In this document: positions 1-35,701 of the stretch, one piece after another | How the letters are laid out: each line of letters starts with the position of its first letter | Numbering within the stretch: the stretch's first letter is position 1 | Translations under genes and position numbers: made by a program | Virus record (IMG/VR): IMGVR_UViG_3300031857_000648 | Coordinates: 1 to 35,701 of that record | Direction: 5' to 3' (one strand) | Source: a virus | Length of the DNA: 35,701 bases | The notes under the pieces: model-generated | What the model was told of the DNA's origin: nothing | The model's database searches: none | What the model saw: only the letters and a program-made list of their open reading frames with translations

Positions 1-102
1 GATGAAACATCAAGAACAAAACTGTTAGAAGCTAGATCTTTAGAAGCAGATTATAAACTAAAAGAACAACAACAAGTACCACTTCCAATTTATATATACT
101 AA
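1..102 (+). CDS. C-terminal fragment of an unidentified virion gene
   Basis: The frame is open from base 1 and stops with TAA at 100-102, giving the last 33 residues of a protein that begins upstream of the window. The visible part is charged and helical (Glu/Arg/Lys/Leu-rich), then ends in a short Pro/Ile/Tyr tail (PLPIYIY). Its stop overlaps the next start by one base (TAATG), so it belongs to the same transcription unit as the neck and tail-terminator genes that follow. In T4-like phages this position would suit a neck or head-completion gene, but too little is visible to name it. Confidence 0.6.
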   Translation, partial: DETSRTKLLEARSLEADYKLKEQQQVPLPIYIY

Positions 103-611
103 TGGCAATATTTGGTAGTAGTAGAGATATATCAGCATTTAGACATATAAACAGAGAACTGTTATGGGATATTATTACTCAACAAGTATCATTTTATAAG
201 TTTAAATTAGGTGAAACCACTGTAAATATATATGGTGAAGCTTCAGGTGAAAAATATTATGATGGACCTGTATTAGTTAACTGTTTACTTACTCGTGTTG
301 ATCAACAATATGCTGACGCACCTTATGGTGTTGATCTTAATTGGCAAATACAATTTGCTTTCTTAAGAGATGACTTAGTTGATGCTAATGTTGTACCTGA
401 AGTAGGTGATATTCTTTTATATCAAGAAAGTTATTATGAAATAAATAGTTTGATTGAAAATCAATATTTTGTTGGTAAAAATCCAGATTACCCAAATGAA
501 ACTAATCCTTTAAATCCTGGATTAGGAAATTTTGGTTATGATGTTTCAATTATAGCTAAAACACATGTTGTTCCAGCTGATAAAGTAGGTATAACTAAAG
601 AAAGAATGTAA
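102..611 (+). CDS. Probable neck / head-tail connector protein (T4 gp14-like position)
   Basis: A 169-residue soluble protein with mixed alpha/beta character and no membrane segment. The N-terminal 35 residues look helical (RELLWDIITQQVSFYKF). They are followed by a beta-rich part with a VVPEVGDILLY segment near residues 98-108, of the kind seen in phage connector proteins with an SH3-like or barrel core. The start is fixed by TAATG overlap with the preceding gene, and its own stop overlaps the next ATG in the same way. The next gene is a good gp15-like tail terminator, so by T4 synteny this would be a neck protein (gp13/gp14). The assignment rests on position and general look rather than a diagnostic motif. 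Confidence 0.5.
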   Translation: MAIFGSSRDISAFRHINRELLWDIITQQVSFYKFKLGETTVNIYGEASGEKYYDGPVLVNCLLTRVDQQYADAPYGVDLNWQIQFAFLRDDLVDANVVPEVGDILLYQESYYEINSLIENQYFVGKNPDYPNETNPLNPGLGNFGYDVSIIAKTHVVPADKVGITKERM

Positions 612-1924
612 TGTCACAAGGAAGAAAACCCATACCTAAATCACAAAGAAAGATCTCAGAAGATCTTCAAACCCCTCTTCAAGAAGGAGGAGTAGGGTTT
701 CAGCCTACTGGTAATCCTAATAATAATACTATTACTAAAAATGCTAATGAACAAGCTACAGGTATTGATTTTAATAGAGCATTAAAACAAAGTTTTACAG
801 ATGATACTGTAAAACCCTTTACTGTTGGTATTGAAGACATAGACAGTGCTGTATTTTATTATTTTCAAAATGTTATTAAACCTTTTGTAATACAAAATGG
901 AAATAGAATAGAAGTACCTGTTATATATGGTTCACCTGAAAGATGGAAATCAGTTCAAAAAGATGGTTACTATAGAGATAAATTAAATAAAGTAATGTTA
1001 CCTCTTATAATGATTAAGAGAAATGACATTAGTAAAAATCGTACTATAGCTAATAAATTAGATGCTAATTTTCCTAATTTGTATGTTAGTTTTCAAAAAC
1101 AATATTCAAATAGAAATTTTTATGGTAACTTTAATGTTTTAACAAATCGTGTTCCTGAAAGAGAATACTATGCTAATGTTGTTCCTGATTATGTGACTAT
1201 AACATATGAATGTATGGTTATGACTTACTATATGGATCAAATGAATAAAATTATAGAAGCAATTAATTACTCTTCAGATTCATATTGGGGTGATCCTAAT
1301 CGTTTTAAATTTAAAGCTGCAATTGATACCTTTAATTCAGTAACTGAATTATCAACAGACCAAGATCGTATAGTTAGAAGTACATTTAATATTAAACTAA
1401 ATGGATATATAATACCTGATGTGATTCAAAAGGATTTATCAGCATTAAAAAAATTACCTTCTATTTCTAAAGTAACATTTACCTTAGAAACTGATACAAC
1501 ATCTGAAATGTTATCAACATCTGCAAAACGTGGTTCAATGAAAAAAATACCAGCTACATTCTTTGATAATGTGACTGTTGTAAGTAGTGGTGGTGGTGGT
1601 GGTGGTGGAACATCACAAGCTGTATTAGATTACTTAGCATTAAATAATGTAAAATCAGCTAATTCATCATTAACAACAAATAATGGTACAATTTCAACTG
1701 TTACATTCCCTAACTCTACTATAGAAATAGCTCCTGGTTCATTACCACCCACATCTGTTAGTAATTTTTCAATTTATATAAATGGTCAATATGTAGAAAG
1801 TAGTGCTATAGTTTCACTTGTACAGTCAGGTACAGATGTAATATTAACTCTTAATAACTCACAATTAGGATTTGGTTTAGACACAACATTTGAAGTAGTA
1901 GCCTCAGGTAAATTTAGTAACTAA
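611..1924 (+). CDS. Tail terminator / sheath stabiliser (T4 gp15-like) with C-terminal extension
   Basis: 437 residues. Residues about 75-275 follow the T4 gp15 pattern. A VPVIYGSPERW segment (102-112) matches gp15's IRVPITYAS. Next comes a hydrophobic LPLIMIKRND, then VPDYVTITYECMVMTYYMDQMNKIIE (spread over 191-216) matching gp15's IKMIYELSIFTRYEDDMFQIVE, and finally FNIKLNGYIIPD matching its LTFEVNGWMYPP. In T4, gp15 caps the tail tube and sheath and docks the tail to the neck. After a run of seven glycines (327-333) there is an extra C-terminal domain of about 100 residues, rich in Ser/Thr/Asn with beta-strand character, like fibre proteins downstream; T4 gp15 (272 residues) lacks this. 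The start overlaps the previous stop, and the stop overlaps the next ATG. Confidence 0.7.
   Translation: MSQGRKPIPKSQRKISEDLQTPLQEGGVGFQPTGNPNNNTITKNANEQATGIDFNRALKQSFTDDTVKPFTVGIEDIDSAVFYYFQNVIKPFVIQNGNRIEVPVIYGSPERWKSVQKDGYYRDKLNKVMLPLIMIKRNDISKNRTIANKLDANFPNLYVSFQKQYSNRNFYGNFNVLTNRVPEREYYANVVPDYVTITYECMVMTYYMDQMNKIIEAINYSSDSYWGDPNRFKFKAAIDTFNSVTELSTDQDRIVRSTFNIKLNGYIIPDVIQKDLSALKKLPSISKVTFTLETDTTSEMLSTSAKRGSMKKIPATFFDNVTVVSSGGGGGGGTSQAVLDYLALNNVKSANSSLTTNNGTISTVTFPNSTIEIAPGSLPPTSVSNFSIYINGQYVESSAIVSLVQSGTDVILTLNNSQLGFGLDTTFEVVASGKFSN
1587..1609 (+). repeat. (TGG)n / GGT triplet microsatellite encoding a glycine hinge
   Basis: Seven or more uninterrupted TGG/GGT triplets encode residues 327-333 (Gly7) of the gp15-like protein. 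Almost no synonymous variation is seen across the tract, which is unusual for a glycine linker in this genome and leaves it open to length change by slippage in steps of one residue. Confidence 0.85.
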
Positions 1925-2307
1925 TGGCATTAATTAATAGTTCACAAATACAATATCCTCTATCAGGCACTTTCAGTGGATCATTTTCTGGTGATGGTAG
2001 TGGTTTGACTAATTTATCAGTTAGTGGAGATAAAATATCATCAGGTAGTATAACTGCTAGTGTAAGTCCTATTGGAAATTTATTTTTAATTAAATCAGCT
2101 AGTACTGAATTAATGACTATAATATCAGGTACTACTACTATCACAAATGATATATTTTTAATTAAAAATAATACTGGAATATCAACATTTAAAATTAGTG
2201 AAAGTATAATATATTTAACCACCCAATCTGTTCCTTTAACAGGACCAACATTAGCTGGAAGCATGTATTTTACCTCATCATCTTTTTATGTTGGATTAGA
2301 AAATTAA
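1924..2307 (+). CDS. Small fibre-like virion protein
   Basis: 127 residues, strongly enriched in Ser, Thr, Ile and Gly. The N-terminal LSGTFSGSFSGDGSGLTNL is a motif common at heads of repeats in phage fibre proteins. No catalytic motif or membrane segment is visible. It starts on the TAATG that ends the gp15-like gene. It is probably an accessory fibre or decoration protein; it could have arisen as a detached piece of the larger fibre genes that follow, whose SGS-rich composition it shares. Function is inferred from composition and position only. Confidence 0.6.
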   Translation: MALINSSQIQYPLSGTFSGSFSGDGSGLTNLSVSGDKISSGSITASVSPIGNLFLIKSASTELMTIISGTTTITNDIFLIKNNTGISTFKISESIIYLTTQSVPLTGPTLAGSMYFTSSSFYVGLEN

Positions 2308-2309
2308 TT

Positions 2310-2323
2310 ATATTTATAATAAA
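2310..2323 (+). promoter_or_regulatory. Late-promoter-like motif ATATTTATAATAAA
   Basis: Exact copy of the recurrent 14-mer, 18 bases upstream of the ATG at 2341, in the short gap after the small fibre gene. It contains TATAAT and, on the other strand, TATAAATA (the T4 late core). Confidence 0.6.
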
Positions 2324-2340
2324 CATTAAAATAATACACA

Positions 2341-4383
2341 ATGGCAGAATGGAAAAAAGTTGTAGTCTCAGGATCTGTAGCAGAATTACAAAATCATTAT
2401 AACGGTGAACCAACACTAAATGCTTGGTCAACAGGTCTTGATGGTAGTTACTTTGGTACATTTTCACCTACTACATACACTTCAGATATATTAAGATTTA
2501 TAGCAGGATTATTAAGTTCATCAGCTCCTGCTCCATCACCAAATACCAGAACATTTGCTAGTATTAGTGAAACTATTACAAATAATGGCACAGGTACAGC
2601 TCCATCAGGTTATGTACCTCAAAATTATAGTAATACTGATGTAGTATATTTAGTTAATCAAGGATTTGCTTCAGTAGGTAATACTTTATTCTCTGGTAAA
2701 ACTATATATAACAACTCATCTTATAATATAGTTTATAATAGTGTTGCTGGTGGTTCCACAACAGTATCTTCATCTGCTGATGCTCAATTATTTGGTTTAG
2801 GAACTTTATCTGACGTTCCATTTCGTGTATCTGGAGCTATAAACTGGTTTTACTCAGATAATAACAGTGAAACTTCAACTGCAACTTCACAATCACAAGC
2901 CTTATTATCAATAACTATTACTGGTTCTTCAAGTGGTTTAACATTAGGTAAAATTAATACCGCTAATCCATTAGTGATTCCTCCAGCTTACCAAGATGGA
3001 AAATTTGCTAGTATATTTAGCTCAGGATTATTTAATAATGGAAGATCACTCACTAGTGTAAGCTCATCAGGTTGGTACCATATATCAGCCTCTATTAGAA
3101 TAAATAGTGGTTCTTCACCATACACATCCGCTCAAACAGCAACTGAAAGAATATTTTGGGCACCAACAACTAATATTAATACTAATATAGGTAGTAATAC
3201 AATATCATATACAGGAGGTATAACATCTTCATTAACAGCAACTTCACGCTCATTAAGTGGTGCCCCATATTTGTTAACTGCTACTTGGTCTCAAATATCA
3301 ACTGCTAGTGGTTTCTTTTCACCATTATACGCCTCAAGTACTACAATAGCAGATTTAGGAACCTCAGGCACTGGGTTAACATTAGGTGGTATAACAGCTG
3401 TTTCAACAAATGGTGGTACAGTTCAAACAACTAATGCTATATTTGATTCAACAGGTGTTACACCAAGAAATGGTGGTACAGTACCTTTTGTAGATGACAT
3501 TATCAAATTAAGTGGTAGTATTTCATTTGATGCTGGTTCAAGTGGTACAACTAATATACAACAAGGAAATACTTTATCTACAACTACATTTACTGTATTA
3601 ACAAGAGGTAGAGAAAGAGGTGGTTCACAGTCAACATTAAATACTCAAACTTATCTTTACCACTCAGCAAGTGCTTTTGGCCAACCATTATCTTCAGGTT
3701 CATTAGCTTACTATGGTAGAGCACAAGCATATGATGCTGGAACATTAGCTGGAGGCTCAGAAACGTTTGTTGGTGAGAACTTTAGATTAAAAATAGATAA
3801 TAACTTCTTATCAGGTTCATATACTTCTGGTACTAAATGGACTACAGGTTCATATGACGCTTATAGTTTAGGAGCCTTAGATTTACAAGTTAAACCTGGA
3901 TATTTAGTAAGACCAGGTGGTTCATATGGATATTGGTTAACTAATCCAGATAGTGGTAAAACTTACAAATATTATGCTAGAGCATTTAAACGTGATTTAG
4001 CTACAGCCGCTACTTCAATGACTATAAATGTTGGTAAAACATTAGTAGGTTGGGACTCAACCTCATCTGGTACATCAGTAGCTTTAATATTTGCTAGTTC
4101 AGGTGTAAACTTATATGCTACTCCTAGAATTTATGATCCATCAGCAACCACATCTAACTTAATATCAGCTAGTATGGCTAATGATGATTTTAAAAATCCA
4201 TTCTCTACAAATATAGCTTTATATGGTAATACAGGTGGTAGTGTTGCTTCAACAACATATACTATACCATTAAGAGCAGCTGATGGTATGACATTAGATA
4301 CTACTTATAGAGATTTAATAGTACTAGTGAGATATAATGGTGATCAAATACCAGTAACAAGTATAGCAGTAACATATTCATAA
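2341..4383 (+). CDS. Large fibre-type virion protein 1
   Basis: 680 residues, very rich in Ser, Thr, Gly, Ala and Asn, with alternating short hydrophobic beta strands, as in trimeric tail fibres and other virion appendages. The N-terminus MAEWKKVVVSGS is nearly the same as that of the fibre gene at 7734 (MPNWKKVITSGS), although the bodies differ, which suggests a shared docking peptide. No enzymatic domain, signal peptide or membrane span is seen. It is the first gene after a late-promoter motif, and the next fibre gene follows after 14 bases. Likely a host-contact or appendage protein; the receptor cannot be read from sequence. Confidence 0.65.
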   Translation: MAEWKKVVVSGSVAELQNHYNGEPTLNAWSTGLDGSYFGTFSPTTYTSDILRFIAGLLSSSAPAPSPNTRTFASISETITNNGTGTAPSGYVPQNYSNTDVVYLVNQGFASVGNTLFSGKTIYNNSSYNIVYNSVAGGSTTVSSSADAQLFGLGTLSDVPFRVSGAINWFYSDNNSETSTATSQSQALLSITITGSSSGLTLGKINTANPLVIPPAYQDGKFASIFSSGLFNNGRSLTSVSSSGWYHISASIRINSGSSPYTSAQTATERIFWAPTTNINTNIGSNTISYTGGITSSLTATSRSLSGAPYLLTATWSQISTASGFFSPLYASSTTIADLGTSGTGLTLGGITAVSTNGGTVQTTNAIFDSTGVTPRNGGTVPFVDDIIKLSGSISFDAGSSGTTNIQQGNTLSTTTFTVLTRGRERGGSQSTLNTQTYLYHSASAFGQPLSSGSLAYYGRAQAYDAGTLAGGSETFVGENFRLKIDNNFLSGSYTSGTKWTTGSYDAYSLGALDLQVKPGYLVRPGGSYGYWLTNPDSGKTYKYYARAFKRDLATAATSMTINVGKTLVGWDSTSSGTSVALIFASSGVNLYATPRIYDPSATTSNLISASMANDDFKNPFSTNIALYGNTGGSVASTTYTIPLRAADGMTLDTTYRDLIVLVRYNGDQIPVTSIAVTYS

Positions 4384-4397
4384 TATAATATAATAAC

Positions 4398-7190
4398 ATG
4401 GCGATTGATAAAACAATAAAATCTAATAGACTACTACAGAGTAGAAGATACACTGTAGCATCATTAACAGATGCTCAAGAAGCATTTACTAGTGTATTAG
4501 ATATAAACTCTAAAGAGGTTTATGCTCAGTCTAATTTATTACCAACATCTAGTTTACCATTTTCAGGTTCAAGTCAAAATGGAAATACATATGCTGTTGG
4601 AGGACAAAATCTATTAAAATATTGGTATCAACATACATTAACACCTTCAAATGTTGTTAGTGCTTCATTAGTTGACGCTTGGTTTTTTATTGATCCATCT
4701 GGATCATCAGTTACACCTCAGATTATACAAGCTGGTCAACAAACAAATTTCATATCAAATAAGTACGCTGATCCATCATTGACAAATGCGGATGCTCAAG
4801 ATAATCCTCCTGGTTATAATGTTGTTGTATTAGTAGATAATGTTAAACAAAATCCATCTAACTATCAATTTGATTATAAAGATGGTGTTTTACAATTTAA
4901 CACTTCAGCTCCAAGTTCAGCTCAAGTGGTTAAAATAACAGCTTATCAATATGTTGGTCAAACTGTAGATACTGTTTTAACTAATTTAAGTGCTTCTATC
5001 TCAAGTGTTAGTAGCTCAGTAAGTAATTTAAGTAGTAATAAAATTACTACAAGTACTGTTACCGCTTCAGTAGCGAGTGGTTCAACATCATTTTTATTAG
5101 AAAGTAGCTCAGTTAATTTATTTAGTGTTAGTAACACAGGAATAATATCAGGATCTACTTTAACAGTATCTTCTATAACAGCATCTAATGTTCTTGTAAC
5201 TAATACTATTACAGCTAGTTCAATAACAGCTACATCTGCTTCATTTGGATATGTAGAAACAATATCAGGCTCAGCTGTTATTATTGGTGAAGAATTTATT
5301 ATATTAAATACTCAAATTCCATCAGCTAGGTATGCTGGTTTACAAATATATGATTCAGGTTCAAATGCCACAGCATCAGTTGTTTGGGATTCTCAAACAA
5401 ATCATTTTGTTTATGAAAATGTAAGTGGTAGTACATATAGTGGTGGTGGTTTCTTAGCTGGTCCAAAAAACACAGGTTCATTATCAGATATTACTTATCC
5501 TACTCAATATAGAGTATTACGTTCACAAGGTGATGATCATGTTTATAATTCAAATATTATAGACAATGATACTAAAGTATCAATTGGTATTAATACTGAA
5601 GTGACAGGAGCATTATATGTTTCTAATGGTATAACAGGTAGTTTATTAGGTACAGCTTCATACGCAACTCAAGCTTTAAGTTCATCATATGCTTTAAATA
5701 GTACCTCAGCGTCTTACGCCTTAAATAGTACTTCAGCATCATATGCCTTAAACAGTACCTCAGCCTCTTATGCTTTAAATTCCACTAGTGCTTCATATGC
5801 TTTAAATAGTACCTCAGCATCATATGCTTTAAATAGTACCTCAGCATCGTATGCTGAAAGCAGTTCATATACTGAACAAGCAACTAGTGCCTCTTATGCT
5901 CAAACCGCATCTTATATTAATCCATTAAACCAAAATGTAATAATAACAGGTAGTACTTTTATAAAAGGTACAGACAATGGTTCATTATATATTGACTCTA
6001 ATTTAATTCCAATATCTACATTTAATGGAACTCAAATAATTACATTTAATGCTGGATTAAATATATATACAGATAATACAGACATAGAAATATATTACAG
6101 TGGTGAATCTGGATCAGCTCATACTGAACTAAGCCCATCAACATATAATTCAGCATCAGGTAATGTATATAATGATTTCAATATTATAACTAATAATGGT
6201 ATTACTTTATCATCAGGTAGTGTAAGTACTTATACAGTATGGGTTAATGTAAAAACATCACCAGAAACATGGTGGTCAAAATCTGGATTATCTTTAGGTA
6301 CAATACAAGCTGGTATTAATATTCCATTAAGTGGTGATACTAACACAACATTAGGTACTAGTGGTGGAGATTTATTTAATGCTGGTTTTACATCAGGATC
6401 TAATCCAATTCCGTACGCAAATACATTTAGATATCAAGTACCTAACCCAATATCATTTATAGGAAATACTAGAATAACTGGTTCATTAAATGTCACTGCT
6501 GGTATAACTGGATCTTTATTAGGCACAGCTTCATTTGCTTCTACAGCTTCATTTATAACTAGTTCAAATGTATTTGGACCTTATGGATCAAATAGTGTTT
6601 TAAGTTCATCATACGCTGTTTCATCTTCAATGGCAGCTACAGCATCATATGTGCCTGCTTCAGCTGTAGTAGGTTTAAATTTAGATCGTATAGCCACAGG
6701 TAGTATATCAGCTTCCGTGTTTATAAATTCACCAACAGCATTTAGTGTTGTAAGTGGTTCAACTACATTATTAAGTATAAATACAGCTAGTGTAGTAACA
6801 ACTACTAACTTAGTTGTAACAAATGATTTAACAGTAGCAGGTACAGCTTCATTTACTAATGTTGATAACTTAAGTATTAGAGATAAGTTTATTTTAATAA
6901 ATAGTGGTTCTTCAACATTAGCTGACTCAGGTATTATATCACAATATAATACAGCTGGTTCAGGTTCATCATTCTATTTAGATGCTGATTCAACAGGAAC
7001 TTATGGTAGATGGGCAGTAGCATATGATGTTATAGGAACTGTATCTATAGTTACACCAGATGAATTTGTAGTAACAGCTAAGAAAGCATCAGGAACACCC
7101 CCAGCAACACCAACATGGGGTGGTACTACAAATGGTTTTGGTAATATTTATGTAAATAGTGATAATGGTGAAATTTATATTTATTCTTAA
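4398..7190 (+). CDS. Large tail-fibre protein 2 with SASYALNST repeats
   Basis: 930 residues. The N-terminal 190 residues differ in composition from the rest and probably form the attachment domain (aromatic-rich, e.g. YWYQHTLTPSN and YNVVVLVDNVKQNPSNYQFDY). A Ser/Thr-rich stretch around 195-285 with heptad-like SSV/SNL spacing may form a trimeric coiled coil or triple beta-helix. At about residues 430-485 there are six tandem copies of a 9-residue unit (SYALNSTSA), followed by degenerate copies. Two GITGSLLGTA modules (about 411 and 700) recur here and in the fibre at 7734. The C-terminus ends NSDNGEIYIYS. This architecture is usual for long marine/freshwater T4-like fibres. No endosialidase or peptidase chaperone motif is visible. 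Confidence 0.75.
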   Translation: MAIDKTIKSNRLLQSRRYTVASLTDAQEAFTSVLDINSKEVYAQSNLLPTSSLPFSGSSQNGNTYAVGGQNLLKYWYQHTLTPSNVVSASLVDAWFFIDPSGSSVTPQIIQAGQQTNFISNKYADPSLTNADAQDNPPGYNVVVLVDNVKQNPSNYQFDYKDGVLQFNTSAPSSAQVVKITAYQYVGQTVDTVLTNLSASISSVSSSVSNLSSNKITTSTVTASVASGSTSFLLESSSVNLFSVSNTGIISGSTLTVSSITASNVLVTNTITASSITATSASFGYVETISGSAVIIGEEFIILNTQIPSARYAGLQIYDSGSNATASVVWDSQTNHFVYENVSGSTYSGGGFLAGPKNTGSLSDITYPTQYRVLRSQGDDHVYNSNIIDNDTKVSIGINTEVTGALYVSNGITGSLLGTASYATQALSSSYALNSTSASYALNSTSASYALNSTSASYALNSTSASYALNSTSASYALNSTSASYAESSSYTEQATSASYAQTASYINPLNQNVIITGSTFIKGTDNGSLYIDSNLIPISTFNGTQIITFNAGLNIYTDNTDIEIYYSGESGSAHTELSPSTYNSASGNVYNDFNIITNNGITLSSGSVSTYTVWVNVKTSPETWWSKSGLSLGTIQAGINIPLSGDTNTTLGTSGGDLFNAGFTSGSNPIPYANTFRYQVPNPISFIGNTRITGSLNVTAGITGSLLGTASFASTASFITSSNVFGPYGSNSVLSSSYAVSSSMAATASYVPASAVVGLNLDRIATGSISASVFINSPTAFSVVSGSTTLLSINTASVVTTTNLVVTNDLTVAGTASFTNVDNLSIRDKFILINSGSSTLADSGIISQYNTAGSGSSFYLDADSTGTYGRWAVAYDVIGTVSIVTPDEFVVTAKKASGTPPATPTWGGTTNGFGNIYVNSDNGEIYIYS
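5685..5846 (+). repeat. 27-bp tandem repeat, six units, inside the tail-fibre gene
   Basis: Six head-to-tail units of 27 bp, each close to TCATATGCTTTAAATAGTAC plus CTCAGCA, encode the nonapeptide SYALNSTSA. Units differ at third positions (TAT/TAC, GCT/GCC, AGT/TCC), so the protein repeat is more conserved than the DNA. Two or more decayed units follow to about 5910. This is a coding repeat, not a CRISPR array: it has no spacers. Confidence 0.9.
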
Positions 7191-7209
7191 AAAAATAAAA
7201 CAATTAGTT

Positions 7210-7407
7210 ATGGCTTTTAACGCGGCGTCAATTAATACAAATAAAAACGAAACAAAAACATCTCTAACTTTAAATCAACTTAATCCTAAGGAGTTAGAGA
7301 TGTTACTAGTTCTAGTAAAAAAATCAAGTTTCCTTGGAGAAGATGTAGAGACTATTTATAATATGGTGGTTAAACTTCAAAATCAATATATAGAACAAAC
7401 AAAATAA
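7210..7407 (+). CDS. Small unknown protein between fibre genes
   Basis: 65 residues starting at ATG 7210, chosen because it carries the AGTTATG start context used by several other genes; an in-frame ATG at 7159 would overlap the upstream fibre gene by 32 bases. The N-terminal 25 residues are Asn/Thr-rich. The rest (LNPKELEMLLVLVKKSSFLGEDVETIYNMVVKLQ, split over 28-61) looks like two amphipathic helices. No known domain is recognised. It is paired with another small helical gene seven bases downstream; such pairs near fibre genes could be assembly factors or unrelated small regulators. Function unknown. Confidence 0.65.
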   Translation: MAFNAASINTNKNETKTSLTLNQLNPKELEMLLVLVKKSSFLGEDVETIYNMVVKLQNQYIEQTK

Positions 7408-7413
7408 TAAGTT

Positions 7414-7635
7414 ATGGATATATTTTCAATTGATGTAACTCACAATGAGTTAAATTTTATTCGTCAGTCTTTAGAGACAGTAACAATTCAAGGTAAAGAT
7501 GCTAAATTTTTAGCTACACTACAAGTAAAAATTGAACATGAACTATCTGAGATTCAAAGAATGAAACAAGAAGAAGAACAAAAAAAGATGTTAACTTTAT
7601 CTGAGGTAATATCAAAACCATCATCTAAGAAGTAA
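7414..7635 (+). CDS. Small helical/coiled-coil protein, unknown
   Basis: 73 residues, starting in the AGTTATG context seven bases after the previous stop. Residues 10-60 look almost wholly alpha-helical. A charged coiled-coil-like run rich in Glu, Lys and Gln (QRMKQEEEQKK) precedes a Lys-rich tail. No enzymatic motif is seen. It lies just before a 98-base structured gap and the third fibre gene. It may work with the preceding 65-residue protein, since the two are tightly spaced. Function unknown. Confidence 0.65.
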   Translation: MDIFSIDVTHNELNFIRQSLETVTIQGKDAKFLATLQVKIEHELSEIQRMKQEEEQKKMLTLSEVISKPSSKK

Positions 7636-7733
7636 TTTCTGATATTTATACTAGACCATTGGCCCATGTAGGGAAGTAGGCTCATACACGGCATAAGTGT
7701 GTGTATCTAACCATGGTTTAATTATATAATAAT
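7636..7733 (+). promoter_or_regulatory. Late-promoter variant followed by a structured 5' leader
   Basis: ATATTTATA at 7642-7650 is a shortened copy of the late motif. It is followed by about 80 bases that are richer in G+C than the surrounding genes. They contain several possible pairings: ATACAC (7684-7689) with GTGTAT (7701-7706), GCC with GGC around 7662-7681, and ACCAT (7655-7659) with ATGGT near 7712. The leader lies directly before the fibre gene at 7734. It does not match a riboswitch that I know. Confidence 0.4.
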
Positions 7734-9803
7734 ATGCCTAATTGGAAAAAAGTCATAACTAGCGGCTCTGACGCTGTCTTAAACTCATTAAATACTACTA
7801 ATGGTATAACAGGTTCATTATTAGGAACAGCTACAACAGCTTCGTCTGTTACACCATTAAACCAAAATGTAACTATAACAGGTTCATTAACAGTTATTTC
7901 TGGTTCTAATGTTGAATTACAAGTATTAAATACTGGTGTTAGATTAGGAAATGTATCAACTGATGCTCATACAGTGACAGGTAGTTTTAATGTAAGTGGT
8001 TCAAGTTTATTTAATGGAAACGTTATAATTTCAGGTTCATCATCACCTGGATTGTTAGTTAGAGGCTCAGGCTCAGCTACAATTGCTACATTTCAAGGAT
8101 CAGATGGTGCATATAGAGCATTTTTTGGTAATGCACAGCATGTTATGAATGTAACAAGTGGAGGTACTTTTAGTATACGACCAAATGAAGGAACCACTAA
8201 TAACCCCGGTTTTGATTTTGTACCCAGTACTTTTGGTGGTGTTAGTTATATAGAATTTGCAGGATTAAGATATCGAATAGGACATACAGGTGCCAATAAT
8301 GCGAATGGTGGTTTATTATTTCAGGGTCGTGCTACATTAACTTCTTTAAATAGTCCTCGTTTTTCATTTGATGTAAATGGTACTTCTATAACTACAACCT
8401 CTGGAACTTCTACTGGCATATCTTATGTAGATACTTTTGCTGCAGCAGCAGGCTCAGCTAGTTATAGACCATTATCACTTGTGTATACTATTAATAATAG
8501 TGGAGCACAAACAGGTACAACAACTGGTATCTTCTTAAATGCTACTCAAACAGCATTAAATAGTATGACTCATAATTTAATGGATTTGCAAGTTGGAGGT
8601 AGTAGTAGATTTAGAGTAAACAATGCTGGTAATACTATAATAACTGGTTCATTAACAGTAAGAGGTTCAGGTGCTACAAGTGCTACAAACGCGTTGTACA
8701 TAGAAAATAGTAGTGCAACTGCAGCATTAACAGTACGTGATGATGGTTTAGTTAGTGTAATGCCAAACAATGCTAACATCACAATAGATGGTTCTACATC
8801 TTCTGGTGGTAGAATAATAATACAAAGTCCTAGTAGTAATGCTTTAATTGGTATTAATTCATATAATACATTTTTATATCCAACAAAATTAGTACTATTT
8901 GCTCGCTCAACAATAGAAGGTAGCACAAATGTATTAGGTGACCTTAGATTCTATAATTTAACTACTGGTAAAACTTACATGTTTATGACTGAAACAGGTC
9001 TCACCAGTATAAATAAAGGTACAGTAACACCAAATGCTAATTTAGATGTTAGCGGTAGTGTTATAATAACTGGCTCTATCTCAAACTCATTACGAGTAAA
9101 AGGATCAGGCGCTACATCAGCAACAACAACACTACGAATAGAAAATAGTAATGCTGTTGCAAGTTTACTTGTATTTGATAATCAAACTGTTGGTATAAAT
9201 AAAACAACTACTAATGCTACTTTAGATGTTAGTGGATCTGCTTCAATAACAGGTAGTTTTTCAGTGAAAGGTACTATATCATTAGGTAACACTACTACAT
9301 CAAATGCTGTTATACAAAGAGCACAAACACCAGCCGGCTCATATTCAACTATATTTGCAGCAGGTACAGGTATATCAGATACTTATCCATGGACACGAGC
9401 TGATACAGATGGAGCTAGTGTTGAACTAAGAGCGGGTGACCCAACATCAGACCAATATAGTGGTGGTATTATAATTACAGCAAACGGAAATACATCTCCA
9501 TTAGGTGAAGGTAACACTATAATATTTAAAAATCGTACTGGAGTAGCTACATATACAGAACGTATGCGTATTACATACGACGGTAACGTCGGTATTAATA
9601 TATCCCCATCTGCTAAGTTACATATAGACGGTACTGTAAGAATAGATAACCAGAATAGTAGTACTCCAACAGGTCCAAATGTCTCAGCTGGTACAGTATC
9701 TAATTATTGGGGTACAGCAGATGGTATATTTTTAAGTACCCCAAACACATGGTTAAAAATAAATTTAGGCGGCGCAGATTATTATCTTCCAGCATATACT
9801 TAA
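7734..9803 (+). CDS. Large tail-fibre protein 3
   Basis: 689 residues with the same WKKVxxSGS N-terminal tag as the gene at 2341 (MPNWKKVITSGS), then a GITGSLLGTA module shared with the fibre at 4398. The body has repeated modules of the form LDVSGSxxITGSxSVKG and RVKGSGATSATxxLxIENS (near residues 305-325 and 455-475), typical of beta-helical fibre shafts. The C-terminus (TPNTWLKINLGGADYYLPAY) is a compact tip-like ending common in Bacteroidota and cyanophage fibres. No catalytic domain is seen. Probably a distal fibre or short appendage; which virion structure it joins cannot be decided here. Confidence 0.7.
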   Translation: MPNWKKVITSGSDAVLNSLNTTNGITGSLLGTATTASSVTPLNQNVTITGSLTVISGSNVELQVLNTGVRLGNVSTDAHTVTGSFNVSGSSLFNGNVIISGSSSPGLLVRGSGSATIATFQGSDGAYRAFFGNAQHVMNVTSGGTFSIRPNEGTTNNPGFDFVPSTFGGVSYIEFAGLRYRIGHTGANNANGGLLFQGRATLTSLNSPRFSFDVNGTSITTTSGTSTGISYVDTFAAAAGSASYRPLSLVYTINNSGAQTGTTTGIFLNATQTALNSMTHNLMDLQVGGSSRFRVNNAGNTIITGSLTVRGSGATSATNALYIENSSATAALTVRDDGLVSVMPNNANITIDGSTSSGGRIIIQSPSSNALIGINSYNTFLYPTKLVLFARSTIEGSTNVLGDLRFYNLTTGKTYMFMTETGLTSINKGTVTPNANLDVSGSVIITGSISNSLRVKGSGATSATTTLRIENSNAVASLLVFDNQTVGINKTTTNATLDVSGSASITGSFSVKGTISLGNTTTSNAVIQRAQTPAGSYSTIFAAGTGISDTYPWTRADTDGASVELRAGDPTSDQYSGGIIITANGNTSPLGEGNTIIFKNRTGVATYTERMRITYDGNVGINISPSAKLHIDGTVRIDNQNSSTPTGPNVSAGTVSNYWGTADGIFLSTPNTWLKINLGGADYYLPAYT

Positions 9804-9805
9804 AA

Positions 9806-9976
9806 ATGATTAAATCAACTCCAGAATTTGAAGCAAAAATAAAAGCAAGTGGAGTACCTGTTATAGAAATAACTCTAGAACAACTTTTGCAAACTAAACT
9901 TGCTACTAAAGAAGAAATTCAACATATTTATAATAAACATAAACAAGATGGCACTACAAATAACAGGAAGCTTTAA
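9806..9976 (+). CDS. Small unknown protein overlapping the next gene
   Basis: 56 residues starting at ATG 9806, two bases after the fibre stop. A longer in-frame start at 9707 lies wholly within the fibre gene and is rejected. The sequence is charged and helical (IEITLEQLLQTKLATKEEIQHIYNKH). Its last 29 bases overlap the next gene in another frame, and a perfect late-promoter 14-mer is embedded in it (9924-9937), encoding part of HIYNKH. It may be a small fibre-associated factor; no family is recognised. The tight coupling to the fibre stop supports it being real. Confidence 0.55.
   Translation: MIKSTPEFEAKIKASGVPVIEITLEQLLQTKLATKEEIQHIYNKHKQDGTTNNRKL
9924..9937 (+). promoter_or_regulatory. 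Late-promoter-like motif inside a coding region
   Basis: Exact ATATTTATAATAAA followed by C, lying within the 56-residue gene and 11 bases before ATG 9948. Its position selects 9948 rather than 9900 as the start of the next gene. Confidence 0.6.
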
Positions 9977-10274
9977 AAGTGGGTATGCTAGTTATACAGA
10001 TCCACAACTACAATTAATACCTCACTTAACATATAGAGGTACAATAGCAATGGATGTGAATGTTACTATTCCAACTTATGTAACTGATAGTTTAGGTACT
10101 GGTAGTATGTCCTATCCTCAAGTAGAAACAATACCAATGTATCCATCAACATCTGAATTAACATATCCTAAAACAAAAGTAGATCCTTATAGTGATCTAA
10201 TTTACTCATTAGAAACATACATTATAACTCAACTATCAGGTTCTAATCCAAATTGTACTTTTAATAGAGTTTAG
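9948..10274 (+). CDS. Small structural protein, unknown
   Basis: 108 residues beginning MALQITGSFKSG. The start at 9948 is chosen because it follows the embedded late motif and gives an N-terminus like the fibre-type proteins (ITGSFKSG). An in-frame start at 9900 would add a Lys/Ile/Asn-rich leader translated from the promoter. The protein is rich in Tyr, Thr, Pro and Ser with beta character, suggesting a virion component. It ends with TAG. No domain is recognised; adjacent genes are fibres upstream and the tail sheath downstream. Confidence 0.65.
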   Translation: MALQITGSFKSGYASYTDPQLQLIPHLTYRGTIAMDVNVTIPTYVTDSLGTGSMSYPQVETIPMYPSTSELTYPKTKVDPYSDLIYSLETYIITQLSGSNPNCTFNRV

Positions 10275-10310
10275 TTTGGAAATTTAAAAAAACAATATTA
10301 TATTATAATT

Positions 10311-10562
10311 ATGGAAAAAATAGTTTTAACACAAGAAGAAATCAATGATTTGAAATCTATTCAAGAACAGAATAGTCAATTAATTGTTAGTTTTGGCCAA
10401 ATTGAAATTGGCATTCAAAATCTAGATACTCAAAAATTAGAATTAATAAAACAACTCCAAATTCTTAAAAATAAAGAAAATGAGTTAGCAAAAGCTTTAC
10501 AAGTTAAATATGGTAATGGTAATATTAACATAGAAACTGGAGAGTTTACTAAAGTAGATTAG
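10311..10562 (+). CDS. Small coiled-coil protein, unknown
   Basis: 83 residues, mostly one predicted long helix. Leu/Ile residues recur every three to four positions between residues 5 and 65 (e.g. LDTQKLELIKQLQILKNKE), and the short C-terminal tail has NGNINIETGEF. No catalytic residues are visible. A possible Bacteroidota-type promoter (TTTG at 10275, then 20 bases, then TATATTAT) lies just before the ATG, but it would leave almost no leader, so I do not list it separately. The gene sits between a small structural gene and the tail sheath. A scaffold or assembly role is possible but unproven. Confidence 0.65.
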   Translation: MEKIVLTQEEINDLKSIQEQNSQLIVSFGQIEIGIQNLDTQKLELIKQLQILKNKENELAKALQVKYGNGNINIETGEFTKVD

Positions 10563-10574
10563 TTTTTAAGGAAA

Positions 10575-10617
10575 GCTTAGATATTTATTATCAAATAACT
10601 AATAAATTAATCTAAGC
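10575..10617 (+). promoter_or_regulatory. Late-promoter variant enclosed by an 8-bp inverted repeat, before tail sheath
   Basis: GCTTAGAT (10575-10582) and ATCTAAGC (10610-10617) are perfect inverted repeats. They enclose ATATTTATTATCAAA (10581-10595), a variant of the late motif. The right arm ends four bases before the sheath ATG at 10622. Confidence 0.5.
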
Positions 10618-10621
10618 AAAT

Positions 10622-12313
10622 ATGGCAGAAGTATTATTATCTCCTGGTGTTCTCTCAATTGAGAACGATCAATCACAAGTAACACAAGGTCCAATCACTG
10701 TTGGAGCTGCAATTATAGGTCCAACAGTTAAAGGTCCTGTTGAAATACCTACTCTTGTTACTTCATATAGTGATTATGTAAATAAATTTGGTACAACATT
10801 TGTAAGTGGTGGTGATGTATATTCATATTTTACATCAATTGCCGCTTATAACTATTTTAATAATGGTGGTGAATCATTATTAGTAGCTCGTGTTGTCAGT
10901 GGAACATTTTCATCTGCTACTTCAACAGCTATATCAGGTACTATTGGAAACGCTTTAGTACTTGAAACACTTTCTAAAGGTGTTATAATGAATAGTACAA
11001 GTTCATTAGATTCAGCTGGTGCCTTAACTAGTGGTTCAACTGATAATATTAGATGGGAAGTTGTATCTCCTGATACATCATCTGGTACTTTTGGTTTATT
11101 AATTCGTCAAGGTAATGATACAACCAATAGTCCTATAGTACTAGAAACATGGACTAACTTATCATTAGACCCTAAAGCTCCTAACTATGTTTCTAGAGTA
11201 ATTGGTGATTATACTTTAAATTATAATTCTACAAATGTTCAAATTGAAGTATCTGGTTCTTATCCTAATGCTTCAAGATATATCAGAGTAAAATCAGTAA
11301 ATAATACTCCGGACTATTTTGATAATAATGGTGTAGCTAAATCACAATATACATCTTCAATTCCAGTAGCAGCAAGTGGTTCATTTGGTAGCGCTGTAGG
11401 TACAGTAATGGTTGGAGGTCAATATTATGATAAAATTACTGATGGTAATAAATCTCAAGGTATTCCTAGTGCTAGCTATGATAATATGATTAATTTATTA
11501 TCAAATCAAGATGACTATAGATTTAATGTATTGTTAGCTCCTGGTTTATTTAGTACTTTACAAGCTAGCCAAGTATCAACTCTTATAACTAATACTCAAG
11601 GACGTGGTGATAGTTTATTTGTACTTGATTTAGTACCTTATGGTTCTACAATTTCAGCTGTAACTACAGCTGCTGCTTCACGTGATAATTCATATGCAGC
11701 TTCATATTGGCCATGGTGTCAAATTTTAGACCCAAGTTCAGGTAAAAATGTTTGGGTTCCAGCTTCAGCTTTAATCGCAGGTGTTTATGCTTATAATGAT
11801 AGAGTAGCTGAACCTTGGTTCGCACCAGCAGGTATTAATCGTGGTGGTTTAGGAACAGTAATTCGCGCTGAACAAAAATTATCACAAGCAAATCGTGATA
11901 CCTTATATCAAGGTAAAGTTAATCCAATTGCTACATTCCCTGGAACTGGTACTGTAGTATATGGTAACAAAACATTACAAACTAAAGCATCAGCTCTTGA
12001 TCGTGTGAATGTAAGACGTTTATTAATTGCTTTGAAATCTTATATTGGCCAAGTAGCAAACACATTAGTGTTTGAACAAAATACTATTGCTACAAGAAAT
12101 CAATTCTTAGCTCAAGTAAACCCATACTTAGAATCAGTTCAACAAAGACAAGGTTTATATGCGTTTAGAGTAGTAATGGATGAAAGCAATAACACTCCAG
12201 ATGTAATAGATAGAAATCAGTTAGTAGGTGCAATTTATTTACAACCAACCAAAACCGCTGAATATATTTATTTGAACTTCAATATTACACCTACTGGAGC
12301 TTCATTTGCGTAA
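10622..12313 (+). CDS. Contractile tail sheath protein (gp18-like)
   Basis: 563 residues, within the usual size range of myovirus sheath proteins. The N-terminus (LLSPGVLSIENDQSQV, then GAAIIGPTVKGP, VTSYSDYVNKFG) is the classic sheath opening, equivalent to PGVYxxExD and GxAxxGPaxxGP followed by FxxxFG. The C-terminal part holds the conserved core: YWPWCQILDP, VPASALIAGVYAYND, APAGINRGGL, LDRVNVRRLLIALKSYIGQ, and the closing VVMDESNNTPDVIDRNQLVGAIYLQPT. Sheath subunits polymerise around the tube and contract on infection. The tube gene follows directly, as in T4 (18-19). It is preceded by the hairpin-enclosed late motif, fitting high late expression. Confidence 0.97.
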   Translation: MAEVLLSPGVLSIENDQSQVTQGPITVGAAIIGPTVKGPVEIPTLVTSYSDYVNKFGTTFVSGGDVYSYFTSIAAYNYFNNGGESLLVARVVSGTFSSATSTAISGTIGNALVLETLSKGVIMNSTSSLDSAGALTSGSTDNIRWEVVSPDTSSGTFGLLIRQGNDTTNSPIVLETWTNLSLDPKAPNYVSRVIGDYTLNYNSTNVQIEVSGSYPNASRYIRVKSVNNTPDYFDNNGVAKSQYTSSIPVAASGSFGSAVGTVMVGGQYYDKITDGNKSQGIPSASYDNMINLLSNQDDYRFNVLLAPGLFSTLQASQVSTLITNTQGRGDSLFVLDLVPYGSTISAVTTAAASRDNSYAASYWPWCQILDPSSGKNVWVPASALIAGVYAYNDRVAEPWFAPAGINRGGLGTVIRAEQKLSQANRDTLYQGKVNPIATFPGTGTVVYGNKTLQTKASALDRVNVRRLLIALKSYIGQVANTLVFEQNTIATRNQFLAQVNPYLESVQQRQGLYAFRVVMDESNNTPDVIDRNQLVGAIYLQPTKTAEYIYLNFNITPTGASFA

Positions 12314-12328
12314 TTTTTAAAAATAATA

Positions 12329-12342
12329 ATATTTATAACAAA
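12329..12342 (+). promoter_or_regulatory. Late-promoter variant ATATTTATAACAAA before tail tube
   Basis: One-base variant of the recurrent late motif, 17 bases before the ATG at 12359, in the 45-base gap between sheath and tube. It would let the tube be made at a higher level than, or independently of, the sheath. Confidence 0.5.
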
Positions 12343-12358
12343 TAAATAACTAAGAAAA

Positions 12359-12847
12359 ATGCCAGTATTAAATCCAAACGAAATATTTTTCACAGCATTT
12401 GAACCTAAACAACAGAATAGGTTTATAATGTATATTGATGGTGTTCCCTCATATATGGTTAAAGGTGTAAGTGCAGTTACCTTAACTCAAGAAACAATAA
12501 AGCTAAACCACATTAACGTAGCAAGATATGTTAAAGGTAAATCAAATTGGGGTCCTATCACCATGACTTTATTTGATCCTATCACTCCTTCAGGTGCTCA
12601 GTCAGTAATGGAATGGGTACGTTTACACCACGAATCAGTAACAGGTCGTGACGGTTATTCAGATTTTTATAAAAAAGATTTAACCTTCAATGTATTAGGC
12701 CCTGTAGGTGATATTGTTAGTGAATGGATTATCAAAGGTGCTTTAATCACTGAAGCTAATTTTGGTGAATATAGCTGGGATAATGAATCTGCTGCTCAAA
12801 ACATCACTATGACAGTTCAACCTGACTACTGTGTGTTGAATTTCTAA
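12359..12847 (+). CDS. Tail tube protein (gp19-like)
   Basis: 162 residues, matching T4 gp19 (163). Recognisable features are the N-terminal FTAFEPKQQNRFIMYIDGVPSYMVKGV, an aromatic segment SNWGPITMTLFDPITPSG, MEWVRLHHESVTGRDGY, and the C-terminal ITMTVQPDYCVLNF. The protein forms stacked hexameric rings that make the inner tail tube. It follows the sheath gene as in T4 and is ended by a strong hairpin terminator, so sheath and tube form a short late unit with their own promoters. Confidence 0.95.
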   Translation: MPVLNPNEIFFTAFEPKQQNRFIMYIDGVPSYMVKGVSAVTLTQETIKLNHINVARYVKGKSNWGPITMTLFDPITPSGAQSVMEWVRLHHESVTGRDGYSDFYKKDLTFNVLGPVGDIVSEWIIKGALITEANFGEYSWDNESAAQNITMTVQPDYCVLNF

Positions 12848-12870
12848 GAATTACTTTTTCCGAAGTATAC

Positions 12871-12910
12871 AGAAAAAAAGTTAGCTTGGCTCTTGCCAAG
12901 CTTCTTTTTA
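12871..12910 (+). terminator. Rho-independent terminator after the tail tube gene
   Basis: Perfect 8-bp stem AGCTTGGC/GCCAAGCT (12883-12890 with 12895-12902) with loop TCTT, followed by TCTTTTT and preceded by an A-run that extends the stem. It stands between the tube gene and the next late promoter. Confidence 0.85.
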
Positions 12911-12916
12911 TCTTGC

Positions 12917-12930
12917 ATATTTATAATAAA
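12917..12930 (+). promoter_or_regulatory. Late-promoter-like motif ATATTTATAATAAA
   Basis: Exact copy, directly downstream of the tail-tube terminator and 21 bases before the ATG at 12951. A terminator followed at once by this motif is good evidence that it is a promoter. Confidence 0.65.
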
Positions 12931-12950
12931 CGTTACATTAAATAAAATCT

Positions 12951-13688
12951 ATGAGTGAATTTAAATTCCCTACAGAAACTGTAGAACTACCATCAAAAGG
13001 TCTTCTTTATCCTGAATCAAGTCCTTTAGCATCAGGTAAAATTGAGATGAAATACATGACTGCTAAAGAAGAAGATATTCTAACCAACCAGTCTTATATT
13101 AAACAAGGTATTGTATTAGATAAACTATTACAATCACTTATTGTATCTAAAATTGATTATAATGAGTTGTTAACTGGTGATAAAAATGCTATACTAATTG
13201 CTTCACGTATTTTAGGTTATGGTAAAGATTATTCTTTTAGATATCGTGGAGAAACAGTAACAGTTGACTTATCAGTATTAGATAATAAAAAAATTGATGA
13301 ATCATTATTTATAAATCGCAAAAATGAATTCACATTTAAATTACCTTCAACTAGTGACACTATTACCTTTAAACTATTAAGTCATGGTGATGAATTAAAA
13401 CTAGAACAGGAACTAGAAGGTTTAAAGAAAATTAACCAAAACCCAGAAATATCAACTCGTCTAAAACATACTATATTGTCTGTTAATGACAGTTATGATA
13501 AAGCTACAATTAGAGATTTCGTTGATAACTATTTATTAGCTCGTGATGCTCGTGCTTTACGTGAGTATATTAAACAAATTCAGCCTGATGTTGATTTAAC
13601 AGTTAATGTACAAACTTCAAACGGCCTAGTGGAGGGGGTCAGCTTACCTATTGGGCTTGACTTTTTTTGGCCTGACTTTGGAATATAG
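12951..13688 (+). CDS. Baseplate/tail-assembly protein (T4 gp26 / T4_baseplate-like)
   Basis: 245 residues. The opening FPTETVELPSKGLLYPESSPL followed by IEMKYMTAKEEDILTN is typical of the T4_baseplate (gp26-like) family in T4-like phages. The middle holds a possible Ig/beta fold (RYRGETVTVDLSVLDN) and the C-terminal half is helical (TIRDFVDNYLLARDARALREYIKQIQ). It lies between the tail tube and a tape-measure-like gene, the usual place of tail-assembly chaperones. The last 22 codons are oddly GC-rich for this genome and contain a T7 run (13662-13668) in a region also open in the frame of the next gene, so a programmed frameshift is possible. Stop is TAG. Confidence 0.65.
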   Translation: MSEFKFPTETVELPSKGLLYPESSPLASGKIEMKYMTAKEEDILTNQSYIKQGIVLDKLLQSLIVSKIDYNELLTGDKNAILIASRILGYGKDYSFRYRGETVTVDLSVLDNKKIDESLFINRKNEFTFKLPSTSDTITFKLLSHGDELKLEQELEGLKKINQNPEISTRLKHTILSVNDSYDKATIRDFVDNYLLARDARALREYIKQIQPDVDLTVNVQTSNGLVEGVSLPIGLDFFWPDFGI

Positions 13689-13689
13689 A

Positions 13690-13953
13690 ATGTATTTATT
13701 CACCCAAATCCATGAAATAATATTTCATGGTAATGGTGGATATGATTACAACACTATTTATAACATGCCTATATGGTTACGTAATTTTACTTTTAATAAA
13801 TTAAAAGAACACTACCAACCAAAAGAAGATGATGATGTTGTAGAAAAATCTAAACAAGCAATGAGAACAGCGCAAACTGATGGTACTGTACCTAAAGTTC
13901 AAGTACCAACATATGTAACTAAGGCATCTAAAAAGAAAGCACCACAAAAGTAG
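13690..13953 (+). CDS. Conserved small tail-assembly protein (possible frameshift partner)
   Basis: 87 residues from ATG 13690, one base after the previous stop. The reading frame is also open upstream across the end of the gp26-like gene (to at least 13651, a TTG), so a fusion by +1 or -2 slippage is possible. Core: NGGYDYNTIYNMPIWLRNFTFNKLKEHY (residues 14-41), a segment I recall from small T4-like phage proteins next to gp26. The C-terminal half is polar and Lys-rich (ASKKKAPQK) and probably disordered. Placed just before the tape measure, it would fit a second tail-assembly chaperone. Exact role unproven. Confidence 0.6.
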   Translation: MYLFTQIHEIIFHGNGGYDYNTIYNMPIWLRNFTFNKLKEHYQPKEDDDVVEKSKQAMRTAQTDGTVPKVQVPTYVTKASKKKAPQK

Positions 13954-13962
13954 GTGCTTTCA

Positions 13963-13976
13963 ATATTTATAATAAA
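13963..13976 (+). promoter_or_regulatory. Late-promoter-like motif ATATTTATAATAAA
   Basis: Exact copy, 11 bases before the ATG at 13987 of the tape-measure-like gene. Confidence 0.6.
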
Positions 13977-13986
13977 CTATATTTAA

Positions 13987-16179
13987 ATGGCTGATCCTAA
14001 CGAAAATATAAGAAACGGTAAAAAAGATCTTAAAGAAATAAGTGACATTGTTGGGGTTTTAGATGAAGGATTTCAATCATTAACTTCCCGATTAACTGAT
14101 TTAGCAGAAGGACTAACTGACATAGTTAATGATGCTAGAGCATTTTCTAGAATACAAAAAGATACAATTTCTACATTAAATAAATTAGCCAAAGCTAATG
14201 AAAAATTAATTAAAAATCAAATTGATTTAAACAATGGTCAATTATCATCTAAAAAAATAAATGAACAAATAAATGAAATAACAGCCACTAGAGAAATATT
14301 AGAACAAAGATTAAAAAATCTAACTGATAAACAAATCCAAGGCTTAATTTTAACCCAAAGTGAATTAGATGAAATACAAAAATTACAAGAAGGTATAGCT
14401 GAAGTAACAGGTGAAGTAGCTGATAATTATCAAAGACAATTAAGTTTCGCTAAAGAAATTGAAAAAAAAGCAGGTGGATTTCAAAAATTAGCAGGAGTAG
14501 TTAAATCAATCCCAGGCTTAAAAGGAATAGCAGGACCATTTCAAGACGCAGCTGATGCTGCTGCTAAAGCAGCCGCCAGTGGAAAAAGTTCATTTCAAAT
14601 ATTTAAAGCAGGTGCTGGAGGATTAGCTTCATTTCTTAAAGGTCCAATTTGGATAACAGCTTTAGTTGCCGCGGCTAAGTTTTTTATAGAAGCAATGTTT
14701 GCAGCTGACAAACGTGTAACTGATTTAGCTAAAAATATATCTATATCTAAAGATAGCGCTCGAGCATTATATGAATCATTCCAACAAAGTAAAGGTATAT
14801 TAGATAGTCAATTAGCTACTACTAAAAATATAACTGAAGCATTTAATGAGTTAGCTAATATATCTGATTTTATTAATGTTTCTAATACAAAACAACTTGA
14901 TACTCAAATACAGTTAACTAAAGAAATTGGTATTCAAGTTGAAGAAGCATTACAATTACAACAATTATTCGCTGTAAATAACAATGAAGCTGATAAAGGT
15001 TTAGATATTGTTTATGATCAGATAGCTGCGTTTGCTAATCAAAACAAAATAGTTGCTGATGGTAGAAAAATAATATCAGATGTCAATAAATTAAGTGGTT
15101 TAATAAAACTTAATTTTAGAGGAAATACAGGTGAAATAGTTAAAACTGTTTTAGAAGCTAAAAAATTAGGTTTAACATTAGACCAAATAACTAAAACCCA
15201 AAGTTCATTACTTGATTTTGAATCATCAATATCATCTCAAATTGAAGCCGAATTATTAACTGGTAGACAAATAAATTTAGAACGCGCTCGTTTATTTGCT
15301 TTAAATAATGATATTGCAGGTTTAACTGAAGAAATAGCTAAACAAAATATTACTGCTGCTTCATTCAGTAGAATGAATGCTTTACAGCAAGAATCTATAG
15401 CTAAAACTTTAGGTATGAGTGCTAATGAGTTAGGTGATTCTTTATTTAAACAAGAATTAATAAACAAAACCGCTGGTGACTATACTAAAAATTTAAGAGA
15501 AAACGCTAAAATTTTACGAGATCAAGGTAAATTAGAAGAAGCTAATCGTTTAGAAAGACAAGCAGAAGCTGTAGAACAAGGTATAGTAGAAGGTAAAAGT
15601 TTAGAACAAGCCCAAAAATCATTAGACGCCCAAACTAAATTTAATAATGCTTTAGAACATGCTCAAGAAATATTTACTGATTTAGTTGATGGTGGATTTT
15701 TAGATAAATTATCAGATACATTAATAGCATTAACTAAATCTCTAGAAGGAGGATTATTAGGACTTTTTAATATGAGTTCTAATATAAGAATTGCTGAAAG
15801 TGATAGATTATTAAAAGAATTAGATAAAAAATCTTCAACAGATGCTAAATTAAAACAAAGATTAGATGATCTAAGGTTATTATTTAAAAACTCGGGAATT
15901 GGAGAAAATAAACTTGCAGATAGAGCTAGTGCTAGTATTTCATCTTTAGCTCGAGAACAAGGTTTAAAAGTTGATGATTTTGTTATTAAAACTCATCCAA
16001 AAGATACATTAGTAATGGCAGGCGGCACTAAGTTAGGAAACAATGATGAAACATTAAAAGCTCAACAAGAAACTAATATATTATTAAGACAGTTATTAAC
16101 CAAAAATACTAACATATATATGGATAGTAATAAAGTTAGCACAACAATAAGTCAAAATTCATTTAACGTAGGTCAATAA
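13987..16179 (+). CDS. Probable tail tape-measure protein
   Basis: 730 residues, overwhelmingly helical. Residues 15-160 are coiled-coil-like with regular Leu/Ile spacing. Residues 165-218 are small-residue rich (Ala/Gly), then a hydrophobic segment at about 219-239 (PIWITALVAAAKFFIEAMFA) is followed by more amphipathic helices to about 590. A membrane-seeking segment inside a long coiled protein next to tube and chaperone genes is the signature of tape measures, which set tail length and help DNA cross the membrane. T4 gp29 is 590 residues. If the common rule of about 1.5 angstrom per residue holds, the tail would be around 110 nm. It could instead be another long baseplate protein, but position favours tape measure. 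Confidence 0.7.
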   Translation: MADPNENIRNGKKDLKEISDIVGVLDEGFQSLTSRLTDLAEGLTDIVNDARAFSRIQKDTISTLNKLAKANEKLIKNQIDLNNGQLSSKKINEQINEITATREILEQRLKNLTDKQIQGLILTQSELDEIQKLQEGIAEVTGEVADNYQRQLSFAKEIEKKAGGFQKLAGVVKSIPGLKGIAGPFQDAADAAAKAAASGKSSFQIFKAGAGGLASFLKGPIWITALVAAAKFFIEAMFAADKRVTDLAKNISISKDSARALYESFQQSKGILDSQLATTKNITEAFNELANISDFINVSNTKQLDTQIQLTKEIGIQVEEALQLQQLFAVNNNEADKGLDIVYDQIAAFANQNKIVADGRKIISDVNKLSGLIKLNFRGNTGEIVKTVLEAKKLGLTLDQITKTQSSLLDFESSISSQIEAELLTGRQINLERARLFALNNDIAGLTEEIAKQNITAASFSRMNALQQESIAKTLGMSANELGDSLFKQELINKTAGDYTKNLRENAKILRDQGKLEEANRLERQAEAVEQGIVEGKSLEQAQKSLDAQTKFNNALEHAQEIFTDLVDGGFLDKLSDTLIALTKSLEGGLLGLFNMSSNIRIAESDRLLKELDKKSSTDAKLKQRLDDLRLLFKNSGIGENKLADRASASISSLAREQGLKVDDFVIKTHPKDTLVMAGGTKLGNNDETLKAQQETNILLRQLLTKNTNIYMDSNKVSTTISQNSFNVGQ

Positions 16180-16191
16180 CATTTTCTTTTA

Positions 16192-16205
16192 ATATTTATA
16201 ATAAA
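16192..16205 (+). promoter_or_regulatory. Late-promoter-like motif ATATTTATAATAAA
   Basis: Exact copy, 19 bases before the ATG at 16224, opening the baseplate/hub block. Confidence 0.6.
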
Positions 16206-16223
16206 CATTAATAATTTAAAACC

Positions 16224-16520
16224 ATGGGACTTTTAAATAAACTAACCACAGAAGGTTCAAACCTATCTAAATATGATGGAGCACAACCTCCAGTTAACCC
16301 ATTAGCAACTAAACAATCAAAATTACATGCTGATGGTAATCAACCTGGGTATTCATTAAACGGTAACAATGCTTCTACTGTTATCAATGATTATGGTAAT
16401 TATGAAGATGGTGTTAATAACGCTATTCCTCAACCATCAACATTAGATTTAAATGGTCAAATGCCAACTATTACACCAAGAGGACAAAAACTACCTTATT
16501 TAAAAAATCTACCTGGGTAA
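16224..16520 (+). CDS. Small virion protein with MGLLNKL N-terminus, unknown
   Basis: 98 residues, rich in Asn, Gly, Pro and Leu, with low predicted order after the first 20 residues. Its first residues (MGLLNKLTTEGSNLSKYDG) resemble those of the next gene (MSLLTKLNETNLRSLRYGKD), which starts two bases after its stop. The two may share a docking or assembly peptide, or this may be a duplicated remnant. No catalytic motif. Likely a minor baseplate or tail component by position; function unknown. Confidence 0.6.
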   Translation: MGLLNKLTTEGSNLSKYDGAQPPVNPLATKQSKLHADGNQPGYSLNGNNASTVINDYGNYEDGVNNAIPQPSTLDLNGQMPTITPRGQKLPYLKNLPG

Positions 16521-16522
16521 TA

Positions 16523-18340
16523 ATGAGTTTATTAACCAAACTAAATGAGACAAACCTTAGATCTTTACGCTATGGTAAGGATAAAGTTTTTGGTGGGTCT
16601 AGTAATCAACCATACATTACTAAACCTATACCAGATAATGACTCATCTATAGGCAACACTGGTGGGCCTGACTTTCTTTTAAGGGGAGGAACATTAGCTG
16701 TCACAAGCACAGCTGATGATGTGTCAAGACTAACTAAAATGTTTTTTGATACTAAATCATTTAATGGACAAGGATTTATTCTTAAACAAGCTTCATTATC
16801 ACTATCAGGTGTTAGAACACAAGCTAGTAATTTTCCTAATGGTTTAATAGCTGGGTATTCAATATTAAATGATGGTATATATTTACCTACTTCAACTTTA
16901 GCTCAAGCTGGAGGTAATGCTTTTGGAGTTCATTTTAATAAACAAGGACTACTTGGAGGAATTGAAAGTTTTATTGGTTTAGGTCAAGGATATTCAGCTA
17001 ATAAAAATAGTATAACTAGTACTAATTCTAATAGATTAATAGGATTATATGATAGTAAAATATTAGGAAATATTCTTCCTCTTAGCTTTACTACTGGTGG
17101 AAATAGTATAGCAACTGATCCAAATTATATTCTTAGTTATGTTGGAGGTCCTAACTCTGTTTTAGGAGTAGGTAGAACTAGAATTAAATTTGCTGATCAA
17201 AGAATAACTCGAGGTATTGGTGATGAATTTTATAATTATATTAATAGTACTTTTAGTACATTACCTTATTATTTAATAAATAATATAGCTAAAACAAATG
17301 AAACTAAAGGCTTAACAACTCCATTTTCTCCTAAAATTGTAGACTTTAGAAAAGATTTACAAGCCCAAATTTCTTCTATAATGTCTAAATCTCCTGATTA
17401 TTCAGGAAATGCGGCTATAGAACAAAGGGTATATCTTGGTAATCCTGGAGAAAGAGGAAATATTTCTAGTTATACTATTGGTAAAAGAGATTTCACTGGA
17501 AGAGTATTAAAAGCTTTAGATAAAATAAATGCTAAACCTTTATATCAGTCTAGATATGTAGATAATAAAGAAGTTAATGATTTAGTTAAATTTAGAATTG
17601 AAGCAATAAATAATAATGACCCAGGAGAAACTGTATTTATACACTTCAGAGCATTTTTAGATTCATTTTCTGATGCGTATAGCGCTACATGGAATCCAAC
17701 CCGTTATGTAGGTAGGGGTGAAGAATTTTATACATATGGTGGTTTTACTAGAGGAATAACAATGGGTTGGACAATAGCAGCTCAATCAAAACGAGAGTTA
17801 ATACCAATGCATCAAAAACTTAATTATTTAGCTTCTAATTTAACACCAGATTATAGTAATAATGGTTATATGAGAGGTCCAATGATGAGATTAACTGTAG
17901 GAGGATATTTATATTCTCAACCTGGTTTTATAACTAACTTAACATATACTATAGATGAAAGTTCTCCTTGGGAAATTGGTATAAATGATACAGATGCTGG
18001 AAATGATAACTCAGTTAAAGAATTACCTCATGTTATAAGAGCAAGTATGAATTACACTCCAATACATGAATTTGTACCTCGTAAACAAACAAACCAATAT
18101 ACAGGCCCATCAGCGGGTCAAAATACAGGTAATTATATATCAGCTTTTGGCCCAGAACGTTATATAGCTTTAAAAGCAGGTGATAATACTAATAATTATG
18201 ATGATTCAAGATATTTACCTCAATTAAAAGACTATGTTGAATTTCAACCTCCAATAGAAAATCCTGAGGATATAGATTTAATTGGATTAGCAGGCCCAGA
18301 AACAATTCAATCATTCCCAGAAATAACACTTAATAGATAA
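16523..18340 (+). CDS. Large tail/baseplate structural protein
   Basis: 605 residues without membrane segments or catalytic motifs. The C-terminal third (about 370-540) has an ordered beta-rich region: VFIHFRAFLDSFSD, TWNPTRYVGRGEEFYTYGGFTR, ITMGWTIAAQSKRELIPMHQKLNYLAS, YMRGPMMRLTVGGYLY. This pattern of an aromatic WNP..GR..FY.Y.GFTR strand pair plus a helix resembles tail-tube-like or baseplate adaptor folds. Its place before a gp53-like protein and the hub suggests a tube-initiator or inner-baseplate role analogous to T4 gp48/gp54. This is inference, as I cannot show homology. The gene belongs to the unit started by the late motif at 16192. Confidence 0.6.
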   Translation: MSLLTKLNETNLRSLRYGKDKVFGGSSNQPYITKPIPDNDSSIGNTGGPDFLLRGGTLAVTSTADDVSRLTKMFFDTKSFNGQGFILKQASLSLSGVRTQASNFPNGLIAGYSILNDGIYLPTSTLAQAGGNAFGVHFNKQGLLGGIESFIGLGQGYSANKNSITSTNSNRLIGLYDSKILGNILPLSFTTGGNSIATDPNYILSYVGGPNSVLGVGRTRIKFADQRITRGIGDEFYNYINSTFSTLPYYLINNIAKTNETKGLTTPFSPKIVDFRKDLQAQISSIMSKSPDYSGNAAIEQRVYLGNPGERGNISSYTIGKRDFTGRVLKALDKINAKPLYQSRYVDNKEVNDLVKFRIEAINNNDPGETVFIHFRAFLDSFSDAYSATWNPTRYVGRGEEFYTYGGFTRGITMGWTIAAQSKRELIPMHQKLNYLASNLTPDYSNNGYMRGPMMRLTVGGYLYSQPGFITNLTYTIDESSPWEIGINDTDAGNDNSVKELPHVIRASMNYTPIHEFVPRKQTNQYTGPSAGQNTGNYISAFGPERYIALKAGDNTNNYDDSRYLPQLKDYVEFQPPIENPEDIDLIGLAGPETIQSFPEITLNR

Positions 18341-18352
18341 TAACTTTATTAA

Positions 18353-18649
18353 ATGAACCGTTATCAAAATATACCAATAACTAAAATAGACAAAAAACGA
18401 GTTTACCAAACAACTCGTTATCCGGAAATTCCTTTGTCTGAAAATGATATTTATGTATATACAATTCAGGGAGATAGATTTGATGTATTAGCCCAACAAT
18501 ACTATAGTGATAGTTCATTGTGGTGGATTATATCAATAGCAAATGATAATTTGCCTCAAAATTCATTAATTATACCTGAAGGACTACAAATAAGAATACC
18601 AACTAATATAGCAGATATTATACAAGCATTTAACTTAATAAACTCTTAA
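18353..18649 (+). CDS. Baseplate wedge protein with LysM-like fold (gp53-like)
   Basis: 98 residues. The core GDRFDVLAQQYYSDSSLWWIISIAN followed by PEGLQIRIP (about 40-83) is the LysM-like pattern found in T4 gp53 and P2 gpX-type baseplate proteins: D.LA..YYGD..LWW.I..AN, then a P.G..L.IP ending. T4 gp53 is 196 residues, so this is a minimal version. In T4, gp53 joins neighbouring baseplate wedges around the hub. The next gene, two bases downstream, is the hub-lysozyme protein, consistent with a central baseplate module. Confidence 0.8.
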   Translation: MNRYQNIPITKIDKKRVYQTTRYPEIPLSENDIYVYTIQGDRFDVLAQQYYSDSSLWWIISIANDNLPQNSLIIPEGLQIRIPTNIADIIQAFNLINS

Positions 18650-18650
18650 T

Positions 18651-21497
18651 ATGAATATAATAGGAGAAGGTTTTCATGAAAATATCATCACTGAGATAGA
18701 TAGAAGACAAAAAATACAAGGGTATAGAGCTTCTACTCAAAATACTTTAGTTCCACAAGTTTTAGATTATCTACATACTAGAACAGGGTGGGTTAAAATG
18801 ATTTCATCTGTTGATATAATTAACATTAATACTTTAAACTCTCCTTCAATTAAAACATTAGGATTAAATGGTCCTGATTTAGCTAAAAAATTTATATTAT
18901 TTAACGGTATTAGTGAATTTCAAAATCCAAATCCTAGAGGAGGAATAATGGGTTTTGAATGGAACGCTAATGAAAAAATATCTAATATTTTAGCTAACGG
19001 TAAAGCCTATGGTATAGGTGATACCCAAAACTTTGGTCAGTCTCCAATGATGGGTATAACATCAGCTAATATAAAAACTGAGACTAGAGGTAGTTTAAAA
19101 ACAGCAACCATCCAAATTAAAGCTTGGAATAAACTTCAGTTTGATATAATTGATAATTTATACTTAAGATTAGGTTATAATGTTTTATTAGAATGGGGTT
19201 ACTCACATTATTTTCAAAATAAAAATGGTGGTCTTTCAGATTTAAGTCCAAACCTATGTAGTCTTGAAAATGATTTTTTTAATGGTAAATATGATTATTA
19301 TGGTTTGTTAGAACGAGCTCAAAAAGAACGTTTTAAATCATTTGGTAATTATGATGCATTAATAGGTAGAGTAGTTAACTTTAATTGGGAATTTAAAACA
19401 GATGGAAGTTATGATATAACTGTAATATTAAGAAGTCAAGGAGATGTTATTGAATCTTTAAAAACTAATGTTTTATTAGACACTAAACCTCTATCTATAA
19501 CTGACATTTTAGTTAATAGTGGTATCAATCCAAATACTATACTTCAAAATACTGTTGTAAACCAAATTTCTTCTCCACAAAAATCATCACCCTCACCCAC
19601 AACAGAAACTATAGATCAATCTACTGAATTAGGTAAACTTTATTACAAATGTAAAAATATACTTGATAAAGTGACTGAGAAAAAAGCAGGATGTTCTGTG
19701 ACTAGTTTAAACACCACTGATAAAGCTGATATTTTAAGACAAGAATTTAGAGATAATACTAATGTACAATATTATATTAGATTAGGTTCATTACTAGAAT
19801 GGATTGAAAATAATATTATACCTAAATTAAAATTTAATGATAAAACTCCTCCTATTCTAAAATTTGATTATGATACTGAGTCTAATTTGATTTATGCTTT
19901 AGGTAGTGGTTATTCTTTTAGTTCTAATTTAAATTCTTGTTTAATTAAAAGTACTGTAATATTAGATAATCAAACATACATTATAGCTCCAAACGCTGAA
20001 AGATTTTTAGATGTTGTTAAAAATAAAGCTACAAATACTGATTCTGAGTATCAAGCTGGTAAGTTAATGAACATATATCTTAATTTTAACTTTTTGTTAA
20101 CTTCACTTACCAATAATATAAATAAAGATGATGGCAAAGCATATTTAATTAAATTTTTACAAGGTATATGTAGTGAAATCAATTCATCTTTAGGTAATGT
20201 TAATATGTTAAATGTAACTGTAGATGAACCATCTAATAAAGTAGTTATAATAGACCAAAACTCAATACCTAATAGAGACAAAATTATTAAATCAGTTAGT
20301 CCATTTAGTAACACAGAAATAGCTAAATTTGAATTATTTGGTTATAAAAATTTAAACACTACAAGTTCTATTGGTACTTTTGTTCAAAATTTTTCATTAA
20401 AAACAGGTATTACTCCTGCATTTGCAAGCATGATAAATATAGGAGCAACATCTCAAGGCTATGTTGTAGGTGAAGAAGCGACTATTTTATCTCGAATTAA
20501 TAGAGGTTTAAAAGACAGAGTTAAACCTGAAATTGTAAACGCAGATTATAGTACAACAAATGTAACTTCATCTTTAGAAAGTACTAAAGCTAAATTTGAA
20601 GAAAATGCTATTTCTTTAGCTGAATATATTAAAATGATATTTTCTCCTGGACCTAGTACACTTCCAGTTTTAGCTCAAGATTTGATTTCTGATATACAAA
20701 ATACTTTACGAAATACTATTGAAACTGGAGAGGCTTATAACGCTATATCAGCGTCTATTTCTAACCCAAATGTAGCCTCAAACAGAAGTGGATTTATACC
20801 TTTTAATCTATCATTAACTATAGACGGACTATCAGGTATGAAAGTGTATCAAAAGTTTACTGTTAATAATGATTATTTACCAAGTAATTATCCTGAGTCT
20901 TTAGAATTTATAGTTACTTCAATTAACCATGTAATTCAAGATAATAAATGGATAACTCAAATTGAATCATTATCTTTACCTAAAACTACTACTCAAGCTA
21001 AATTATCCTCAACTTTACCACCTCTAAATAACCCAGAATTAAGAGTCTTAAGTGTCGCCTCAGCTTTAAATACAGATTCATTTAATAAAAGAAATGAAAT
21101 ACAAACTGCTATACAATACTTTAAAGGTAAAGGATTAACAGCTCCTCAAGTAGCTGGTATAATAGGTAATTTATTATTAGAATCTGGACTTGAGCCATTA
21201 AGAGTTAATAGTATAGGAGCAATAGGTATAGCCCAATGGTTAGGAGATAGAAAAACAAAATTACTTAGAAATCCAAATTATACAAAATATCTAACTCAAT
21301 TAGCATTTATTTGGGTTGAATTAAGCTCAACAGAGAAAAACGCACTTAAAGAACTAAAAAAACAAACTACATCACAAGGCGCGGCTTATACTTTTGACAA
21401 ATATTATGAACGAAGTGGAAGTTCAGGTGTTCCTAAACGTATAGGATATGCTAATGATATACTAAATAAGATAAATTCAGGTATTTATGTTTGGTAA
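18651..21497 (+). CDS. Baseplate hub protein fused to a C-terminal tail lysozyme domain
   Basis: 948 residues. Residues about 80-275 contain a beta-rich hub-like region (SANIKTETRGSLKTATIQIKAW, LYLRLGYNVLLEWGYSHYF), followed by a Ser/Thr/Pro-rich linker near 315-325 and a long mixed region to about 790. The last 148 residues (801-948) match the phage tail lysozyme type: AIQYFKGKGLTAPQVAGIIG, NLLLESGLEP with probable catalytic Glu844, then IGAIGIAQWLGDRKTKL, and a closing YYERSG/YANDIL. The enzyme would cut peptidoglycan locally as the tail penetrates. In T4 the hub (gp27) and lysozyme spike (gp5) are separate; here one polypeptide seems to carry hub and lysozyme. Confidence 0.75.
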   Translation: MNIIGEGFHENIITEIDRRQKIQGYRASTQNTLVPQVLDYLHTRTGWVKMISSVDIININTLNSPSIKTLGLNGPDLAKKFILFNGISEFQNPNPRGGIMGFEWNANEKISNILANGKAYGIGDTQNFGQSPMMGITSANIKTETRGSLKTATIQIKAWNKLQFDIIDNLYLRLGYNVLLEWGYSHYFQNKNGGLSDLSPNLCSLENDFFNGKYDYYGLLERAQKERFKSFGNYDALIGRVVNFNWEFKTDGSYDITVILRSQGDVIESLKTNVLLDTKPLSITDILVNSGINPNTILQNTVVNQISSPQKSSPSPTTETIDQSTELGKLYYKCKNILDKVTEKKAGCSVTSLNTTDKADILRQEFRDNTNVQYYIRLGSLLEWIENNIIPKLKFNDKTPPILKFDYDTESNLIYALGSGYSFSSNLNSCLIKSTVILDNQTYIIAPNAERFLDVVKNKATNTDSEYQAGKLMNIYLNFNFLLTSLTNNINKDDGKAYLIKFLQGICSEINSSLGNVNMLNVTVDEPSNKVVIIDQNSIPNRDKIIKSVSPFSNTEIAKFELFGYKNLNTTSSIGTFVQNFSLKTGITPAFASMINIGATSQGYVVGEEATILSRINRGLKDRVKPEIVNADYSTTNVTSSLESTKAKFEENAISLAEYIKMIFSPGPSTLPVLAQDLISDIQNTLRNTIETGEAYNAISASISNPNVASNRSGFIPFNLSLTIDGLSGMKVYQKFTVNNDYLPSNYPESLEFIVTSINHVIQDNKWITQIESLSLPKTTTQAKLSSTLPPLNNPELRVLSVASALNTDSFNKRNEIQTAIQYFKGKGLTAPQVAGIIGNLLLESGLEPLRVNSIGAIGIAQWLGDRKTKLLRNPNYTKYLTQLAFIWVELSSTEKNALKELKKQTTSQGAAYTFDKYYERSGSSGVPKRIGYANDILNKINSGIYVW

Positions 21498-21499
21498 TT

Positions 21500-22099
21500 A
21501 TGTATTATCCTAAATCTCAAATAATAACAAATAAATATACTAACGGTAAAGAATTTGCGTTAGTAACTACTAATCAAGAATATATTGGTTATTATTGGCA
21601 AACGTCTAATAATAAATTTTATACTGGTAGAACTCCAGATGATATTACTGTAGTTGAATTAAAGAAAATTACAGTTACTGATTCTTTATTAGTTTCTAAC
21701 CAAAATATAGTTTCATATAATAATATTTCATCTAATAAAATTTATAATAATTTTAAACAAATAGATAGTTTAAAAGCATTATTAGTTCCAACCTACTATC
21801 AACCTCAACCAACTCAACAAGACTATCAAATAGGTGAATTTAGAAGATATTTTGTTAAAAAAACAAATGAATTGTTGTATATTGAGGTTAGTAAAGAAAC
21901 ATATGAGGCTATATTAAATAAAGACTCTAAATGGGTATGGTATGACTATTTTGCATTCAATATACCATGGCAAATAACAGGTAATAAACTACAGGTAGCT
22001 AAAACTAATAATAATATAGTTGATTTAACAATGAAGAATCTTTCATTAACTAAGTTCAATTTATACTTACGAGACGATTATACCAAATTTTATAAGTAA
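21500..22099 (+). CDS. Virion-associated protein, unknown (YYPKSQ family)
   Basis: 199 residues from ATG 21500, two bases after the hub stop; an upstream in-frame TTG at 21491 would overlap the hub and is not needed. The N-terminal half (YYPKSQIITNKYTNGKEFAL, then YIGYYWQTSNNKFYTGRTPDD) is very Tyr/Asn-rich. The C-terminal half is beta-like with conserved-looking aromatic residues (KWVWYDYFAFNIPW). I recall similar proteins near baseplate genes of Bacteroidota phages, without known function. Position at the end of the baseplate block suggests a wedge or peripheral baseplate component. Confidence 0.6.
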   Translation: MYYPKSQIITNKYTNGKEFALVTTNQEYIGYYWQTSNNKFYTGRTPDDITVVELKKITVTDSLLVSNQNIVSYNNISSNKIYNNFKQIDSLKALLVPTYYQPQPTQQDYQIGEFRRYFVKKTNELLYIEVSKETYEAILNKDSKWVWYDYFAFNIPWQITGNKLQVAKTNNNIVDLTMKNLSLTKFNLYLRDDYTKFYK

Positions 22100-22123
22100 T
22101 TTGATATTCCCACTTTTTTTTAT

Positions 22124-22137
22124 ATATTTATAATAAA
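22124..22137 (+). promoter_or_regulatory. Late-promoter-like motif ATATTTATAATAAA
   Basis: Exact copy, 12 bases before the ATG at 22149 and just after a T-run that may end the baseplate unit. Confidence 0.6.
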
Positions 22138-22148
22138 TTAGCAAAATA

Positions 22149-22625
22149 ATGAAACTACTAAATGAACAATTTGCCAGAATGCAAAGATTAGCTGGTTTAA
22201 TCACTGAAAGTGAATACAAAACTGTGTTAACTGAAAATACATTCTACCAAGACATGGTTAGTGCTAATCCAGGATGGGATAGAGAAACTGTCATGGATAT
22301 GGTAAAAGATGAGTATGAACAAGATAATCCTGAAGATTATGAAGAACATCAGGAATACTTAATGGATGCTGAAGAATGGTTTGATAAAGTACAATCATCA
22401 AGTCCAACTGTTAAACCTGGTGATAAAGTTGAAGTAATGGATAAAATGGCTAGGAAATTTGTTCCTGGTGTTATTGAAAAAGCTACCATGTTAAAAGGAA
22501 ATTTCATGTTTGCTGGTAAAGTAGAACCTAACAGAATACCAGGATGGATAATTAAAAATGAACTTGGTCAAGTAACAGGTATTCCTCAATATCAAGAAGG
22601 TATAATGTTTAAAAAAGTAGGATAA
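22149..22625 (+). CDS. Putative capsid-targeted internal protein 1
   Basis: 158 residues. The N-terminus (MKLLNEQFARMQRLAGLITE) is a short basic amphipathic helix ending in I-T-E, fitting the (I/L)-x-E rule of T4 prohead protease gp21 and resembling the capsid-targeting sequence of T4 internal proteins. The middle (about 35-80) is very acidic (DEYEQDNPEDYEEHQEY). The C-terminal part (KPGDKVEVMDKMARKFVPGVIEKA) looks like a small beta barrel. It follows a late motif, so it is a virion or assembly protein. No enzymatic motif. The targeting-peptide reading is an inference. Confidence 0.6.
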   Translation: MKLLNEQFARMQRLAGLITESEYKTVLTENTFYQDMVSANPGWDRETVMDMVKDEYEQDNPEDYEEHQEYLMDAEEWFDKVQSSSPTVKPGDKVEVMDKMARKFVPGVIEKATMLKGNFMFAGKVEPNRIPGWIIKNELGQVTGIPQYQEGIMFKKVG

Positions 22626-22657
22626 TAACACTCCATAATAAATTAAATGTTAAAATA

Positions 22658-23095
22658 ATGAAAACCCAACAATTAAGACAACTAATTCGTGAAGAAATAC
22701 GAAACACCGTAGCTGAAAAAAGAAATACTCCAAGAGCAAATGCATTAGAACTTACAGTTGATCAAATTATGATGGCTGCTCATACAGAAGCTGTAAGAAT
22801 GGCAGATGAGATGACTTTTGCTTCAATGATAGAGGTAGGTAATCAAATTAAAGGAAAAACAATTTCTATCCCAGGTGAGTTTCAAGGAACAATATTAGGT
22901 GTTATTCCTACTATGAAGTCAACCAGAAAACAAGGTCAATTAAAAGGGTACCCATCTATGAAGTCAGCAGAACCTGGGATCAAAGTTAAGATTACTAATG
23001 TTGAACCAACAAATACAACTGGTTTTGCTAAGGTAGGTAAGATTGTAGATTTAAGTTACTTCTACTGGGTAAATGTAGATGCTGAATTAATTTAA
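22658..23095 (+). CDS. Putative capsid-targeted internal protein 2
   Basis: 145 residues. The N-terminus (MKTQQLRQLIREEIRNTVAE) is a charged helix with L-I-R-E, again fitting an (I/L)-x-E cleavage rule. The rest has a helical middle (TVDQIMMAAHTEAVRMADEM) and a beta-rich C-terminus (GTILGVIPTMKSTRKQGQLK, VKITNVEPTN, VGKIVDLSYFYWVNVDAE) that may form a small barrel. A strong terminator follows, ending the late block. It is paired with the preceding gene, which has the same style of N-terminus. Function unknown beyond likely packaging into the head. Confidence 0.6.
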   Translation: MKTQQLRQLIREEIRNTVAEKRNTPRANALELTVDQIMMAAHTEAVRMADEMTFASMIEVGNQIKGKTISIPGEFQGTILGVIPTMKSTRKQGQLKGYPSMKSAEPGIKVKITNVEPTNTTGFAKVGKIVDLSYFYWVNVDAELI

Positions 23096-23115
23096 CAAAA
23101 TAATAAAATATATTC

Positions 23116-23145
23116 AAGGCTTGGGAAACCAAGCCTTTTTTATTT
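23116..23145 (+). terminator. Rho-independent terminator closing the virion block
   Basis: Perfect 9-bp stem AAGGCTTGG/CCAAGCCTT (23116-23124 with 23129-23137), loop GAAA read as G plus three A, followed by TTTTATTTT. It separates the late genes from the DNA polymerase. Confidence 0.92.
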
Positions 23146-23148
23146 TAA

Positions 23149-23180
23149 TTTGGCTTTACATTGTCATACCTTTATATTTC
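23149..23180 (+). promoter_or_regulatory. Bacteroidota-type promoter before DNA polymerase
   Basis: TTTG (23149-23152), a 20-base spacer, then TATATTTC (23173-23180), compared with the TTTG-N19-21-TAnnTTTG consensus of Bacteroidota. It lies just after the terminator and 22 bases before the ATG at 23202. Confidence 0.55.
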
Positions 23181-23201
23181 TAGTAAATAAAGGTTATAAG
23201 A

Positions 23202-24467
23202 ATGTTTTGGTTATTAGAAAATACATCTCAGTTAAAGCAATTTTACAATAAAGGATATGATGAGATATTTGTTGAAGTAATTCCATTTCATGATTTAGTA
23301 CATCCTAAACTAAATAAAGTATCACTAGTTTATATTCGTCCGGTTAAAGGTCGCAAAGGTTTTATTATCTGCATTGACCATAGTGAGACAATGTCTATTG
23401 ACAAGTCTCATATTCTTGCTTTATTTAAAACTTATAAAACAGTTTATACAACTGATCAAAAGAATTTCTTATATTATTTTACCCTTAATAACTTAGTTGA
23501 CATATCTTTTAATGCTCCTGAGTTTCGTGAAGTTAATACTAACGCTCATACATTTTTTTATACTAACCATCCAAGTAAGTTAGATATAAATAGATTAATA
23601 CCTGTGGTTAAACATTATGAAAAATGTGAGAATATTTATAAACAATATAAAGAATACTGTTATGAACAAAATAAATTCTACTCTAAAATATCTAAGGTAT
23701 TTTATGCTATTGAAAATAATGGAATTAACATTAATAGAAAATACTTTGACAAACATTTTGAATTACCCAATGATTCGTTCTCTATTAATAACTCCAGAAT
23801 ATATACCAGTTATAATTTACACACTACAACAGGTAGACCATCAAACGCTTTTAATAGTATAAATTTTGCCGCTTTAGGTAAAGATAATGGGTCTCGTAAA
23901 TCATTTGTTCCTCGTAACAATCATTTTCTCGAGATAGATATTAGTGCCTATCACCCTACTTTAGCTGCTCAACTCATATCCTATCCCACCCACCCAGAGC
24001 AAATATACGCTGAGTTTGCTAAAGTAGCTAAAGTTGGAATAAAGGAGGCTAAAGAGCTAATGTTTCGTCAACTCTATGGAGGCATAATGGATAAATATAA
24101 GTTTTGGGATTACTTTGAACAGGTACAAGACTATATAGATAAGTTGTGGAATCAGTACCAAACTGTTGGTTATATTAATTGTCCTGTATCAGGTCATATA
24201 TTTCATAAATCCAAACTAGAAAACGTTAATTCCAACAAATTATTTAACTATGTGTTACAAAATCTAGAAACATCAAATAATGTTAAAATAATATGGGATA
24301 TATTGAAAATATTAAAAGGTAAAAATACCAAATTAGTACTTTATACTTATGATGCGTTTTTATTTGATATGGATGAGAATGAAAACTTAACTGAAGATAT
24401 TAAACAAGTATTTGATAAATATAAATTAAGCATTAAAACAAAAATAGGACACAATTATGATTTTTAA
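23202..24467 (+). CDS. Compact divergent family A DNA polymerase
   Basis: 421 residues. The polymerase signatures are visible: TTGRPSN (209-215); motif A EIDISAYHPTL with metal-binding Asp246; motif B K284-ELM-F288-RQL-Y292-G, matching KxxxFxxxYG; and motif C YTYDAF with Asp384 in place of the usual HDE. E. coli Pol I's motif A Glu710 position seems to be His here. The N-terminal 130 residues occupy the place of the 3'-5' exonuclease domain, but I see no clear DxE motif, so proofreading may be lost. There is no 5' nuclease domain; a separate FEN-type gene lies at 26927. T4 itself uses a family B polymerase, so the replication set is mosaic. Overlaps the next gene by 11 bases. Confidence 0.8.
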   Translation: MFWLLENTSQLKQFYNKGYDEIFVEVIPFHDLVHPKLNKVSLVYIRPVKGRKGFIICIDHSETMSIDKSHILALFKTYKTVYTTDQKNFLYYFTLNNLVDISFNAPEFREVNTNAHTFFYTNHPSKLDINRLIPVVKHYEKCENIYKQYKEYCYEQNKFYSKISKVFYAIENNGININRKYFDKHFELPNDSFSINNSRIYTSYNLHTTTGRPSNAFNSINFAALGKDNGSRKSFVPRNNHFLEIDISAYHPTLAAQLISYPTHPEQIYAEFAKVAKVGIKEAKELMFRQLYGGIMDKYKFWDYFEQVQDYIDKLWNQYQTVGYINCPVSGHIFHKSKLENVNSNKLFNYVLQNLETSNNVKIIWDILKILKGKNTKLVLYTYDAFLFDMDENENLTEDIKQVFDKYKLSIKTKIGHNYDF

Positions 24468-24915
24468 TAAAACAGATAATATGTATAGATGCAGTTATGA
24501 CACTGAAGAAAATCTAATACTTGACAACTTGAACAATAAGTTATTTGCTACATTTACCACATTAGAAGGACTAGATGATCTAATTTTTAAATTAAGAGAC
24601 ACCTATTCTATTATGTATAAGAAAATATTTGTTTTGCAAGTAAGCAATAACGAAGAGTATATTCTTACATATAATGTAGACCAAGGTAATGTAAATTCAA
24701 TCCCAGAAAATACTATATTAGTTCATCGTAAAAAAGAGTATAATGTATTATATACTATCAACTCATTAAATGAATTAATCAAATCACTTAATGGAGGTGT
24801 GGTAAACCCAAATTATCGAGTTGACTGGCAACACTATCGCAACACAATTCTATTAACACAACATAACGAATTAAAACAACTAAAAACCAAAATACATCAA
24901 ATAGTAAATCTATAG
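24457..24915 (+). CDS. Unknown protein coupled to the DNA polymerase gene
   Basis: 152 residues, starting inside the end of the polymerase gene (11-base overlap), so translation is probably coupled. The protein is polar with regular beta/alpha alternation (LFATFTTLEGLDDLIFKLRD, YKKIFVLQVSNNEEYILTYN) and a basic helical C-terminus (NELKQLKTKIHQIVNL). It has no recognised motif. The coupling suggests a polymerase accessory or a replication-associated factor, but that is only a contextual guess. It ends with TAG, followed by a hairpin-containing gap and a promoter for the ssDNA-binding protein. Confidence 0.6.
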   Translation: MIFNKTDNMYRCSYDTEENLILDNLNNKLFATFTTLEGLDDLIFKLRDTYSIMYKKIFVLQVSNNEEYILTYNVDQGNVNSIPENTILVHRKKEYNVLYTINSLNELIKSLNGGVVNPNYRVDWQHYRNTILLTQHNELKQLKTKIHQIVNL

Positions 24916-24953
24916 TTTGGCATTTGAGCCCTTCTTATATAATTTTATAAGAA
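24916..24953 (+). promoter_or_regulatory. Bacteroidota-type promoter and AT-rich hairpin before ssDNA-binding protein
   Basis: TTTG (24916-24919), 20-base spacer, TAATTTTA (24940-24947), the same geometry as at 23149; both begin TTTGGC. An 8-bp inverted repeat TTCTTATA/TATAAGAA (24932-24939 with 24946-24953) overlaps the -7 box and could be an operator or a weak terminator. Confidence 0.45.
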
Positions 24954-24990
24954 CAATAACTAATTAACATAACACTATATTTTAAATTTT

Positions 24991-25827
24991 ATGGATATCA
25001 ACAAAATCAAATCAAGGCTAAGTGCCTTACAACAATCCGCCTCATCAGGCAAAAAAGAAAAAATCGATTACACTAAGTATTATTGGAAACCTAAAAAAGA
25101 AGGCAAGTATCAAATTCGTTTTGTACCTTCAGTATTAGACAAACAAAATCCATTTAAAGAGATTTTTGTTCATTATGGTATTTCAAAATTCCCTATCCTT
25201 TCATTAACTAACTGGGGTGAAAAAGATCCTATTGTTGAGTTTGCTAAACAACTTCGTTCTACAAACGACAAAGAAAACTGGAAATTATCTAAAAAACTTG
25301 ATCCAAAATTAAGAGTTTATGCTCCTGTTATTGTTCGTGGTGAAGAAGATAAAGGTGTTCGTTTATGGGAGTTTGGTAAAGAGATTTATCTACAATTATT
25401 GGGTATTGCTGAGGATGAAGATTATGGTGACTACACAGATGTTAAAGATGGTCGTGATTTCACAGTAGAAGCTGTTATGGGTGATATTGGTGGTCGTCAA
25501 GGTTTAAAAACATCAATTCGTGTAAAACCAAAAACATCACCACTAAGTGATAACAAAACAGAACTAGAAAGTTGGTTAAATAATCAACCAAATGTTCTTG
25601 AATTACAACGTAAAATGGATTTTGATGCTATGAAAGAAGTTTTACAAAATTATTTAGCTCCAACAGTTGAGGAAAATGAATCATCAGAAGATGAGGATGA
25701 AACTGATTTACCTTGGGAAAAAGAAGAAACACCTAAAACTAACTACTCATTAAAAACAGCAGGCGCTGCTAAACCAAAATCAAAGGTAGATGAGTTTGAT
25801 GAATTGTTTGACGGAGAAGAAGACTAA
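24991..25827 (+). CDS. Single-stranded DNA-binding protein (T4 gp32-like)
   Basis: 278 residues. The N-terminal region INKIKSRLSALQ followed by YYWKPKKEGKYQIRFVPS and PFKEIFVHYG matches the opening of T4 gp32 (LKLDNAGNGQAVIRFLPS, PFAILVNHGF). Further on, LRVYAPVIVRGEEDKGVRLWEFGKEIY matches gp32's [27 protein letters not shown]. The Cys-rich zinc site of T4 gp32 is not seen. The C-terminus is strongly acidic (ESSEDEDETDLPWEKEE, and a final DEFDELFDGEED), the usual protein-interaction tail. It protects ssDNA and organises the recombinase and helicase encoded just downstream. Confidence 0.88.
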   Translation: MDINKIKSRLSALQQSASSGKKEKIDYTKYYWKPKKEGKYQIRFVPSVLDKQNPFKEIFVHYGISKFPILSLTNWGEKDPIVEFAKQLRSTNDKENWKLSKKLDPKLRVYAPVIVRGEEDKGVRLWEFGKEIYLQLLGIAEDEDYGDYTDVKDGRDFTVEAVMGDIGGRQGLKTSIRVKPKTSPLSDNKTELESWLNNQPNVLELQRKMDFDAMKEVLQNYLAPTVEENESSEDEDETDLPWEKEETPKTNYSLKTAGAAKPKSKVDEFDELFDGEED

Positions 25828-25838
25828 TAAATAAAGTT

Positions 25839-26921
25839 ATGGCCAAGAAAAAAACATCACTAACAGAAGCAGTATCTGGAGAGTTAAAAGCTAATTTTGA
25901 CTTAGATAAATTTAAGGAAAAGAAACTACTTAATACTACTGTAAAATTTAAAGAACAGAGATGGATACCATTTTCTGAAGCTTTACAAACATCAGTATCA
26001 CTTCCAGGCGCTCCTATAGGCCATATCACTTTATTAAGAGGACATAGTAACACAGGTAAAACAACAGCTATGCTAGAGCTAGCTATTAATGCCCAGAAAA
26101 TGGGCATTTTACCTGTGTTTATTATTACTGAAATGAAATGGTCATGGGAACACGCTAAACAAATGGGTTTTCAACTTGAAGACGTAGTAGACAAAGAAAC
26201 AGGTGAAGTAATAGACCATAAAGGATTTTTCTTATATGCTGACAGAACACAATTAGGTACAATTGAAGATGTAGCTGAATTTATAGCTGACCTATTAGAT
26301 GAACAGCGTAAAGGAAATTTACCATATGATTTATGTTTTTTCTGGGACTCAATAGGTTCAATACCATGTAAAATGAGTGTTGAAGCAAATAAAAATAATC
26401 CAATGTGGAATGCAGGTGCAATGTCACAACAGTTTGGTAATTTTATCAATCAACGTTTTCCTTTATCACGTAAAGAAAATTCACCATATACTAATTCAAT
26501 GATTGCCATTAATAAAATTTGGGTTGCTCCAGCTGAAAGTATTATGGGTCAACCTAAAATGAAAATGAAAAATGGTGAAACTATGTTTTTAGATGCTTCA
26601 GTAGTACTAACATTTGGTAACATTACTAATAGTGGTACTAGTAAATTGAAAGCACAGAAAGATGGTAAGGAAGTTGAATTTGCTGTTCGTACTAAAGTAG
26701 CTGTTGATAAAAACCATGTTACTGGTTTACAAACAAAGAGTGTAGTAGTAGCTACAATCCATGGTTTCATTAATGAAGGAGATATTAACAACTATAAAAA
26801 ACAACATTCACATGAGTGGATTGGTATTTTAGGAGCAGGTGCTAGTGAAGCTAATTTAGTTGAAGATACTTCAGAATGGAACGAAAGTAAAGATCATCCA
26901 ATTTTAATAGACGAGGAATAA
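25839..26921 (+). CDS. uvsX: RecA/UvsX-like recombinase
   Basis: 360 residues. A Walker A motif GHSNTGKTT spans 68-76. FIITEMK holds the probable catalytic Glu98, and Walker B is YDLCFFWDSIG with Asp170. The QQFGNFINQRFPLSRKENS region and the KTKVAVDKNHVTG segment fit the RecA-core DNA-binding loops as in T4 UvsX (391 residues). It would catalyse strand exchange for recombination-dependent replication and repair. The start ATG follows AGTT in the recurrent AGTTATG context, 11 bases after the gp32-like stop. Four downstream replication genes are spaced by only 5-9 bases, which makes one operon. Confidence 0.9.
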   Translation: MAKKKTSLTEAVSGELKANFDLDKFKEKKLLNTTVKFKEQRWIPFSEALQTSVSLPGAPIGHITLLRGHSNTGKTTAMLELAINAQKMGILPVFIITEMKWSWEHAKQMGFQLEDVVDKETGEVIDHKGFFLYADRTQLGTIEDVAEFIADLLDEQRKGNLPYDLCFFWDSIGSIPCKMSVEANKNNPMWNAGAMSQQFGNFINQRFPLSRKENSPYTNSMIAINKIWVAPAESIMGQPKMKMKNGETMFLDASVVLTFGNITNSGTSKLKAQKDGKEVEFAVRTKVAVDKNHVTGLQTKSVVVATIHGFINEGDINNYKKQHSHEWIGILGAGASEANLVEDTSEWNESKDHPILIDEE

Positions 26922-26926
26922 GAGTT

Positions 26927-27964
26927 ATGAGTAAAGATTTATTAAAGATCCTAGAGGGTATCTCTAAGGATGAGGTCGGACCTACCTTTAAAAAACATGA
27001 TAGAGTATTAATTATAGATGGTTTAAATCTATTTTTAAGAAATTTCGCGGTTATGAATGTAATCAATGAACAAGGAGTACATATAGGAGGTTTAGGTGGA
27101 TTTCTTAGATCTCTAGGATTTTTAATAAATCATATTAATCCTACAGAAGCATATATTATTTTTGATGGTGTAGGATCATCTACTAATCGTAAAAATCTTT
27201 TACCTGAGTATAAATCAAATCGTAACACCGGTAAATTAGTTAACTGGGAAGCATTTGATAATATAGATGATGAGGAAGATGCTAAAGTAAACCAAATATC
27301 ACGCTTAATACATTATTTAAAATGTATACCTGTTAAAGTATTATCTATGGATAAAGTAGAGGCAGATGATATTATAGCTCACTTGAGTACTCATTTAGCT
27401 AATGAATTTAACTCTAAAGTTTATATTGTATCCTCAGATAAAGATTTTTTACAGTTAGTGAACAGTAATATTACAGTCTATCGCCCAGTAGAAAAAGAAT
27501 TTTTTACACCAGATAAGGTTAAAGCTAAATTTGAAATCCCAGCTGAGAATTTTATTTTATATAAAACACTTTTAGGAGATAATTCAGATAAAATACCAGG
27601 TGTAAAAGGATTAGGACCAGGGAAATTATTTAAATTGTTTCCTGAGTTAAAAACTCATAAATTAACATTAGATGATATTTTTAAAATTTGTGAGGAAAAA
27701 TATAAAGAACATGTTATATATTCAAGAATTATTTTTGATAAAGACACTGTTCTAAAAAATTATAAACTGATGAACTTATCAAATCCAATGGTTGATGAAG
27801 TTGAACAGTTAAATATAGAAAACTTAATTAATAGTACTGCTCCAAAATTACAAGCGGACTCATTTTTAAGGATATATAATGAAGATGGTCTTAAATATAT
27901 GATTAAAGACACTTCATTTTGGTTAAGGAATACATTTAAAGTATTAAACAGTTTTAATAAATAA
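26927..27964 (+). CDS. FEN-family 5' nuclease (T4 RNase H-like)
   Basis: 345 residues. The acidic cluster of the FEN/5'-3' exonuclease fold is complete: IIDGLN (Asp31), IIFDG (Asp80), VEADDII (Glu145, Asp147, Asp148), SSDKDF (Asp171, Asp173) and GDNSDKIPG (Asp218, Asp221) followed by the helix-hairpin-helix VKGLGPGKL. A YKSNR motif after the second Asp is also typical. T4 Rnh (305 residues) has the same role, removing RNA primers and flaps. The polymerase at 23202 lacks a 5' nuclease domain, so this gene supplies the missing activity. Starts in the AGTTATG context. Confidence 0.9.
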   Translation: MSKDLLKILEGISKDEVGPTFKKHDRVLIIDGLNLFLRNFAVMNVINEQGVHIGGLGGFLRSLGFLINHINPTEAYIIFDGVGSSTNRKNLLPEYKSNRNTGKLVNWEAFDNIDDEEDAKVNQISRLIHYLKCIPVKVLSMDKVEADDIIAHLSTHLANEFNSKVYIVSSDKDFLQLVNSNITVYRPVEKEFFTPDKVKAKFEIPAENFILYKTLLGDNSDKIPGVKGLGPGKLFKLFPELKTHKLTLDDIFKICEEKYKEHVIYSRIIFDKDTVLKNYKLMNLSNPMVDEVEQLNIENLINSTAPKLQADSFLRIYNEDGLKYMIKDTSFWLRNTFKVLNSFNK

Positions 27965-27969
27965 AAGTT

Positions 27970-29319
27970 ATGACACTAGGATCAATAGAACAATACGGAT
28001 TAGGATTCCAAATAAAAGTTCTATCAGCTATTTTAACTGATAAGAAATTTTTAGTTAACATCAATGATATATTAAGCGAAGATTACTTCCAGAATTCAGC
28101 ACATAAATGGATTATAAAGGAAACATTAAAATACTTTTACAAATACCACACCACACCTACATTAGAAGTATTAAAAACTGAATTAAAAAAGATTGATAAT
28201 GAGGTTTTACAAGTAGCAGTTAAAGAACAACTACGTGAAGCATATCAGTCAGCAGATGATGATTTAGAATACATTGAAGAGGAATTTAGTAATTTTTGTA
28301 AAAACCAACAATTAAAGAAAGCGTTATTAAACAGCGTTGATTTACTTAAAGCCGGAGACTATGACTCAATTAGAGGAATGATTGATAACGCACTTAAAGC
28401 AGGTCAAGACAAAACTATAGGTCATGAGTATAATAAAGATGTTGAATCTCGTTATAGAGAAAACCATCGTACTACTGTTCCTACACCATGGAAAATTTTA
28501 AACGAGTCGCTACAAGGTGGTTTAGGTGGAGGTGACTTTGGTTTAATATTTGGTAATCCAGGTGGTGGTAAATCATGGACATTAGTAGCACTAGGTGGTT
28601 ACGCTGTGAAAATGGGTTATAATGTTATACACTACACATTAGAATTAGGTGAGGATTATGTAGGTAGAAGATATGACTCATTTTTTACAAATATATCTGT
28701 TAGTAAAATAAATGAACATAAAGATGCTGTTCAAACAGTTACTTATGATTTGCCTGGCAATTTAGTAATTAAAGAATACTCACCAGGTCAAGCCACAATT
28801 TCTACACTAGAATCGCATATAGAAAAATGTAAGAGTTTAGGATTTAAACCTGACCTAGTAATCATTGATTATGTTGATCTTCTTTCATCAAAAAGAAGAA
28901 ATGTCATAGATAAGAAACAAGAAATAGATGATATTTATATCAGCACAAAGGGACTTGCAAAACAACTTAACTTACCAGTATGGTCAGTTTCGCAAGTAAA
29001 TCGAGCAGGTGCAAAAGATAATATTATTGAAGGTGATAAAGCGGCCGGAAGCTATGACAAAATGATGGTGACCGATTTCGCTTTATCTTTGTCTCGTAAA
29101 AAGGAAGATAAAGTAAACGGAACAGGAAGATTTCATATTATGAAAAACAGATACGGAAGCGATGGTATGACATATTTTGCAACAGTAGACACATCTACAG
29201 GTCATATAGAAATTAAATCTGAATATGATGAGGAAACTCATGCTCCATCTCAAGTAAGTGATGAAGAGTTAGATAGACAAGCATTAGCTAAAAAATTTTT
29301 CGAATTAAATTCTAAGTAA
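27970..29319 (+). CDS. Replicative DnaB-family helicase (T4 gp41-like)
   Basis: 449 residues. The N-terminal domain (1-150) is helical, with a DnaB-like EQYGLGFQIKVLSAILTDKKF opening. The RecA-type core has Walker A GNPGGGKS (195-202), HYTLEL with Glu225, Walker B PDLVIIDYVDLL with Asp300, and SVSQVNRAGAKD followed by SYDKMMVTDFALSLSRKKEDK, the DnaB/gp41 motif 4 region, ending with a NRYGSDG arginine-finger-like segment. It is the hexameric 5'-3' fork helicase. A separate primase is not visible in the window and should lie elsewhere. Start in the AGTTATG context, six bases from the nuclease stop. Confidence 0.92.
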   Translation: MTLGSIEQYGLGFQIKVLSAILTDKKFLVNINDILSEDYFQNSAHKWIIKETLKYFYKYHTTPTLEVLKTELKKIDNEVLQVAVKEQLREAYQSADDDLEYIEEEFSNFCKNQQLKKALLNSVDLLKAGDYDSIRGMIDNALKAGQDKTIGHEYNKDVESRYRENHRTTVPTPWKILNESLQGGLGGGDFGLIFGNPGGGKSWTLVALGGYAVKMGYNVIHYTLELGEDYVGRRYDSFFTNISVSKINEHKDAVQTVTYDLPGNLVIKEYSPGQATISTLESHIEKCKSLGFKPDLVIIDYVDLLSSKRRNVIDKKQEIDDIYISTKGLAKQLNLPVWSVSQVNRAGAKDNIIEGDKAAGSYDKMMVTDFALSLSRKKEDKVNGTGRFHIMKNRYGSDGMTYFATVDTSTGHIEIKSEYDEETHAPSQVSDEELDRQALAKKFFELNSK

Positions 29320-29324
29320 AAATT

Positions 29325-30278
29325 ATGAATATAACAGAACCAAGACTGTGGTATAAGCCCTTTGAATATCAACAAGCATTTGATTTTTATAAAGATCAAC
29401 ACCGTGTACACTGGCTAGCAGATGAAGTCCCATTAGCATCAGATTTAAATGACTGGAAATTAAAATTAACTGAATCAGAAAAAAATCTGATTGGTAATAT
29501 TTTAAAATCATTTGCCCAAACTGAAGTACATGTTAATGATTATTGGTCAACAAAAGTATCAATATGGTTTCCAAAACCAGAGGTACAAGCAATGTCTCGT
29601 GTGTTTGCTGATTTTGAAAGTATACATGCTGAGGCTTATGCTCGATTAAATGAAGAATTAGGTTTAGATGATTTTAAAGCATTTTTAGAAGATGAAACAT
29701 CAAAAGCTAAAATTGATCGTTTAGTAGAAACACCAAGTGAATCATTAGAAGAAAGAGCATTATCACTAGCTATATTTTCAGCTTTTACTGAGGGTGTTAA
29801 TTTATTTAGTTCATTCGCTATATTGATGAGTTTTCAATTAAGAAACTTAATGAAAGGAACTGGACAAATAGTTGAATGGAGTGTTAGAGATGAATCATTA
29901 CATTCAAAAGCAGGATGTTGGTTATATAAAACTTTATTAAGTGAAAATCCAACATTAGATACTCCAGAATTAAGAAACAAAATAGTTGAAGCATGCCAAT
30001 TATCAGTACAATTAGAATTTGATTTTATTGAAAAAGCATTTGAAATGGGAGATATTGAGGGTTTAACTAAAGAACAATTAAAAAACTTTATTAAAGCAAG
30101 AGCAAATGAAAAAATGATTGAATTAGGATATAACGCTATCTATAATGATATTGATCCTAATTTATTAAAACAAATAGAATGGTTTGGACATTTAACAAGT
30201 GGTAAAACACATCAAGATTTCTTTGCAGGTCGTGTTACTAACTATTCTAAGTCAAACGGTGATTGGAGTGATTTATAA
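29325..30278 (+). CDS. nrdB: Class I ribonucleotide reductase, beta subunit
   Basis: 317 residues, somewhat shorter than E. coli NrdB (376). The metal ligands can be placed by alignment in the head: FAQTEVHVNDYW gives Glu67 at the E. coli Asp84 position, FESIHAEAY gives Glu98, His101 and the radical Tyr105, FTEGVNL gives Glu156, and RDESLHSKAG gives Glu190 and His193. The Tyr is present, so a tyrosyl-radical class I enzyme is expected, but Glu instead of Asp as first ligand is a feature shared with some other subclasses. It works with NrdA just downstream to make dNTPs for phage replication. Confidence 0.92.
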   Translation: MNITEPRLWYKPFEYQQAFDFYKDQHRVHWLADEVPLASDLNDWKLKLTESEKNLIGNILKSFAQTEVHVNDYWSTKVSIWFPKPEVQAMSRVFADFESIHAEAYARLNEELGLDDFKAFLEDETSKAKIDRLVETPSESLEERALSLAIFSAFTEGVNLFSSFAILMSFQLRNLMKGTGQIVEWSVRDESLHSKAGCWLYKTLLSENPTLDTPELRNKIVEACQLSVQLEFDFIEKAFEMGDIEGLTKEQLKNFIKARANEKMIELGYNAIYNDIDPNLLKQIEWFGHLTSGKTHQDFFAGRVTNYSKSNGDWSDL

Positions 30279-30287
30279 GAAAAAAAT

Positions 30288-32012
30288 ATGAGCATACAAG
30301 TAGATACAAGTAAATGGATTAAGGGTAAAAATTACCCAGAATGGATGGATGATATAGCTATTAGCATGATTTCAAAAGGTTATTTATTACCTGATGAAGA
30401 TGTGTTTGATGCATACAAAAGAGTAAGTAAAGCAGCATCACGAAGATTAAAACGTAAAGATTTACAACCCTTCTTTATGGAGGCGATTGTTAAAAATTGG
30501 TTATGCTTAGCATCACCAGTATTATCAAATATGGGTACAGAACGTGGAATGCCTATTTCATGTTTTGGTATTGATGTTGGAGATAGTATTGAAGGAATAG
30601 CTGAAGCAAATGCTGAGTTAATGCGTTTATCATCACAAGGTGGAGGAGTAGGTATTGGATTATCTCGTATTAGAGGACGTGGTAAAACAATTAAAGACAA
30701 CGGTATAAGTGAAGGTGTAGTACCATGGGCTAAAATATATGATTCAACAATATTAGCTACAAATCAAGGTAGTGTTCGTAGAGGAGCAGCATCAGTTAAT
30801 CTAAATATTAACCACCCAGATATTGAAGAATTTTTAATGATTCGTAGACCAAAAGGTGATGTTAATCGTCAATGTCTAAACTTACATCAATGTGTAGTTA
30901 TAGATGATGCATTTATGAATAAACTTGAAGATAGAGATCCTAAATCATTAAAAATATGGGGTGAAATTTTAAAAACTCGCCTTGAAACAGGTGAACCATA
31001 TATTATGTTTGGAGACAATATTAATAAATCTAATCCACAAGCCTATAAAAACAACAATCTTCAAGTATCTATGACAAATATTTGTACTGAGATTGCTTTA
31101 TATACTGATGAATTACACTCATTTATTTGTTGTTTATCATCATTAAATTTGGCTCGTTGGGATGAATGGAAAGATTATAAGTTTGAAAATGGAATGACTT
31201 TACCTGAGTTATCAACTTGGTTTTTAGAAGGTGTATTACAAGAATTTATTGATAGAGCTAAAAATATTAAATTCTTTGAAAACACAGTCCGTTCAGCAGT
31301 TAAAGGTAGAGCAATCGGTTTAGGTATTTTAGGATGGCATACATTTTTGCAATCAAAAGGTTTACCATTTGTAGGTATTCAAGCGAGTGCATATACAAGA
31401 ATGATATTTAGTTTTATTGAAGCAGAAGCATTAAAAGCATCTCGTGATCAAGCAATTGAATATGGTGAACCAGAATGGTGTAAAGGAACAGGTTTAAGAC
31501 ATACTCATCATCTTGCACCAGCACCAACAGTATCAAACGCTCATATATCAGGTGGAGTTTCACCTTCAATTGAACCAATACCAGCAAATGTTTATAACTT
31601 AAAAACAGCAAAAGGAGTATTTATTAAGCGTAATAAAATACTTGAAGCATTACTTGAACAAAAAGGATACAATATTGATAGTGTTTGGGATCAGATTTTA
31701 AAAGATCAAGGTTCAGTTGTTAATTTACCTGATTATATTTTAACAGATGAAGAAAAAGAAGTATTTTTAACATTTAAAGAAATTAATCAGTTAGAAATTG
31801 TTAAACAAAATGGTATAAGACAACAGTATGTTGACCAAGCGATATCTTTAAATTTAACCTTTGATCCAAATGATTCTCCAAAGTGGATTAGTCAAGTACA
31901 TAAAGAAGCTTGGAAACAAGGTATCAAAACTCTTTATTATTTAAGAACAGAATCAGTATTAAGAGGAGATAATTTACAACGTTTATCTGATTGTATTAGT
32001 TGTGAAGGTTAA
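30288..32012 (+). CDS. nrdA: Class I ribonucleotide reductase, alpha subunit without ATP cone
   Basis: 574 residues, against about 760 in E. coli. All active-site residues are seen: Cys92 in PISCFGI, the thiyl centre TNICTEI with Asn264, Cys266 and Glu268, the partner Cys in FICCLSSLN (281/282), the radical-transfer Tyr550-Tyr551 in TLYYLRTES, and the C-terminal swinging pair Cys569 and Cys572. The N-terminal ATP-cone domain (about 90 residues) is absent, so dATP feedback inhibition through that domain is not expected, as in several other phage reductases. It follows nrdB by nine bases, reversing the usual A-then-B order. Confidence 0.93.
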   Translation: MSIQVDTSKWIKGKNYPEWMDDIAISMISKGYLLPDEDVFDAYKRVSKAASRRLKRKDLQPFFMEAIVKNWLCLASPVLSNMGTERGMPISCFGIDVGDSIEGIAEANAELMRLSSQGGGVGIGLSRIRGRGKTIKDNGISEGVVPWAKIYDSTILATNQGSVRRGAASVNLNINHPDIEEFLMIRRPKGDVNRQCLNLHQCVVIDDAFMNKLEDRDPKSLKIWGEILKTRLETGEPYIMFGDNINKSNPQAYKNNNLQVSMTNICTEIALYTDELHSFICCLSSLNLARWDEWKDYKFENGMTLPELSTWFLEGVLQEFIDRAKNIKFFENTVRSAVKGRAIGLGILGWHTFLQSKGLPFVGIQASAYTRMIFSFIEAEALKASRDQAIEYGEPEWCKGTGLRHTHHLAPAPTVSNAHISGGVSPSIEPIPANVYNLKTAKGVFIKRNKILEALLEQKGYNIDSVWDQILKDQGSVVNLPDYILTDEEKEVFLTFKEINQLEIVKQNGIRQQYVDQAISLNLTFDPNDSPKWISQVHKEAWKQGIKTLYYLRTESVLRGDNLQRLSDCISCEG

Positions 32013-32023
32013 TATAATGAGTT

Positions 32024-33019
32024 ATGAAAAATAAAATTTTACCATATTTGATTTTAATATGTGCGCTGGGCCTAGGGGTCACAGCCGCATATTATAGTAT
32101 TATAGGATTGTCTATGTTATTTGCTGGTGTAGCTTTACCTGTAATAATAATGGCCTCGTTTTTAGAAGCATCTAAATTAACAATAGCTACTTTACTTCAC
32201 AATTATTGGAGTAAACTTAACACTATACTTAAAACATACTTAACAGCAGCAGTTGTTATATTATCTATAATAACATCAGCTGGTATTTATGGTTTATTAA
32301 GTTCTGGTTACCAAACTACAGCAAATAAATCTAGTGTTATAGATCAAAAAGTAAGTGCTCTTGAAACTAAAAAACAATCTTATACTCAAATTAAAGATGG
32401 TTATTTGAAAGATAAAGAATCGTTATCTAAATCAACATCTGAATTAAGATCAGCTTTATCTAAAAACACTGTATTACAATCTGTAGATAAAAAAGGTAAT
32501 ATTATTACTCGTGAGAGTAAAAATAATAGAAAAGCATTTGAACAACAACTAGTATCTTCACTTAAATCTGAAGAACAACTCACCTCTAAAATAGATGTTA
32601 TTAATGATTCTATTTTTAATTTAGAATCTCAAATACTAGAAATAAAAGCAAACAATGAATTAGCTAATGAATTAGGTCCTCTAAAATACTTATCTAATTT
32701 AACAGGCCAACCTATGGATAAGGTGATTAATTGGTTTTTAATTATTATAATGTTGGTATTTGATCCTTTAGCTATATCATTAATTGTAGCAGCCAATTTT
32801 GCTTTTAATCAAATTCAACCGCCAAAACAAGAACTTGAAATATATGAGCCTAAGTCTGAACCAGAACCTAAAATTGAACCTGAGCCCCAATCAGAACCAG
32901 AATCTCAACCTATAATTCAACAAATGAAAGAAATGCTCCAAAGACCTGACATTTCAGGTTGGAGAAAAAATCGTATTCGTGAACAATTACCTCCTGATGA
33001 TAATGTAAAAGAGTATTAA
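32024..33019 (+). CDS. Four-helix membrane protein with coiled coil and PEP repeat, unknown
   Basis: 331 residues. Hydrophobic segments at about 5-27, 28-48, 72-94 and 235-260 should span the membrane. Between the third and fourth lies a coiled-coil-like, Lys/Ser/Gln-rich stretch (about 100-215). After the last span there is a charged Pro-Glu-Pro repeat (EPKSEPEPKIEPEPQSEPES, about 275-295) and a basic-acidic end. With four spans the N- and C-termini lie on the same side, and the coiled coil on the other. Starts in the AGTTATG context in the replication/nucleotide operon. Lysis control, superinfection exclusion or membrane anchoring of replication are possible; none is shown. Codons near 32061-32090 are unusually GC-rich. 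Confidence 0.7.
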   Translation: MKNKILPYLILICALGLGVTAAYYSIIGLSMLFAGVALPVIIMASFLEASKLTIATLLHNYWSKLNTILKTYLTAAVVILSIITSAGIYGLLSSGYQTTANKSSVIDQKVSALETKKQSYTQIKDGYLKDKESLSKSTSELRSALSKNTVLQSVDKKGNIITRESKNNRKAFEQQLVSSLKSEEQLTSKIDVINDSIFNLESQILEIKANNELANELGPLKYLSNLTGQPMDKVINWFLIIIMLVFDPLAISLIVAANFAFNQIQPPKQELEIYEPKSEPEPKIEPEPQSEPESQPIIQQMKEMLQRPDISGWRKNRIREQLPPDDNVKEY

Positions 33020-33025
33020 ATGTTT

Positions 33026-33041
33026 GGCCTCCTAGGAGGCC
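33026..33041 (+). terminator. Perfect 16-bp GC palindrome, possible terminator or operator
   Basis: GGCCTCCTAGGAGGCC is a perfect palindrome seven bases after the stop of the membrane protein gene, followed by TTCATTATATTTA. The stem is strong but the T-tract is weak, so termination is plausible, not certain. It would also serve as a dimeric protein site. Confidence 0.4.
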
Positions 33042-33061
33042 TTCATTATATTTACAATGTA

Positions 33062-33550
33062 ATGAATAAAGAAATACAAGATACACTTGATTATTTAGGT
33101 TATAAAGTTACAGTTGATGTACCTACAAAACCACCTCACAGAGGTAATAATAAATTTTATTGGTGGAGGAGATACCCAATACATAAAGAACTCCACAAAT
33201 ATCAACCTATAGAAGACAAAATTAAAAATGGTGATTTTAATTATTCACCTTATTGGACTCAAGTACAATATGAGTACTATTGGTTAGCTGAAGCCATTGT
33301 TAAAGCTAAAGGTGAAAAAGAATGGTGTGTAGAAAAAGAACGTGAAATAAGAACTATATATGCTAAGCGTATAAACAAACTATCTGAAGATGCTATGAAA
33401 GATGAGTTTGAACGTTTAGAAGCGTTTAAAAATGATCTTAGACTTCATTATGGTGGTAGTAGAGAAGAAGTTGATACTTTTGTAAATGAGTTTGAGGGTA
33501 GTTTGGATGAATGCGTTACATTTTATAAATTATCTAAAAAGTTAAAATAA
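33062..33550 (+). CDS. Unknown soluble protein, Trp/Tyr-rich
   Basis: 162 residues from ATG 33062 (MNKEIQDTLDYLGY). An in-frame ATG at 33020 would add 14 residues (MFGLLGGLHYIYNV) translated through the GC palindrome, which looks like an untranslated hairpin, so I prefer 33062, but the earlier start cannot be excluded. The body has many aromatic residues (NNKFYWWRRYPIHKELHKYQ, SPYWTQVQYEYYWLAEAIVK) and an acidic-basic helical C-terminal half. No known domain. Its stop overlaps the start of the DpdA-like gene (TAATG), so translational coupling and a related role in DNA modification are possible. Confidence 0.6.
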   Translation: MNKEIQDTLDYLGYKVTVDVPTKPPHRGNNKFYWWRRYPIHKELHKYQPIEDKIKNGDFNYSPYWTQVQYEYYWLAEAIVKAKGEKEWCVEKEREIRTIYAKRINKLSEDAMKDEFERLEAFKNDLRLHYGGSREEVDTFVNEFEGSLDECVTFYKLSKKLK

Positions 33551-34335
33551 TGAAAATATCACATGAAGTTCCCTTAGCGTTACTAGAACGCAGTAAACAT
33601 TTTAATGATTACGATTATTGTTTACCTCACCTGTTAGATAAACATGAAATGTATAAAAATTACTTTCTACAGGCTAGGCTTGATGAACGTTTTATTATTA
33701 TGGATAATGGGTTATTTGAAGGTGTGACTCATACAAATGAGGACTTAATTGAGAAAATTAATTTAATCAAACCTGATATTTTTATAACACCTGATGCTTG
33801 GAACAATACTAGTGCCACTTATAAAAACGCTAAGTATTGGATGAATACTCTTAAAGCACAACTACCATCAGAAACAAAATTAATGGTTGTACTACAGGGT
33901 AAAACAGTTGAAGATTTTATTAATTTATATGATAAGTGTATTGATTTAGGTTTTAAACATTTTGCTTTTAATCATTCATCTGAAGTATATCAACGTTTAT
34001 TTCATCATCCAAATAAACTAGTTAATCAAATGATGGGTAGGATTGAATTGGTTACTTCATTTAAAAAACAAGGTTATATTTTAGACAACCATTATATACA
34101 TTTGTTAGGTGCTAGTTTACCTCAAGAATTTATTTATTATAAGGAATTTAATTACATCAACTCAGTTGATACATCTTCACCTATTATAAATGGTATTTTA
34201 GGAATTACATATGAAGAGTATGGTTTGCTAACTAAACCAACAAATAAGATTGAAGAGTTTTTTGAAGATAGTTTAGATGAACAAATTGGAAATATTACAT
34301 TCAACATAAATAAGTTTAAGGAATATTTATCATAA
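33550..34335 (+). CDS. dpdA: Phage DpdA-like DNA (7-deazaguanine) transglycosylase
   Basis: 261 residues with the outline of the tRNA-guanine transglycosylase/DpdA superfamily. FIIMDNGLFEG (Asp52) is the first acidic position, IFITPDAW and LMVVLQGKT (111-119) lie in the barrel core, HLLGASLPQEF (184-194) is the GG-type base-binding loop, and NSVDTSSP (Asp207) matches the second catalytic Asp, expected to attack the deoxyribose. The CxCxxC zinc site of tRNA TGTs is absent, as I recall for short phage DpdA proteins. DpdA exchanges guanine in DNA for preQ0 or a derivative. The queC gene 1 kb downstream makes preQ0. Naming is by motif pattern, not by search. Confidence 0.72.
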   Translation: MKISHEVPLALLERSKHFNDYDYCLPHLLDKHEMYKNYFLQARLDERFIIMDNGLFEGVTHTNEDLIEKINLIKPDIFITPDAWNNTSATYKNAKYWMNTLKAQLPSETKLMVVLQGKTVEDFINLYDKCIDLGFKHFAFNHSSEVYQRLFHHPNKLVNQMMGRIELVTSFKKQGYILDNHYIHLLGASLPQEFIYYKEFNYINSVDTSSPIINGILGITYEEYGLLTKPTNKIEEFFEDSLDEQIGNITFNINKFKEYLS

Positions 34336-34589
34336 TGAAGAATATAATTATAAAATATTTTAGTGGTCAACCACTAAATATAGATGAGTGTGTTAAACTA
34401 ATGGAGGCTTATATGGTTAAAGTAGGGAAGACTAACTCAACTATAATACAAAAACTAATAGATCCTATGAATCCATTTGGACAAGGAATGTTACAACAAG
34501 CAGTAGAAATATCTGCTCGTACATTGTCTGAGGATTATAATATAACAAGAGTCATTTCAAAAGAAGGTCACTTGTTAATGATATATTAA
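34335..34589 (+). CDS. Small unknown protein following dpdA
   Basis: 84 residues, starting on the TAATG that ends the DpdA-like gene. Mixed helical character; residues 15-60 include CVKLMEAYMVKVGKTN and a MNPFGQGMLQQAVEISART segment; the C-terminus is short and hydrophobic. No known motif. The one-base overlap suggests a linked role or just operon packing. It is the last protein gene before the tRNA cluster. Confidence 0.6.
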   Translation: MKNIIIKYFSGQPLNIDECVKLMEAYMVKVGKTNSTIIQKLIDPMNPFGQGMLQQAVEISARTLSEDYNITRVISKEGHLLMIY

Positions 34590-34594
34590 GTAGG

Positions 34595-34665
34595 CTCCTT
34601 TCGTCTATCGGTTAGGACATCAGGTTTTCATCCTGGAAAGACGAGTTCGATTCTCGTAGGGAGTA
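34595..34665 (+). tRNA. tRNA-Glu (anticodon UUC)
   Basis: A full cloverleaf can be drawn: acceptor GCTCCTT/AGGGAGT (two G-T pairs), D arm GTCT/GGAC, anticodon stem TCAGG/CCTGG with loop TTTTCAT, giving anticodon TTC, and T arm ACGAG-TTCGATT-CTCGT. The discriminator is A. The genome has ACA, not ACCA, after it, so CCA must be added by enzyme. It reads GAA, a very common codon in this AT-rich phage. Confidence 0.95.
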
Positions 34666-34887
34666 CAATGAGTAAGAGATACTCACCAGTCTTTGGATCA
34701 AGTCTTTAACAATGGTCTCGCTCGAGCCGGACAGCGGAATGCCGGTTATAGAGGATGAAAAGGATGTGGACACACTCCTCTCTATTAATGTTGATTTATA
34801 TTTTCATGTGGTAAGACACTAATGTGTTTGTTTTCAAGAAAACTAAACCGTTAAAATCTACTATCCGGAATCTCAGGATGGGGGAAT
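34666..34887 (+). ncRNA. Structured, GC-elevated intergenic stretch between tRNAs, candidate ncRNA
   Basis: About 220 bases without a convincing gene and clearly richer in G+C than the flanking coding DNA. Hairpins that can be drawn: GAGTA/TACTC (34670-34684), AGCCGG/CCGGTT (34725-34747), AGAGGA/TCCTCT (34750-34781), GTTTT/AAAAC with loop CAAG (34830-34843), and CTATCC/GGATGG (34861-34881). No match to RNase P, tmRNA or group I intron signatures is clear. It may be an independent small RNA, or the 5' part of a larger RNA ending in the tRNA-like element that follows. Confidence 0.4.
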
Positions 34888-34968
34888 AGTCAGGTGCTGG
34901 GCAGTTACAGTAATTCCGAGTCTTAGACTTGAGATGAAATTATACAGGTTCGAATCCTGTCCTGACTA
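34888..34968 (+). tRNA. tRNA-like element with aberrant anticodon arm
   Basis: The acceptor stem AGTCAGG/CCTGACT is a perfect 7 bp and the T arm ACAGG-TTCGAAT-CCTGT is perfect. The 3' end has the same A-CA pattern as the flanking tRNAs. The central part is not canonical: it has a short D-arm-like CTG/CAG, then a long hairpin CGAGTC-TTA-GACTTG that can be extended by GTAATT/AATTAT. No ordinary seven-base anticodon loop with T33 results. It could be a tRNA with an unusual arm, a decayed tRNA, or a tRNA-like end of a longer RNA. Isotype not assigned. Confidence 0.5.
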
Positions 34969-34976
34969 CAAATAAT

Positions 34977-35061
34977 GCTCGGGTGGTGGAACTGGTAGAC
35001 ACGCAGGACTTAAAATCCTGTGTCCTTTAAAGACGTGCGGGTTCAAGTCCCGCCCCGAGTA
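34977..35061 (+). tRNA. tRNA-Leu (anticodon UAA)
   Basis: Class II cloverleaf: acceptor GCTCGGG/CCCGAGT (first pair G-T), D region TGGTGGAACTGGTAGACAC, anticodon stem CAGGA/TCCTG with loop CTTAAAA giving TAA, a variable arm GTCCTTTAAAGAC, and T arm GCGGG-TTCAAGT-CCCGC. Discriminator A; CCA not encoded. It reads UUA, the dominant leucine codon in these genes. Confidence 0.96.
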
Positions 35062-35080
35062 CAAAATAAATTTTTAGTAG

Positions 35081-35106
35081 GTTTGGGATACCAAGTCTTC
35101 TTTTTT
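35081..35106 (+). terminator. Probable terminator after the tRNA cluster
   Basis: TTTGG/CCAAG stem around loop GATA (35082-35095), followed by TCTTCTTTTTT. It ends the tRNA/RNA cluster before the next promoter-like motif. Confidence 0.6.
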
Positions 35107-35128
35107 ATATTTATATTATAATAAATAA
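35107..35128 (+). promoter_or_regulatory. Late-promoter-like variant before the last complete gene
   Basis: ATATTTATATTATAATAAATAA combines the ATATTTATA and TATAATAAA halves of the late motif with a 5-base insertion, directly after the terminator and five bases before the start codon region of the gene at 35134. Confidence 0.4.
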
Positions 35129-35133
35129 AAGTT

Positions 35134-35337
35134 ATGTCACAAGAAAATTTTATGTCACTTTATGACTACCTAGGTAAAGCAGCTGGAGGTGAGTTAGGTA
35201 AAAAAGTGTTTGATGCTGCTAAAGAACAAAATCAACCTTATCAACTTAGAGAAGTATCAAATCCAAAATTTAATGGTAAGGTAGTGTTATATACTAAAGA
35301 ATTTTTAGATAAATATTTTAATAAATTACCTTTTTAA
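35134..35337 (+). CDS. Small unknown protein upstream of queC
   Basis: 67 residues (MSQENFMSLYDYLGKAAGGE, then KKVFDAAKEQNQPYQLREVSNPKFNGKVVLYTKEFLDKYF). An N-terminal helical half precedes a C-terminal strand-helix unit. Starts in the AGTTATG context. queC follows by one base between stop and ATG, so the two are probably translated from one mRNA. No domain is recognised; a role in 7-deazaguanine metabolism is possible only by position. Confidence 0.7.
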   Translation: MSQENFMSLYDYLGKAAGGELGKKVFDAAKEQNQPYQLREVSNPKFNGKVVLYTKEFLDKYFNKLPF

Positions 35338-35338
35338 T

Positions 35339-35701
35339 ATGAATAAAAAATATGCAGTTTTGAGTTTAAGTGGAGGAATGGATTCTTCTACTTTATTACT
35401 TCATCTATTACAAGAAGGGTTTGATGTTACATGTTTAAGTTTTGATTATGGTCAAAAACATAAAGTAGAATTAGAACGTGCTACTGAATTAGTAAAATAT
35501 ATTAATAAAAATAATTTAATAGAAACTGATAAGCCAGTATGGGATGAAAGATTTTCTTTAGTTAAACATCAAATCATTAAATTAGATGGTTTATCTCAAT
35601 TACTAAATTCATCATTAGTAGAAGGTGGTTCTGAAGTACCTGAAGGTCACTACGCAGAAGAAAATATGAAGGATACTGTAGTACCTAATCGTAATAAAAT
35701 A
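35339..35701 (+). CDS. queC: 7-cyano-7-deazaguanine (preQ0) synthase QueC, N-terminal part
   Basis: 121 codons from ATG 35339 to the window edge, open at the 3' end; full QueC proteins are around 220 residues. The PP-loop ATPase motif SLSGGMDSST is at 9-18, followed by LSFDYGQKH, the usual QueC FxYGQRH segment. Near the visible end, VPEGHYAEENMKDTVVPNRN is the family hallmark (P.GHY....M..TVVPNRN). QueC converts 7-carboxy-7-deazaguanine to preQ0 using ATP and ammonia. With the DpdA-like gene upstream, its product is likely meant for DNA rather than tRNA. queD, queE and a GTP cyclohydrolase are expected downstream. Confidence 0.93.
   Translation, partial: MNKKYAVLSLSGGMDSSTLLLHLLQEGFDVTCLSFDYGQKHKVELERATELVKYINKNNLIETDKPVWDERFSLVKHQIIKLDGLSQLLNSSLVEGGSEVPEGHYAEENMKDTVVPNRNKI

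Follow-up and report, generated by a model that had tools for sequence, protein, structure and literature searches.

The 35,701-bp window, which is the whole of the virus record analysed here, very probably belongs to a phage whose genes swap guanine in its own DNA for a 7-deazaguanine base, blocking the cutting enzymes of the host. Judged from sequence, the locus is a preQ0-type guanine-replacement module of an already known kind, and we consider with good confidence that the short DpdA and the preQ0 pathway together provide 7-deazaguanine replacement of guanine in phage DNA, with resistance to restriction. The likeliest base is preQ0 (7-cyano-7-deazaguanine) or the corresponding amide, ADG. 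We infer this identity, the use of DNA rather than tRNA as substrate and the protection from the TGT fold and invariant active site of the transglycosylase and from the complete preQ0 pathway to which it is linked in relatives, all of which were observed in this analysis. Beyond the known picture are a guanine phosphoribosyltransferase (PRT) gene beside folE, a zinc-less QueC, and a small gene (ORF67) directly upstream of queC or queE. Truncation of the contig means that these are seen mostly in relatives: it ends inside queC, so that the window holds no queD, queE, folE or PRT, and sequence beyond position 35701 was read from relatives. The features are as follows, with open reading frames where the initial annotation had placed them (33550–34335, 34335–34589, 35134–35337 and queC up to 35701).

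33020..33550, + strand, gene for 176 aa (162 aa from 33062), overlapping the dpdA start; conserved neighbour of dpdA/queD
33550..34335, + strand, dpdA-like DNA-guanine transglycosylase, 261 aa (PHROG 19058; AF2, Foldseek/VIA, invariant residues, homology)
34335..34589, + strand, gene for 84 aa, overlapping the dpdA stop (TAATG junction); closest relatives only
34594..34666, + strand, tRNA-Glu (UUC) (ARAGORN; Rfam 54 bits)
34887..34968, + strand, tRNA-like element with a perfect 7-bp acceptor stem, AGTCAGG/CCTGACT (ARAGORN pseudogene mode)
34977..35062, + strand, tRNA-Leu (UAA) (ARAGORN; Rfam 58.6 bits)
35134..35337, + strand, ORF67, conserved 67-aa candidate partner of queC (loci counts; alignment A3)
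35339..35701, + strand, queC, 5′ 121 codons, ending with the contig (Pfam QueC, E 3e-23)

Searching PDB and Pfam with the sequence of the DpdA-like protein alone returned nothing useful, so a structure search was needed. The AF2 model (pLDDT 95.1) bore out the TGT-like fold that had been predicted for 33550–34335: the best 42 PDB matches in Foldseek, among them 7ui4 ('DNA preQ0 insertase DpdA'), are all TGT or DpdA, and VIA aligned the model to TGT/DpdA with a Z score of 17.4 over 228 residues at 3.1 Å. Non-TGT rows in Foldseek (TIM barrels, e.g., PdxJ) were weaker and are read as general barrel similarity. Matches in BFVD include proteins of phages phiST and nt-1, the latter a DpdA2 phage. 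The catalytic Asp residues proposed at positions 52 (IIMDNGLFE) and 207 (NSVDTSSP) are correctly located and, together with D82, Q116 and G187, are invariant among approximately 200 aligned homologues, a conservation far beyond chance. D52 and D207 align with the DpdA1 motifs D-S-G-A-F and D-S-S-S, and D207 also with S-I-D-S-T-T-P of 7ui4; the profile-profile probability between the 261-aa family and DpdA1 is low (15%), which counts against the assignment. Only two cysteines (C24 and C130) are present, which leaves no TGT zinc site, and the Tgt zinc-binding subdomain with its Cys ligands was not found in the protein.

Over its full length the protein is 35% identical to the DpdA of Flavobacterium phage immuto, a 'DNA guanine transglycosylase', and it is 34% identical to a Campylobacter phage protein (33–36% across approximately 98% of the length for these phages); a profile of the DpdA homologues (A2) matches both. 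The transglycosylase subfamily is already known, being annotated in immuto. We take the product of 33550..34335 to be of the DpdA3 type, presumably the immuto/Campylobacter-type subfamily; the DpdA3 name and a 'complete replacement' of guanine reportedly come from Cui et al. in 2023.

The initial annotation proposed sequencing past the contig end for queD, queE and folE, and all were found when sought in relatives instead. Thirteen of 14 relatives' records contain queC, queD and folE, including that of the nearest relative (DpdA 96% identical), and queE is present in the mapped relative loci; the remaining record has none of queC, queD and folE, its locus sequence ending approximately 1 kb past dpdA. 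Gene order in the 96% relative is dpdA-ORF67-queC-(GIY)-queD-queE-NT-PRT-folE. These pathway genes point to preQ0-type guanine replacement and, with the TGT fold and the invariant Asp residues, uphold the proposed module of a DpdA-like protein and QueC, whose genes were placed about 1 kb apart and are separated by 1,003 bp. No QueF scored above cut-off in the 14 relatives; the sole matches are cross-hits to FolE, which shares the QueF fold, so no preQ1 route is claimed. In the proposed mechanism, FolE, QueD, QueE and QueC would convert GTP to the 7-deaza base. The short DpdA would bind the base in a D82/Q116/G187 pocket, cut the glycosidic bond of a DNA guanine, with D207 as nucleophile and D52 as acid/base, and put the 7-deaza base on that same sugar, so that guanine is set free; the modified DNA would then resist host restriction.

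The window queC fragment contains the SGGxDS, YxQxHxxE and VPxRN motifs and ends upstream of the zinc motif, which was tested in relatives. Of 180 distinct QueC sequences from relatives, 175 lack this motif, which is C(x)8CxxCxxC in canonical QueC (PF06508; PMC13329287), and we class the protein of this clade as a zinc-less variant that has lost the zinc-binding cysteines. The Tyr equivalent to the essential Y189 of Escherichia coli is retained in these zinc-less proteins, and no amidotransferase is fused to QueC in the relatives examined. The variant may be incapable of making preQ0, which counts against the module reading. At 185 of 202 loci, the gene immediately before queC (173) or queE (12) is ORF67, and its product is a candidate partner of the zinc-less QueC; its predicted fold (pLDDT 81) gave no significant PDB match, and no consistent PHROG was obtained. 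A zinc-less QueC with a small partner offers a natural test of the role of the QueC zinc site.

In relatives, a PRT of either the HGPRT or the XGPRT type stands beside folE. The HGPRT type matches TIGR01203 (3e-34, below the equivalog cut-off), and the XGPRT type matches 1a95 (7.6e-20) and, aligned with purine/xanthine PRT structures, keeps the VDDICDSGxTL (PRPP) and WIVYPWE (purine-binding Trp) motifs. PF00156 misses the PRTs of Campylobacter and Stenotrophomonas phages, so the A4 profile was used to score presence and absence. The enzyme recurs across unrelated deazaguanine phages. Of 72 PRT clusters, 60 are close to que genes and 53 are with folE, the PRT-folE pairs being co-oriented in all 53 cases and no more than 150 bp apart in 42. 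The PRT is apparently an undescribed addition to guanine swapping, and we propose from these gene associations that it may recycle the guanine released by DpdA. Freed guanine would be turned back into GMP/GTP, the recycled GTP would feed FolE, and removal of guanine would stop reversal of the exchange; in human TGT, preQ0 is readily displaced by guanine (PMC8136771). Whether phages with high or complete replacement run such a closed guanine loop, from DpdA through PRT to GMP/GTP and through FolE-QueD-QueE-QueC to preQ0, with a zinc-free QueC in this clade and ORF67 as its candidate partner, we regard as evenly poised. The PRT of this loop would be a dedicated phage enzyme drawn from two separate subfamilies and sometimes fused to FolE.

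For the recycling step only, it is possible, if rather unlikely, that the PRT performs ordinary purine salvage and lies near folE by chance or through shared regulation. Many nucleotide genes occur in phage genomes, and 16 of 51 DpdA3 clusters with folE (approximately 30%) have no PRT in the available sequence. However, two XGPRT-type queries against 50,697 phage records matched almost only deazaguanine phages, from several unrelated groups, and the HGPRT and XGPRT subfamilies take the same place and never occur together in the first locus set. FolE fusions of the PRT also occur in siphophages, Queuovirinae among them, and scoring with the A4 profile shows no PRT in six phages whose guanine replacement is reported to be partial. 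FolE-tied recycling of guanine, the reading we prefer, would be a simple and testable answer to how a phage pays for replacement: with most guanines replaced in a genome of approximately 170 kb and 30% GC, every genome copy would need roughly 50,000 exchanges, at a cost of one GTP and with the release of one guanine apiece. The same recycling could explain why replacement reaches approximately 30% in some phages and goes much further in others, and the PRT would be an added marker gene from which deazaguanine phages, and perhaps the extent of their replacement, could be predicted.

It is very unlikely that the base is instead made into a deoxynucleotide and incorporated by the DNA polymerase, the PRT acting on preQ0 rather than guanine. 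The PRT, kinase and dCTP deaminase/dUTPase-like genes that lie within the module or close to it would suit such a route, which, in a passage of PMC6884629 that cites the idea, was once proposed for Campylobacter phages. Yet the clade invariably has a transglycosylase whose active site is intact, as do the Campylobacter phages, C instead of N at position 7 blocks HPRT salvage (PMC8136771), and the enzyme that the PRT abuts or is fused to is not QueC but FolE, which consumes the GTP. Exchange of guanine in tRNA by a TGT-like protein, with queC raising preQ0 to boost host or phage queuosine, would accord with the fold and with the tRNA genes between dpdA and queC but is highly improbable, as the 261-aa protein has no TGT zinc site, is approximately 100 aa shorter than TGT and groups with phage DpdA rather than with TGT, QueF is above cut-off in 0 of 14 relatives, and tRNA needs would hardly require the full pathway from GTP that is encoded.

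Among the closest known systems, Flavobacterium phage vB_FspM_immuto is annotated with DpdA, QueC, QueD, QueE, FolE and QueF; beyond the similarity of its DpdA, its QueC is 65% identical to that of the relatives and likewise zinc-less, an ORF67 homologue lies approximately 0.85 kb upstream of queC, and a PRT is directly upstream of folE. It differs in having QueF and, beside its dpdA, a formyltransferase-like gene, for which tblastn gave no match in the searched loci of the window phage's relatives. Campylobacter phages (CP220/CP21), reported to be highly modified with dADG (PMC6884629), share a DpdA-like protein (33–34% identical) and a PRT, whereas their genes are dispersed across the genome, the QueC of CP21 retains the zinc cysteines, and the phage-wide search gave no ORF67 match. 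DpdA1 of Escherichia phages 9g and CAjan (dG+, dPreQ0) has TGT-type base exchange, equivalents of D52 and D207 and the same preQ0 pathway but almost no sequence similarity to the 261-aa protein; both phages have no PRT, and replacement in CAjan is partial (about 32%). The bacterial DpdA 7ui4 shares the fold and the D207 motif but is longer (436 aa), and it is part of a host restriction system rather than a phage module.

The three small genes had been put forward as candidates for new tailoring or regulatory factors. A strongly conserved neighbour of queC (ORF67) and a frequent neighbour of dpdA (the 176-aa gene) emerged from this, and no tailoring gene was identified. At 97 of 110 loci, a homologue of the 176-aa gene precedes dpdA (70), queD (25) or queC (2) by no more than 600 bp; the gene has no Pfam match above cut-off. 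Of its two possible starts, 33020 and 33062, the latter had been chosen originally and agrees with a homologue in one relative locus (L006) that starts at the equivalent position. The 84-aa gene has five distinct homologues, all within the nearest clade, which confines this candidate to the closest relatives.

An Rfam search of the dpdA-queC gap for a group I intron or other RNA found tRNAs only; on tRNA-Glu and tRNA-Leu the initial annotation was silent. The element at 34887..34968, with a UUA anticodon, was considered as an ochre suppressor but set aside as the main idea, because TAA is the stop codon of dpdA and other window genes and because the element scores in ARAGORN pseudogene mode only. 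It is probably a degenerate tRNA, and its AGTCAGG/CCTGACT acceptor stem also occurs in relatives.

The core of the 7-deazaguanine module is of a known kind, and its transglycosylase subfamily is known too; a guanine phosphoribosyltransferase (PRT), a zinc-less QueC and ORF67, a short gene preceding queC, make the clade a novel variant of it. Because the virus record spans just the 35,701 bp of the window, the remaining module is visible in relatives only: dpdA, ORF67 and the first 121 codons of queC were seen directly, and the other module genes through relatives. The gene positions proposed in the initial annotation were borne out by an ORF check:

33550-34335, dpdA, 261 aa
34335-34589, gene of 84 aa
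35134-35337, ORF67, 67 aa
35339-35701, queC, partial, cut by the contig end

TAATG junctions join dpdA to both flanking genes, which it overlaps, and the 1-kb interval between dpdA and queC contains two tRNA genes, Glu(UUC) and Leu(UAA).

The dpdA product matched PHROG 19058, a family without assigned function, and had no match in a PDB sequence search. Tblastn retrieved 18 phage records, four of Flavobacterium phage immuto (35% identity, annotated as DNA guanine transglycosylase) and 14 of Campylobacter phages (33-34% identity, mostly annotated as hypothetical). An AlphaFold2 model built from 42 sequences of the window clade (pLDDT 95.1) was searched against the PDB with Foldseek, and the best 42 matches were all TGT or DpdA, including the DNA preQ0 insertase 7ui4. 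VIA aligned the model with archaeosine TGT (Z 17.4, 228 residues, 3.1 Å) and with preQ0-bound TGT (Z 17.2), and a structure search of viral models recovered a phiST protein (TM 0.86) and a protein of nt-1, the DpdA2 phage. Residues D52, D82, Q116, G187 and D207 occur without exception in 199-202 aligned DpdA sequences, within the motifs MDNGLFE, TPDAW, VLQG, HLLG and SVDTSSP, whose order follows that of the TGT motifs. Profile alignment placed D52 and D207 on the DpdA1 aspartates of DSGAF and DSSS, and D207 on SIDSTTP of 7ui4. The earlier proposal of a DpdA-like transglycosylase with D52 and D207 as catalytic residues is thus upheld by the fold and by the invariance of both aspartates. The protein has only two cysteines and therefore lacks the TGT zinc site; we take it to belong to the DpdA3 subfamily (Cui et al. 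2023). An unannotated protein of Brevundimonas phage MaInes (L202:8861-9661) scored 6.5e-27 against the DpdA3 profile in a scripted search, and a search seeded by profile A2 alone gave no match to it; it is likely a missed dpdA adjoining queE/queD/queC.

Genes for queC, queD and folE were above cut-off in 13 of 14 related records; none of the three was found in the fourteenth, whose locus sequence stops roughly 1 kb past dpdA. In a relative with a 96%-identical DpdA, the gene order is dpdA, an 84-aa gene, tRNAs, ORF67, queC, a GIY-YIG-type gene, an HTH gene, queD, queE, and nucleotidyltransferase-like, HGPRT-type, folE and dCTP deaminase/dUTPase-like genes. Across the clade queD frequently lies directly upstream of dpdA, and the QueE of relatives is a diverged radical-SAM QueE. 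The only QueF matches in the 14 records were to the FolE gene, below cut-off. With neither an amidotransferase fusion nor QueF in the relatives examined, the module is predicted to insert preQ0. ADG may be an alternative base, because the QueC reaction proceeds via ADG (PMC13329287) and dADG has been reported in Campylobacter phages (PMC6884629).

The guanine PRT, whose genes were seen in relatives, belongs to the module and occurs in two types, one similar to HGPRT (TIGR01203, 3e-34; PDB HGPRT-type, 6.5e-25) and one to E. coli XGPRT (7.6e-20, PRT profile A4). Among 91 loci of the first set with dpdA, queC and folE, 43 encode the HGPRT type and 22 the XGPRT type, never both together. Two XGPRT-type queries against a collection of 50,697 phage records matched 39 and 43 records. 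A few short or faecal fragments left out, the records looked at were deazaguanine phages: Flavobacterium immuto, Campylobacter, Cellulophaga phiST, Synechococcus BUCT-ZZ01, Brevundimonas MaInes, and siphophages of Vibrio, Pseudomonas and Stenotrophomonas. Additional matches annotated as FolE came from Variovorax, Xanthomonas and Sphingomonas phages. In three of the siphophages examined (VpKK5 and one phage each of Stenotrophomonas and Pseudomonas), FolE starts at residue 117-118 within a polypeptide of some 300 aa. The N-terminal 115 or so residues in VpKK5 and the Stenotrophomonas phage carry PRT motifs and match the PRT profile, so that PRT and FolE form one protein. These fusions (Vibrio VpKK5, L194:4998-5897; Stenotrophomonas phage, L195:5754-6644) are annotated as GTP cyclohydrolase, and by similarity Pseudomonas NP1/PaMx25-type, Xanthomonas DoCa3 and Sphingomonas MMDA13 phages encode the same fusion. 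After clustering of the PRT set at 60% identity, 60 of 72 clusters had a que gene within 9 kb and 53 had folE, always on the PRT strand and within 150 bp in 42. Because the XGPRT search started from deazaguanine phage sequences, this enrichment is biased upward. Seeding does not account for the PRT-folE abutment, the fusion or the two interchangeable PRT subfamilies.

We infer that the PRT recycles guanine released by DpdA. One guanine would be freed per exchange. In human TGT, preQ0 is readily displaced by guanine, whereas preQ1 and queuine are not (PMC8136771), so free guanine would reverse the insertion of preQ0, provided that the phage enzyme acts in the same way. A PRT adjoining or fused to FolE would clear this guanine and feed it back, as GTP, into the opening step of preQ0 synthesis. 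HPRT recognition involves position 7 (PMC8136771), so preQ0 is an unlikely substrate of the PRT. No statement of a recycling role was found in the literature searched, which leaves out the most relevant 2023 paper. With profile A4, a PRT was detected in each of the two Campylobacter phages tested and in none of Dp-1, nt-1, HVTV-1, a Rosebush-type phage, CAjan and 9g. Published guanine replacement is 1.7% in Dp-1, ~0.1% in nt-1, 30% in HVTV-1, 28% in Rosebush (standing for its type) and 32% in CAjan. Replacement in 9g is ~27%. This pattern fits a tie between PRT and high replacement, though among few phages.

The canonical QueC zinc motif, C(x)8CxxCxxC (PMC13329287), is missing in 175 of 180 distinct QueC proteins of the collected loci; the queC fragment in the window stops short of this motif. 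Other motifs are retained (SGGxDS in 178, YxQxHxxE in 178, VPxRN in 179, YPDC in 170), as is the Tyr equivalent to the essential E. coli Y189. The zinc cysteines are likewise missing in immuto QueC but are kept in CAjan, nt-1, CP21, VpKK5 and MaInes. Of 202 loci, ORF67 immediately precedes queC in 173 and queE in 12, even across differing gene orders, and its structure model had no significant match in the PDB. It accompanies zinc-less QueC in 122 loci and zinc QueC in none of five; this is a correlation only, as 53 zinc-less loci are without ORF67 and most sequences come from one clade.

Elsewhere in the window (1-24500), tail sheath, tail tube, baseplate hub and tape-measure genes are followed by gp32-, UvsX-, exonuclease-, DnaB- and Nrd-type genes, and many large ORFs had no PHROG match. 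Between the tRNAs, an element of about 55 nt at 34811-34870, GTGGTAAGACACTAATGTGTTTGTTTTCAAGAAAACTAAACCGTTAAAATCTACT, with two small hairpins and no match in an Rfam search, is identical letter for letter in loci L002 and L015 of related phages despite diverged surrounding intergenic DNA. tRNA-like elements at 34887-34968, L002:7351-7492 and L002:7615-7756 share a T-arm and an acceptor stem of 7 perfectly matched base pairs (AGTCAGG/CCTGACT); the first is called tRNA-Stop(UUA) by ARAGORN in pseudogene mode only, and both L002 copies are 142 nt with an oversized middle. A relative carries a large array of 19 tRNA genes between dpdA and queC (L009:7076-10765), and the array in the overlapping L015 has 21, against two in the window phage.
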